The position numbers and the translations under genes were made by a program. The notes under the pieces are model-generated. The model had not been told where the DNA came from. It saw only the letters and a list, made by a program, of their open reading frames with translations, and searched no databases. This document shows, piece after piece, positions 1 to 64,000 of a stretch of 64,000 bases of DNA; the first letter of the stretch is position 1; each line of letters begins with the position of its first letter. Origin of the DNA: Tachypleus tridentatus (lineage: Eukaryota > Arthropoda > Merostomata > Xiphosura > Limulidae); NCBI RefSeq assembly GCF_004210375.1, contig NC_134834.1, forward strand, positions 156,445,290-156,509,289. Reading direction: 5' to 3'.

Positions 1-167
1 CTTGCCTCAATTTCTTTGTAAACCAGTGTTATTATTCTCAGCTAGCTAAGACGTGATTCTAGGTGTGCATAACATAATGTAAACTGACGTGTTTTTACCC
101 AGCAATCTATAACACTAAAAGCAAAACGTACCATTCATAACAAATGTAGTGGAAGAATCGAAAATGA

Positions 168-400
168 TTTGGTTTGAATTTCACGCAAAGCTACACGAGG
201 GTTATAAGCGCTAGCCGCCCCTAATTTAACAAGCAGTGTAAGACTGGAGGAAAGCCAGCTAGTCATCACCACCCATCGTCAACTCTTGGGATACTCTTTT
301 ACCAACTGAAAGGGCGAACCTGTTTGGTGTGAGGGAGATTCGAACCCGCGACCCTCAGATTACGAGTCAACTCCCTTAACCACCTGGCCATGCGGGTTCG
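168..400 (-). mobile_element. tRNA-derived SINE, copy 1
   Basis: An antisense copy. The tail side reads gaatttcacgcaaagctaca, and the tRNA-like B-box region ggagattcgaacccgcgacc is at 332-352. The head lacks part of the usual start. Confidence 0.85.
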
Positions 401-1731
401 ATGTATAAGAAGAAAATTTTCTGTTCTAAAAAGCATGTCTACACAACAAACCAGCCAAGCTTCACAAATTCTATATTAAAAAATCGACATTCCTTCTGTT
501 ACAGTCGAGTTTCCAAACAAGAAAACTCAAACTACTAACAAAACCCAAAGACAATTCCTGAAAAAGAATCCATGTGCTTCTAAACATGAATATATAGTTT
601 CGTGATGATCCGGCATCTTGGTTAGAAAATACTCATGAAAATAATCCATTTCTAGCCTGAAAGTGCTATTCATTAATATCTGCAAGTCTAAGATAAGAAC
701 AGGTTTTTATCAAACTGATTAATTTCTCATCAAATTATTTTGATCACCATGCACTGAAGATATGCAAGCCATAATTTTTACTCCCTATGGCCTATGTCAT
801 GGGGGTGGGAGAGGTCTTAGCTAGACCTGACTCTTTTAGGTCACCAAATATAGCCAAAACAACGACACAGAAAGCGAGAATGAAAAAGAAGAAACCCTAA
901 TTTACTTTTAGAATAAATATGTATGTATGTAATAAATTATGAAGTGTATAAAAAATAGACAAACCATGCATTGCACCTTATTGTATTACATTACACTTTT
1001 TTACATTTCTGTAAGATACATAAATAGGAATAACAAATAAATGCCTTTACTGCATTGACATCGTATAAAAAAATACATAGTAAAAGTTTGTTTTTCTGTA
1101 CACGTATTAACTGTTGGAACTACGCCTCCAATTCGTGAGGTATTACACTGTGTAGTCTTACACCAGGTAAACTAAAGCACACTTTGATGTTTGATGGAAC
1201 CGTTTCAACAGAAATAAGCATTTCATGACTTACCTTTCGATACAACCATACTTGCATAATATTATTTGCTAAAAATACCTCTTAATAATAATTCAAACTG
1301 TTCATCCTGTGATTATAATGAAACATAACCATACGTTAAGGATTTAAATACAACTTACTAATTGTAATATTATATAGTTCAAACCGTTCTACCTGCCTGC
1401 TCTCGTAGTTTACGCGTTCAACATTTGAAATTTCTTTTAAAAGTCTAAGATGCTACAATTGGTTAACGCTAACGCACACCAGTTGACCTTGGCGTACCGC
1501 GCGTTCCATACAGCCTCAACAGATGAAGCCTAACGGCCTAGACGCTTACGGCATTCTAATACGTCGCTTTTCAAAGTTCAATATTGAAGGAAATGTTACA
1601 AAATGAAACTATTTATATACTATAAGAAATTAACCTGTAAAAGATAAAGGGAGAAGCATTATAAATACACTAATAAAGCATAACTGCAGTGGAACTGAGA
1701 AATATATCCTTTCTTAATTAATATAAATTTT
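401..1731. other. Unassigned, non-coding
   Basis: AT-rich sequence with no credible exon or repeat that I recognise. Confidence 0.6.
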
Positions 1732-1742
1732 CCTTTTATTTG

Positions 1743-2024
1743 TGGGGCCTGGCATGGCCTAGCGCGTTAAAGCGTGCGCTTCGTAATCTGAGGGCCGCGG
1801 GTTCGCGTCCGAGTCACGCCAAACATGCTCGCCCTCCCAGCCGTGAGGGCGTTATAATGTGACGGTCAATCCCACTTTTCGTTGGTAAAAGAGTAGCCCA
1901 AGAGTTGGCGGTGGGTGGTGATGACTAGCTGCCTTCCCTCTAGTCTTACACTGCTAAATTAGGGACAGCTATCACAGATAGCCCTCGAGTAGCTTTGTGC
2001 GAAATTCCAAAACAAACAAACAAA
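1743..2024 (+). mobile_element. tRNA-derived SINE, copy 2, with target-site duplication
   Basis: The head ggcctggcatggcctagcgc and B-box-like gggttcgcgtccgag are followed by the common body (gttggcggtgggtggtgatg) and an aaacaaac tail. It is flanked by the exact 11-bp duplication ccttttatttg at 1732-1742 and 2025-2035. Confidence 0.92.
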
Positions 2025-2035
2025 CCTTTTATTTG

Positions 2036-2625
2036 CTTATCGTGCAACGGGATTTTTAATTTTTAGTTACTATTTACTGCCATCGATATAATTAATAGAA
2101 TGTACGTGTATATGTTCCGCGGCGGGAAGGGCTTGGATAACTCCTTCGTCGAAGTTTTTTGTTTTCTTTTTTTTTATTTCACAGGTGAGTGATTGATTTT
2201 AAATATAATTTGCTCATGCACGCCTATATCTGAAGGGATTTTTATTTGTTTTAACCCGGATTTGAAAAGTAAAAAGAAAATGAAAACATGATTTTTTAAA
2301 TGAATTACCGGTTGACAAAATATTTTCGTGGCAATGCGATATTTTACTACTGTGCATTTTAAAATACAACACACAAGTCTTTAACCATGTTTTTAAGTTG
2401 TTGAACACGTGTAATTTATAGTAATTTTAAACATTTAATTTAATTATTTTAACTTGTCGTTCTGGTTATTCATGGTTAATAATAATATATAGCAATATTT
2501 TTCTTATTAAATAGTCATAACCACATTGATCAAAGAGATAGGCATCGTACACAAAACTTACTTTTTTGAACGTGACAATTTTGCTTCTACAATCTCGTTA
2601 AGCAGGCCCAACCTATTTATTGAGC
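2036..2625. other. Unassigned, non-coding
   Basis: Only short chance frames; nothing recognised. Confidence 0.6.
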
Positions 2626-2635
2626 GTTTTTTGGG

Positions 2636-2861
2636 TTTGTTTGTTTTTGAATTTCGCGCAAAGCTATTCAAGGGTTATCTGCGTTAGCCGTCCCTAATTT
2701 AGCAGTGCAAGACTAGAGGGAAGGCAGCTAGTGAGATTGACCGTAACATTATAACACCCCCACGGCTGGGAGGGCGAGCATGTTTGGTACGACGGGGATT
2801 CGAACCCGCGACCCTCATATTACGAATTGAATGCCTTAACCCAACTGGCCATGCCGGGCCT
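2636..2861 (-). mobile_element. tRNA-derived SINE, copy 3
   Basis: Antisense, with an internal deletion that removes much of the body between the 'gaaggcagctagtga' and 'ttgaccgtaacatt' parts. A short duplication gtttttggg is seen on both sides (near 2627 and at 2862-2870). Confidence 0.85.
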
Positions 2862-2870
2862 GTTTTTGGG

Positions 2871-4095
2871 ATACGAGCGAAAACACAGCTAACAATGAGT
2901 ATGCTCATTTGATGACGTAAGTCACATTTCCCAAAGGAGATTTTTTGTAGTTCGCCTATATATGGCTTTTTTTATTATTTATTATAATGATTTTGGTAAA
3001 CGTTATGATGTAGCTATATATCATAATTAAACATATATTCAGAACTGAACAAAACAAATTGCATAAACAAACTACTAAGAAGTACATAAATCAATAGACA
3101 AGTGTGTGTGTGTTTCCTTACAGTACAGCCAAATCGGGCTATCTGCTGAGTCCACCCAGAGACAATAGACAAGAAAGCTAAAGCCTTTTCAATCGTAAGT
3201 GAATTACTGTCGCTTTGAATGATATTTCAGACTTTATTCTATGTAAGATTTTCAGAACTTGATCGACAGGTTACGTCGTTTTAATAAAATATATTTGTAA
3301 ATATTATTCAAAAACATATATTTAGAAAAGTCAAAATGCGACCTATAGTTAAACCATACCTTAAGTTACCTTATATGTGATAGATGTAAATTCCACCGTT
3401 TTAAGATAACCTAAAACTTGGAGCTGAACTACAACTCATTTACGACAATGACATAACAATAAAATATCAAAAACACCATTCAAATTTATAAATGGGGGTG
3501 GGGTAGCTTTTATGACACTTTATATGCTACATTTCTTAACACTGTATGCTTCTTATATCTAAGAAATAATAAAGGTTTGTTTGTCAAATAAAGAAACAAA
3601 AATCAAATATTCGATATTTTAAGAAAAGGAAACCATGACAGTTATAATACGGCAAATGCTATTTGGCTTTTATTTATTCAGTATTCAAAGAGCATGCTAT
3701 AATTTTGGTATATTTCGTTTGTGTGGCGTGTCGAGGATATCCAGCAAAGCAGAGCAGGCAGGGCCTTCAAGAATAGGAGGTTCGTGGTTCTCGTATGCGG
3801 GTGTTTCACAACAGGTGTGAAGACTGGACCTCAAAGAATAAGACAGGACACGCAGCTGTAATAAAGAAACCAATCTTTGATTTCAATATTGAGAGTTTAA
3901 GGAAAAACAAACAACAAAGTATTAATACCCAATGAAGGACAAATGATCGTGACTAGCAAGAGTAGAGGCGTCGCTAGGCACCAGCATACGGGACCGAGCC
4001 TTGACAGTACCCTGAATGGTCAGTTGGTGTCTAAAAAATTCTGAATAGAAAACCATGATGGATATCAAACTGAAACTCAAAAAGTTCCTACACCT
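2871..4095. other. Mostly unassigned
   Basis: Apart from the SINE fragment at 3102, a less AT-rich patch at 3720-3850 (gtgtggcgtgtcgaggatat, gtgaagactggacctcaaag) stands out but could not be identified. Confidence 0.5.
3102..3170 (-). mobile_element. Third SINE-like repeat, short antisense fragment
   Basis: gtgtgtgtgtgtttccttac, then agccaaatcgggctatctgc and tgagtccaccc. Only the tail third is kept. Confidence 0.65.
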
Positions 4096-4238
4096 ATGCG
4101 CCCCGTCCCCAATGGCACAGCAGTGTGTTTGCGGACTCACAATACCCAAATCCAGGTTTCGATACCCATGGTGAGCAGAACACAGATAGTCCTTTGTGTA
4201 GCTTTTTGCTTAGTTCCAAATAATCAATCAATCAACCT
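4096..4238 (+). mobile_element. Second SINE family (short, tRNA-like), copy 1
   Basis: gcgccccgtccccaatggca, then cagcagtgtgtttgcggact, ggtttcgatacccatggtga (B-box-like) and tttgtgtagctttttgctta, ending in an aatcaatcaatcaacc tail. The same order is seen at 6707 and 29106. Confidence 0.8.
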
Positions 4239-4429
4239 TTGCGCCCCAACACCTAATCTTTTAATCACTTAGCGACACCTCTGGGCAAGAGCAAAGAAGA
4301 CTTAATAAATAATAGGCTCTTGCTCTAGCATGTGCCTCTTCCCCATAACTTGGGCTAGGATATAAGAATATGAGAATTACAAACAGAAAGTATCCCCAAA
4401 TTAAAATATACCACAATAAGTTTAACTCT

Positions 4430-5321
4430 TGTAAAGGATTTACTGTTATGCATTTATTTTATACCCACGTTTATTTCAATTTGATGCATGTGACGTATAG
4501 GTGTGCATTATTCAAGTCTTGCCTATTCTTTAAATTTGTAGAAAATTCTCGAGAGCACGAATCAATAATGTATGGTTTTGTAAAAACACTAGCGTGTCTT
4601 TGAATATTGTTGAACATTTCAGGATCTTGCCTAATTGATATAAACGCTAGCTGAGAGACACTTTTATGTCGTTTGTCAGTTACATTCGGTATACCATAAG
4701 CCTCGGAAGCTATAATTCTGATTAACGCTTATTTATCATAAAACTGCAGAATTTGACCACGACAGTTTATAGATTTTGAACATTATGAACCGCTCAACTT
4801 CGGACGTTAGTATTTCTACGAGGACATTAGATATCTATCTTCCCCTGTGAAAAGTAAGCTTGTAAATCGCGTTAGGCCAAACAAGAATATATAGCTGGTA
4901 AGCATTGCTGTCAAGTGAAGTATATCTGTGTATGAACATAAAAGTAATTTGTACCTCATGGACCTGGACCGTTGATAAAATAAAGTTGATAAAGTTCCAG
5001 ACCAGATAGAAGACTGAATACTGTTTGTAAGTTTATAAATTTTTTGTGTGTAAATAATTATTTCTATCAACTATTTGTAATGACCGTCATTATAAACTGT
5101 ATTGTTTTTTGTTGTTTTTTTGTATATTAAAATATATTTGTGTTAAGAAAGAAAAGTGTGTGTATCAATCTTGTTGACAAATATTATAAATTTGATACAT
5201 ATCGAAATTCAAATAACTTTTAAATTGAAATTAAAATTTCAGGCTCCTTGTAATCGTAATACGTAACATACGTGACATAATAAATCGGAGATTAGTCCGA
5301 GATAAATTAAAACACGTAACA
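4430..5321 (+). mobile_element. Solo LTR, copy A
   Basis: It begins TGTAAAGGATTTACTG and ends CACGTAACA. It is flanked by ctct (4426-4429 and 5322-5325). It aligns along its length with 9277-10065. Near the 3' end is aataaatcggag, containing a poly(A) signal. No internal retrotransposon region is attached, so it is a solo LTR. The class is unknown; a 4-bp duplication would fit some Ty3/Gypsy elements. Confidence 0.75.
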
Positions 5322-5450
5322 CTCTCCAGTCAACTTTACTAAGTAACAATAATAAGAACACATACTTTAAATAAAAACTTAAGTACTACTATCATATGAG
5401 GCAAGTTGTGCACTATCAGCTCACTGGTGAATTTAAACAGTCAGTTGTTA

Positions 5451-5600
5451 AATTTATATGCAAAAACGGCTCGTTTGGGCTGAGAAAACACTTTACATAG
5501 AAGAGCGAACAACGTTTCGACCTTCTTCGGTCATCGTCAGGTTCGCTCTTCTATGTAAAGTGTTTTCTCAGCCCAAACGAGCCGTTTTTGCATATAAATT
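5451..5600. repeat. 60-bp perfect inverted repeat around a hammerhead-like core
   Basis: Arms 5451-5510 and 5541-5600 are exact complements (left starts aatttatatgcaaaaacggc; right ends catataaatt). The 30-nt loop is 5511-5540. On the - strand the loop holds CTGACGA, a short stem-loop and GAAACGTT. Confidence 0.95.
5500..5545 (-). ncRNA. Hammerhead-ribozyme-like core (candidate)
   Basis: The - strand has CTGACGA (5540-5534), a T, then GACC/GGTC closing a GAAGAA loop, then GAAA (5518-5515), then CGTT. ACGT could pair with a second copy as stem III, and the flanking 60-bp arms form stem I. One extra T between the first box and stem II departs from consensus. Confidence 0.4.
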
Positions 5601-5772
5601 TCTCAACAAGTGGGTTTCTCGTCATCACTGAGTCAGTTGTTAAGTAAAATAAGTTTAATTTTACAGATAGTGAAATTAAATATAATAAACATAATGTGTC
5701 AGTTTTATAGTGGCCAAGATTCATTATAGAAGGTATCTGTGATTTGTTAGCGATAAATTTAAACAATAAATG

Positions 5773-6049
5773 GTTTTGGTTTTTTGGAATTTCGCACAAA
5801 GCTACTCGAGGACTATCTGTGCTAGCCGTCCCTAATTTTGCAGTGTAAGACTAGAGGGAAGGCAGCTAGTCATCACCACCCACCGCCAACTCTTGGGCTA
5901 CTCTTTTACCAACGAAAAGTGGGATTGACCGTCACTTTATAACGCCCCCACGGCTGGGAGGGCGAGCATGTTTGGCGCGACTCGGCCGCGAAACCGCGAC
6001 CCTCAGATTACGAAGCGCACGCCTTAACGCGCTAGGCCATGCCAGGCCC
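5773..6049 (-). mobile_element. tRNA-derived SINE, copy 4, with target-site duplication
   Basis: A full-length antisense copy flanked by the exact duplication aacaataaatg (5762-5772 and 6050-6060). A related sequence without the SINE lies at 8660-8720. Confidence 0.92.
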
Positions 6050-6261
6050 AACAATAAATGAACAGCACACATGCAGTCTAACTTCACTTTTACTTTCACT
6101 AGCTTCCTTACTTTCTCTCTGTATTTACACACATTTATAAAACACCACAGAAAAATATTGAAATATCTAGCCTTCTAGTAATAACAGTATTAAGCTTAAC
6201 GATAAAACTTAGAAGTTTCGAGGAAGATGATGTCAGCAATATTATAAAAAAACCTAGTATT

Positions 6262-6396
6262 ATTTTGTCTGTAATTAAACACAAAGCTACAAAATGATTT
6301 CTCTGTGTTTTGCCCATCACGAATATCAAAACCTGGTTTATAATGTTGTAAGCCCGGAGATATACCGCTATGCCACTGTAGGGGGAGGGGCAAGCA
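6262..6396 (-). mobile_element. Second SINE family, copy 2
   Basis: An antisense copy. The - strand reads gcccctccccctacagtggc, agcggtatatctccgggctt and tttgtagctttgtgtttaat. Confidence 0.75.
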
Positions 6397-6399
6397 CTT

Positions 6400-7987
6400 A
6401 CTATAATAATTAATCTACACATACAATGTGCGATTCGTACATTGTTACATAATGAACTTGTCATAACTATCACTTTTAAACTAAATCCATTCTAAATAAA
6501 TGTACTTGCAGAACGTTTATTTACTTTCAAAAAATTTGACTGTCCCTCCTCCGGCTCAAGAGTCATGACGGGCAAACCACAGACATCCTCTTCTGTAACC
6601 TTGCGCTTAACAACAAAGAAGTTTAGGGAAAATTAGTTGCAGCAAAAGCAGTAAATGGTTCAGTTGCTATCGTAAATAATGATAACAGTTTTTGTCACTA
6701 CAAAATAAAGCCCCCACTGACACAGTGGTATGTCTGAGGACTTCTACCACTATAAACTGACTTTCGATACCCGTGGTAGGCAGAACACAAATTGTCAGTC
6801 CCTTGTGCAGCTTTGTACTTAACTCAAAACAAACAAACGATACAAAAAACTCCACAAAATCCACAAATAAGTTATAGTTGGAAGGGAATAATGCTATTTA
6901 AACACGTTTATTATTCTTGTTATTAACCTGCATATAAGTTCTTACATTAACTTTCATTAAATTAAGGAATCTTTAGTAAGCTTGTTAAATGATAAAGTTA
7001 AAATGTTCACTGTTTAAAGTTATCAAATTGTTACACTGGAAATGAATTATTAGTTCAGCATTCACTTGTACCTTGTCTTTATTAATGCCTTTGCATTAAC
7101 TTTGCTTATATAACTGTGATTCACTACAGCACAATTGATTATATGGAACAAAAAGATAAAACAGCTGCTATTAATTTAGATATATTGTCAATAATCCTCA
7201 AGCTTAATCTGTGTTAAAAACGAAACCATAAGAGGAGGAATCGTTATTAAGAACGATTATATATCACGAATTATTAAGAATGATTGTTTTAATTGATTGG
7301 AATAAATAAGAACAAAGGTACAATCATCATCGCTTTTGATTAACTCTTATATTGTTTGGATCCTAAAGAAACTCTCAACCATTATGGACTTGCAGTAGTA
7401 AAATTTGGGCTTTAATTATCTACGAGGAAAAGAGCGCAGATATTGCTTTGCACTGTAAAACCAACAATAACTTCATGTAAAATAATTTTAAGAATCACAT
7501 ATCACATCAAAATAAGTAAATAAATAGAAATAATATTTGTTTGAAATTATGTTTAAAAGATTTATTTACAGAAGTATTTTGACAGAAATAAATAAAACCC
7601 CTATAACCCGATCGCCTTCTAAAGGTGGACCTTTCTTCTTTAAGGGCAAATTGAAAAGGGTTTAGTATTCATAATTTGCAAAAGCAATCACAGATTCACC
7701 CTAACGATATCTCTCCGTATATGCAGACTGGATTCATCGACCCAGTTGAAATTTTCAAGTTACAATCTAAAGAAAAAAAAATTGGTAAACAGGTATCTCT
7801 TTATAGGTCCCATGTTAAAATGTTTTATCATCACACTATGTATAACTGTCTTATGTTATACTAACTTAGATATTGTTCAATATCACACACACTGATTGAA
7901 ACACAACATCACATTTGTCCATGAATCCTGTTTATTTAGCTTCTAATAATAGGTCTAAAATAATAAGCAACTGGTTGTTCTCACTAT
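6400..7987. other. Mostly unassigned
   Basis: Apart from the SINE at 6707, nothing is recognised. 7593-7650 shares aataaaacccctataacccg and a gtggac block with 32738-32830. Confidence 0.5.
6707..6838 (+). mobile_element. Second SINE family, copy 3
   Basis: gcccccactgacacagtggt, gactttcgatacccgtggta and ttgtgcagctttgtacttaa, ending in aaacaaacaaac. Confidence 0.8.
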
Positions 7988-7998
7988 AGGCTCTGCCT

Positions 7999-8280
7999 TC
8001 TGGCACGGCATGGCCAAGCACGTTAAGGCGTGCGACTCGTAATCTGAGGGTCGCGGGTTCGCATCCGCGTCGCGCCAAACATGCTCGCCCTCCCAGCCGT
8101 GGGGGCGTTATAATGTGACGGTCAATCCTACTATTCGTTGGTAAAAGAGTAGCCCGAGAGTTGGCGGTGGGTGGTGATGACTAGCTGCCTTCCCTCTAGT
8201 CTTACACTGCTAAATTAGGGACGGCTAGCACAGATAGCCCTCGAGTAGCTTTGTGCAAAATTCTAAAACAAAAAACAACA
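7999..8280 (+). mobile_element. tRNA-derived SINE, copy 5, with target-site duplication
   Basis: A full-length + copy with tRNA-like A-box region tggccaagcacgttaaggcg and B-box gggttcgcatccgcg. It is flanked by aggctctgcct at 7988-7998 and 8281-8291. Confidence 0.92.
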
Positions 8281-8291
8281 AGGCTCTGCCT

Positions 8292-9276
8292 CTATACCTC
8301 TACTGGGGTCTTCGCTTGGGCCCACTTAACAATCTTAATAGTTTAAAGGTCTAGTTATACATCTGAAGATAAAATTAAAGAAACTGCAGCTTTATTAAAG
8401 AAGTCAAAACTCACACATTAGAAACAGAATATTTTATCCACGTAACTTGGTTTTGTTGCATCTAAAAATTACCTAGTTTTGCTTTTGACTGATTTTATTT
8501 ATATAATAAATCGTGAATATATTTAGCTGCAAAATGTAGCTTAGCGTTTAGCCAGTATATCGCTAATTTTCGTGTATAGCTGTGTATATTCAAATATTAA
8601 CACTTCTTAAAAGCTCATATGTCTGGGTTATAAATGTGAGTGGGCAAATGATTTTTATACAATAGGTATCTGTGACCTTTCAGTGATAAATTCGAACAAT
8701 AAATAGGCAGAACACATTCCATTTATTCTAAAATAATATATTCAAAATAACTCAAACTATGTGCAAAAATTATTTACACTATGAATATCAAACACTAAAT
8801 AATCTTATTTTGTCGTCAAAAAATGCTTAGGTTGATTCAGTTGCTTTGGAATCCAATTAAAAAGGCTAACTATTTTTCTCTGTTCTTATCACAATTCGTA
8901 TCAGTGAATAATTTACAATGCACCATCGGTTACTACTGTTGTATACTTAGCTGCAAATAATTGTGTTTTTTTTCGTCAAAGTTCACACAGACGGGTCAAT
9001 TACTTTAGAAATACCCTTTGACATAACAAATTCTACTTCTCTCTATTACATAGTAACTCCCACTTCAAAATATCGTCTGTAATGGATAATCATTCACTCA
9101 TGCGCCGTGACTAACTACACATTTTCATTTATTAACTGATCTTTTGACTGATCTTGTTTTACTTCACTTCACGTGACTTGTGCTTGCTTAGTCGCTTATG
9201 TTTATACTTTGCTCCCTGAGCCCTCGAATTTTCGGCAAAATACGCGAAAGGTGCTGATTTAACAAACTCAGTTAAA
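8292..9276. other. Unassigned; includes an empty counterpart of the copy-4 SINE site
   Basis: 8660-8720 resembles 5715-5772 joined to 6050-6080. The rest (8720-9276) is not identified and shows no retrotransposon coding sequence before the LTR. Confidence 0.5.
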
Positions 9277-10065
9277 TGTAACGGAACGGATTTACTATTA
9301 CACATTTATTTTAATACCTACCTTTGTTACATGCAACGTATATTGTTAAATAAGTATTGCACAAGTACCGCCTGTTCTCTAAATTTGTAAAAAAATTATG
9401 GAGAGTAATAATCAACAATGTATGTTTTGCGAAAACTCAAGGGTATCTTCGAATATTGTTGATCTTTCGACAATATCGCCTTAAAGTTTATAAATCTACG
9501 CGCCGAGAGACAGTAATGTAATATTGTTTGGTCGCTCCTCGGAAGCTATAATTGTGACAAACGTGTATTAATTGGAAAACTACAAATATTTGACCAGGAA
9601 CGTTTAAATATTTCGAACTTTACCAACAGTTCAACTTCAGACAATTAACTTCCGACGTTAGTAGTTCTACGAGGATATTAGATACTGTTGTCGGTGAAAA
9701 TTTCGTATTCTCCCAGACATAGAATGAATTTGCTCTCTGTGAACGTCGATAAAAAATTCAGTTCCCGACCATATAGAATACTTAGTATTGTTTGTAAGTC
9801 TGTAAAATTATTGCAAATAAACCATTATTTGTAATAACCGTTATTATAAATTGTATTGTTATTTGCACATTAAAATATATTTGTGTTGAGAAACATAATT
9901 GTGTGATTCAATCTTGTTGGAAAAATATAATAAATTTTATATATATCGAAATTTAATTAACTGCCAAACCCAAATTAAAATTCCAGACTATTTCAAATCT
10001 TAACACGTAGTGTACATAACATAATAAATCGGAGACTCGTCCGAGATAAATTATAATACGTTACA
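9277..10065 (+). mobile_element. LTR, copy B
   Basis: It starts TGTAACGGAACGGATTTACT and ends TACGTTACA, so its ends form the inverted pair TGTAAC/GTTACA. Shared blocks with copy A include cctcggaagctataattgtg and cgttagtagttctacgagga. No target duplication (taaa versus caag), no primer-binding site and no polypurine tract were seen, so flanking rearrangement is likely. Confidence 0.75.
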
Positions 10066-10909
10066 CAAGGTTACGAGAAAAACAGCGAAGATTTGAATGA
10101 TGTGACGTCAACAATATCAATTAAACCTCGACAGCAATGTAATTGCGAACACCATGTATAACTTTCACCCTTAAAATAATTGACTTTTAACTCTCTTGTT
10201 ATAAGAAGCTAAAGAATCATTAAACATTGACTCAAAACATAAATTAAATAATAACACCTGCATTAAACAGTCTTGTATATCCAAAACTATACAAACAATA
10301 CTAATAGTAGTCATATTATAATTTTAATATTTTGCAACTGATTGTTAAATGACGCCATGAATTGTAGTACAGGGCTAAACTATATGTTTTCAACCCCTTT
10401 CAGTTCAAAGTTCACAAAATGTTTTTATTTTCCTTTAAAGTTCCCAGAATTTGAACAAAGCATTGCTAAAACAACTAATTTCAACTTTCCTCATGGATTA
10501 ATTAGATCAAGTGGAAATTAGGTCTATTTTTGTCTGATTCTCTTAACATTTTAACAATGCGCTTTTTAAATTAGCATTCTAAATTTTTCTTGTCAACGAA
10601 TCTGACAATTTGTAAGGTGAACTAATCCGTTATCTTCGCAGCCCATTATTCAGTTGATCTATCAGGCACCAGTCGCTGTTTAATTGTGTCAGAAACTCGA
10701 GTGTTTGTCGTCATATTTGAAACAATGTTGGGGTCTGAGAGAACAGGTTTAGTTTTACATAGTATACATATATTTTTTTTTATTCTGCAAAATTTGTATG
10801 CAGTTTTACATATATTTTACAAGAATGTTATCAGACTTTCACAAAATTTTCGCTCAATGTTTTGGTAATATTTACTTCCACATGTGAACTCTTAAGGTTT
10901 TTACATTTG
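10066..10909. other. Unassigned, non-coding
   Basis: No coding sequence of the LTR element follows copy B. Nothing recognised. Confidence 0.55.
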
Positions 10910-10918
10910 ATTGCCTGT

Positions 10919-11202
10919 TTATTGGTTGTTGTTTCTTTTAAATTTCGTGCAAAACTACACGAGGGCTATCTGCGTTAGCCGTCCCTAATTTAGCAGTGTA
11001 AGACTGGAGGGAAGGCAGCTGTCATCATCACCCACTGCCATTTTTTTTTTTTTGGCTAAACTTTTACCAACGAATAGTATGATTGAGGGTCACATTACAA
11101 TACCCCCACGACTGAAAGGGCGAGCATGTTTGGTGTAACGGGGATTCAAACCCGCGACCCTCAGATTAGGCTTTAACTCACCTGGCCATGCCGGGCCATT
11201 TT
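10919..11202 (-). mobile_element. tRNA-derived SINE, copy 6
   Basis: An antisense copy with a poly(T) run inside the body (11041-11052). It is flanked by attgcctgt (10910-10918 and 11203-11211). Confidence 0.88.
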
Positions 11203-11211
11203 ATTGCCTGT

Positions 11212-11603
11212 AACAGATTCGTGTGCTTTGTGTAGTTTTACTTTCCGAGATACCTTCGAGGCCTCTTCTAACTTTAAAAAATTAATATCAACTTTCATTT
11301 GTGTAAATGCCATTTGGTTTTCGCTTCTTAACTTAACTGATCTAACTTAACTTTTAAGCATACTTCTAGATCAAAGCAAATTAACGTTCCATTTTTATTT
11401 AAAAATATAATTCATAACATTAATTTAATATAATATATATGAAAAGAATTAATTGGTCTAAAAGTAAATATAATTTTAAATAGCTGAACTCAATTTTTGA
11501 GCCTTCACTGGCACAACAGATGTCTACAGACTAATGACACGAGAAAGTAACTTTATGCTTAACTTCAGACACAGTTTTTTAAATGTCCTTTCCTATAACG
11601 AAA
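11212..11603. other. Unassigned, non-coding
   Basis: AT-rich sequence between two SINEs; nothing recognised. Confidence 0.55.
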
Positions 11604-11958
11604 GGCCCGGCATAGCCAGGTGGTTAAAGCACTCAACTCGTAATGGTCGCAGGTTCGAATCCCTGTTACACCAAATATGCTTGCCTTTTCAGCCGTAGGG
11701 GCGTTATAATGTACGGCCAACCCTACTATTCGTTGGTAAAGGAGTAGCTCAAGATTTGGCGGTGGGTGGTGATGACTAGCTGCCTTCCCTCTAGTCTTAC
11801 ACTGCTATATTAGTGACGGCTAGCGCAGATAGCCCTTGAGTAGCTTTGCGCGAAAATTCAAAACAAACCAAATCTCTCTAGTCTTACATTGCTAAGTTAG
11901 GGACGGCTAGCACAGATAGCCCTCGTGTAGCTTTGTGCGAAATTCAAAACAAACAAAC
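11604..11958 (+). mobile_element. tRNA-derived SINE, copy 7, with doubled tail
   Basis: The head ggcccggcatagccaggtgg and body run to aattcaaaacaaacc at 11870. Then the last 80 bp of the SINE (ctctagtcttacattgctaa to aaacaaacaaac) are repeated once at 11876-11958. Confidence 0.88.
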
Positions 11959-11959
11959 T

Positions 11960-12519
11960 TGACGAAGATATCACGATTAGGAGGAAGAGATCTTGTGCAC
12001 CTGACCCTCCTGGGTATTTATAAAAAAATTAAACATACCCAAATGTCCACGAAGAAGAAGCGAAAGCGAAGATGTCATAAGTTGAAGTATTCGTAGTTAA
12101 GGAGTGTTTAAATATACGTTTTTCTTGGAATAGAAGATCTTTTGTTTCCTCGCTTATTATTTCAATAAATAATTTGGCAGATGTTGAATAAAGAAGCAAT
12201 ACAACTGATGAAGGCTGATATAAAATGAACAGTGTTCAAAAGTGATAACTGTTGACATTGATTAAGCCAATGGATGTAGTTTTAGTATTCACAGTTGGCA
12301 ATGAGTCATCATTTACTGTATATAGAATGCATATTTTAACATGAAATTATTGCAGGCATTTTATTTATGTCCATAACTATTCATCATGTCCAGATTTGCT
12401 TTGTTGGAAAACACTACTACTAGTGCTACATCCTTATTTAGAGAAAATCACCAACAGAGATATGGAAGTATCAGGTATCTACGACTAAAATACGTAAAAT
12501 GTCAATGTTTTGTAAAATA
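11960..12519. other. Unassigned, non-coding
   Basis: Nothing recognised. Confidence 0.55.
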
Positions 12520-12796
12520 TATAACGTAATATAATTTATCTCGAACGAGTCTCCGATTTCAAGTAACCGGAAATTTTAATTTCAGTTTAGAAGCTAATTG
12601 AATGTCATTATGTATCAATCTTTTTATATTTGCCAACAAGATTGATACAATTTTCTTTCTTAACACAAATATATTTTAATATACAAGCAACAATAGAATT
12701 TGTAATAATTGTTATTACAACTACTTATTACAAATAATCGTTTATATACAAGAGTATTACAAACGTACAAATAATACTGAGTCTTCAATCTGTTCG
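12520..12796 (-). mobile_element. LTR, copy C (partial, antisense)
   Basis: atttatctcgaacgagtctc, caagattgatacaattttct and aacacaaatatattttaata are the complement of the last third of copies A and B. It ends at a SINE (12797). Confidence 0.75.
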
Positions 12797-13026
12797 GGCC
12801 CGTCATGGACAGGTGGGTTAAGGCGTTCGACTCGTAATTTAAGGGTCGCGGGTTCGATTCCCCGTCACATCAAACATGCTTGCCCTTTCAGGCGTGGATG
12901 CATTATAATATTACGATCGATCCCACTATTTGTTAGAAAAGAGTAGGCTAAGAGTGTTACACTGCAAAATTAGGGACAGCTAGCGCAGATAGCCCTCGTG
13001 TAGTTTTGCGCAAAATTCAAAACAAA
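12797..13026 (+). mobile_element. tRNA-derived SINE, copy 8, internally deleted
   Basis: The head ggcccgtcatggacaggtgg is complete. About 45 bp of the body between 'aagagt' and 'gttacactgc' are missing. It has inserted in, or been joined to, an antisense LTR fragment. Confidence 0.87.
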
Positions 13027-13084
13027 TCTTGGATGTTAGTATTTCCAAGACATATTAGGTTTCAGCCCTTTTTCAGGTTTCCAG

Positions 13085-13200
13085 TGTGTGTGGGTGTGTT
13101 TTTCTTATAGCAAAGTCACATCGGGCTATCTGCTGAGCCCACCGAGGGGAATCGTTGTAAATCCGTAGACATACAGCTCTACTAGCGGGGGGCAGTTTCC
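13085..13200 (-). mobile_element. Third SINE-like repeat, antisense copy
   Basis: The + strand reads cttatagcaaagtcacatcg, ggctatctgctgagcccacc and gaggggaatcgttgtaaatc, the complement of the 45872 copy. Its tail side is a GT-rich run (13085-13105). Confidence 0.72.
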
Positions 13201-13870
13201 AGTGAGCCTGAAACTGTTAATAGAGGAATCAGGGTTCTTAGACTACAAAAAAGCTAAAGGAAATAACATATGAACACAAAAATAATAATTAATTAATTAT
13301 TCGCTATATGTATTATAAATCGTTATAAATAAACTAAATTTAAAAAGGTAGAATATGTATACAGAAAACAATGTAAGAAAATTAATTTAACGAGAAAATA
13401 AATACGTGCGATGAATGATATTGTTAAAAGAGATGTAACAATAAAAGGTGTGGAAATTTAATATTAGGGTAGAGAGGAGCAATAAGAAACCAACCAAACA
13501 AATAACTATAAAGATAACAACCGTGGGTGACTAAAATGACCAATCAAGAGTGTATACATCGAAAACAAAATGTGGTGCAAAAAAATTTAAAATTTGAGAT
13601 GGTGTCGATTAAGTATAAGGGAAAATGTAAGACGGAGAAATGGAGAAGGTAAAGTTAGAGGAAAGATAATTCTTCATTCCTTTCTAACGAATTAATAGTG
13701 CCTAATTTAAAAAAACAACAACAAACGTTTATACGAGCATTCTATTTGCGTTACAGAGGGAAAAATATGAATCCAAATATGGAAAAATCGAAAATGCTAC
13801 CTGTGAGTTTTGTAGTGTTATATAAGAGAAGTGTTCACGTAAACGATTTTCTATTAATGGTTTTAGCCTT
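13201..13870. other. Unassigned, non-coding
   Basis: AT-rich with short open frames but no conserved product. It leads into the hammerhead-like motif. Confidence 0.55.
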
Positions 13871-13912
13871 ACTGGAAGTCTGATGAAGGTCTGTCGCCTG
13901 AAACGTTCAGTG
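13871..13912 (+). ncRNA. Hammerhead-ribozyme-like core (second candidate)
   Basis: CTGATGA (13880-13886), AGG/CCT stem II with loop TCTGTCG, GAAA (13900-13903), then CGTT. All consensus core bases are present. Stem I could form from TACTG (13870-13874) and CAGTG (13908-13912), leaving a bulge of about five bases. Confidence 0.4.
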
Positions 13913-13924
13913 ATAATTTCAACG

Positions 13925-14167
13925 TTAGACTCGTAATCCGAGGGTCGCGGGTTCGAATCCCCGTCGCACCAAACATGCTCGCCCTTTCAGCCGTGGGGGC
14001 GTTATAATGTGACGGTCAATCCCACTATTCGTTGGTAAAAGAGTAGTCCAAGAGTTGACGGTGAGTGGTGATGACTAGCTGCCGTCCCTCTCGTCTTACA
14101 CTGCAAAATTAGGGACGGCTAGCGCAGATAGCCCTCGTGTAGGTTTGCGCGAAATTAAAAAACAAAA
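13925..14167 (+). mobile_element. tRNA-derived SINE, copy 9, 5' truncated
   Basis: It begins at ttagactcgtaatccgagg, so the A-box half of the tRNA-like head is missing. The B-box gggttcgaatccccg and the body are intact. Its truncated start abuts the hammerhead-like motif at 13871-13910. Confidence 0.9.
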
Positions 14168-15639
14168 AACAACAATATAAACAGAAAGAAAAAATAACGG
14201 AGAGTAGGGATCGTTGTTTACTCATAAAATTACTACAAGTTGTATCCAAAAGAAAATAGATGCCGTAATAAAAAGTACACTAAGAATTAAAATTAAACAA
14301 GTTACATAAATTTTAAAACGATGTTCAATCCCTACTTCGGTTGGTATTGGGATTCATATACTAAAATGAAGCAGTCTAAACTTGTCAACCAAAGTAGCGA
14401 TTAAAATCATTTTGAAATCTATCCAATGGTATTACTTTACTTGTTTTTGTTCGCTTTTATTGCAGTATTTACTTTTTTATGAATACTTATAGCAATTCTA
14501 CCAATAACCAACAATATCAATTTTCCGTTAAAATGTTAATTTTTTCTTCTTTATTTGTACAGCGTCTATGTCTATGAAATGGGCAAAACTTCTAAAACTT
14601 TTAGCATAGTCATATCCGTGATAGCGATAACATTTACGAGGATTTAAACCACAACCACAAACTTATCAAATATTATCCCTAATTTTGGTCTAGAAAAATG
14701 TTGTAAAGTTGCCAATGTAGGTATTAAATATTATAAACTTGTGATTATGGTATTAATTATTGTTTCATTACTTTGTGTAGCAGGATTCCTACTTTATTTT
14801 AAATTTATAGTGTTTAATACTCTTGACTGTTTACTTTTTATATTATAACTATATTCAGTATCTGAAGAAACTGTCGCTTGTTAGTCCTAATATATGTAAC
14901 TTCATTTGTAAGGTTGAACTGTGTTTAAAAGATATTTAAGCGCGTGCATCATAAGTTTATAAAAATCTTTATAAAACCATCGGAATAGAGAAAGGGGAGG
15001 ACACCTAGAGACCAATCAAGTAAGCTCGAGAAATTATGTGGTGATAGTTCGAGACCTCTAGGGCATTTGTATTGACGTGATCAGCTAGGTAAGTGGTAGA
15101 TGCAAAAACTACAATTATAGACATTGTTAAATAATCATTGTTATACCGGAAATGTTAGCGACTTTTTTCAGCGTATTATTATTATTATATAGATATATAT
15201 TCATAATATATCGTAACCTTATTTGAACAGCCGATTCTCCCCTTAGAAATTCAGTAGGGTGATTTTTCTGCACGTGAATTATTTGGAAACCTTGTCTATC
15301 CTAACAATTACAGTATTAAGTACTGCTACCATAAAATTAGTTTTATTTGGTGAGTATTTCACTATTATATTTTCTAACTTAAACACCCACACCAATCTGT
15401 TCTTATTAAAAATTGCTCTGTTTAGTGGCAATATTTTGATTTTGAAATTAATGCTTATTGTTATTCACTTAAAGTTTGCATTATTAGTATCTTAATAATG
15501 ATGGGATAAGATCCATCATAATTTGATTAAATGCTAATGTTTAAAGTTATACACTATTTATAGGAAAGTTTGAAAGAAAAATTACAGTTGTTGTAAAATA
15601 TAACTTGTGTAAGTTTTAACCAAATTTGTGTATAGTAAG
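14168..15639. other. Unassigned; probably holds the TTF1 promoter or first exon somewhere
   Basis: No recognised repeat. The non-coding first exon of TTF1 must lie upstream of 17726, but no promoter element could be fixed. Confidence 0.4.
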
Positions 15640-17420
15640 GAGACCATTTGGTCCTTCAGCTGACATTGTACACTTGCCCTCTACTCTCAGGAAATCAGAT
15701 TCCCATTTGATTCTGTAAAGTGCCTTTCCCTATTACTGCTGATGACAATTCATTCTACAAGTAAACCACCTTGTTATAAAAATAGTCTTAACTTATTTGC
15801 CTATTCAATATCTTACATTTGAGTCCCCTCTTTAAAGTTATTTTCATAGGCATTTATCTTATCTATCCTCTGGATAATTTTGTGAAATTCATTAAGTTCA
15901 CTTCTTACCTTTTTTTAAACATATCTCGCAAAAATATCCCTTCCGTTCTTGGGCCCTTACCAATAAGATTCTTGCACAAGGAAACCAAAATGACAAAATG
16001 GTACACAGTAGCCCAAGTAAATCACTAATTCGTGATTTATATAAAGAAATAATAACATTTTTTAAAAAACTTGTAATGGTTAGAATTATAAAAGCAGCAA
16101 CAAATTCTATTAACCTTAGTGTTAGTAACTTATCAATCCCTATCAATGTCCTTTTCTTAATTAATCTTTTGTATAATACCTGATAAGAACTTGGACATCT
16201 AAGTACACAAAGTTCACTCACTTTGCCCAGATAATAAGTAATACCTTAAAAACAGATTAATAAGGCAAAATTACCAATTGATGAATTAAATTTGGTATTA
16301 AAATCTATCATATTTTACAAAATGGATTCCTAAAACTTCTTTTATCAAACTCAGTAGTGTTCTTTTCACTACAGAAATAAGATTAATTGACCTATGACTA
16401 ATAGGGGAACTTATCCTCATTAAAAGTATAAGTAACGTAAGAAATTCTTCAACCTCAACCACCTGCCCACTTTCTATTGACATACAAAAAATAAGAAAGG
16501 AGTGTCTTGCATATTTGATCTTCAGTCTTCTTTAAAACCATGTTTGGTCCTAGTGCTTTGTGTTTTTTGAACTTTTTAATGTTTTTAGGAATAAAAGAGA
16601 AAAACATTCAAAAGTCATCCATGTTTTTAGACTTAAATAGCAATCTTACCTTCATCATCTTTTAGAAACCTAATATACTTTCTAACATTTTGATTACCTT
16701 GCTACTTGTTTCAATATCTTCAGCCAGCTGTTTTGAATTTCTTAGTCTCAGTTTTCAAAAAACCCTAAACTCCATAAGATTTTTTATATAATTCAATCTA
16801 TTTATCATTGATATTTTCCTTCATGCATTTACTAGGTTTGGTCTTGTCTCTTGCCTTTTTCCTTTTTTTTTTTTGTTGTATCATGCCTATCTTAAGTTAA
16901 AATTAATTTATTTAAAAAAAATTTAACCATCTTACACACAATACTTTTTAACTCAGTTTAATTTCACTAATGATGAATTTTATATCATGGACACCAAGTT
17001 AGCTTTCTAAAATTAAGAATTACAACTTTTTATCTCAACATGTAGCAAGAAAACATCAAACCTACTTATGCAATGATGACTTTTCCTCATATGTTCCCTT
17101 AATTTATCTCTTGTACTCATACTGTTATTATTTATTAGTAATATATTCAAAATAGCATCCATACATGGTTGAATCTCTGGCCATTTAGTGTAAAAAACCA
17201 TTTTTAATCACTTGTAAAAAAAGTTCTCTCCCTTACTATTTGACTCTGTACAATTCCAAGCAGTATGTTCAAGTCTTTCATAATTATTGCATCAGTATTC
17301 TTATTAGTATCAACCCTGAACTCAATATACAATTTGTTATTGGCTCTTTCTGTCTGATTTGGTGACATATAACAATTTTCTGTAAAAAGCTTGATAACCC
17401 ATGAATAGTAATTCATATAG
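15640..17420 (-). mobile_element. CR1/L2-like LINE relic, antisense to TTF1
   Basis: On the - strand from 17416 the endonuclease signature CYMSPNQTERANNKLYIEFR then AIIMKDLNILLG can be read (compare CYRPPN...GDFN). 16.6-16.9 kb holds degraded RT-like frames. The end near 15645 (agctgaaggaccaaatggtc on the - strand) resembles the 3' end of other copies at 24024 and 45215. It is heavily decayed and ends about 300 bp before TTF1 exon 1. The stretch 15670-16500 contains frames I could not align. Confidence 0.6.
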
Positions 17421-17768
17421 TTTCAAACTCTTGTTTACCATTTTGTTTATGTTCTTGGTCGTAACACTAGTAAGATGATGCAGTTTGTCTCTTGTATAAG
17501 GAGCACACACCCACTTCTTTTGAGTACTCTGTTACTTTCAACCTTAAACTCAGGAGTTTAATTAGGCTTAATATGATGGGATAAAATCCATAATTATTTA
17601 GCTGCTTCTGATATATTCTCATGTTATAACATTGAAACCTACATATTTACTTTGATATATTGTAATTATGTAATCCTTTGATATTGAAAGCATGAATAAT
17701 TTAATTTTTATTTTTTTATTTTCAGAATTTCCATTTAAGTGAAACCTTGTGGGACAACAAATGAAAAG

Positions 17769-18974
17769 ATGGGTCATAGAAATAAAAAACATCACATTAG
17801 ATTTCATGACAATGATTTTAATACTGAAAAACAGAATAATGTAATAAATAATGAGCATCCTAGTCAACCTAGAAGTATTAATTATCAAAACAAAGATAAC
17901 AATAATTGTAAGTTGTTACATGCAGCAGAAGTAGACTTGATTTCTCCATCTGGTAGGAAGAAACATAAGAAAAACAAAAATAAACAGATGGATAAAGAGA
18001 AGAGAAGTTACTATAAGGCACAGCATAGAAGAGAAACAAGTGAAAGAAATTCAGATATTAGTGGTGAATCATTTGCAACAGCATCATTTTTTGGAAATGG
18101 ACATAACATTAATTTGAAAGATGCCAACACAGAATTTGTTCCAAACAAAAAGAAGCACAGAAAAAAACATAAAAGAAGTAAGAAAAGTGAACCAAGTGAA
18201 ATCTTGCAGAACAGTTCTCGGTCATCTTTTACAGACAGTCAAAGAACTGTGAGCATTATTGATGCGTGTGAACAAAATGTGTCTCAGTGTAATGAACCGA
18301 CAGCAAGGCATGAGAATGTTAATGTTATGGGACAAAATAATTTTAATTTGAATAAGGGGAAATATGAATGTAATGAGGAATTACCATGGAAGAAACAAAA
18401 AAGAAAATATTTGAATGGTGGATATGAAACTCCTGAAAAGACTAAATCTCCCAATTCAAATACAAATAACACAAGAACTGTATCAAAAAAAATGGTCACT
18501 ATAGATTGTGAACATAATAAGCCTATGTATGGTGAATTAGAGTCTTTTGTACCAGCCAGTAATAATTATGAGGATTCTTTAAATGTGGACTGTGATTTAA
18601 ATGGTCATAATAGTTCAGGATTGAAATTTAGAGAGAAAATTATTGAGAAACCAAGAAAACAGTTTTGTGAAGGTAAACAAATTAGTAGCAGTTTATCCAC
18701 AAAAGAGAAAAAAAAGTTTGCTTTTGATGGAGAGTCTCAGAATAATAGAAAAACTAGCGTAAAGAGTGCATTTACTACAAGATCCACATTTTCATCAGAT
18801 TCTAATGTATTAGAAGAATCGGATGAAATTGATGAAACCCGTAGCTTTAATGGTCAGAATGGAAGAGAAAAGTTTTCAGAAGATAATGACCACCAAAACT
18901 CTAAGGTGAATGGTAACCAACACTTTACTTTAGATCAGTCAGATACTGATGACGACCAAGCAGTTATGGAAGAG
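17769..18974 (+). CDS. TTF1: TTF1 coding exon 1 (N-terminal basic region)
   Basis: 402 codons, phase 0 end. The physical exon probably begins at 17726 after the ttttcag acceptor. The translation has no recognised fold. It holds lysine-rich patches ([10 protein letters not shown] near residue 65; [13 protein letters not shown] near 128) suited to nuclear or nucleolar targeting, then serine- and acid-rich sequence ending [14 protein letters not shown]. The donor is GAAGAG|GTAAAT. The reading frame continues past the donor to a stop at 19076, so intron retention would give a 436-residue protein from this ATG with no Myb repeats. That read-through tail ([15 protein letters not shown]) looks intronic. 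Confidence 0.9.
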
Positions 18975-21900
18975 GTAAATGATGAATTTGACACATTAAT
19001 GTTACTGAAGAACAACCTTTCAATTTGTGTATATATACATGTTTATAACTTAAAACACAAGCTGAAACAAAAATAAATTAAATGCTGCACTAATTAAAAA
19101 GATTCCAGGATACAAACAGTTAATGTGGGATTATAAAATGTACCCTAGGTATTGGAGGTTATGTAAGAAGTAGGACCCACATTGCAGTGGGGATACTGTG
19201 TATGAGTCTTAACCTCCATTTGCCAGTCTTGCATAAGGAATAAAGTAGTAGCAGTATAGAAATTGAAAAGCTTTATATATATACACACTATACAGTGTTT
19301 TAGTTGAAAAAATTACCATATACATAATTTTTTTCAGTTTATGCTAAAAATATCATAGATGTGTTATATAAAAACTGTTAGTCAATTTACTTAATTTTTT
19401 GACATATTTCAAGGGTTATTTTTTTGTGTGTGTGACAAATTTTTCCAATAGAATAAAAGTAATTGTTGCTTTTACAAAGTTAATTGAAAATAACACTGCA
19501 TAACATTATTGCCAGGAATAAGAAAGACTTATTGTTGGAGACTTTTCAAATTGCATATTCTTATTACCTTCATTTGTTTTTTTCCTAAATCTTGAGAAAA
19601 AAATTTTTGGGAGTAGGGGCATATCTTTTTTCTCTGTATATATTTCTCATCTCACCCACTGATTAATCTAGTTTCTGAACTAAATTTATGTAGAGGGAGG
19701 GATTGTAATATCTTTATTGGTTATTGAAGGTAGCAGGCTAGTAAACATATAGAAATTCTCATATTATCATAATATTTTCCAATAAGTAAGAAATGATTGA
19801 ATGACAACAATGTAAACATTACTTTCTTTAGGAACTTCATTTAGATGCCACAGAAGATCCCCTGAATTTCTCTCCACCAGCTCTTCACAAAGCTGGAACT
19901 GTATGCAACTTAACACCAAGTGAAAAGGAACAGCTACTTTGTAAAGGTTAGTAGACAGTTATGTTTAATCATTTGGATGAAAAAAGGTTTGTTATTGATT
20001 AAATAAAAAAACAAAAAATGTTATGGATGTATCTCTTTACCATCATGTTATAATGTAAACATTTAGTTAATATATATTCCTAGTTTCTTAAAATTTGAGA
20101 TAAAAATGATATATTTTTGTTTTTTGTAACTGTATCACTTATCATATAAGTAATCTCAAATAGATAAATGTAAATACTTTGTTACATAAGTAGGGCTATG
20201 TTACTTGTTTATATGATTTATATAATGTTTAACCACTTCACATAAAGGTTTGTATGTTTTTATTGTTTATACCAAGGTGTGAAAATTCGTACAGGAAAGT
20301 GGACTAAAAGAGAAAATGATATTTTGAAACAAAATTGGGAAGAACTCTGTGAGGTATGAAGTAGGTAGTTGGTATCGCTAGGTTTATTGTATTAAATGTA
20401 TTTCAATTTGGGGATTTAGCTGGAAAGAAGGTGAAAAAATGAGTTCTCAGTGAAATTGTTAGTTTTACATTACATTTTTTAGTTCCTGATGTTTTGATGT
20501 TATTTAGTAAGCACAGAAAATGTTGACTATGTAATCACTGGTATACTATTTTTATGAATTTGCTAAAAACATAAGTATGATACAAGAAGCATGCAAAAGT
20601 ATGTGGTTGGTATGTTAATGTGTCATTTTGTATTATTAGTCCATCATAAAGGTGATAGGTACATTGGGTAAAAATATGTAAAACCCACGAAATATCCAAA
20701 ACAATTTTTGTTAGTGTGAATTTGCCAATGTAATTGGAAGGGCCTCATTCAAAACTTATTGTGAGATTGTAACCATAAATTGATGCAACTTATAATGAAA
20801 GTATAATTTGTATTCTAAAAACAGATGGTATGGATATTAAAACTTTAATTAGAATACAGAACAAAGTTTTGAAAGTTTTAACCTTCTTCGAACATCTTCA
20901 GGTTAATAGAGGGTTTATAACTGACCATTGCCGTATATGTTTCGGGGATGAGATTGTAGGGGGCATTGCGATTAGATGTTAGGTTACACTGCATAATTTT
21001 TTTAAAAAGTTTTTGCTAATTGTGACAGGTACCTAGTCACAAAATGTAGTTTTGGTTTTGCTTCATCACGTAGGAACTCTGAGAAATAGACAGTTAACTG
21101 TTTACTGGCAATAATGTATTTAATTGCATTTGTTTCCAATATGCTATTAAGTTCAACATAATTAAGTGTTTTGCTCCTAATTTTCATTTGTATTCAGTGT
21201 TTGATGCATCACATTGCAGTGTCCAACAGTAGTCGGCAAGCATTGATGGATTCCAGTTGCCCTGATATTGTTTTTCTATTGTAGCAATGTCCTGGTAAAA
21301 CCTTTCACCATCTTCGTCACTGACAGCACCGAGATTTGTGGGGAAGAAGTCCATGTGTGAGTGGAGAAAATTAATCTTGAGTGACATGTTGCACTTCATT
21401 ATTTTGTATTCTTTAAGAAGTTTGTCTACCAGCTGAATGTAATGTGGGGCTCTGTAATTGCCAAGAAAATTGTCAACAACGTCTTTGAAGGCTTTCCAGG
21501 CAATCTTTTCTGGCCTAACTAACAGATCTTCGAACTGCTTGTCACTCATAACATGTCTGATCTGAGGGCCAACAAAAATGCCCTTTTTGATCTTGGCCTC
21601 AGTTATTCTTGAGAACATTTGTCTTAAATAATGAAAACCTTCATCTTCTTTGTACATTGCTTTCAAGAAATTCTTTATAAGTCTCAATTTTATGTGAAGA
21701 GGAGGCAAAAAAAATCTTTGCCGGGTGAACAAGTGGTTCATGTGCCACATTTTTCTGTCCTGGAACTAATATTTTACAGACTGGCCAGCTCTGTCTAGAA
21801 TAATGTGACTTTTTGGCACGGCTGTCCCATTCACAGATGAAACAACAGTACTTTGCCGAGCTACAGTCCCGGTAACAGAGCAACGACTTTCAGATCTCCA

Positions 21901-24900
21901 CAGATATTTCAGTTGTACTTGCTGTACTGGATGTGCTTCAACAACATTTCCATGTTCTCGTAGATTTCTTTCATGTGTGCTACATAGCCAACAGGTATTG
22001 AAGGGTGAACGTTGTCATTGTATAATAGAACAGCTTTGAGGCTTAACATTGATGAATTAATAGAGATGTCACTCTTGCAGGTCATGGTCACAACCCAAAG
22101 CAGAGAACAATCTTTCAATGTCAATACAGAAACCAAGACTGTCAACTTGTGCGAAGAATTTGGTTATATCATCTTGGCAGCTTCGAAAAACAGAAATTTT
22201 CGTACATGATGACAGCAAACACCATTCCTGCAGTCTCGAACCCAACAATTCAGCTTTTGCTTTTGACAGACCCAAATTTCTGACCAGATCATTTAATTCT
22301 GACTGTGTTATGAGATGTGGATCGCCTGAGGAGCATGGTTCAAAATCTAGATCAATGTCACTGCCAGTTCCCTGCATTGCAGTTTCTTCATCTGGTTCGT
22401 CTGAGGTCCATTCCTCTGGTAGTTTTGGAATTAGAAGACTGTCATCATGTGGCATGGGTCTTATTGCTGAAGGCAGATTAGAATATTCAACTGACTTCTT
22501 GTTTTTGGCAGAGAAACCAGATACATTAGTCAAAGAGAAGTAAGAGTCCATCACATGGTCTTTCTGTTCTCGTCATATCATCGGGACAGCAAACGACATT
22601 GTCTTTCGAGTTCCTCTGAGCCAAGCTCTCAGACAGACAGCACATGTTACACAACAAATGTGAAGCATCCATTCCTGGTCTTGATCACCAATTTTACAGC
22701 CAAAGTACAGATGATATTCTTTCTTCTCAGGAGCAGTCTATGAGTGTCTCTGATGAACAAGCGTATACTCGCCACAAATATAGCAGAATGCGTTGCGGCT
22801 GTTACGAAATTGACAAGACATATTGACCGACACCAATCGTCCTGTAAAACGTCTATATATAATATCTAACTTGCTTGTTACAGTGCTACTGAGGCAATGC
22901 TATATTCTGAAACAATGCATACACACTATAAGGTCTATATTTGAGTCTAAATGAGCACTTTTATAGCCTGCCTGGGCTGCATACTTTCACAGAACAGCTT
23001 CAAACCTGGCCTGATTTTATGCCTGGACATGCCCAGACTGCACAAAACATTGTTCATAGGCCTCTTTCAGAAATGAAAATTTTTGGACATAAATATAAGA
23101 AAAAGCATAACAAAACTGAAGATTTCGATGAAACAGTACATGATGGGCAAATTTGAATGTGATTTTCGTGATCAGCAGCCAAAAACCTATAAGGAACACC
23201 TAACAGTGTTCAAGAAGCAAAAACTTTGTTGTGCAGTATTATTAATTAATATAGGTATAAAGGTGTTCCTTTATACTGGTTTAAATTTGGTTTGAGTTGT
23301 TATAAGGACTCCTTTGATTTTGCATTTGGTTTTATTAGTAATGTCTTGTAGGCTTAATTATTAATAATTTCTTTGTGTTAATTTCGAAGAAAGCAAAAGA
23401 TTTTGTTTTAAAAAAATCCTTTGTACTTATAGTACAAATTATTATTATTATTATTATCCATTAATCTGTTTCCTCACCATTTATCAAATCACTTTTTATT
23501 TTTTATTATTGTTAGTAATTTTTACAGGTCTAAATGTAAATGTTTCTTCCTTGTATGATGTTTTTTTGTAAAATTAATTTTGATCATAGAAAACATCAAG
23601 AAAAATGTAACTCAAACTTTAGTATTTAAAAGCTAACAGAAAAGTTATCCATTCATATACACCACAGTAATAGATCATAGTAAATTGGCTTGGTAGCCTA
23701 CATTTTTTATTCTAAAAAGAAAACTTGGGGTAAAAATTATTAATGCATATTAGTACCTATTAAAATACTGAAGATACTTGTACACTTTACTTTCTTGCAC
23801 TTGTAAAAGCTTACTGAACCTTGTTTACTGTGTTTTTCTTTTTTTGTATGTGAATTTTATGTCAACATTTATGTAGTTCAGCAAGTATCATTTTATTGTT
23901 AGATGACTGCATATAATGACAGACATTTAATTATGACAAAAAATATTTATGAAATAATACAGCTCTCAAGATATATCTGATTAAGATACCATTTAACATA
24001 GCGTATGGATAACAAGAAGCCATGTGGTCTTTCAAGGCTGTCCTTGCACACTCGCTTTTTAGAAAAGTAAAAATCTAAACCCTCCAACTTTTCATGAAAA
24101 ACAAAACAAAAAAACCATCCCCTTCCTCTGTTAAACGTCTGTAAAGTTCTGGCTAGTTTGTCAATTATATTGTTATATAAAGAGTCTAGCCTTTGTATTC
24201 CAAATCTTAAACTTGTGTTTTCTCATCCTATTATCTTTAGAATTTTCATGAAGCACAGAGAAATGAGAAGCCTTTATCCATATATTCCCTGAATGATCTT
24301 AAAAACTTTTATCCTTCTTTTCTGAAAAAAAAATAAATGAAAAAATTATAAACTATCCATATAGGATAACTTCCATCACCACAGTCATCCTAGTAGCCAT
24401 CTTCTAAACCTTTTCCTATAATTTGGTATGCTTTCTTTGTTATAGTAAGAAGACCAAAACTGTATGCAAAATATACCAAGTGAGGCCTAACTAGTTATTT
24501 ATATAGATATAATTATTTCATTTGATTTGGAATCAATATGTCAATAAATACTCTGAAATTCTATTAGTTTTACTGTGTGCAACAGCATAGTTAAGTGACT
24601 TTTACACTTGCGTCAAGATCTGTTTATTCGGTAATTTTCTTGAATGGGTTCCTGTCTGTGTTAAATGTGTGCAAAAATTATAGTAATCCAAATACATTGC
24701 ATTTAATATAATTAAAGGTCATTTGTCTAACTTAACAATTGATTTATGATTCTTTTTTTAACTCAACATCCTCAGTGAAATTAGAAATACTCATGACTTT
24801 TAATAAAATCCATAAACATTACTAATTTATTAATTGTACTCATACCAGTTTCATCAAAGGAAACAAGAAACAGCAAAGGTCTTTTTTTGGTTTTATAATT

Positions 24901-26271
24901 TTTTCTTAAAGGGGAACTCTGGTATATTTGTATTGAATGGGAAAGCATTGTCTGGTTATTTGTATAGTGGTGGTCAAACAGCATAATTGTGTAATAATGA
25001 CAACCATAAAATAAGATAAAATGTGGGAATACGTGCTGTCACATGTTCCATGGGTAACACCACACAGATTGCCCTCTGGCTTTTGAAATACAAATGTTGA
25101 TAGCCTAGCCACTCATTCATCCATATGAGCTTAGAAGCATTGTTGTGTGAAAAATATTAAGGAAAAAAATTATCTTGTTGCTTAATTATCATGAGGCAGC
25201 ATGATATTGCAGTAGTGATTTTTGAAATAAAAGAAAAATGTATCTTGTATGTTTTGTATTTTCACCATTGGCCATTGGAATAAGTCCAAGTTATGCTCAT
25301 CTGTAGGCCTGTGGAATAAAGCAGTTATACACATTTGAAAAGATTTTGTAATAATAATAGATAAAATACACTTTTCTTTCTCTCTTCTGATCTGCAGCTG
25401 TCATCCTATGTCTTGGCTTGGTGGAGTTCTTTAAAAGCATTTGGCACTGCCCCTTTTACAAGATATCATCAAGGTTTTTTACTTCAGCCTGTAAATCTGC
25501 CTTGAAATAATCAGAAGTGAAATGTTTCTCATACAAAACACTGGCTTTATCAAAAGGAAATGTCTTTATGGTGTGTCCTGTTTCTGTGTTATATAGCCAT
25601 TTCTTTATAATTTCAGTTTTTTCTCGATTATACTTGGAAATTTGAAACCATGGTAAAAATTTAATCCCTTGTTGTTACACTTGTACAACTGTAGATAGGG
25701 AAAGTTTAAATCTCTGGACAGTGGAATTACTCAAAAGTTGCAGAAACTATAAGCTCTCTCAAAATTGTTGATCAGGGTGCATATATATCCTTGAAAGTCC
25801 TTGAAATTGAGAATAAAATTTCAAGGGCTTGAAAAGGGGGTTTCTTTTGAATAAGTACTTAAATATTATAATAGTAGTGTGTGTGTGTATATTGAGAATA
25901 TTGTGGAGTTGAGCACAATAAATAGTTTTTTTTCAGTCTAAATTCATATGTCGAACAAATAGGAATTTTATTATAAAATTTTCAGTGGAATCAGATTGAT
26001 TTTGACATGGATTTTAGCTTCCAAAACAGTGCTTGAAAAATGTTCTGTGAGTGCTTAGAAAGTTCTTGTAAAGTGTTTGAAATTGAACTGAGCAGTTCAG
26101 TATGAACTGTAGTTAATAAAGTTTTACTACAATTAATCGCTTTCTAAACTTCTTAATTAATAAAGAGAATTAGCTCAAACTCTATTAAAAGGCAGATAAA
26201 TCAACAAAAATAATGAATCTTAGTGACGGTCTTTGCTACTTTAACTGTATTTGTGTTGATCATCATGTTGG

Positions 26272-26308
<37 letters not shown>

Positions 26309-29300
26309 TAAAAGTTTATAAACTGTTAAGTTCACTGTTATAGGGATTCCTATCTTTCTTTGAGGTTTAATCCATGTCCATGTTTCAAAGTACAAAGAGA
26401 ACCTAAAAAAACTGACTGAGATACAAAATGAGAATGAAAAATGTTTGGCCCTGGAGGCAGGTATAATGTACAAGAGAAAATTACAGTAATAAGCTGATAT
26501 TGCTGCAGAAAATAAACACAGAATTGCATATAATTTTTAAACTACTCCATATATATGTTTTAAAGTTTTTATTATTTATGTTTCTTTGGATTTAGACTTT
26601 GTATCATAGGATTCAACAATAAATAGCACAATGCACATGTATGAAGAAGTGTCCCATTAACCCAGTCACAGGCTCATTTTGTCCTGTGTGCTTGTGTGGA
26701 TGGAGGAGGAGAATGAAGGGAAAATGCAACCTCCAGAAACTTTCATTATATAAAAGTAATAATATGTAATTGTGGGCTATTCTTAACTAGTTTAGATGCC
26801 CTGTATCAGTATTTTAACATCCTTTTAATGTTTTCAGTTGCTGTTGTAAGAACCTTGGTGTTTTCCTTTATCTTTCTTAGCTGTCTCTTAGTTTTAGTCA
26901 GCTTATTAGGTTTGATCTCTCCTGTTATCCTTTTCCTTTTGAATTAGAGGCAATTTATATTTCAAAAATATTCCAAATCTACTTCACATTATGTTCTAAC
27001 TCAGCATTTCCCAAACTTTTGCAACTAAGGACCAATTTTTTTTGTAGTTTTTCTTGAGGCCTGGCCTTCTCAAATACCTAATTAGATAACCTGCTAAGAC
27101 ATGGCTAAGTCTTAACATCAAACTGGAAGCAATAGTTCTATTAATACATCATCAATTATAAATATTACAGGTGTTTTATAGTAATAATGTGTAAAAAGAA
27201 ATAAATGAAATTATAATTTGTTGTTGTTTAATCTTTACATTAATTGTATATTTGTTAATGCTCATTTAAGAAATAACTTACCTAATGAGAAGGATAACAA
27301 TGTCTTTCACATGGTAACTTCAAATCAGGTGAACAAGAAGTTAGTTTGATCCTGAAATCTGTTCCTTTACTAGGTTTTGAAGAAAACCAGTGTTTAGAAG
27401 CCTTATTTGCATTTATGAGTCTTGACAAAGGGCATAAGAAATCTTGCTGCTTTTTCTGATAAATTTGAATACTCGGCACAACAGCTCAGCCAAAAATTGA
27501 GATTTGACTAAAATTGTCTTTCAGTGCAATATCACAAGACATTTCAATAATAAATTTCTAATTCACTGAGTTGTAATCCTTCCTCATTTTCTGTTTCAAC
27601 AGTAAAAGGGTTCCTGATCCACATTTTACTGCTGCCAATTGAAGGAAAATATTCCTTCAAGCATGATTTTAGTCCCAAAAGATGCTCTTTGATTGATAAG
27701 GAAATCTCATCTTCTCTCTCTTCACAGTACAAACTGATGCTTCTAGCACAAGCTACCAGCAACTTGTCTGCTGCCACCTGGTGCTACCAGACATAAGACT
27801 GGTCTTGCATGCTTTTCACTTTCCATTACAAGAGTAAGCAAATTTAACACATTTGGAATAAAATTCCTAAAACTTTGGTATTGAAGAACAACCAGTTTAC
27901 TTGAATGAACAAATGGTCCTTTTATGTGTTACAAAATCCCTTCTTTGATCTTATCTGCAGACAGGAGAAGATTGGCTTGGACTCAGCAGGGGACATGTCT
28001 AGCTAATGTAGTTTAAATTTATGGCATTTCACAAGAATCAAGGTTATCAACATCTCAGAACTTACTCTTAGGCTCTCTAAATTGCACTGAGAACACTTTA
28101 ATTCCTGAGGAACTGAAGGTATAAAGGGAACTGTCAACTTGTGAATTCTATAGTTTCATAACCTTAAGTACAAACTTTCACTTTTCTTTCCTATTATACT
28201 AGCTTAGTTGAAATACTGAGAAATCCAAATTAGATGAAATGAAAATTTAAATTGTGATCTATTTGAAAATATTAATTTTATTAGAATATATTTATATTAA
28301 CTGGTTTAATTACATTTTTTTAATATGCAACAAGGGTTCGGTGAAAGTTTAAAAACATTAGTTGGTAACAAAAAGGTCAAAATGAATTGAATTGAATTTT
28401 TTAGTTTTCTGTAGATTAGCATTTTTTAAATTTTTTTTTGCATGGACCAGTACCAGATCGTAGACCACACTTTGGAAAATGCTGTTCTAACTAATTGTTC
28501 TAATAAATCTTGCATCATAGCTTTAAAACTGATTCTTTTAAAACTAGGGAACAGAAATTTCATTTTTTTATTTTAACATGTAGAAGAAGCTCAAAACTAA
28601 TTGATTTCTTTTCCACAAATGTTCCTCTACTTCATCTTTTGCAATCATATCTTTGGTTGTGGTTTACAATAAATCTAAAATAATATCCCTGCCTGGTTGG
28701 TTCTCTGACCATTTGGTATAGAGAAACTACCATGATCATCTTAAAAAAAAAACTTTGCTTCCTCACTATTTCACTTCATACAACCCTAAAGTCTAAAAGT
28801 CTCTCATTATTATTTGATTATTATCAGTAGTAGTATTAACAGAAAACACAGTATACAAGTCCCTATTGCCCCCTTCTCTCTGATCAGATAGGTACCTTAT
28901 ACCAATTTTTCAAAATAAAAAAACTCCTGATAGTAACCCATATAGGTTCCACCTTTTGACTGATAGCTTTTGTGTCTTCACTCTTAAAAGACAGAAAACA
29001 CCTCTTATGTATATATATCAAGAACCTCTCCACCCCATTCAGAAAGCAGAATTGAATCTCTCCGACATTAACCCTTTTACTAAAGGCTTGGTACAGTGCA
29101 CACAAGCCCCCCCCCCCCAGTGGCACAGCAGCAGTATGTCTTTTAATTTATACTGCTAAAAACTGGGTTTTGATACCTGTGGTGGGCAAAGAACAGCTAG
29201 CCCTTTGTATAGCTTTGTGCTTAATCATAAACAAACAATATACATGAATTCATCTACACATTTGTACATGTTAAGAACTAGCTCTATAACTTTTGATACA

Positions 29301-32300
29301 GCATGTGTATTTTCACAGAATTTGGTTAACTTTTAATAAAGATTTTAAGTATTTAGTTTACAAAAAAATATTTTTTAGAATAATATTTTTCCTAAAGATT
29401 TATTTGTGACAATAGTCTGTTTCGTTACTAGTCTGAGTGCAAAGTGATTTCATGTTATGATTGAAAACTATTCTTCATCTCAAATTTCAAATATTATTTG
29501 CATAGTCTCTAAACCTTCTAAATGCATTTCAAATATTTGTTTTCAGTAAGACTTCATATTTCATTATTTTCTCTACCCTAACTATATGGAGTCTCTCAAT
29601 TAACCAACTTTATAACCATCACAAAAAGAATTAGGAAATATAAATTACACTTTCCCCCATGCGTGGATGACGTCATATTATAACACAAAAATACAAATGT
29701 TTAGTCTAAGTAGCTTAAGTCTCATATAATGCTTTTTTTTTTTTTATTATATTGATCTTCCACTCATGCCTGCCTACCATTACAAACTTGCACTGACGTA
29801 GTGCATGTGAACTCGTGTTATGTATCCAGTAATATAAAACCGACCTCTAGTCTTCCCTGTATTAGCTATTTTGTAATATATAGTGATATTACAATTATTT
29901 TCTGTTATGTAAGCATATGGATTATTACTATGTAGAAATAAATTATAAAACTTGTTTTTCTTAAAATATATAATAATAAATCAAGAAATAAAACAAAAAA
30001 TTCTCTTCGCAGTATGAACTTTGTATTCAGTTGTTGCTGGATGTGGGCTGCAAAGCCTTATATTTACTTATATTGGAAGTAACATATTTGCTTGTTTTAA
30101 TAATGCTTGAAGTGTTTCAGTACTGTTAAGAAGATTTATTTTTGCTGTTATAAACATTTACAGTTCTCAACTTCATAGGTATGAAATTCTTAAACTTCAT
30201 GTATATCAAGTGAAATTGACCTTCTTGTTTTTTAGTTTTTCAAACCTTTCTGTTGTAGATGTATCTAATGGGATATCCAAATGTTCTTCAAATATCTAGA
30301 AAAAGAAACAAACGTGTGAACTTTCTTTTTTGTTTTTATTGCAGAGATATCTACTTGAACATCCAACTGTTCTGCTTGGAATAGCTCAAAAAAAAAAGAA
30401 ATATATGAACTTCCTTCGAGCAAAACATTTTTATATACGTTTAGGTAAAGAAAAACCTTTTCTAACATGATTTATTCGAAGTATTTCAGTTTTGACATGT
30501 ATTATTTTTAAATATTACTAATACTCTATATGGCCAAAAGTATGTGGACACCCAACCATGGGCATTAATATAGAGATGATCCCTCTTTGCTGCTATAACA
30601 GCCTCCACTTTTCTGAGAAGGCTTTTCACTAGATTTTGGAACATGGCTGTGGGGATTTGCTCCTATTCAGCCACAAGAGCATCATTAATGAGGTCAGGCA
30701 CTGATGTTGGGCGAGAAAGCGTGGCTTGCAGTCGGTGTTAAAATTCATCCCAAAGGTGTTCGATTGGGTTGAGGTCAGTGCTCTGTGCAGGCCGGTTAAG
30801 TTCTTCCACACCAACCTTAGCAAATCATGTCTTTATGGACCTCGTTTTGTGCACTGGAGCATTGTCATGCTGAAACAAAAAAGGGCTTTCTGCAAACTGT
30901 TGCCACAGTTTTGGAAGCACACAATTCTAGAATGTCATTGTACACTGTAGCATTAAGATTTCCCTTCACTGGAACTAAAGAGCTTGAAAAACAGCCCTGG
31001 ACCATTATTCTTCCTCCACAAAACTTTACAGTTGGTACTCTGCATTCAGGCAGGTAGTGTTCTCCTGGCATCCGCCAAACCCAGATTCATACGTCAGACT
31101 GCCAAATAGTGAAGTGTGATATCATCACTATAGAGAATGTGTTTCCACTGTTCCAGAGACAAATGGTGGTGTGCTTTGCGTCACTCCAGCCATAGCTTGG
31201 CATTACACATAGTGGTCTTAGGCTTGTGTGCAGCTGCTCGGCCATGGAATCTCATTTCATAAAGCTCCCAACAAACAATTCTTGTACTGATATTGCTTCC
31301 AGAGGCAGTTTGGAACTTGGTAGTGACCGTTCCAACTGTGGACAGATGATTTTTACATGCTACATGCTTCAGCACTCAGCAGTCCCATTCTGTGAGATTG
31401 TATGGCCTGCTACTTCGTGGCTGAGCTGTTATTGCTCCTAGATATTTCACAATAACAGTGCTTACAGTTGACCAGGGCAGCTCTATCAAGGTAGAAATTT
31501 AATGAACTGACTTGTTGGAAAGGTGGCATCCTATGACAGTGCCACGTTGAAAGTCACTGAGCTCTTCAATACGATGTATTTTACTGCCAGTGTTTGTCTA
31601 TGGAGGTTGTATAGCTGTATGCTTGATTTTATGCACCTGTTAGCAATGGATGTGACTGAAACAGTCAAACCCACTAATTAGAAGGGGGTTGTTCATGCAC
31701 TTTTGGCCATTTAGTGTGTATGTGTATATATATTGGTCATATTTTAAATACAAACTGTCAGTGTCAAATATAACTTATAGATAGAAAAAAATATTTATTG
31801 TTTCTTTCACTTTCAATTCTGATACAGTCATACCTTGTCCAACACAAAACTATTTCCATCTTGTTTCTGCTATCTATGCATTGTTAAAAAATACTCTCAC
31901 TGCAACACCTTTGATCATGTATATAGTTAGCTCCCATTGATGTATCTGCTCAGTCCACACTTACTTGAATGGTACAGTGTGTGTGTTTGCATGCAACTAC
32001 AATTTATAATTATTCTTCATTGACATTTCAGTTTTGTTTTTGACAGTTTTCTTTTACTGTGTTAGTATTCAGTTGTCTCAATTTTGTTTTGCATTTGTTT
32101 ATTTTTACTGAATTACAAGGGAAATAAGAATGAGTTTGTGATTTGATGTGTTGACTACAGCAGTTTCAGTTACAGTTGTAAACACTACTGGTGCAACTAC
32201 CCAGCCATTGGGTTTCACTTTATTTGCAGAGAAGATGCATGGCTTAGTTTGTAGGGGACTACGTTCATATGTTCGGATGACAATTTCTTCTTCATTTCAA

Positions 32301-35300
32301 CCTGATAATGTTTCTAATGATAAATACAATTAATGAGAATATATCTTGGGTTCACTGTTTTCAACACCTTTTCATTTTGGTCTGTTGCACTTTTCACCTC
32401 ATCAGGATATCTCACTTTCCACTCCTTTTTTTACAGCTGGTGTGGGGTATATTAAGTTTTCCCTATCATCCGTGAAGCCTCTCCATCTGTACTGGGTGAA
32501 ATTCCATCTTCTGAATTTGACATAAGGTTCATTCGCAGCAATTTTTAGACAAATTACAGTTGAGTATTGGCATGTCCCCCTCACCTGTTGAACCATCACA
32601 TTTTAATGTATCAACTTTTCAAATCTTTTTATATTTTCAGCAACTGGATCCTGTTTGAGGTTCAAACCCTGAGTCTAATGTTACTTTTAATAATTCATGA
32701 TGTTAGAAAAATGCATAGGTTCAAGTCTTGAAAGAAATTAAATAAAAACCCTGTAACCCGAGCAAGCTGGTAACCTGAGAAATACTCCCAGTTTGTCCCT
32801 GAAAAGAAAGTCCACCTTTTGAAAGCACTAGGTTTATAAGGTTAGTTTTAATAAGGCATTATTCTCAAGGGTTTGTCTTTCCTGCTTCTCTATTTTAAGA
32901 CTTGTATTCCTTCCATTTATTGTTGAAGGCTTTTCGTTGCTTCCCAGATCTTTTTTCCAGTGAACACAACTCCTTTATTCCATCCATTGTGGCTTAATTA
33001 TTGGCCTCTGCTCTTTCACTAAATACTTGGCTGGTGTGGTTTTTTCACTTGTTGGGGAGAGATGCATTACTTGCAGGTGTGTATCTTTCCCATTCAATGT
33101 CTTCAGGGTCTGCATCAGGCCCCTTTCTTTTGCAATACTACATATGGTAGTCTTACAGCTGCTTTAGAATCAAGGGTTTATGTAGCTAGGTTGCATTTGT
33201 CTTTGTTTTATCTGGGCATATGATTGTCTCAACCTCCATTTTCTCCCAAGAAGAGCTCATTCTTGTTTACTGACTTCCTCCTTACTTGCCCATGTCCGTA
33301 CCTACTTTGTAACAATATTCAAAAATATATCAAAATTAAATTTAAAAAAAAGAATAACTTAAAACTTGACACTTCAGGTGTGATATTTTATTTTGATCCA
33401 AGGAAGGATCTTGTTTTGTGTGTTTTTGATTTTAGTTTCAGGTAATTTTGGCAAATAAAAATGTAGCTTTCTTTAAAGAAATGACCCCTTGGTGTGGATT
33501 CCTGTACGTGGTGAGGGGACCTCCCAGGGAAGGTTCTGTTCTATCTGGTTACCTTCTCTGGGATCTAAACATCCACCCACATGTTTGCCGTGCGTGGCGA
33601 CCCGTGAAGGGGAGGAGAGGATCCTGGTGGTTGAGGGGTCCAACCCTAACACACCACTTTGGCCTTTAATTCCTGTAGACGGGCAGCCTTTGGGTAGCCC
33701 CCCTTGGGTCAATCGGCTGGTCCACTTGGGCTAGAATCAATCAAGTACCAGTGTTGGAAGTTCTCAACTGGTGTTGTGGACATTGTGCCTGATGCTGGTG
33801 TTTGGGTATAGTGCTCACGAAACCCTGGCGTTGCTGCATTGTCCTTGCGTGACTTTGTAGTGCGTCCCCTTGTAGGGCTCCATGGTAGGTGGGGTCAGTG
33901 GGTACCCAAATTTTTTCTTTTTTCCTATGGATCCTCTAAAAAATTTAAATAAAATTGTAAAAAAACAGTCAATGGGTAAGCGACCACGTCTTGAATACTT
34001 AGAACAGCAATCTTCAACATCAGTAACACACGTACCTCATTTTTTTATATTACATTCTATTTCGGAAAAACCTTTAGGGCAAATGTCCCCTTTTTATTCA
34101 AAAGGGACTAGAGGGACTTGCTGGCTCTCCAAAGTCAGTAAAGAAACTTCAATCTGGTGACATATTGGTTGAAACATCCACATCCCAACACAGTGAACTC
34201 CTCTTGAATTCAAAGGCAATTGGGGATATACCTATTGAGGTTACACCCCATGCTACCTTGAATTCTTCACGAGGAGTTATTGTTGAAAGGGATTTGAAGA
34301 ACGCTCCCGAGTCAGAGATTCTCGCTGGTCTCTCCACTCAAGGAGTTTCTGCAGTGAGGCATCTCCACTCGCAAAGATGGAGTTACACTGCCAACAAATA
34401 CCCTCGTTTTAACATTTACTTCACCACGTGCACCTGCCACCATCAAGGCAGGTTATCTCATTTGCAGGGTTCAGCCATACATACTAAACCCTCTTTGATG
34501 TTTCCAATGTCAGAGATTCGGCCACTCAAAGACATCTTGTCGTGGTTCCCTGATATGTGCTCGTTGTGGAGGCAAGGACCACGATCCCTATGACTGTGAC
34601 ATGAACCCACATTGCGTAAACTGCAATGGTTCTCACCCTTCTTACTTTCATTCTTGCCCAAAATGGTTGGAGGAAAAAGAGGTGCAGCGTTTAAAAACGA
34701 CACATAACATTAGTTATCCTGAGGCTCGGAAATTGCTGTCCACAACTCCATCTCGGACATATGCTGCTGCACTTCATTCCACAACTACAGTGGGAGTGCA
34801 GATAGATCTCTCTGTGCCTCCAAGAGAATCGTTTTCAAAACAAATGTAAAGCCTTTTGATCTCCGTGGTTAAAAAGGTTGATGAATCGACTTCCATCTCT
34901 GTTCCTCCCATACCTTCCAACAAACCTCAAGATCCACGTCCTTCAGTTTCAGATACAGGCATTTCTTCTGATACATCTTTTTCTCCCACCACAAGAGGCA
35001 AAACAATCATTTGTTTGCATCCTCAGTTACTGGAATCCCCTTCCAATAACAAAGACCTGCCCAACTGACCCAGGGCAGGATCCATGGAGGTTGATAGACC
35101 TCCTCCGACTAAGAACATTAAGGAAAAAAGATGTGGTCGTAAACAGAAGGGTTCTCCAGCTAATTCGCCTACTCGTCATTAAAAATGGCCACCTTGATAC
35201 AATGGAACTGTCGAGGTTTACGTTCTAATCTGGATGATATCAAAACACTGATTGCTTCCTACCATCCTGTTTGTCTTTCTTTACAAGAAACATTTCTCAA

Positions 35301-38300
35301 AACTGCTGATACTGTCTCCATTCGGCAGTTTTCTCTGTATAGAAATGACAGGTTGTGTGATGGTCGAGTACATGGAGGGGTGGCACTGTTGGTTGATCAA
35401 TACGTGCCCACCCTGTCTTTGTCACTCAACACACCCTTGGAGGCTGTAGCCATCCGTGTTTCCTTGGGTCATATCATCACTGTTTGTTCTCTGTACCTGT
35501 CCCCTGGAGAGACATATGATCAATCAGATCTTGATGCTCTCGTTGAACAATTGCCATCTCCATTTCTAATCCTAGGGGATTTTAATGGACATCATCTCCT
35601 CTGGGGAAGTGCTATTATTGATGGGAGGGGCCGATCTGTAGAGTGGATGCTCTCTGATCACAATCTTTCTCTTTTCAATACTGGTTCTTCCACTTACTTT
35701 CATGCACCTAGTCAGTCCTTTACTGCTATTGATCTCTCAGTTTGCTCCCCTTCATTATTCTCCCATTTTTCATGGAGGGTTAACAGTAATCCACTAGGCA
35801 GTGATCATTTTTTGATCCTTTTGAGAGAGACTGGCCGTGGTCAATGCCACCCTACCCGCGTGCCCCGGTGGAAGCTGGATCAGGCAGACTGGTCCACTTT
35901 CACTGCTCTCGCAGAACTTGATCCTGCCATCGTAAATCAGCCATCAATAGACGACTGTGTAGCAGCGGTAACTGACTGCATTACACATGCAGCTGCTCAG
36001 TGTATTCCTAAAACCTCGACACGTTTTCCACGATATCCTCGTCCGTGGTGGAATCCCGCTTGCCACTAAGCACGGAAGGCTCAAAAGCGGGCCTGGGATA
36101 CTTTTAGTAGATATCCCACACTTTCAAACCGGGTTGCTTTCCAACGGGCCCGTGCACATGCTATGTGGGTAAGACGTCAAAGCCAGAAGGAATCTTGGAT
36201 TCAGTTCACAACCAGCATATCTTCTAACACCAGTTCCAAGATCATATGGGACAGGATTCGAAAGGTTAATGGGCACTACAATTCTATTCCCCTCTCAATC
36301 TTACTCTCTGATGGTCAGGAGGTGACTGATGTTCGGAACATCGCTAACACTATGTGAAAGCTTTTGCCGGGTATCTAGCACTTCTGCTTGTTCCTCCACC
36401 TTCCTGGCCATCAAGACTCGGGCAGAGCGATCACCTCTTTCCTTTCGAACTGATTGTTTCTTTGACTATAATTGTCCCTTTACCCTGGTGGAACTAAAAA
36501 TGGCCCTTCATCGGTCTGCCAGTATGTCTGTTGGACCTGATGATATTCATTATGACATGCTGCACCATCTATCTCCTGCTTCTCTTGATGTCCTTCTGAT
36601 TGTTTTCAACTGAATCTGGCAGGAGAATGTTTTTCCTGATGCCTGGTGCCAGGCTATTATTTTACCTTTCTCTAAGCCAGGGAAAGATCCCAAGATTCCT
36701 TCAAACTACTGTCCAATTGCTTTGACGAGCTGTCTCTGTAAGACATTAGAAAGGATGGTTAATGCTTGTCTTGTTTGGTGCCTTGAATCAAACAACCTCC
36801 TCACACCCACCCAGTGTGGGTTCCGTCGACAGCACTCCACCACAGACCACCTAATTCGTCTTGAAACATCTATCAGAGAAGCCTTTCTCTACCGCCAACA
36901 TCTTGTATCAATATTCTTTGACATAAGAGAAGGCTTACGACACAACATGGAGGTACGGCGTTTTGCGAGACCTCCATACATATGGTTTACGTGGCCATCT
37001 ACCCATATTTATTAAAAAATTTTTAATGGACAGGAGATTCCAAGTTCGTGTGGGTTCGACACTTTCCCGTTCTTTTGTACAGGAACTTGGAGTCCTTCAA
37101 GGCTGTGTATTGAGTGTTACACTCTTCAGTATAAAGATAAATGCCATCACTGAACAATTCCCTCTCACTGTTGCGAATGGGCTGTATGTCGACGACTTTC
37201 TCATCTCATGTCAGTCGTCAAACATGAGATATATTGAGCGGCAACTACAAACCGCCCTCAATTGTGTAATGGAAGTGGACTCTGGCGAACGTCTTTAATT
37301 TCTCTCTCTCCAAAACTGTATGCATGCACTTTTGCCATCGACAGGGTATTCACCCTGATCCTGAACTTCATATCGGTGAAGTTTTGCTGCCAGTGGTCCC
37401 GGAGACCAAGTTCTTGGGGCTTATCTTTGATCGTAAACTGACCTTTATACCACACTTAAAGCAGCTTCGGGTCAAATGCACAAGAGCACTGAACATCCTC
37501 TGTGTTCTCTCTTCTACCAGTTGGGGGGCAGATTGCTGTTCAATGTTAAAGGTATATTATGCTCTTATTAGATTGAAACTCGATTATGGATCAATGGTCT
37601 ATGGCTCTGCCAGACCCCGCCTTAAAGATGCTGGACCCCATTCATCACCAAGGACTTCGACTCTGCACTGGGGCTTTCCGTACCTCTCCAGTTCAAAGTA
37701 TATACATTGAATCTCATGAACCTTCTCTACACCTTTGCCGTTTGCAACTATCTTTGCAATATACTTCGATATTTCATTCCTTACCAAAGCATCCCACCTG
37801 GAAATGTGTTTTCCTTCCTCGGTGGGCAGTACTTTTTCAGAACAGACGGTCTGTCATTGCTCCGTTTGGCCTTCGCATCCGGGCGCAAATGGATGAATTG
37901 GGTCTGTCCTTGGATAACATTGCAGATTCCACAGGTTGGCCTATCCCACCATGGCTTATTACAGCCCCAAATGTGACCTTTCTTTCAGTCACCTAAAAAA
38001 GGCAGATACTCCAGATTGGAAGTACCGTCTTTTATTCAATGAATATCTTTCAAACAATCATTCAGTTCCCATTTATACAGATGGTTCCAAATCAGGTAAT
38101 TCAGTGGGCTCTGCTATGGTTTGCTATGGGTCAGTAGTTACACATAGAATCCCTTCTACAGCTTCTGTGTTCACTGCTGAACTGTATGCCATATCTTTTG
38201 CCCTGGATCATATTGCAGCTGAGCAGTACTCCAACTGCACTATTTATACTGATATGCTTAGTTCTATACTTGCCTTGGAATTGCTACACGTTAGCTCACA

Positions 38301-41300
38301 TCCTATTCTCGCTGATATTCGAAACCGACTGGTCCATTTCTCATTAGCAGCTACTTCAATCCAGTTTTTCTGGATACCAGGCCATGTTGGTATTCACAGG
38401 AACGAGCTTTCAGACATGGCAGCTAAATATGTCTGCTTCAGCACCATCACTCCTATGCCTATTCCGTACATGAACTATGGTGTTATCTTCAAGGCTCAGC
38501 TCCGTGCTAGCTGGCAGTCCACTTGGAGTGAGCAACGTGACAACAAACGTTTTCAAATCAAACCCAAAATTGGACTTTGGCCATCTAGCTTCCGTAAAGT
38601 TCGGAAGGAGGAAGTTGTTCTCACTAGGCTACGCATTGGTCACAGTTTTTTAACTCATCATTTTCTTTTATCTGGAACTGATGCACCAATGTGTAGTTTG
38701 TGTAACACTCAAATCACTATCAGCCACATTTTACTTTCTTGCCATCGTTACAATTCTCAACGACGGCAATATTTTAAACATATTTTTTCCCAGGGTCAGT
38801 CTGTAACATTGGACAGAGTTATTGGTGATGGTGACTCTGTCCACCTTGATAATGTTTTTAATTTTTTAATGGCCATTAATCTTTTTAATCTCATTTAAGT
38901 GTTGCATATTTATTCATTACACCTTTTTAATTGTGGTTCCTTTTTTACAGTTTTAATCTCTCTTCAATTTGACATTGGACAATGGCCAGAACATTAAATA
39001 ACTCGACACCAGGACTGGAAAGGCCAACTTCAGGTGACTAACGCTACTGTTTGAACTATCCATTTGAACTACTTGTTAGTCATTCTGGTGAGTTGTTATT
39101 ATACTTTTGCTGCATATCATTTCACACTTTTACTACTTAACTTTTTAGTACTGGCCATATTGACTCATAACCCGGAACCAGGACTGGAAAGACCAACTTC
39201 AGGTGACTGATGGTGGTTTTTATACTTACCTGTTAGTCTTCCTGGTGGGTTATGATCATTACCATTCTGCTACAGGTAGTTCTTTACAACTTTGTTGACT
39301 GGATGTCAACATTGGTTTTACACCATTTTCTGTTTTAATTGCTGTTTTGTTTTTATCTTCAATTACTTTTACAAATTTTACTCCATTTACTTGACTTTTA
39401 TCTTTTTACTGGACATTTGGCTACTCATTATTACGATTTTGCTATGTATCTTTTAAAACTTCTATTCTTTTACATTTTGATAATAGTTGCTATGACACAT
39501 AACCCAGAACCAGGACTGGAAAGGCCAACTTCAGGTGACTGACGATGGTTCTTGAACTTACCTGTTAGTCTTCCTGGCAGGTTATGATCATTACCTTTTG
39601 ACTAGAGTAAATACCTTACAACTTCTTATACTCTGCCTTCTATCTTAACATTGTAGACTAGGTGTCAACATTGGTTTTATACTTTTTTGTTTTACCTTCA
39701 TTTCCATTTATGTCTATTACTACATTTATTTTTTTATTATTTTTTACATTTTTACCGAATGTCTGGCACAGATAGCCTCGCTGCTTTGTGCCATAAAACA
39801 CTAAATCAATCAATCAATCAATTGAAGAAATGTTGTATCCAATAAAATTATTTTAGTACTGATAGCATATAAAGATGATTTAATTGCATGTTCAAGTAAA
39901 CTTATTTATCCATAGTAATATATTAAGGTTAAAAACTGTCAAATTTGTGTCTGTGTTGAGTTTAAAATACTTCACATATAAAAAAAATAAGTTTAACAAT
40001 TAGTTGTCTTTTCTTGTCATAGCTAAAGGACTGAATGATCGTTCTCTACACAGTGTATACTTAAGAGCTAGGAAACTATTTTCATCAGGTTTTCGTCAGG
40101 GAAGGTAGTCTTTTTTTTTTGTCTTATTTTTAAGCTGAAAGTACAATAGATCTAAATTTGTTTCTTTTGAAATTGGTAAACAGTCTTTGTATTAATCTCT
40201 TTTTGGTAGTTTGTTCACAATAAACCATGTTCTCCAAAGTGACTTCAAAAAGAAAGTGTTTGATATTTTACAGTAATGAATTTTCTTAACTTTACTACTT
40301 CTTTTATGAGATGCATATCCAAGTTTCATAAACAACTTTTTTTTTAATCTTATAACCTGCAGATGACCTTAGATTTATTGTTTTTAGCAATGGGCAAACT
40401 TACTACACATTATTTCATTCTGTGGTTAAGGCCTTATCATTAAACCTAAATGGGGTAATGTTATTATCTCTTGTACATGGAGATTAAATTTAGTATTTTG
40501 GCATTGTTATTGTGCAAGTTACTCTTGTTTTCTTTTAGGATGAAAAATCGTGAATTTTCAAAAGTGTTACAACTATACCAGATACATGGTAGAAAGTGGT
40601 CCATGATTGGAAAGAAACTAAACAGACGACCAGACATTGTGAAGGAAATATTTAGATATCGGACAACAAAAGAAGGTAGGAACGTGAACTTCATTGTAAA
40701 GCTAAAACAATAACATTGTAATTAGCTTACAAAGAAGTTAACCTGGAATAACTTGCATAAATGGACTGATATAAAAAATTAAAATGTGTTAAAATTATAA
40801 GTTCAGATGTTTACTGTTTTAACTTGGACTAACAGTACTCATTTGAGTGCTTTCATAACAGGCTCAATATAATATAGATGAGTTAAGTGCTGATACTGTA
40901 ATGTTTGATGTAGTATGTATATCTTCACAAAATGTTAAAGATTGCAAGTCATTTGTACACAAAAAATCAGATTTTTTAATGAAGTATTTTTACTAAACAT
41001 TGATTTATGAAAATATTAAGTCTGTTTTCTTACTGTTCTGAGTGCAAAGTGATTTCATGTTATGATTAGAAAACTATTTTGCCATCCCAAAAATCTCGGA
41101 TATTATTTGTATAATCTCTAAAACTTCGTAGATACATTTCACATGTTTGTTTTCAGTAAAACTATATTTTGTCTGTTATTTTCTCTACCCTAACTGTGTG
41201 GGGTCTGTTAATTTACAGACCTTGTAACCACCATAAAAAATTAGGAAATAAATATAAATTTTGCTTTTTTCACTCTAGAGTGACTACAGATCTTAACACA

Positions 41301-44300
41301 AAAACACATGTTTAGCTTAAATAGCTTAAATCTCAACATTATTATACTGACCTTCCAGTCATGCCTAACTAATAGTACAGAAGTTGTATTTTACAAGGTA
41401 TAGATGCACTTTATGTTACCATGTTCAGTAATATAAAACTGTACTTTGGTCTTTACGAAGTGATCTGTCTTGTCTTGGCTGTGCTTTAGTAGATTAGTAT
41501 TTGGTAAAATGCAGTCACATTTCAATTATTATACGTCTACATAGATTATTACTATTTACAAATAAGCTCTTAAACGTATTTTTCTTAAAATAGAACAGTA
41601 AATATATACATATACTAAACAGGCATAACTTCTAGTTAGAGTGACCTTTGTATTCATTTGCTGCTTGCTATAGGTTGCTAAGCCTTTTCAAATTTTGCAA
41701 ATGGAGGATATGAAAAATAGTTTTTTTTTTAGATTTTATATATACAGTTGAAATAACTAATAATCATAAATAACTATATCAATACCATAGAATTCTACTA
41801 TAATTTATCAAGTTTAGTAGTGAAGTTGTTTATTAACTTAATAACTGTGTAATTTCAGGCAGGCTAAAGACACAATTTACTTGCATGAAATCTTAGTTTG
41901 AAAGAATGAGATGGCTTCTAAGCACTTTAAAGTGGCTGAGAAAGCAACTACAGTGACATTCTGATCTTTCAGTTAGTTATTCATGTGTCATGTATTGAAG
42001 TAAGTCTAAATAAGGGACCATTTCCAAAATTTGAAAGAGGAGAGCAGGACTGCTGTGTTTAATGCAATACATTAGCAATATTTCAACAAACAGAAAATAC
42101 ATTAGGTTCTTATTTTATATTCCAACTTGAAAATACCTGTAGTTAAGGTTCCTAAATCATATGAAACTACAGACTTAATATTTTGATATCATAAACGTCT
42201 AACCTGAAGCAGTGCTGCATTCAATGTACCATGTGTTGCACAAAAATTTATATTTAGGCATGTTACTTTATTATTTACCTTTAAATTAAGAAACAAACTA
42301 ATGTATAATACTAAAATTTGAATTATAATCTACAATTTGAAACCAAACTTATTGATATAAATTCATAAAGTAGTAGTAGTTCAATAAAACTTTGAATGCA
42401 AGTTAACAAACAAGATGACATGGCCTTTGACAACTGAACCATTATGATAGAGTTAATGTAGTGTTATAGGATGACTATCAGATTAGCTGTTTGTGTCAAC
42501 AGTTATTGGAGTCTGGAGTCCAGAGGAAAATGAAGCATTGATAAAGGCAGTTCAGGAATTCATTGGGAGCAGTGATACTGAAGGAGTATGTCATGGACTC
42601 AAATGGGCAGAAATTGCCAAGCTTGTTCGCACTAGAAATGAAAGTCAGTGTCGTCAGCATTGGTATGTACAAGAAAACTAGAAAAAGGGAAAGAACTATA
42701 ATTTAGCATTTTGCATCTTATTTACAGTATTTCTGTAAGTCTGCTTGAGAGAGAAATCAGAAGTATTATCTCTCCAACTGGGGTGTTCAGGATCGTTGTG
42801 GTTCCTCTTCGTCCCCTTACTTGAGAAATTGTTAAAATATCCGTGGGGTTTTTCCTTTACTTCTCTTTAATATTTCTAAGGTGGAGTGGGGTATTTGTGA
42901 GTGAGAGGAGAGACGGGAGAACTGGACGAGATACAGCATTTATTCTTGTATTATAGAAAAAAATAACTTCAATTTAAACTTGAAATTAAACTTAAGTATA
43001 TAAAGATTACATCAAACACAGGTAAGATTGGTAATAAAATTTCTATACCCTTATGTCAGAATCAGTAGTAAGCATGATACAATGCCCATTATTCTTCCTT
43101 TATTTGAATAAGGTTTCAAATAAATATTTAAACAAAAAAACTTGTCATTTTATTTTTAAACTTATTTGAATAATGGGCTAAAACATCAAATATTAGACTA
43201 ATGTCTTATTATTTGGTGACTCACATTCTACTCTATCTGTAGATTGTGGGATTGATTCCTGGTGACAAATGTGCTTTCACTTTCGTTGATGGATGAGTTA
43301 TAATGTTATGGTCAATTCCATTATTTTATGGTAAGGAATAGCCCAACAGATGGGTAGTGAGTGCTAATAGCTAGTTGCTTCTTTTGTTGTTGGGAGTTCC
43401 AAATTAAAAATGATGGCAAGTAATCTTATGAGCATTTGACAAGTTGAATGTCCATGATATTAAATATGATATAATGATCAATTTTTCTTCTCAAAATTGT
43501 ATTTAAGTAAATGTTTTGTGAACATGTGATAATATGTATGGAGAATGAGGACCCTATTTTTAGTAGTTCACAAAAACAAAATGTTTTATGAACATGTAAT
43601 GATATGTGTATGGAGAATGAGGACCCTTTTCTAGTAGTTCACAAAAGCAATGTTTTGTGTATTTAGTCATCTTTTTTAAGTATTACTTGGTTAGCATTCT
43701 GATTTCTGTATGTTTTTAAGTTGTGTCCAAATGTTCTTGATAAATACTTACAGATTGAAAATTGAAACATGAAAAAACTGAATCTCAAATATCTGTTCCT
43801 ACTTAGTCAACTGTATGATCCTACGAGTTATTGTGATTGTAAAGGCAGTGGATTTTATTATGAATTTAAGGTTTTCTTTTTAGACTATCTACCTGGTTTT
43901 GGCTCTGTTAACCTGCTGAGCTGAAAAGCCAAGCTCTGATTTGGGCATCTTCTAAATTGAAATTATTATTGAGTTATTAATTGTGATTGTAAAAGCAGTG
44001 GATTTTATTATGAATTTAAGGTTTTCTTTTTAGACTGTCTACCTGGTTTTGGCTCTGTTAACCTGCTGAGCTGAAGAGCCAAGCTCTGATTTGGGCATTT
44101 TCTAAATTGAAATGTGCTTCAGGTGAAACATGCATTGTCATTATAGATTTGCAGCCAAGGGTTTCAGTTGGACAAGATTTGTTGACACTGTATCAGTGTC
44201 TCCTCTAGACAATCAAGTAAACATAATAGGGAATTTTATCTGATGATTATCTAATTTAATTTTTTATTTTGTGCACCAGGAATACAAAACATGAGACGTG

Positions 44301-47300
44301 TATATACCCTGTTCCAGTTCTTTTACTCAGAATGATCTCTGCCATCCTACCCTCAAATTTAATTATGTGGCCAAAGCAACACATCATTTCTTTTACATTA
44401 ATATTATTGAGTATATTTATCAGCTTGTGTTTTTTAACAATAATTGGTTTGATTTTAGTGAATGTTTCATATAAGGTTTTGGAAATTATTTTCATGAGAG
44501 TATTGAAGGAAAGAAAAACTTTAGAAAATGAAATCACAACTTATATGTATCAAAAAATAAATTCAGTGTTTAGAAAAACTTGAAAAGTAACTTATTTTAT
44601 TATTAGTTATCTTGTTGATGAAACTTGGAAAAATATGTAAGCTTCTAATTTTGTTTTTAATAATGATTAATATGGTATTTTCAAGGCTGAAGACATTATG
44701 TTGGGCACAAAGTAATAAAGACAGAGATAAAGTGAAGTGGAAGCCAGAAGATTCACGCATGCTAATAAAGCAGTAAGTAATTAATTACATATCTGAACAA
44801 CACCATTAACTTCTTAACCCTTTGACATTGATCTCAGCAGTTTGCAGGAACCTGAATAGGAGTGGTACGTGTGCAACAATACACATGGTAACTCTGACGT
44901 TTCTAATGTATCCTCACAGAAACTGGTAAGATTTTCTTAAAGATGAGTATCTTGAACACAAAGAATGACATCATATTTAACATTGTATGTAAATTTTGGC
45001 AGGGTAGGAGTCATCTCCAACCACAATGGTTGTATTTTTCTAACAGGGTAATTGGCCTTTGGAATGGGTTGCCTTTGAACATTGTAGAGGCAGTAATGTT
45101 AAGTGAGTTTAAGAGAAAGCTTGATAAGTATGTGAATAATTATTTTTAGCTATAAGATTTTTAAAAAAATTTACTTATTAATATCTTTAGTTTAAAGAGT
45201 GGTTCAGTTAAGTTGGACCAATAGATCCTATATTGTCCCAAAATGTTGTGTAATAAGTAACAACATGACATGTAGAGCTCAAGGAATAGTATAAAATGTG
45301 GGTGTGAGACCCATCAAAGGCTAAAAAAAATGTATATCTGCAGTTTCACAAAAATTCAGTCAAAGAACTTTGGAACATGTGTGTCAATAAGGTAAATAAA
45401 GTACTTATTGCCTAGACTTACATCTAGATAGAGAATGCAAAAGTGGAGATTCCTCAGAGCTCATGTGACAATGAAGCTAGTCTTAATTTGTTTAAAGGTT
45501 TGTTTTGAAACAAAGAAATTAAAACTTGGATAACATAAAACTTCAAATTATAACCTGCATTATAATGCTAATTTCATTGACATACATTAATAGTAAAATT
45601 GTATAATTAATTTTTGAATGTAACTCAGTAACTTGCGTAGAAATGGACATAAAGGAGTTAAACTCAAGCAGACACAGACACTGCCAGTTCTCTGGCCAAA
45701 ATTTCTGATTTATCCATTGGACAGTAACAGCATCAAATGACAGTTATGTCTCTTGACTAAAAAATTTATCCAAATCATGTTGTTGTCCACCTTAAAAAAT
45801 AAAATGGAAATTTTATAATGTATAATGATAATTATTAGGACATCACAAAAATAATGTCTTCAAAACTAGCAAGTTCCCTGCTGGTACAGCAGTAAGTCTT
45901 TGGATTTACAACACTAAAATCAGGGGTTTGATTCTCCTCGGTGGACTCAGCAGATAGCACAATGTGGCTTTGCTATCAAAAAAATGGACACATACAGAAC
46001 TAGCAAAAATTATAGGTTTAAAGAATTTATTTTCTTAACATAGACTCAGTCAGTTTGACCAACCATGTGACATAGTTGTATTTGTTTTAAGTCTTAAGGT
46101 GTTAGGTATGTGCCATTATATGTTGTAAATAACTCAAGGCATGTGCAGCTCACATTATAATGTTGATTTACATTACCCACGAGCTGCTTGCATGTATGTC
46201 TTGTGAAACTTTTTTGTATATTATTATGTACTTTATCTAATCTAAACTAACCTAAAAAGATCCCTATTTTTACATTGTAGTTACTTTTATAATAAATAAT
46301 TGTGTGGAAATTTAAGTCTACTTTTTATAATTATGGTAGTAATGCACTAAATTTTTATTTAATTAAATAATGGACCAAAAAACATAGATTCTAATAACAT
46401 GCAAAATGTGTGCAATTTTCCAAATTCTCAATTTTTTCTAGCTTTCTAACTATGTGACAAGAGCCATTACAAATTCACTGATGTTTGCTGTTAACTTTCT
46501 CATAGGAACAAAGTTTGTAATCTGAATGAAACTGACAATTATTAGATTACAATATTATATAATACATCATTTGATAGATGAAAACCTGGACTTTCTATTG
46601 GTTATGGATAATATAGTGTTAAATGTGAGAGAGAACTATTAACAAACTCTATAAGAGGGGATGTGACAGTGGGGGTCTAGTTTGATAGCTCTGTAACCAA
46701 ACAAAACTGAAGGCTATAAAAATGTGGTTTGTCTGATGATGAAGATTTTACAGTGAGTAATTTACATATTTCATACATTTCTAAGAGATGGTGGATAAAA
46801 TATAGAAAACAAGATGCCTAGAGAAAATGTCACATCTGTCACACTAGGGGAAATTTTGGATTTTTTTTATATTGCCTTGTAGAATTAAGAACTTAAAACA
46901 TATATGTTATTAAAATTTGGATTATTAGTTGAGATTTTGTGATATGCTAATTGATATAACATTAGTGGTTTATTAAAATTTTGAATGAAATACATTAAAA
47001 CTTTGTGTCATGCATAGTATAGGATACTCATAGCAAGAGGATTAAACTAAAAATGAAAAACATTATTTTCTAAGGTGGCTTTTGATTTCTTTTTCTTGTT
47101 TGTTGCAGTCAGTACTTGATTGTATTTTATGTAAATCATTGGCATGGTTTTCTGCTGTAATTACTGGCTTTTGAGCAAATGGAAGTAGATTTTATTAGAG
47201 TTTTTAAGGCTTTTTAATAATAGATTGCAAGAAGTGTGGGCATTAAAAATTAAGAAAGGAAATGCAAAGTGTTATGAATCTAAACAATTTCATTAATGGG

Positions 47301-50300
47301 AAACCAATTAAAAAGTGGTAAATTGTGAATGTTGATGAATTTATTAAAAAGAAACTAGTGCTTTAACATGATTGTAATTTCAATGAGAATAATTTTAAAA
47401 ATAGATGTATTTGGAAATAATGTTAGTGTGCACTGATGAAGAGGGGAGACCTATTAAAAAACAATGTTTTATACATGCTACATTTCCTTACAAATACTTG
47501 TCTTTTAGAGGTATCCTTAACTTTAATCTTTTTTGCATTTCAGCTTGTATGAACTCTCTGCTGAATCTGAAGCAGATGTTGATTGGGATGATTTAGCTGA
47601 AAAGTTTGAAATGTAAGGACTTTTTGTAATGTATTTCAATTAGTGAATCATTATGTTATTTCAGAAGATTGCCTATTTTTTATTTTAACCTGCTTTTAAC
47701 TCACTCAGCAGTAAGATAATATTACATCCCTGTTGAATTTGCTAAGTTTGCATCACTGTGTTACAGTAAGCACAAATACTTACTTGAAATGCTCCAAAAG
47801 ATAAAATTAGATGAGTACTTGTATTCTTAATTTGTTGGAACATTAACTGGTGTATTTTAAGTGGCATATCTCTTATTGTTTTACAACAGCTATTGTATAT
47901 AGAAAACAAATATCAAATTGAAAGTATGATACGGGTAGTTACTTGTAAAGAATGCGTGGGAACATACGTAGTCACAGCTGGAAAACTGTTGCATGTGAGA
48001 AGGCATTCAGAATCTAAAGAAGGGAAACTCAGTAGCAGAATACTATACCATAAAAAGAAAACCCATTGTCAAAAACACTGATTATTTAGACCAGAAACCC
48101 AAATGATTAATGCATGAACAAACAGAAAAAAATCAGTACAAGTAATGGTAGAACTTTATGAAAATACTGAACTAGAAGCTTTATTGTATAATGTATACAT
48201 ATATATTCATACTTTAAATTTTCTGATATGTGTAATTTTCATTAATAATAATCTTCTAAACTGAACATAATACAGCATCAATTGTTATATTGTATTATGA
48301 ATATAATCCTGTGCTTGTTTCACATGCATGTTATTTTAAATTGTGATGGACTTTAACTTCAGTATATGCAATGATAAGCTGCTAATGAAGCTGTGAGGCA
48401 AGATACCAAGCTATGATAAAAGGTGATTCTTTAAATAAATTAAATGGCATTAGTGCACTGGAAAATAGTAAAAACATATGTTCATTTGTAATATTTGAAG
48501 TTTTTCCTTTAATGGGATATTGCTGTAACATAATTACTGTTTTGGGATACTGTTTACAGTAACATTAATAATGTAGTTCTCAACACAGAGGTGTTATTAC
48601 AATATTTAAAAATCAGTTTTACTTTTATCATAAGTTATATTTTGTCAGATTTTTAGTTACTTTAGAAAATTAGTCTGTTTGAAATTTTTTTTCCTGAGTA
48701 GTTTATAACTATCATCTATGTTAACAAGTTGAGAAATAAAAGTCAAACTGATTTTTAAATATTGCAAATATGGCATGTCTATGATAAGACACTACAATAT
48801 TAATGTTTCTCTAAACAGTATTTCAAAATGTCACTTGTAACTATTTTCTAATGCCACATTATTTATTGAAGGAACATCTTTATTAATTTTTAAAACTTTC
48901 CATACAGAAAGGTTTATACAGTGCTTTTAAGTATTTTTTATCCTATATTTGGAATATTAATTTATTGTCTTCTTAAGGGAGGTCCTATTTTCTGTGTTGG
49001 TAGTGGCTAAGATTCGATCCTGGATCTTTTTGAGGGAAATTTGATGTATTACCCACTTGACTGAGATTAAATCATGAATCAACTAATTTTAATACACACT
49101 GTGAATACAATCTGATTATAAAAAAAATTATAAATTTGAACAGGGCAGAATTTTATCTCCATTATATTGTTAATAAGATTGTATTAATACTAAGCCATAA
49201 AAAAACATTTGATTGTTGGAAGTTTGTAAGTAATATGATAGTGTGCAACATTAACTTGCAACAAGCATCACTAGGCAATAATTAAGGTGGTGCAGAAATC
49301 ATATTTCATAAAAGTAGAGTGAAATTTATTTCCAAAATCTACCACATATCTAAGTATGTTTGAACATTTTGTTGGCAAATTTAGTATTTTGAAATATGTT
49401 GATTAATAGTATATCAGTCTATTATAATATATAGTTTTTGTCTGTCCTTAAAATGGGTGCACACTTTACTGTCTAAATGATCATGCTATTCATTTTAATG
49501 GATGCAAAAAAAAAAAAAAGGATGTAAATACACTTGAGACATTTTGTAGAAGAATGTGAAAAGCTTACTAAAATAAAAAAAGGCATAACATTAGGTAGAA
49601 TAACATCATTAGTTTATTGATAGCATTAAGTACAGTAAAGTTTAACACTGTGTAAACGAATGTGAAAAATGTCCACAAGGTAAAGTGTTATCTCTATTGA
49701 GTGTAAGCTGTACTTTAAAGGCTTAACTAATGTTGGGCCTAAAATAAGTAAACTTATAGAATTCAGGGTCTCCAATGGGAATTCTATTGTATTATTCTAG
49801 AATTACTTTATTTAAGGAAGTACTATTACAATAAAAATACTGATTTGACTTACTGTAAATATTTGCAGGTTTGTACTAACCTTAAATAAGTGTTTGTGAA
49901 AAAGAAAAATAATTATTCAATAAAGGTACCACAGTCTTCCACATACAGACAGGATTTAACACTTAAAAAAAATATACCTCTTCAAATTACTTCTGCTGTT
50001 TGTATTTTTCTCTTGTTAAAACTGTACATTACTTTCATTATTATATGCACAAGTAAATTATCCATGAAAAGTCATGCAATGGGAAACAAATATGCAAGAA
50101 AATTTGGAACGGCTACTAACATGCTCTTGTGGGCAGTCCTAAGAGCCCCAAACAATGTTTCTGATCCCCCAAATGAGGAATGAAATATAGTAGTTTCAAA
50201 CACTTAACAGATTGAAGTTTTAAATCAACTTCATATGTTTATAATACTTTAGTGCATTATCCCGAGTCCCTAAAACCCTTTGGTTCTTTCATTTGGAAGA

Positions 50301-51255
50301 CCTTAATATATATATATATATATATATATATACATTTAAATTTTCAATGTTTAAATCCTTATTTTGAATCTATGAATCCACTCCAAAGGTCTCAAAATAT
50401 CCCTGTGAAAAAACTAACTTCAAAATACACAAATTCTGAGTAGTTTTATACATACCATTTTTAGTGTAAGCTAGACATTTTGTGTATAAGCTCTTAATAC
50501 CCATAGATTGTGAGCTTATACACAAAATTTCTGGAAAAAAAGTGTGTAGGATGAAGTAAACATTGATGCCCTACACAGGTTAGAATTAATGGGTGGATAA
50601 AATCTTTTTTACTTAATAGTACTTATGCTAGGTTCTTATTAGTTGATATGGTTATGAAACTTAGCCCCCAGCACAATTAATATCAATGCTATCTTTGTTA
50701 ATAATGATGGATTGTTTCCTATTGTATCCTTTTATTCTCATATGCTCAGACTAATTCCTGTACAAGGCAAGTGATTTTGACAGATCCTTTTATTCAGTAA
50801 ATAAATTCTCATGATTTCCTTTAAAAATCTCTCATTGTAGGCCTATGTCTTACTACAGTGTACAGTTCAAATGGTGGAATTTGAAATACACTGTTCCAGA
50901 GTGGGAGACCAAGGATTTTGAAGGTATGTTGAATTTCTTTCATGCACTACGTGATTTGCCGTACTCAAAAGGATTTTAAAATATTGATTTTGTTCAAGGT
51001 AGTCATTCTTACTTGCTTATGAAATTATTTACAGTAAAGTATGGAGTGTAGTATCTAAACATGTGGTCTGATAATGGAAGTCAAAAAGATTTACTTAATA
51101 TAAGCAGTTGATTCTCAGAAGGGTTCACTATTTACAAGTTTATTGCTCTGTTTCTTCTTTCAGAGATTGTAGCTTATTTGTATCATCATCATATCTCCCC
51201 CTTAAGAAAAGAAAAAGTCGTCATACAGTCTCAAGGAAATACTGCTGTGAACTGA
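17769..51255 (+). CDS. TTF1: TTF1-like RNA polymerase I termination factor, whole gene (11 coding exons)
   Basis: Joined exons 17769-18974, 19832-19946, 20277-20353, 30345-30444, 40023-40104, 40539-40675, 42503-42662, 44686-44772, 47544-47612, 50841-50923 and 51164-51255 give 735 codons and a TGA, with GT-AG at every junction and matching phases. Residues 1-402 are hydrophilic with lysine clusters. From about residue 448 there are Myb/SANT-like repeats: [46 protein letters not shown] and [13 protein letters not shown]. The C-terminus ([35 protein letters not shown]) follows vertebrate TTF1 closely from memory. The family binds rDNA terminator boxes in the nucleolus, stops Pol I and blocks replication forks. 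The start is the ATG at 17769, because TAA at 17736 closes that frame and an acceptor (ttttcag) lies at 17725, so a non-coding first exon should lie upstream. Human TTF1 is about 900 residues, so the N-terminal part is shorter here. Confidence 0.93.
19832..19946 (+). CDS. TTF1: TTF1 coding exon 2
   Basis: The acceptor is tttctttag and the donor AAAG|GTTAGT. It is 115 nt, entering in phase 0 and leaving in phase 1. It encodes [20 protein letters not shown] and continues to [13 protein letters not shown]. This is the linker just before the first Myb-like repeat. Confidence 0.88.
20277..20353 (+). CDS. TTF1: TTF1 coding exon 3 (start of first Myb-like repeat)
   Basis: 77 nt between accaag and GAG|GTATGA. 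It completes the split glycine codon and encodes [20 protein letters not shown], then EELCE. The TGKWTKxENDIL signature opens the Reb1/TTF1-type DNA-binding region. It ends in phase 0, ahead of an intron of about 10 kb. Confidence 0.92.
20865..20905 (-). ncRNA. Decayed hammerhead-like / Penelope-terminal motif
   Basis: The - strand has CTGAAGATGTTCGAAGAAGG then TTAAAACTTT. It matches the layout of the 5.5 kb motif, but GAAA has become AAAA, so it should be inactive. Confidence 0.4.
21184..22821 (-). pseudogene. Multicopy arthropod gene (unclassified, probably transposon-derived), broken copy
   Basis: Reading from ATG at 22821 on the - strand: an N-terminal [13 protein letters not shown], then ASHLLCNMC, an acidic middle (22554-22069: [32 protein letters not shown]), [37 protein letters not shown], then the C-terminal part 21750-21184 ([64 protein letters not shown]). 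From memory, many nearly identical uncharacterised arthropod proteins share this layout, so I take it for a mobile or recently amplified family of unknown class. At least three frame breaks and stops near the N-terminus make this copy a pseudogene. It lies antisense in the TTF1 intron after exon 3. Confidence 0.82.
22822..24009. other. TTF1 intron 3, unassigned part
   Basis: 22930-23300 may be flank of the multicopy gene at 21184-22821. No conserved protein was recognised. Confidence 0.45.
23438..23457 (+). repeat. (ATT)n microsatellite
   Basis: Six to seven ATT units. Confidence 0.9.
24010..24760 (-). mobile_element. CR1/L2-like LINE relic, 3' part
   Basis: On the - strand, [20 protein letters not shown] at about 24590 and [17 protein letters not shown] at about 24500-24450 are the thumb region of CR1/L2-type reverse transcriptase (compare LVRPHLEYxxxxWSP). 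It continues to a 3' end near 24024 with gacagccttgaaagaccaca. Many stops are present. Confidence 0.65.
25380..25680 (-). pseudogene. THAP-domain relic
   Basis: On the - strand from 25680: [20 protein letters not shown], then in another frame [40 protein letters not shown] and, after a stop, [13 protein letters not shown]. The order C-N-N, FKFP, KKW, xxKHFxxxxF and AVPN is that of the THAP zinc-binding DNA-binding domain. The cysteine normally found in CSxHF is not present (LYEKHF), and a frame break and a stop interrupt it. It may be the N-terminus of a P-element-like transposase or of a host THAP protein copy. No downstream transposase was recognised. Confidence 0.68.
26274..26307 (+). repeat. 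(CA)n microsatellite
   Basis: About 17 CA units. Confidence 0.97.
26994..27001 (+). repeat. hAT target-site duplication, left
   Basis: ttctaact, identical to 28485-28492 on the other side of the element. Confidence 0.88.
27002..28484 (-). mobile_element. hAT-family DNA transposon (ZBED5-like transposase relic)
   Basis: It starts cagcatttcccaaac and ends gtttgg-type complement actttggaaaatgctg, giving imperfect terminal inverted repeats. It is flanked by an exact 8-bp duplication ttctaact (26994-27001 and 28485-28492), the hallmark length for hAT. On the - strand at 27777-27544 the frame [20 protein letters not shown] then WIRNPF and LQLSELE is typical of ZBED5/SCAND3-like hAT transposases. 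The element is 1483 bp, with a shortened and broken transposase. Its target appears to be an older antisense LINE. Confidence 0.88.
28485..28492 (+). repeat. hAT target-site duplication, right
   Basis: ttctaact, identical to 26994-27001. Confidence 0.88.
29106..29236 (+). mobile_element. Second SINE family, copy 4
   Basis: It starts with a run of C, then agtggcacagcagcagtatg, gggttttgatacctgtggtg and tttgtatagctttgtgctta, then aaacaaac. It lies in a TTF1 intron. Confidence 0.78.
29290..30065 (+). repeat. Dispersed repeat R1, copy 1
   Basis: Long stretches match 40905-41690 in the same order: gagtgcaaagtgatttcatg, ttattttctctaccctaact, cagtaatataaaac and tttgtattcag. Class unknown. The TATA-like ataaaacc and AATAAA would suit an LTR but no ends were found. 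Confidence 0.75.
30259..30327 (+). pseudogene. Decayed duplicate of the first part of TTF1 exon 4
   Basis: Directly upstream of exon 4, after its own acceptor-like ctgttgtag, the sequence reads [23 protein letters not shown]. This aligns with the exon's [24 protein letters not shown]. The second half of the exon ([10 protein letters not shown] and the donor) is missing, and its place is taken by the polypyrimidine tract of the real exon. It is probably a local tandem duplication that lost its 3' half. Confidence 0.7.
30345..30444 (+). CDS. TTF1: TTF1 coding exon 4 (no ATG, found by phase and homology)
   Basis: Exon 3 ends in phase 0 but the exon at 40023 needs phase 1, so an exon was missing. 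This 100-nt stretch fits exactly, with acceptor tttttattgcag, an open frame [20 protein letters not shown] then [13 protein letters not shown], and donor TTTAG|GTAAAG in phase 1. Spliced to the next exon it reads [20 protein letters not shown], the expected run of the first repeat in TTF1/Reb1-like proteins. A decayed copy of its first two thirds lies directly upstream (30259-30327). Confidence 0.88.
30522..31718 (-). mobile_element. Tc1-like DNA transposon, degenerate
   Basis: Terminal inverted repeats ctctatatggccaaaagta (from 30524) and acttttggccatttagtg (to 31716) frame about 1.2 kb, with TA at 30522. On the - strand a broken transposase reads [34 protein letters not shown] and [12 protein letters not shown] followed by a stop, the familiar Tc1 signatures. 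Several frames are needed, so it is inactive. It lies in the TTF1 intron just after exon 4. The terminal sequence TATATGGCCAAAAGTATGTG recalls Tc1 families of fish and frogs (from memory). Confidence 0.92.
31720..33483. other. TTF1 intron 4, unidentified but coding-like sequence
   Basis: - strand 32599-32402 encodes 65 residues including [16 protein letters not shown] and [10 protein letters not shown]. 32880-33300 has mixed composition unlike the AT-rich introns. Both may be parts of unrecognised transposons. Confidence 0.4.
33926..35182 (+). pseudogene. LINE ORF1, gag-like nucleic-acid-binding protein (frameshifted)
   Basis: It begins [14 protein letters not shown]. After a frame change comes [20 protein letters not shown], a conserved stretch of arthropod LINE gag proteins. 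A further frame change leads to CCHC-type knuckles spelled by [28 protein letters not shown] and [15 protein letters not shown] (34500-34660), then [20 protein letters not shown]. An internal stop at about 34847 precedes a tail that ends at TAA 35180-35182. These proteins coat LINE RNA. Confidence 0.85.
35185..38898 (+). pseudogene. LINE ORF2, endonuclease / reverse transcriptase / RNase H (several breaks)
   Basis: It starts [20 protein letters not shown] two bases after the ORF1 stop. The AP-type endonuclease occupies about 35185-35850 ([21 protein letters not shown]). A TAA at 36067 and later frame changes interrupt it. The RT region shows [34 protein letters not shown] and the active-site box GLYVDDF (about 37180-37200). 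RNase H shows [12 protein letters not shown] (about 38074), AELYAI, YTD and [17 protein letters not shown]-terminal CxxC-H-C motif ([17 protein letters not shown]) precedes the stop at 38898. The RNase H domain places it in the I/Jockey-type lineages that carry one. Confidence 0.9.
38899..39824 (+). repeat. LINE 3' UTR with a module repeated three times
   Basis: The core CCAGGACTGGAAAGGCCAAC followed by TTCAGGTGACT occurs near 39011, 39178 and 39511. Each copy is followed by related sequence (acctgttagtcttcctgg). Each core can be read as [10 protein letters not shown] and stop. The same three-copy layout exists in the second LINE copy (62060, 61900 and 61570 on the - strand). Confidence 0.85.
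40023..40104 (+). CDS. TTF1: TTF1 coding exon 5 (end of first Myb-like repeat)
   Basis: 82 nt from acceptor tgtcatag to donor GAAG|GTAGTC, phase 1 in and phase 2 out. It encodes (A)[19 protein letters not shown] then [17 protein letters not shown] corresponds to the recognition-helix segment (IYYRAKKMF in vertebrate TTF1, from memory). It lies about 200 bp after the end of the large LINE. Confidence 0.92.
40539..40675 (+). CDS. TTF1: TTF1 coding exon 6 (second Myb-like repeat)
   Basis: 137 nt, acceptor tcttttag, donor GAAG|GTAGGA, phase 2 in and phase 1 out. It encodes [40 protein letters not shown] and YRTTKE. The pattern [20 protein letters not shown] is a SANT/Myb second and third helix. 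The ATG inside the exon is not a start, because the upstream exon joins in frame. Confidence 0.93.
40905..41690 (+). repeat. Dispersed repeat R1, copy 2
   Basis: Direct-orientation counterpart of 29290-30065, in the TTF1 intron between exons 6 and 7. Confidence 0.75.
42503..42662 (+). CDS. TTF1: TTF1 coding exon 7 (third Myb-like repeat)
   Basis: 160 nt, acceptor gtcaacag, donor CATTG|GTATGT, phase 1 in and phase 2 out. It encodes [20 protein letters not shown], then an insert [12 protein letters not shown], then [22 protein letters not shown]. It has the classic W...EE..L.KAV first helix and [20 protein letters not shown] third helix. Confidence 0.94.
43215..43400 (+). mobile_element. Old, degraded copy of the tRNA-derived SINE
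   Basis: gggattgattcctggtgaca, gagttataatgttatggtca, ggtaaggaatagcccaacag and gctaatagctagttgcttc follow the order of the SINE body but with many changes. It is the only copy of this family noticed inside the TTF1 introns. Confidence 0.65.
43507..43650 (+). repeat. Tandem duplication, period about 70 bp
   Basis: aaatgttttgtgaacatgtg to tagtagttcacaaaaacaa is repeated from 43577 (aaatgttttatgaacatgta). A third unit begins at about 43648 but stops after a few bases. Confidence 0.9.
43829..44113 (+). repeat. Tandem duplication, period 150 bp
   Basis: attgtgattgtaaaggcagt to ttctaaattgaaat (43829-43963) is repeated at 43979-44113 with very few differences (ctatct/ctgtct, gaaaagcc/gaagagcc). It lies in the TTF1 intron before exon 8. 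Confidence 0.93.
44686..44772 (+). CDS. TTF1: TTF1 coding exon 8
   Basis: 87 nt, acceptor ttttcaag, donor AAGCA|GTAAGT, phase 2 in and out. It completes W and encodes [28 protein letters not shown](H). [12 protein letters not shown] begins the fourth Myb-like repeat. Confidence 0.9.
44985..45245 (+). mobile_element. CR1/L2-like LINE 3' fragment
   Basis: [20 protein letters not shown] then [20 protein letters not shown] and a stop at 45149 is the C-terminal motif of CR1/L2 reverse transcriptases (FxNRVxxxWNxLPxxVVxA...FKxxLD). It is followed by gttggaccaatagatcctat, the counterpart of the antisense 3' end at 15645. It lies after TTF1 exon 8. Confidence 0.82.
45872..45988 (+). mobile_element. 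Third SINE-like repeat (related tRNA-like head)
   Basis: ctgctggtacagcagtaagt, tttggatttacaacactaaa, aggggtttgattctcctcgg (B-box-like), then actcagcagatagcacaatg and tggctttgctatcaaaaaaa. Antisense relatives are at 13085-13200 and 3102-3170. Confidence 0.72.
45990..47543. other. TTF1 intron 8, repeat-poor
   Basis: AT-rich with no recognisable repeat or coding sequence. Confidence 0.6.
47544..47612 (+). CDS. TTF1: TTF1 coding exon 9
   Basis: 69 nt, acceptor tgcatttcag, donor GAAAT|GTAAGG, phase 2 in and out. It encodes (H)[22 protein letters not shown](M). This segment is nearly the same as the vertebrate TTF1 motif RLYE...DTNEIDWEDLA. Confidence 0.93.
47613..50840. other. TTF1 intron 9, repeat-poor
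   Basis: Apart from the AT microsatellite, nothing is recognised. Open frames of 60-100 codons (for example 49890-50183) show no conserved features. Confidence 0.6.
50305..50332 (+). repeat. (AT)n microsatellite
   Basis: About 14 AT units in the last long TTF1 intron. Confidence 0.95.
50841..50923 (+). CDS. TTF1: TTF1 coding exon 10
   Basis: 83 nt, acceptor ctcattgtag, donor GAAG|GTATGT, phase 2 in and phase 1 out. It encodes [27 protein letters not shown]. It corresponds to the last helix of the fourth Myb-like repeat and the conserved VPxWxxKxFxE stretch. Confidence 0.93.
51164..51255 (+). CDS. TTF1: TTF1 last coding exon
   Basis: The acceptor is ttcttctttcag, entering in phase 1. It encodes [30 protein letters not shown] and ends with TGA at 51253-51255. 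EIVAYLY...PLRKEK matches the C-terminal EIIDYLYE...PLLKEK of vertebrate TTF1, but the acidic vertebrate tail is absent. The first AATAAA I noted downstream is at 52122; no poly(A) site can be assigned firmly. Confidence 0.9.
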
Positions 51256-54200
51256 AGAAGTGTGAAAGTGTTAGCTTTATGGAGTATCAACTATCTTGAC
51301 ATACAGGATTGCCTAAGCAAAATTGATATGCCTCCCAACATCGTTTGTAAAGAGAATTCAGTTACTTTAAGAGCTCTGCCCTTCAAAGTGTTAAAACAAG
51401 ATTTTTAGTGTTATCCATCGTTACCTTAAGAGCAAAAGTTGCCAATATGTACAGGTACTTTATAGTTAAAATATTCATTTGAGGTGTTTTCAATTGGATA
51501 AGTTTATTTCCATAAAAGCATTTTATTAGTGTAAATAACTAGCTTTGAAAGTTATGATCAAATGCAGTGTGGGATAGGGTAATGCACCTTGTATACAGAT
51601 CTGTTCCCATGAATTATTATGGAAATGTTGAATGTGGGATTGTGACACTGATAGGATAATGTTCAGGCATAAAATACTGAACTAAACATCTAAATTAGGT
51701 TCATCTCAAGTACACCACCTTGTTTATTTTATTCAACCCATATTAACTCGCATTAATGTAAAAACCATGAATCATCTAATTTTCACTTTACTTTTAAAAG
51801 ATCAGTGTAATTTTTATTGAAATATTGAATACATTACAAAGGGCACAAGAGTATATATATATATATACATCTGAAATTTGAACACTTTAATCAGTAATAT
51901 GGTAGATATATTGCACTACTTTTTCTAAAAATCTTATTAAATTCCTAGTGGAAAATACTCCTTACCCTTTGAAGGAATAATCAACTATGCCTCTGTTGGA
52001 GTTATAGAAACCACCAATGTGGAGATTGCAATAATAGTTATCCATTGAAATGTCTAAATATAGCACAAAATAATTTTTTTAAAGTACTTTATCATTCCTA
52101 AACCAATACTCACTACTGTATAATAAACTTCTTTGTAAAATAAATTTCACAATGCGTTTACATTTCAAATATACAAGACTAATATTCTTTATTACAGAAA
52201 GAATGATTATACACAGCATAAACTGATTTAAGTCCACTGTTTTCAACAGCAAATACCTCTTCTCTACCCCATTTTACACAAAGAAATTAAATGTTAAAAA
52301 ATCATTTGAAACTTTTACTACAAGTAAATTAAATTTTATATTAAGAATAAATATGAGAGGAGCAAGTAAAACAAATAAGATTCTTAATGTAAACCATTTT
52401 GCAACTAACAATTACAGGAGAAGGAGATAATTCATCTTGTCATGATCCTTCTTCCCTGGGTTGTCTCAGTGTTATTGTGCAGCAGTGGGATCTCCTACAT
52501 GTTTATCAAACACATCCAAAATTTCATATAAAGACTAATAATTATTATGCAAAGGGAGGTTTCAGACAGTTACAACTTTCTTCAGAATCACAAAACTATT
52601 GACCAGCAGAGGTTATAAACATTTCAAAGTTCCTTAGTTTTCAACAAATTGTTCTCATTCATTGAAATATCAGTCCAATTCATAACAATGTTGTTCAAGT
52701 TTAAACACCCATTATCATGAAATAAGGCACCTAACATCCAATACCATGTTTTATTTTTAAATACAATAGAAAACTTCTATTTTGGCTTAGAATGCAAAGG
52801 AGTTTATTCATAAAACAAAAACATTAGACATCCAAAACTAGATGCCCCTGAATAAATAGTTCTCCATAACTTCTCCACATGTACATAATTTATTACATAT
52901 ATGAATGCAAATTTTAACTTCCTCCTCTTTGAATATAAGCAACTAGTTCTGTATTCCAAATAAGTACAAATTTTGATTACTAATATAATTCACAAAAATA
53001 TTAATACAAATCACTCTTTCCACTGACAAAAATAAACTATGATAATGTGGCTATTGCTGAATAAATTTCAGCAATAATACACATGCCAAAATATCTTATC
53101 ACAAGATTTCCCACACCAAAACTCCAAAATAATCATACAAGAATTTAAAATTACCATCTTAACAGACTGAGTAACTTAACTGAATATGACAAGTTAGATA
53201 CATTTAATGCATTAACTTCTTACTTCATAAAGTTAATTGTTTTGGAAACACATTTTGTGAAACTTTACATAGTTTTCTCAACCTAAAAGAACTAATTCTA
53301 ACCAGAGGCAGATTACCATCAAATATTATCTTTTATTCAGTTAAATAAAATTATATTTAACAATTTTACCATTTCCACAAGTCTTTGTAACCATTTAATA
53401 GTTATTCACTGTATATAACTCAACTTATCAAGAGTAATATATTTTTCTCTTTTCTACAAGTTCAGGAAAATACTTTATAGGAAATCAAACTACCTTTTCA
53501 ACAATAAATTTAAACTGCTTTACTTTTAAACACGTAAAATTCAATGTACGTCAACTTCTTCACAGTTTTTACTGCTTAAAAAAAGGCTTACCTGCATGCA
53601 ATTTCTCCAATGAAAAGTGCACTTTTTAGATTAACTCTAGTAAACACAACTAAAACTGTTTTATAAAATCCTACTAAAAATATCATCCTCTTAGTTTTTA
53701 TTTCTAACTCAATATCTTCTCTTTCAGTTTGACCTTTGATAAATGTATAAATAAAAAACCCAAGCTCTTGACTTTACCCACGATACAAACGTTATGGAAA
53801 AATTAAAAAAGTAGACTTAGCCTTGTTTTATCTCTTAATACCAATATTTTAGTTATCAAAAAATTAACTAGTTTCTGTTAAACTAGTGCTAGCTTCTTTA
53901 AGAATTTTCCATGTGCACAAACAATACACACCTGCATGTAACATCCTTCAGTTTTCAATATTTAACTATCTTAAGTAATAGATAAATTCTTTATCACAAT
54001 ATCTGGTTATATACTGTAAATTCCTTTGGGTAGTGTTTAAAAGCTGGTTCAGTATGGGAGACAGTTACTATAATTTAAAGTAATAATCAATACTAACGTT
54101 ACCACAATAACATACTGAGACAATTTAATGAAAATTGTCACTTTTATTTCATTCATCTGGATTTTTATATATATTTTCAAAAGGAATGTTGTACAAAACC

Positions 54201-57200
54201 AAGTGAATTGGTGTCATCGTTTTGTTAGTGACATTATACAGATCAGCCAGTAAAAACATGAAAATATACTTAATACAAATTACACTTAAAATCCCACATT
54301 TAATTTTAGATAACGTGTTATGCAGATATGCATTCATGATTTTTTTCTTGTATGATACAAACAGAAGTACTCCGTATAATTATCTAAAAAACTAAATTCT
54401 TTGCTTTAAAAATAAATGGTATTTGTGACACTTATAAAACAGTGCAATACGTAATGAAAAACACTGTACTGATAATTCTAGAAACAAAAGTATACAAGCG
54501 AGACATTTAAACATCTGAATTTGTTCATTTAAAAACTTGTGGCATGGTTCTTTGAGCTTCAGTTGCCTAGGTTTAAAACAATACCTTTTAATATGCATTG
54601 ATCAGAAGACCAAGAGAAGCAGAAACAAACCAAAATATGGTTCAATAAAAACAGTTAACCCTTTCTTTTCTTTACTGGTGAAACAAAGTGTTTCAGTTGA
54701 TTTATTCATTATGTGCATAATTGTGATAAAGTTTTTCTGATAGGACACCTTAAAACTTAAATGTGCTGCCAACAAACAAAAAAAAGTCAGGAATGTCAAC
54801 TGAAGCTGATGTAAGATTGTGGAGCACAATAACCAATTGTTTTAAGAGTAAGATGTGGTCAATGAATGGCACAGTCATTGGTCATATTAGCAACTTAGAA
54901 AACACGAGTTTTTTTGTTGTAGCAGTGTCAGAAATAGTTTCAATCTTTTCTGAGGATTATAGTTGTGGTATTGGAGATTTTAACATGAACATTTTTACAT
55001 AAGCAGCTTATGTTTATGTTAAAATGTTGCAAGTTAAAAACATTTATAACAATAACTGAAACTGATGACAGCATACTCAATCCCATTTAAGCTTTGAGAC
55101 TGCTTTTAAACTAACTTGTTTATTTACACATTTACTGGCCACATTTTTTATTTTATTTTTTTTTATACAAGTTGATTTTAATTCTTGTTATTTTTCAGTG
55201 AATAAAGGGCTAAAGCAAACTTAACTTGAGTATTGCCAACAGTTTATCCAAATACTAGACTTCGGTCTTTCTGTAATGTATTTTTATTCAAGAGAAACAG
55301 AAGTGCTTAGTTCATCAACTATCATAGAATCTTGAGCTCCAAAGATATTACATGGACATGTTACAACTTCCATTTACCATTTAAAAACATCAAAAGCAGA
55401 TACTATTATAAACAAAATACTTTTTTAAACCTGCATAAAAGTACTTGCAAACATCATAATAGCACTGAAAGTATAACTTTGCATTAAATACAAGTTGTGA
55501 GAAAAGGATTCTGTATATAAATAAAACAACTTTACTAAAAAGATTTGTAGTTAAAAATTACTCATTAACAGGAAGAAAACACAAGTTAAAAAATCTAAAT
55601 TTACAAACTACTATTTTATAGCCATAAGTGGAATGTTCATCCTCTTTATGGAACCAACTGGATCAGTAGTGTATAGCACTTAGCCACACACAGTGATTTG
55701 AAAACCTAATGTTCCTATACACATTTAATAAAATATACTTATCTCAATTCTGTCAAAACATACTAAAAGTTAATTGGACAGTTATGACATTACCATTAGA
55801 AAAGATTAAAAACTGAATTCATAGTTCCCTGCAACTGTGGAGAGAATAATGGAATTCTGTTTAGAAAATGGGCATCATAAAGAATAATGGAATCCTTCTA
55901 ATATCTCAGTAACTCTACTAAGGTTCACCAAGCGAATTGCTTAATAAAATCTCATTTTAAATATACACTCAGGTATCATGAAACCATCCTAAATAAACAG
56001 TTTTCCTTTTGCAAGATTCTTTACATTTGTTTTGAAAACACAATAAACTCAAATTGCATGAAAGTTTGACACACATTTTGTAAATATCACAGCTAAAATA
56101 TATCTTTAAAACTAAAGTGTGTAAAGAAAATAAACAAAATATTATGGACTATCAACATTTGGTATAATTAAAGCTATTCAATGGCCATGTTTCATAATTA
56201 CCGAAATGTTTGCTTCATATCTCATTACCAGGTTTATCATGCAAAGAAAATTATACAAGTAGTGTGAACAAAATGTACTGAAATATTAAACAATATATGA
56301 ATATATCAATTTTAAAATTTGGATTTTAGCTTCCTACATGGTTAAAATCAGGTCTTGATCTATAGTTACATGTGAAGATGGTGAAATAGTTTACTTTCAT
56401 CAGTACAGACAGAAATATGAACTAGGAGAAATATAAAATTTTTAGTTTTTCATAACTATCTACAAACGTTTGATTAAAAACAATTTATGAAAATTTTCAA
56501 CAAGCAATACTATCAGTAACTTTTACTGGTGTGTCAGATTCATGAATTTCAAAGTGAGGCTTTTACATTTTTTTTTCAAGAATCACAGGATTCTCTTCAT
56601 ATTATCCTTTGCCTTATTCACAAGTTTTGGTGAGTTTAGAGAAAGTAAGCAGGTATTAAATGTAAGACATGCAAAGGAAGGAAGATTTCTTTGCCATGTT
56701 TATCAAGCATCAATGATTTGAATATTTATTTCATGTTAATTTTTATTACCTAATTTAGAACTTCTATAAAAGTAAAATTTAAATTGTTTCATAGTTAGTA
56801 GACTATTCAATAAATCACCAGTCTAATTATTTTAAGTAAATACTCTTGTGATTATATAAGCTGCAAATAACAACAATGATCAATGTCATGATAACTCAGT
56901 ATTTCAATAACTGTTACTTATACAAGTAACTCATATAACAGTAATTGAACTTCATAACTTAAACTTGAAGCTTCTGGAAAAGTATCGAGTAGCAGCTCAT
57001 TTAGTTGTAGCAATTACAGTTTCAGTATTAGAAAATTAGTGCTGCAATTGACAATAAATAGTCTGATTAAAACCTTAAAATAATTATCTAGAGTGTAACA
57101 GTCATTTTCTCTAACTGTTATCAGTTGCTGACCAAACAAACTATGAACAGTTGCTTCTATTCATAAAAATAATAGATAAGTTTAATATGAGAATGTATTA

Positions 57201-59816
57201 AATTGTTGCATGAATTCTCAGTTTCAAATATTTTAACCAACAAATAAATAAATCTAATTAGACTATCCACAATACAGAATGTGGCTTTTATTCCTGCTAA
57301 GCCTACCAACAATCAATAAGTTAAATATTACAGGTGTCATTGTTTCAAGATTATGGTTATACGCTTTTGAATTGCCAAAATAGTAAAGCAAATTTTCTTG
57401 ACAAAATTTCTACAAATTGTACAACTTTAGAGCAACTTTAAATAAAGATTTAAATAATTGAAAACAAGCCTATTTAGAATAACTTAAACTAGACATTCAG
57501 ATAAGAAAATGTTTCCTTTTTCTCATATCTGTAAGTCTGAAATTAAAATATTATATCCCTAATTATAATCATCATTAAATCACGAATTATTAGTTAAATC
57601 AGTGCCAAAACCCCAATTACACATTCCTCTTATAAATGCATTATAGTGGAGCATTCTCAGTAATTTCATTGTTACAACCATTCTGACAATTTCAAAGGAA
57701 AAAAAACTCAAAATATATTCTACAGCAGTAATTCTTAAATTTTGTCACAGCGAGCCTCCATAAGTTAAAAAACACAAACGAAACAAATGCTCTTTCCTTT
57801 GTTTATAATTTGAGATTGTGCAGTAAAAGCCATACAGCACTAGTCATATATAAGTGGTTGCTAAGAAATACCACCTAACATGAAAAAAACAAAACATTCC
57901 CATATGTTTCTTTTTTTTCCCTCAATTTTCTAACTTTTGAGTCACCAAACTTTTCTTAAAAATAATAAAAGAAACTGACATGAAACTATTGCATTTCCAT
58001 ACCTTTAGAGGGAGGCATATTTTACAGTCTGAGAACTGTTGTAGAATAATTCAATCCAAAATGTTTTAAAATATGTATGAAAACATATTCAATGAAAAAT
58101 AACTTGACTTTATTTTCAAAATGAAAAAATTCCAAGAAAAAATATCCTTTCAATATTTAAACATTCAGTTTGTGCCATTTTCAACAATACACAATCCACA
58201 CAACTACCACCACCGTACTTCTTCAGTGTGAATTTCCAATTCCATTGTGCACTTGCATACACGACAAAACCCCTGATTAGCTTTGAGAAACACAAGTAAG
58301 AGAATAGTTTTATAATAATGTTTTTTTTGTTGCTGAAGTCAATAATTTCAAAGAATACCTCAGTAAGAACTCGGAAGTTCTTATATTTCAAAATCAGTTT
58401 CCACACAAAACCTACTTTGTTCAAGAGCTCTTTAACGGAGCTTTCAGAATCATCTTTTTATTACTATTTACACTTAGGTTAAGTATGTCAATTCTCTGTT
58501 TAATGAAACAAAAAAAAAAGACATGATTTTACAATACAACACAAAGCTTGTATGTAGATATAGGGTGCTTGTTAAAAAAGAAAAAACATGAGAAAAGCAA
58601 TCTGAAACTTATTTAAAAAAAAAGTTATAAAAAAGTGAGATTACATCCCTGAAATAAGCCTATGTTCTTTACAACCTAATGAACTTTCAACAGAAAATTC
58701 TAATGGGAATATAAAAACTGTGTTTGTGAAAGTATGACTAGAGCTAATTGGTCCCAACATAAAATTATAGTGTAAATAAGAAATAAACATTTACAGAACT
58801 TAATCTTAAACTTAACATTCTAAGTTTCATTTAAAATCTCAATAATACTTAGAATGTTAAGATTAAGTGTTGAAAATAAGAAAAGCAAGGTTTACATAAT
58901 AGTTTTACCTTTTCAAGACATTTAGAATTAAAAAAAAAAATAGATACATTGGAAAGTAATTTATGCCTATATCTTTTCAATGATTCAACTGAAAATCCTA
59001 ACATTCAAAAGATATGACACTGGAAAATGTATACATATACTGGTAATTACTGGTTTAATAGTCAGCAAGTAAACCAACAAATTAAAATTACTTTTTCACT
59101 AAAGCATTTGAAACTCCTTAATCAATTAAAATAAAAGCACAACATTAGTTTATCATCAAACTTACTTGTACACATAGAGAAACTTAAAACTATACAACAC
59201 TTCAAATGTTTTGAAGTAAAAAAAGGATGCTACAAGTTAAATTTCGCCAAAAGTATCTGAAAGCCTGCATAATTTTTGTAGTTTGAGGTTCTAGAATTAG
59301 TAACAAAAGATGACAAAAACTGTGTTTGTTTCACAAGAAGAATGCCCAATATTTTGTAAAACATTTATAAAGTAATGACTACAGTTCCAATTTTTAATGC
59401 CATTAATTTATGAAAGAAAAATAAACATTAACATGAAAAGTTCTTGTGGATTTCAGTCCACTTAACTACTTAGATAATTTTCCACAAAAATTGAAGTAAC
59501 TGAAAAACATCTTTTCACTTAAGATACATTCAAATTACATGATTATTGTATAAACATACGAGACTTAACATTTCAGCATTATATCTACGTTTAATGCAAC
59601 TACTTAAAATACCGACTAATCTATTAAATTTTAAATTAATAATCCATTTATAGATCTATGTATGCAAGTTGTGCACAGTTAAAGCAACATGTAATCTATT
59701 AAAGATACAAAAAAAACTATGCAGCTTAACACAGTATACTCTAGTGGACACATCAACTTGTAAGGCACACATTTCTTTTTACAAAAGGCTGAACACATAA
59801 CTGAAAACTAAAGCTA
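51256..59816. other. Convergent intergenic region and probable 3' UTRs
   Basis: About 8.5 kb of AT-rich sequence between the stop codons of TTF1 (+) and the kinase (-). No transposon was recognised. The longest frame (58424-58116, - strand, 102 codons) has no recognisable product. Candidate poly(A) signals: AATAAA at 52122 (+) and at 58462-58457 (-). Confidence 0.55.
58797..58880. repeat. Short inverted repeat
   Basis: cttaacattctaagt (58812-58826) and acttagaatgttaag (58849-58863) are exact complements with further outer pairing (cttaatctta / taagattaag). It could be a small foldback element. Confidence 0.75.
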
Positions 59817-60100
59817 CTAAGCATCTGAGGAATGTCCATTTCTAGAAGAATCGGTCGTAGTGAAAGAATCCGGATGACAGTGGCGACAATGATGAAATCC
59901 ATTCGGAGAATGCTTCAAAAGCTCCTCTATATGTTTCACAATCAAATCAATAGCAACTGAAAGGGTTAAGAACAAAATGATAATAATAAAACTATTTCAC
60001 CCCAAAAGCTGTCACAACTGTATATAGATCACTAAGTATCCAGTTGCTGAAGATAAGCAAAATATGTCACAAAGGAAATTAAAACAGCAGATCACAAGCT
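59640..60100 (+). repeat. Local duplication, unit 1 (contains the kinase last exon)
   Basis: actatgcagcttaacacagt (59717) and cccaaaagctgtcacaactg (60001) recur in the same order at 60825 and 60967. Confidence 0.75.
59817..59956 (-). CDS. Uridine-cytidine kinase terminal coding exon
   Basis: 140 nt, acceptor ccctttcag, ending with TAG. After VAIDLIVKHIEELLKHSPNG the tail is GFHHCRHCHPDSFTTTDSSR NGHSSDA. The HHCRHCH cluster resembles a metal ligand set but may be chance. No AATAAA is seen on the - strand until 58462-58457, so the 3' UTR could exceed 1.3 kb. Confidence 0.9.
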
Positions 60101-60575
60101 ACAGGGTGTTTGGAAAGTCACTGTGCACTTATATATTTATTAACAGACATGTTTCAATATAGAATACAGGAGGTAAATATGAATGACAATTATAAACAAT
60201 GTTGAAAGTGACTCCTGTTGGCATCATACAGGCCTGGATCCTTATTTTGTTTCTAAACACCACTATCAGTTGCTGGCTTGAAATAGACTGAATAAAATAT
60301 TATTACAAAACTGCACAGTGTCTTTCTGAACACCCTGTTGAATTCCTTAAACAATGTCTGCATTTTAGTCTGAACTAAATCTCAAAGTTTATAAACATTT
60401 CTTTTGTGCAGCTTTTGCATTACATTAGTTCTTTATATACAAGAATAAAATTATGTCTCACAACATGAAAGGAAAGCCTAAAATAACAATACATCAGCAA
60501 ACTAACCAAGTGGGAAAATGTCTTACCTTCATTGTCTGCACCTCGAGGAATGACAATATCAGCATATTTCTTTGT
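59817..60575 (-). CDS. Uridine-cytidine kinase, last two coding exons (gene continues off the right edge)
   Basis: On the - strand, exon 60575-60527 (TKKYADIVIPRGADNE) joins exon 59956-59817 (VAIDLIVKHIEELLKHSPNG and onward to a TAG at 59819-59817). The acceptors are ttattag and ccctttcag, the donor is GAAG|GTAAGA, and the phases agree. The block KKYADIVIPRGADNxVAIDLIV is the conserved C-terminal segment of uridine-cytidine kinases (UCK1/UCK2), cytosolic enzymes that phosphorylate uridine and cytidine with ATP for pyrimidine salvage. The protein stops soon after this block, unlike the UCK-like fusion (UCKL1) that continues into a phosphoribosyltransferase-like domain. The P-loop and catalytic parts must lie beyond 64000 or in exons I could not find. 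The gene converges on TTF1. Confidence 0.9.
60101..60338. mobile_element. MITE (non-autonomous DNA transposon)
   Basis: The ends acagggtgtttggaaagtca and tgtctttctgaacaccctgt are inverted repeats about 27 bp long. It is 238 bp with no coding capacity. It lies in the kinase intron between the last two exons. The related segment at about 61070 lacks it. Confidence 0.82.
60527..60575 (-). CDS. Uridine-cytidine kinase penultimate coding exon
   Basis: A 49-nt exon with acceptor ttattag and donor GAAG|GTAAGA encoding TKKYADIVIPRGADNE plus the first base of valine. The short exon sits between a duplicated flanking segment (60755-61075) and a MITE (60101-60338). Confidence 0.9.
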
Positions 60576-60754
60576 CTAATAACATAAAAGAATGGCAAAA
60601 TGGATATTGTTAAACAATATATAAATTAACAGATGTAATAAAAGCCTACACTTTACAAGATTTACAAATACAGCACATAAGTACAAGCCTCTTCTGTTAG
60701 CCATAACTCCATATACCAGTTTCTTTTTTTATTTCATAAGTCTGTAAGTACTCC

Positions 60755-61075
60755 AAAATGTGTATTCATACAGGTCATGCATAGTTAAAGCAAGAAGTGC
60801 TCATTAAAGCCATGAAAAAATAACTATGCAGCTTAACACAATATACTTCTGTGAATGCACCAAAAGGTTTAGTACAATACTATACTTTAAGTTTTACAAG
60901 TACAGTATATAGCCATGTGGTCCCTCATGTCACAAAAGCTAGACCCTATCAAAATTAAATTCCTTCAACCCAAAAGCTGTCACAACAATTGTATATACAG
61001 CACTTCAAGCATCCAGTTACTAAAGAAGAGCTGAAATCTGTAATATGTGAAGTACAAACAGCAGAATGCAAGCTA
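60755..61075 (+). repeat. Local duplication, unit 2 (no exon)
   Basis: aactatgcagcttaacacaa, cccaaaagctgtcacaacaa, gcatccagttactaaagaag and gaatgcaagctaca match unit 1. The segment that should correspond to the last exon is replaced by unrelated or decayed sequence. Confidence 0.75.
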
Positions 61076-61270
61076 CAATTTTTTAAAAACTTATGAAAAC
61101 AAAAAGATAGTGTTTTTCTATCCATTCAGTAGTAGAAACATTTAGATAGTTTTTTCCAGATCTTTTTTTCTTCCCCTCATTACAAGGCTCAACATTTCAA
61201 CAAAGAATTATACCTATTTGAAACTTGAGATAAGATTAAATCCATTCTTGGTTGAACTGTTGGCATGAGA

Positions 61271-64000
61271 GTTGATTGATTGATTGATTTAGTGTTTTAT
61301 GGCACAAAGCAGCTAGGCTATCTGCGCCAAACGTCCGGTAAAAAGGTAAAAATAAATTAAATGTAGTAAAATACAGAAAAGGAAATGAAGGTAAAACAAA
61401 ACATCATTGAAAAACAGAAAAAGCATAAAACCAATGTTGACACCTAGTTTACAATGGTAAGAGAGAAAGCAGAGTAAAAGTAGTTGTAAAGTACTCACTC
61501 CAGCAAAATGGTAATTATCATAAACCACCAGGAAGACTAACAGGTAAGTTCAAGAACCACCGTCAGTCACCTGAAGTTGGCCTTTCCAGCCCTGGTTCTG
61601 GGTTATGTGTCATAGCAGCCATTATCAAAATGTAAAATAGAAGTTTTAAAAGACACATAGCAAAATCGTAATAATGAGTAGCCAAATGTCCAGTAAAAAG
61701 GTAAAAGTCAAGTAAATGTAGTAAAATTTGTAAAAGTAAACAAAAGTAAAAACAAAACAGCAATTAAAAACAGAATATTGCATAAAACCAATGTTGACAT
61801 CCAATCTATAAAGTAATAAAGAACTTCTGTAGCAGAATGGTAATGATCATAACCTGCCAGGAAGACTAACAAGCAAGTACCAGAACCACCGTCAGTCACC
61901 TGAAGTTGGTCTTTCCAGTCCTGGTTCCAGGTTATGTGTCATTATGGCCAGAACCAAAGGATAAAGTAATAAAAGTTTAAAAAACATGCGGCAAAATTGG
62001 AATAACAACTCGCCAGGACAACTAACGGGTAGTTCAAACAGCAGCGTTAGTCACCTGAAGTTGGCCTTTCCAGTCCTGGTGTCAAGTTATTTAATGTTCT
62101 GGCCATTTTTCAATGTCAAATTGAACTAGAGAGAATGAAACTTTGAAAAGGGAACCACAATTAAAAAGGTGCAATGAATAAATATCCAACACTTAAATGA
62201 GATTAAAAAGATTAATGGCCATTAAAAAACTAAAAACTTTATCAAGGTGGATAGTGTCACCATCACCAAAAACACTGTCCAATGTAACAGATAAACCCTG
62301 GGAAAACATGTTTAAAATATTGCCGTCTTTGAGAATCTTAACAATAGCAAGAAAGTAAAATGTGGGTGAGAGTGATTTGAGTGTTACACAAACAACACAC
62401 TGGTGCATCAGTTCCAGATAAAAGAAAATGATGAGTTAAAAAATTGTGACCAATGTGTAGTCTAGTTAGAACAACTTCCTCCTTCTGAACCTTATGGAAG
62501 CTAGATGGCCAAAGTCCAATATAGGGTTTTATTTGAAAAAGTTTGTTGTTGCATTGCTCACTCCAAGTGGACTGCCAGCTGGCACGGAGCCGAGCCTTGA
62601 ATACAAGACCATAGTCCATATACGGAATAGGCACAGTGGTGATAGTGCTGGAGCAGACAGATTTAGCTACCATGTCTGTAAGCTCGTTCCCGTGAATACC
62701 AACATGGCCTGGCATCCAGAAAAACTGGATAGAAGTAGCAGTTAATGAGAAATGGGCCAGTCGGTTATGAATATCAGCGAGAATAGATGTGAGCCAATGT
62801 GTAGCAATTCCAGGGCCAGTATAGAACTAAGCAAGTCAGTATAAATAGTGCAGTTGGAGTACTGCTCAGCTTCACTATGATCCAGGGTAAGAGATATGGC
62901 ATACAGTTCAGCAGTGAACACAGAAGCTGTAGAGGGGATTTTGCGTGCAACCACCAAACCGCAATAAACCATAGCAGAGCCCACTGAATTACCTGCTTTG
63001 GAACCATCTGTATAAATGGGAATGGAATGATTGTTTGAAAGATGTTCATTAAATAAATGACGGTACTTCCAATCTGGAGTACCTGCCTTTTTCAGATGAC
63101 TGAAAGAAAGGTCACATTTGGGGACTGTAATAAGCCATGGTGGGATGGGCTGACCTGTGGAATCTGCAATGTTATCCAAGGACAGACCCAAGTCATCCAA
63201 TTGCACCTGGATGCGAAGGCCAAACGGAGCAATGGCAGATCGTCTGTTCTCAAAAAGTACGGCCCATTGAGAAAGGAAAACACATCCCCAGGTTGGATGC
63301 TTTGGTAAGGAACAAAGTTTCAAGAATATAGTAAAGATAATTGCAAACGGCGAAGGTTCACGAGATTCAACGTATAAGCTTTGAACTGGAGAGGTGCAGA
63401 AAGCCCCAATGCAGAGCTGAAGTCCTTGGTGATGAATGGGGTCTAGCATCTTTAAGGCTGAGGGTCTGGCAGAGCCATAGACCATTGATCCATAGTCGAG
63501 TTTTGATCAAATAAGAGCACGATATACCTTTAACATAGAACATTGATCCGCTACCCAACTGGTAGTAGAGAGGACATGGAGAATGTTCAGTGCTCTTGTG
63601 CATTTGACCCGTAGCTGTGGTATAAAGGTCAGCTTACAGTCAAAGATAAGCCCCAAGAACTTGGTCTAGGGAACTACTGGCAGCGAAACTTTACCGATAT
63701 GAAGTTCAGGATCAGGGTGAATACCCCGTTGGCGGCAAAAGTGCATGCAAACGGTTTTAGAGAGAGAGAAATTAAAGTCGTTCACCATAGTCCACTTCAG
63801 TACACAATTGAGGGCAGTTTGTAGTTGCCGCTCAATATATCTCATGTTCGATGACTGACATAAGATGTGAAAGTCGTCGACATACAGCCCATTCGCAATA
63901 GTGAGAGGGAATTGTTCAGTGATGGCATTTATCTTTATACTGAAAAGTGACACTCAAAACACAGCCTTGAGGGACTCCAAGTTCCTGTACAAAAGAACGG
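61271..64000 (-). mobile_element. Second copy of the I/Jockey-group LINE (5' part cut by window edge)
   Basis: The tail of TTGA repeats at 61271-61290 marks the 3' end on the - strand. Reading leftwards from 64000 are RT (GLYVDDFHI near 63880), the connection region, RNase H ([12 protein letters not shown] near 63020; PGHVGIHGNELTDM near 62700) and the C-terminus ending MAINLFNLI at about 62193. There are several frame breaks. It is clearly similar to the 33.5-39.8 kb copy throughout, including the 3' UTR modules. It lies upstream of the recognised kinase exons, probably in an intron, in the kinase gene's orientation. Confidence 0.93.
62193..63953 (-). pseudogene. LINE ORF2 remnant of the second copy (RT C-terminus and RNase H)
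   Basis: Open segments 63953-63666, 63485-62742, 62715-62338 and 62408-62193 each match consecutive parts of ORF2 in the first copy. They are separated by a TAG near 63664, a TGA near 63506, a frameshift near 62740 and another near 62340-62400. The RNase H acidic residues are kept (YTDGS, AELYAI, YTD, LTDM). Confidence 0.9.

What the first reader, a model, noticed from the sequence alone, without database searches (positions are those of the whole stretch)
5440..5643. 180-bp insertion made of a 60-bp perfect palindrome around a hammerhead-like core, with 12-bp target duplication
Seen: exact arms 5451-5510/5541-5600, loop with CTGACGA...GGTCGAAACGTT on the - strand, and gtcagttgttaa on both sides. 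Known: Penelope-like elements carry short-stem-III hammerheads near their ends, some acting as dimers. Here ACGT is self-complementary and the arms supply an unusually long stem I. Inference: a minimal, non-coding retro-mobile unit derived from a Penelope-like end and moved in trans.
Basis: partly seen in the sequence, partly recalled or inferred. Interest (0 to 1): 0.8.

Follow-up and report, generated by a model that had tools for sequence, protein, structure and literature searches.

The report
Two-ended Penelope retroelement insertion scar
The 180-base palindrome is a very short copy of a Penelope-like jumping gene that seems to have been copied into both sides of one DNA break and joined in the middle; this genome holds many such scars, and they bear on how this poorly understood class of element inserts itself.

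Summary
A 179-bp insert (5452-5630) lies between 13-bp target duplications. It has 59-bp perfect arms, a hammerhead core on the - strand and a 31-nt tail on one side only. In the host genome (2.17 Gb) the core, arm and tail are the pLTR/ORF start of a Penelope-like element with RT and GIY-YIG domains; the native order (hammerhead-arm-tail) matches 2,723 times. Native stem I is 6 bp, so the long stem I is a by-product. The palindrome is two antisense cDNAs of one sequence joined head to head. In 84 independent head-to-head insertions the left cDNA starts without the tail and the right with it (all were scored by finding a tail). Target duplications are 12-14 bp in 69 of 84, and joins vary. Thirteen fetched insertions share this window's join, with 13 different duplications and both orientations, so the palindrome seems to form anew each time. 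Best explanation: target-primed reverse transcription from both strands, from two RNA sites about 33 nt apart, joined through 4 bp of stem I. Inverted Penelope ends and one-sided tails were already known; the genome-wide regularity makes the mechanism testable. Ribozyme activity was not tested.

The parts
5439..5451 (.). left copy of the 13-bp target-site duplication
   Evidence: exact repeat with 5631-5643; the same layout in 90 of 100 fetched loci with an inverted left piece (TSD >=9), against 4 of 504 swapped-flank controls
5452..5510 (-). left arm: start of the antisense cDNA primed by the left target end; begins at start site 1, without the tail
   Evidence: exact complement of 5541-5599; in 85 of 85 scored rows the left cDNA starts at reference 1550-1579, mode 1567
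5511..5540 (-). Penelope-type hammerhead core C3 to U17 (CUGACGA, U, stem II GACC/GGUC, GAAA, ACGU with no stem III loop); predicted cut between 5511 and 5510
   Evidence: descriptor scan; same layout as the Anolis PAc RNA printed in PMC11167929; numbering recalled from the hammerhead consensus
5511..5534 (-). ATG at 5534 at the place where the Anolis Penelope ORF starts, 24 nt to the predicted cut; this frame has a stop 13 codons on, so it is not coding here
5541..5599 (+). right arm: copy of the same 59 nt that lie downstream of the hammerhead in Penelope sense
   Evidence: native order
5541..5544 (.). join of the two cDNAs: GTTC, 4 nt that fit both pieces (native stem I)
   Evidence: placed by the identical insert L011 (reference ends 1476-1480 and 1510-1514); same join in 13 independent fetched insertions; 17 exact matches genome-wide
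5600..5630 (+). 31-nt tail, present on this side only; ends at start site 2
   Evidence: tail length and one-sidedness as described for Adineta in PMC3846280
5631..5643 (.). right copy of the target-site duplication

Best explanation
The insert is a severely 5'-truncated Penelope-like element (PLE) made by two-ended target-primed reverse transcription. The PLE protein cut both target strands 13 bp apart, leaving 3' overhangs. Each 3' end primed an antisense cDNA on PLE sense RNA near the pLTR/ORF start. The left end started at site 1, which leaves out the tail. The right end started at site 2, about 33 nt further downstream, and so carries the tail. The left cDNA ran through the hammerhead into stem I; the right cDNA stopped at or near the hammerhead cut site. 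The two joined through the 4-bp stem I complement GAAC/GTTC, and repair filled in the rest. The palindrome is two copies of the same 59 nt facing each other. Shown here: the anatomy, the family, native versus inverted order, one-sided tails in the sampled insertions, target duplications and variable joins. Inferred: priming from both strands, identity of the start sites with those seen in vitro for Anolis, and run-off at a cleaved RNA end.
For: Native order hammerhead-arm-tail: 2,723 pattern matches, against 109 with the antisense hammerhead before arm and tail; reversed-pattern controls 0 in both. The same terminal sequence lies on an element with RT (4.3e-12) and GIY-YIG (6.1e-5, C-terminal part only) domains (ORF). 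84 independent head-to-head insertions: right end at reference 1596-1600 and left start at 1550-1579 in each (85 rows, one a duplicate); TSD 12-14 bp in 69 of 84. TSD >=9 in 90 of 100 loci with an inverted left piece, against 4 of 504 swapped-flank pairs. The two cDNA ends are unrelated in position (differences -1002 to +874 nt), which a simple hairpin does not explain. Of 37 C1 insertions, 25 have gap-free joins, 19 of them with >=2 nt overlap, against 17% of random joins. Orientation logic: both end pieces read antisense from their own target end, so neither can be a copy of the other. The Anolis PLE nicks and extends both strands in vitro; its two start sites flank the tail, the commonest 111-118 nt into the ORF (PMC11167929); here the tail ends 114 nt after the ATG in native order.
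Against: In the 63 of 85 rows with both arms typed to subfamily, none mixes subfamilies (39 + 24 + 0), so two random RNAs are not what is seen; one RNA, two RNAs of one source, or subfamilies active at different times must be assumed. Scoring needed a tail on one side, so insertions without any tail cannot appear; L043, without a recognised tail, was dropped, and a pair of tails pointing away from each other (C1:23036679/23036780) was not read. 31 of 80 sampled C1 loci show no inverted left piece in the stretch read, and several of them look one-ended. 12 of 37 C1 joins hold unassigned bases. The PAc paper saw no start-site difference between strands in vitro, and hammerhead mutants did not change insertion there. 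C6:128509334 has the identical 179 bp with a different target duplication, which re-mobilisation would also give.
Confidence: 0.72

Rival explanations
1. Non-autonomous mobile unit: the palindrome itself is transcribed and re-inserted by PLE protein in trans.
For: An identical 179-bp copy lies at C6:128509334 with a different target duplication. The + strand transcript would carry arm and tail at its 3' end. The query had 653 candidates genome-wide, of which 40 were scored.
Against: Joins vary. The window's join occurs in both orientations with 13 distinct duplications and with arms of both subfamilies (for example L011 and C7:193161483). In the scored insertions the left ends stop at start site 1, whereas one-ended copying of a palindromic transcript should give variable 5' ends. 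Only 17 exact matches to this join were found.
Confidence: 0.12
2. Self-priming: a transcript (antisense, as proposed for Adineta Penelope in PMC3846280) folds back at the hammerhead stem and primes its own copying.
For: Palindromes at head-to-head joins were read that way in PMC3846280. Stem I sits exactly at this join. Arms are of one subfamily in 63 of 63 typed rows, and 3 private variants are shared between arms against 0.07 expected (39 others are in one arm only).
Against: The tail is on one side only in the 84 scored insertions, so one side cannot be wholly templated by the other. The two cDNA ends are up to 1002 nt apart in the element, too far for a simple hairpin. Each end sits on its own copy of the target duplication.
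Confidence: 0.12
3. Foldback DNA transposon, MITE or microRNA-type hairpin unrelated to reverse transcription.
For: Perfect inverted arms with target duplications; the best Rfam hits at a relaxed threshold are microRNA hairpin families.
Against: All Rfam hits are below the gathering score. The arms are the Penelope pLTR/ORF start. Duplication length varies (9-18 bp) and the ends are not symmetric.
Confidence: 0.02

Closest known systems
Penelope elements of Adineta vaga with inverted pLTRs (PMC3846280; passages and the Discussion read)
   Same: Head-to-head inverted pLTR ends, palindromes at the join, 8-10-bp target duplications, a 31-bp tail optionally on one of the inverted ends.
   Different: The elements shown there keep much of the ORF; here no ORF is left and the insert is 179 bp. 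That paper preferred self-priming on antisense template; the joins here favour two cDNAs.
PAc, the Poseidon PLE of Anolis carolinensis (PMC11167929; parts 1-3 of 4 read)
   Same: Hammerhead at the pLTR/ORF junction with ACGU and no stem III loop; both target strands nicked and extended; two RT start sites flanking the tail.
   Different: In vitro there was no strand difference in start site; here each scored insertion pairs one start without tail and one with. Joined head-to-head products were not described in the parts read.
Small Penelope hammerheads that cleave as dimers (Lunse, Weinberg, Breaker; paper not held, known only from its title and citing passages)
   Same: Minimal core with a palindromic stem III.
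   Different: Here the core sits between long inverted arms; the hammerhead fold lies 4 kcal/mol above the predicted hairpin fold. Activity untested.
Metazoan retrozymes (PMC7229834; part 1 of 6 read)
   Same: Short non-coding insert with a type I-like hammerhead.
   Different: Retrozymes are tandem repeats of about 170-400 nt with canonical hammerheads; this is a single palindrome with a Penelope core.
LINE-1 twin priming (recalled, not looked up)
   Same: Two target ends prime on element RNA, giving an inversion and a target duplication.
   Different: Here the two cDNAs cover the same RNA stretch and start at two fixed sites, so the product is a palindrome.

Membership tests
Penelope-like element insertion | terminal sequence shared with an element coding RT plus GIY-YIG | tested here: met
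   L070: ORF ending at 1357, before the pLTR, hammerhead, arm and tail; PF00078 4.3e-12. PF01541 6.1e-5, 23.7 bits against cut-off 22.6, seen when the C-terminal part was scanned alone; not listed at E <= 0.01 for the whole 451 aa
Penelope-like element insertion | hammerhead at the pLTR/ORF junction | tested here: met
Penelope-like element insertion | 30-40-nt tail on one end | tested here: met
   31 nt here; one tail in each of 84 scored insertions, scoring needed a tail
Penelope-like element insertion | target-site duplication | tested here: met
   13 bp here; >=9 bp in 90 of 100 loci with an inverted left piece
Active hammerhead ribozyme | Rfam hammerhead score | tested here: not met
   no hammerhead family even at E <= 10; the core lacks a closed stem III
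Active hammerhead ribozyme | self-cleavage after U17 | not testable with these tools
   needs transcription in vitro
Metazoan retrozyme | tandem repeats of about 170-400 nt with canonical type I hammerhead | tested here: not met
   single unit in the window; no Rfam type I hit
Metazoan retrozyme | circular RNA intermediate | not testable with these tools
   needs RNA
Independent palindromic mobile unit | copies share one internal join and spread as a unit | tested here: not met
   joins vary; copies with the shared join have distinct TSDs and both orientations; one identical copy at C6 is compatible with it

The most novel reading that the evidence does not exclude
Penelope-like elements integrate mainly by a coordinated two-ended reaction: each strand of a staggered cut primes on PLE RNA, one strand at site 1 and the other at site 2 about 33 nt away, on one RNA or on the two identical pLTRs of one tandem RNA. 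The hammerhead supplies a run-off end for one of the cDNAs: left cDNA ends cover the cut in 7 of 31 C1 insertions against 2.3 expected (P 0.002, chosen after looking; scan P 0.013), although in the first C1 set alone it is 4 of 21 (P 0.04, scan P 0.23) and right ends are not enriched (1 of 20). This would give the puzzling ribozyme and the inverted pLTRs one common explanation.
Probability: 0.45. Interest if true: 0.72.

Novelty: new member of a known kind. Interest (0 to 1): 0.52.

Why it matters
How Penelope-like elements integrate, and why they carry inverted ends and a hammerhead, is open. This genome holds thousands of copies of these ends, many in short insertions with readable ends, target duplications and joins, so it is a natural record of the reaction. 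The one-tail regularity and the junction positions turn the two-ended model and the role of the ribozyme into directly testable predictions.

Tried and rejected
Rfam at gathering and relaxed thresholds: no hammerhead; hairpin-driven microRNA hits below the gathering score. Viral-contig and genome-contig pattern scans and plasmid and phage searches: no relative; two 19-nt patterns each matched one viral contig, where nothing longer than 22 nt of the insert matches, taken as chance. Single-cDNA snap-back: rejected because the tail is one-sided and the loop orientation would be reversed. 'Hammerhead cut sets the join': a hint only. 'Two random RNAs': not supported (no mixed arms in 63 typed rows), although the subfamilies may have been active at different times. 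A dimer energy calculation was reduced to monomer refolding, because the dimer structure is pseudoknotted for that program. My descriptor does not recognise the Anolis hammerhead, whose contiguous stem I is 3 bp (read); its ATG-to-cut distance is 29 nt by my count on the printed RNA, while the paper's text says 26. A PDB search with the L070 ORF found nothing.

In one search I first took two short matches to lie on one contig; the file held two loci. Rows dropped: the four sets hold 139 loci (57 + 23 + 20 + 39); 54 were dropped (no inverted left piece or no right piece 25, 10, 3, 1; TSD <9 4, 1, 2, 3; duplicate TSD 1, 1, 0, 3), leaving 85; L087 was then dropped as the same event as L086, leaving 84. 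and still contain L087. The tail at C1:1573375 lies inside locus L076 and was not scored on its own.

Full report
OBSERVATION. The arms are exact reverse complements (61 bp when extended). The flanking repeat is 13 bp. The - strand loop is a hammerhead-like core; a strict descriptor finds it nowhere else in the window and in none of 200 shuffles. The layout is: TSD 5439-5451, left arm 5452-5510, core 5511-5540, right arm 5541-5599, tail 5600-5630, TSD 5631-5643. The tail has no counterpart on the left.

THE CORE. Read as a hammerhead (numbering recalled), C3 is 5540 and U17 is 5511 on the - strand. Stem III is ACGU with no loop, so it can only close with a second copy. The Anolis PLE RNA printed in PMC11167929 has the same layout. 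Rfam gives no hammerhead at either threshold. The lone strand prefers another fold of the core by 4 kcal/mol for the six stem lengths tried. Cleavage was not tested.

THE FAMILY. The host genome could be searched after six unanswered tries. The insert has 653 candidates, 40 scored. The order hammerhead-arm-tail matches 2,723 times; the order seen here (antisense hammerhead, arm, tail) 109 times within the pattern's spacing limits. The exact tail alone occurs 4,068 times. Locus L070 shows the native context: an ORF ending at 1357 with an RT domain and, when its C-terminal part is scanned alone, a GIY-YIG domain just above the curated cut-off, then about 120 nt, the hammerhead, arm and tail. Native stem I is GTGAAC/GTTCGC, 6 bp with one G-U pair (read). 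So the 59-bp stem I is not a feature of the native element.

TWO cDNAs. Aligned to L070 (cut after 1509, tail end 1600), the right piece of the head-to-head copies ends at about 1600 and the left, inverted piece starts at about 1567. Four sets were examined: 57 loci on C1 (exact tail or native order, 0-16.6 Mb), 23 native-order loci further along C1, 20 with antisense order, and 39 similar to the palindrome. They gave 27, 11, 15 and 32 head-to-head insertions with distinct TSDs of >=9 bp; one pair is a duplicated event, leaving 84. In these the left start lies at 1550-1579 and the right end at 1596-1600. TSDs are 13 bp in 38, 14 in 22 and 12 in 9 of the 84. Of 100 loci with an inverted left piece, 90 have TSD >=9, against 4 of 504 swapped-flank controls. 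Of the 80 C1 loci, 38 rows (37 events) are head-to-head with TSD; 31 show no inverted left piece in the stretch read; 7 have an inverted left piece without an accepted TSD or as a duplicate; 4 run off the stretch. Of the 31, six match the whole 1.6-kb reference, so their left end lies further off (L098, L100, L101, L105, L124, L126), and a few look like ordinary one-ended insertions (L072/L074, L088, L092, L125). Head-to-head is thus common but not the only product.

COUNTS OF ENDS. The arm end occurs 5,242 times exactly: 2,868 followed by the start of the tail and 2,374 not. The second number includes mutated tails.

THE JOIN. Joins vary widely; cDNA ends differ by -1002 to +874 nt. Of 37 C1 insertions, 12 have unassigned bases at the join; of the other 25, 19 overlap by 2 nt or more, against 17% of random joins (BLAST extension may inflate this). 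The window's join, GTTC/GAAC of stem I next to the cut, occurs in 13 fetched insertions with 13 different TSDs, 9 in the window's orientation and 4 mirrored, and matches 17 times exactly in the genome. The 39-locus set was chosen for similarity to the window, so its frequency there says nothing. In the two C1 sets, left ends cover the cut position more often than expected (7 of 31, null 2.3, P 0.002; scan P 0.013); in the first set alone 4 of 21 (P 0.04; scan P 0.23); right ends do not (1 of 20, null 1.4). This was looked at after seeing the data and is only a hint.

WHICH TEMPLATE. In the 63 of 85 rows where both arms can be typed, they are the same subfamily (39 and 24, 0 mixed). In 70 rows, 3 private variants are shared between arms against 0.07 expected, 39 are in one arm only, and 42 pairs are identical over the compared stretch. 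One RNA, the two pLTRs of one RNA, or RNAs of one source would fit; subfamilies active at different times would also explain the lack of mixing.

MECHANISM. Both end pieces are antisense when read from their own target end. Neither can be a copy of the other, and a hairpin cannot put the tail on one side only. Two-ended target-primed reverse transcription fits. The Anolis enzyme extends both strands in vitro from two sites flanking the tail, the commonest 111-118 nt into the ORF (PMC11167929). Here the tail ends 114 nt after the ATG in native order. What is new against that paper is the pairing of one start without tail and one with, under the caveat that scoring needed a tail. Against the ribozyme's part stands that paper's finding that hammerhead mutants insert normally in vitro.

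KNOWN OR NEW. Inverted pLTRs, palindromic joins and the optional one-sided 31-bp tail were described in Adineta (PMC3846280), with self-priming on antisense RNA as the favoured reading. I saw no paper describing ORF-less two-ended Penelope insertions or joins mapped to the hammerhead in the listings of searches; four key papers (Lunse 2017, Cervera 2014, Craig 2021, Schostak 2008) are not held, so this is no proof of absence. The locus is a new member of a known kind; its value lies in the genome-wide record of the reaction.

Noticed in passing
window 20872-20904 (-): A second, decayed Penelope-type hammerhead (CTGAAGATG...GAAGAAGG...AAAAC) with different arms: probably a second PLE family.
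   Followed up: partly
window 13880-13912 (+): CTGATGAAGGTCTGTCGCCTGAAACGTT, another hammerhead-like motif without a contiguous stem I, just before a tRNA-like repeat.
   Followed up: no
window 1859-1954 and 5840-5935: A 96-bp perfect inverted repeat pair within copies of a SINE-looking repeat with a tRNA-like part; further copies match near 8157-8210 and 11756-11805, and by eye at 13930-14130.
   Followed up: no
window 35185-38898 (+) and 62338-63485 (-): Two copies of a LINE; the first has endonuclease, RT and RNase H domains, the second was recognised only by sequence similarity.
   Followed up: partly
G000:C1:9557693-9561290: Ten same-strand copies of the Penelope arm, four neighbouring pairs 166 bp apart: a possible satellite made from the element.
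   Followed up: no
G000:C1:23036679-23036808: Two exact tails pointing away from each other about 100 bp apart: a possible insertion with two tails, an exception to the one-tail regularity; not read.
   Followed up: no
G000:C6:128509334-128509512 (L011): The identical 179-bp insert with a different target duplication.
   Followed up: partly
window 17739-19076 (+): A 445-aa lysine- and asparagine-rich ORF without Pfam match at E <= 0.01.
   Followed up: no
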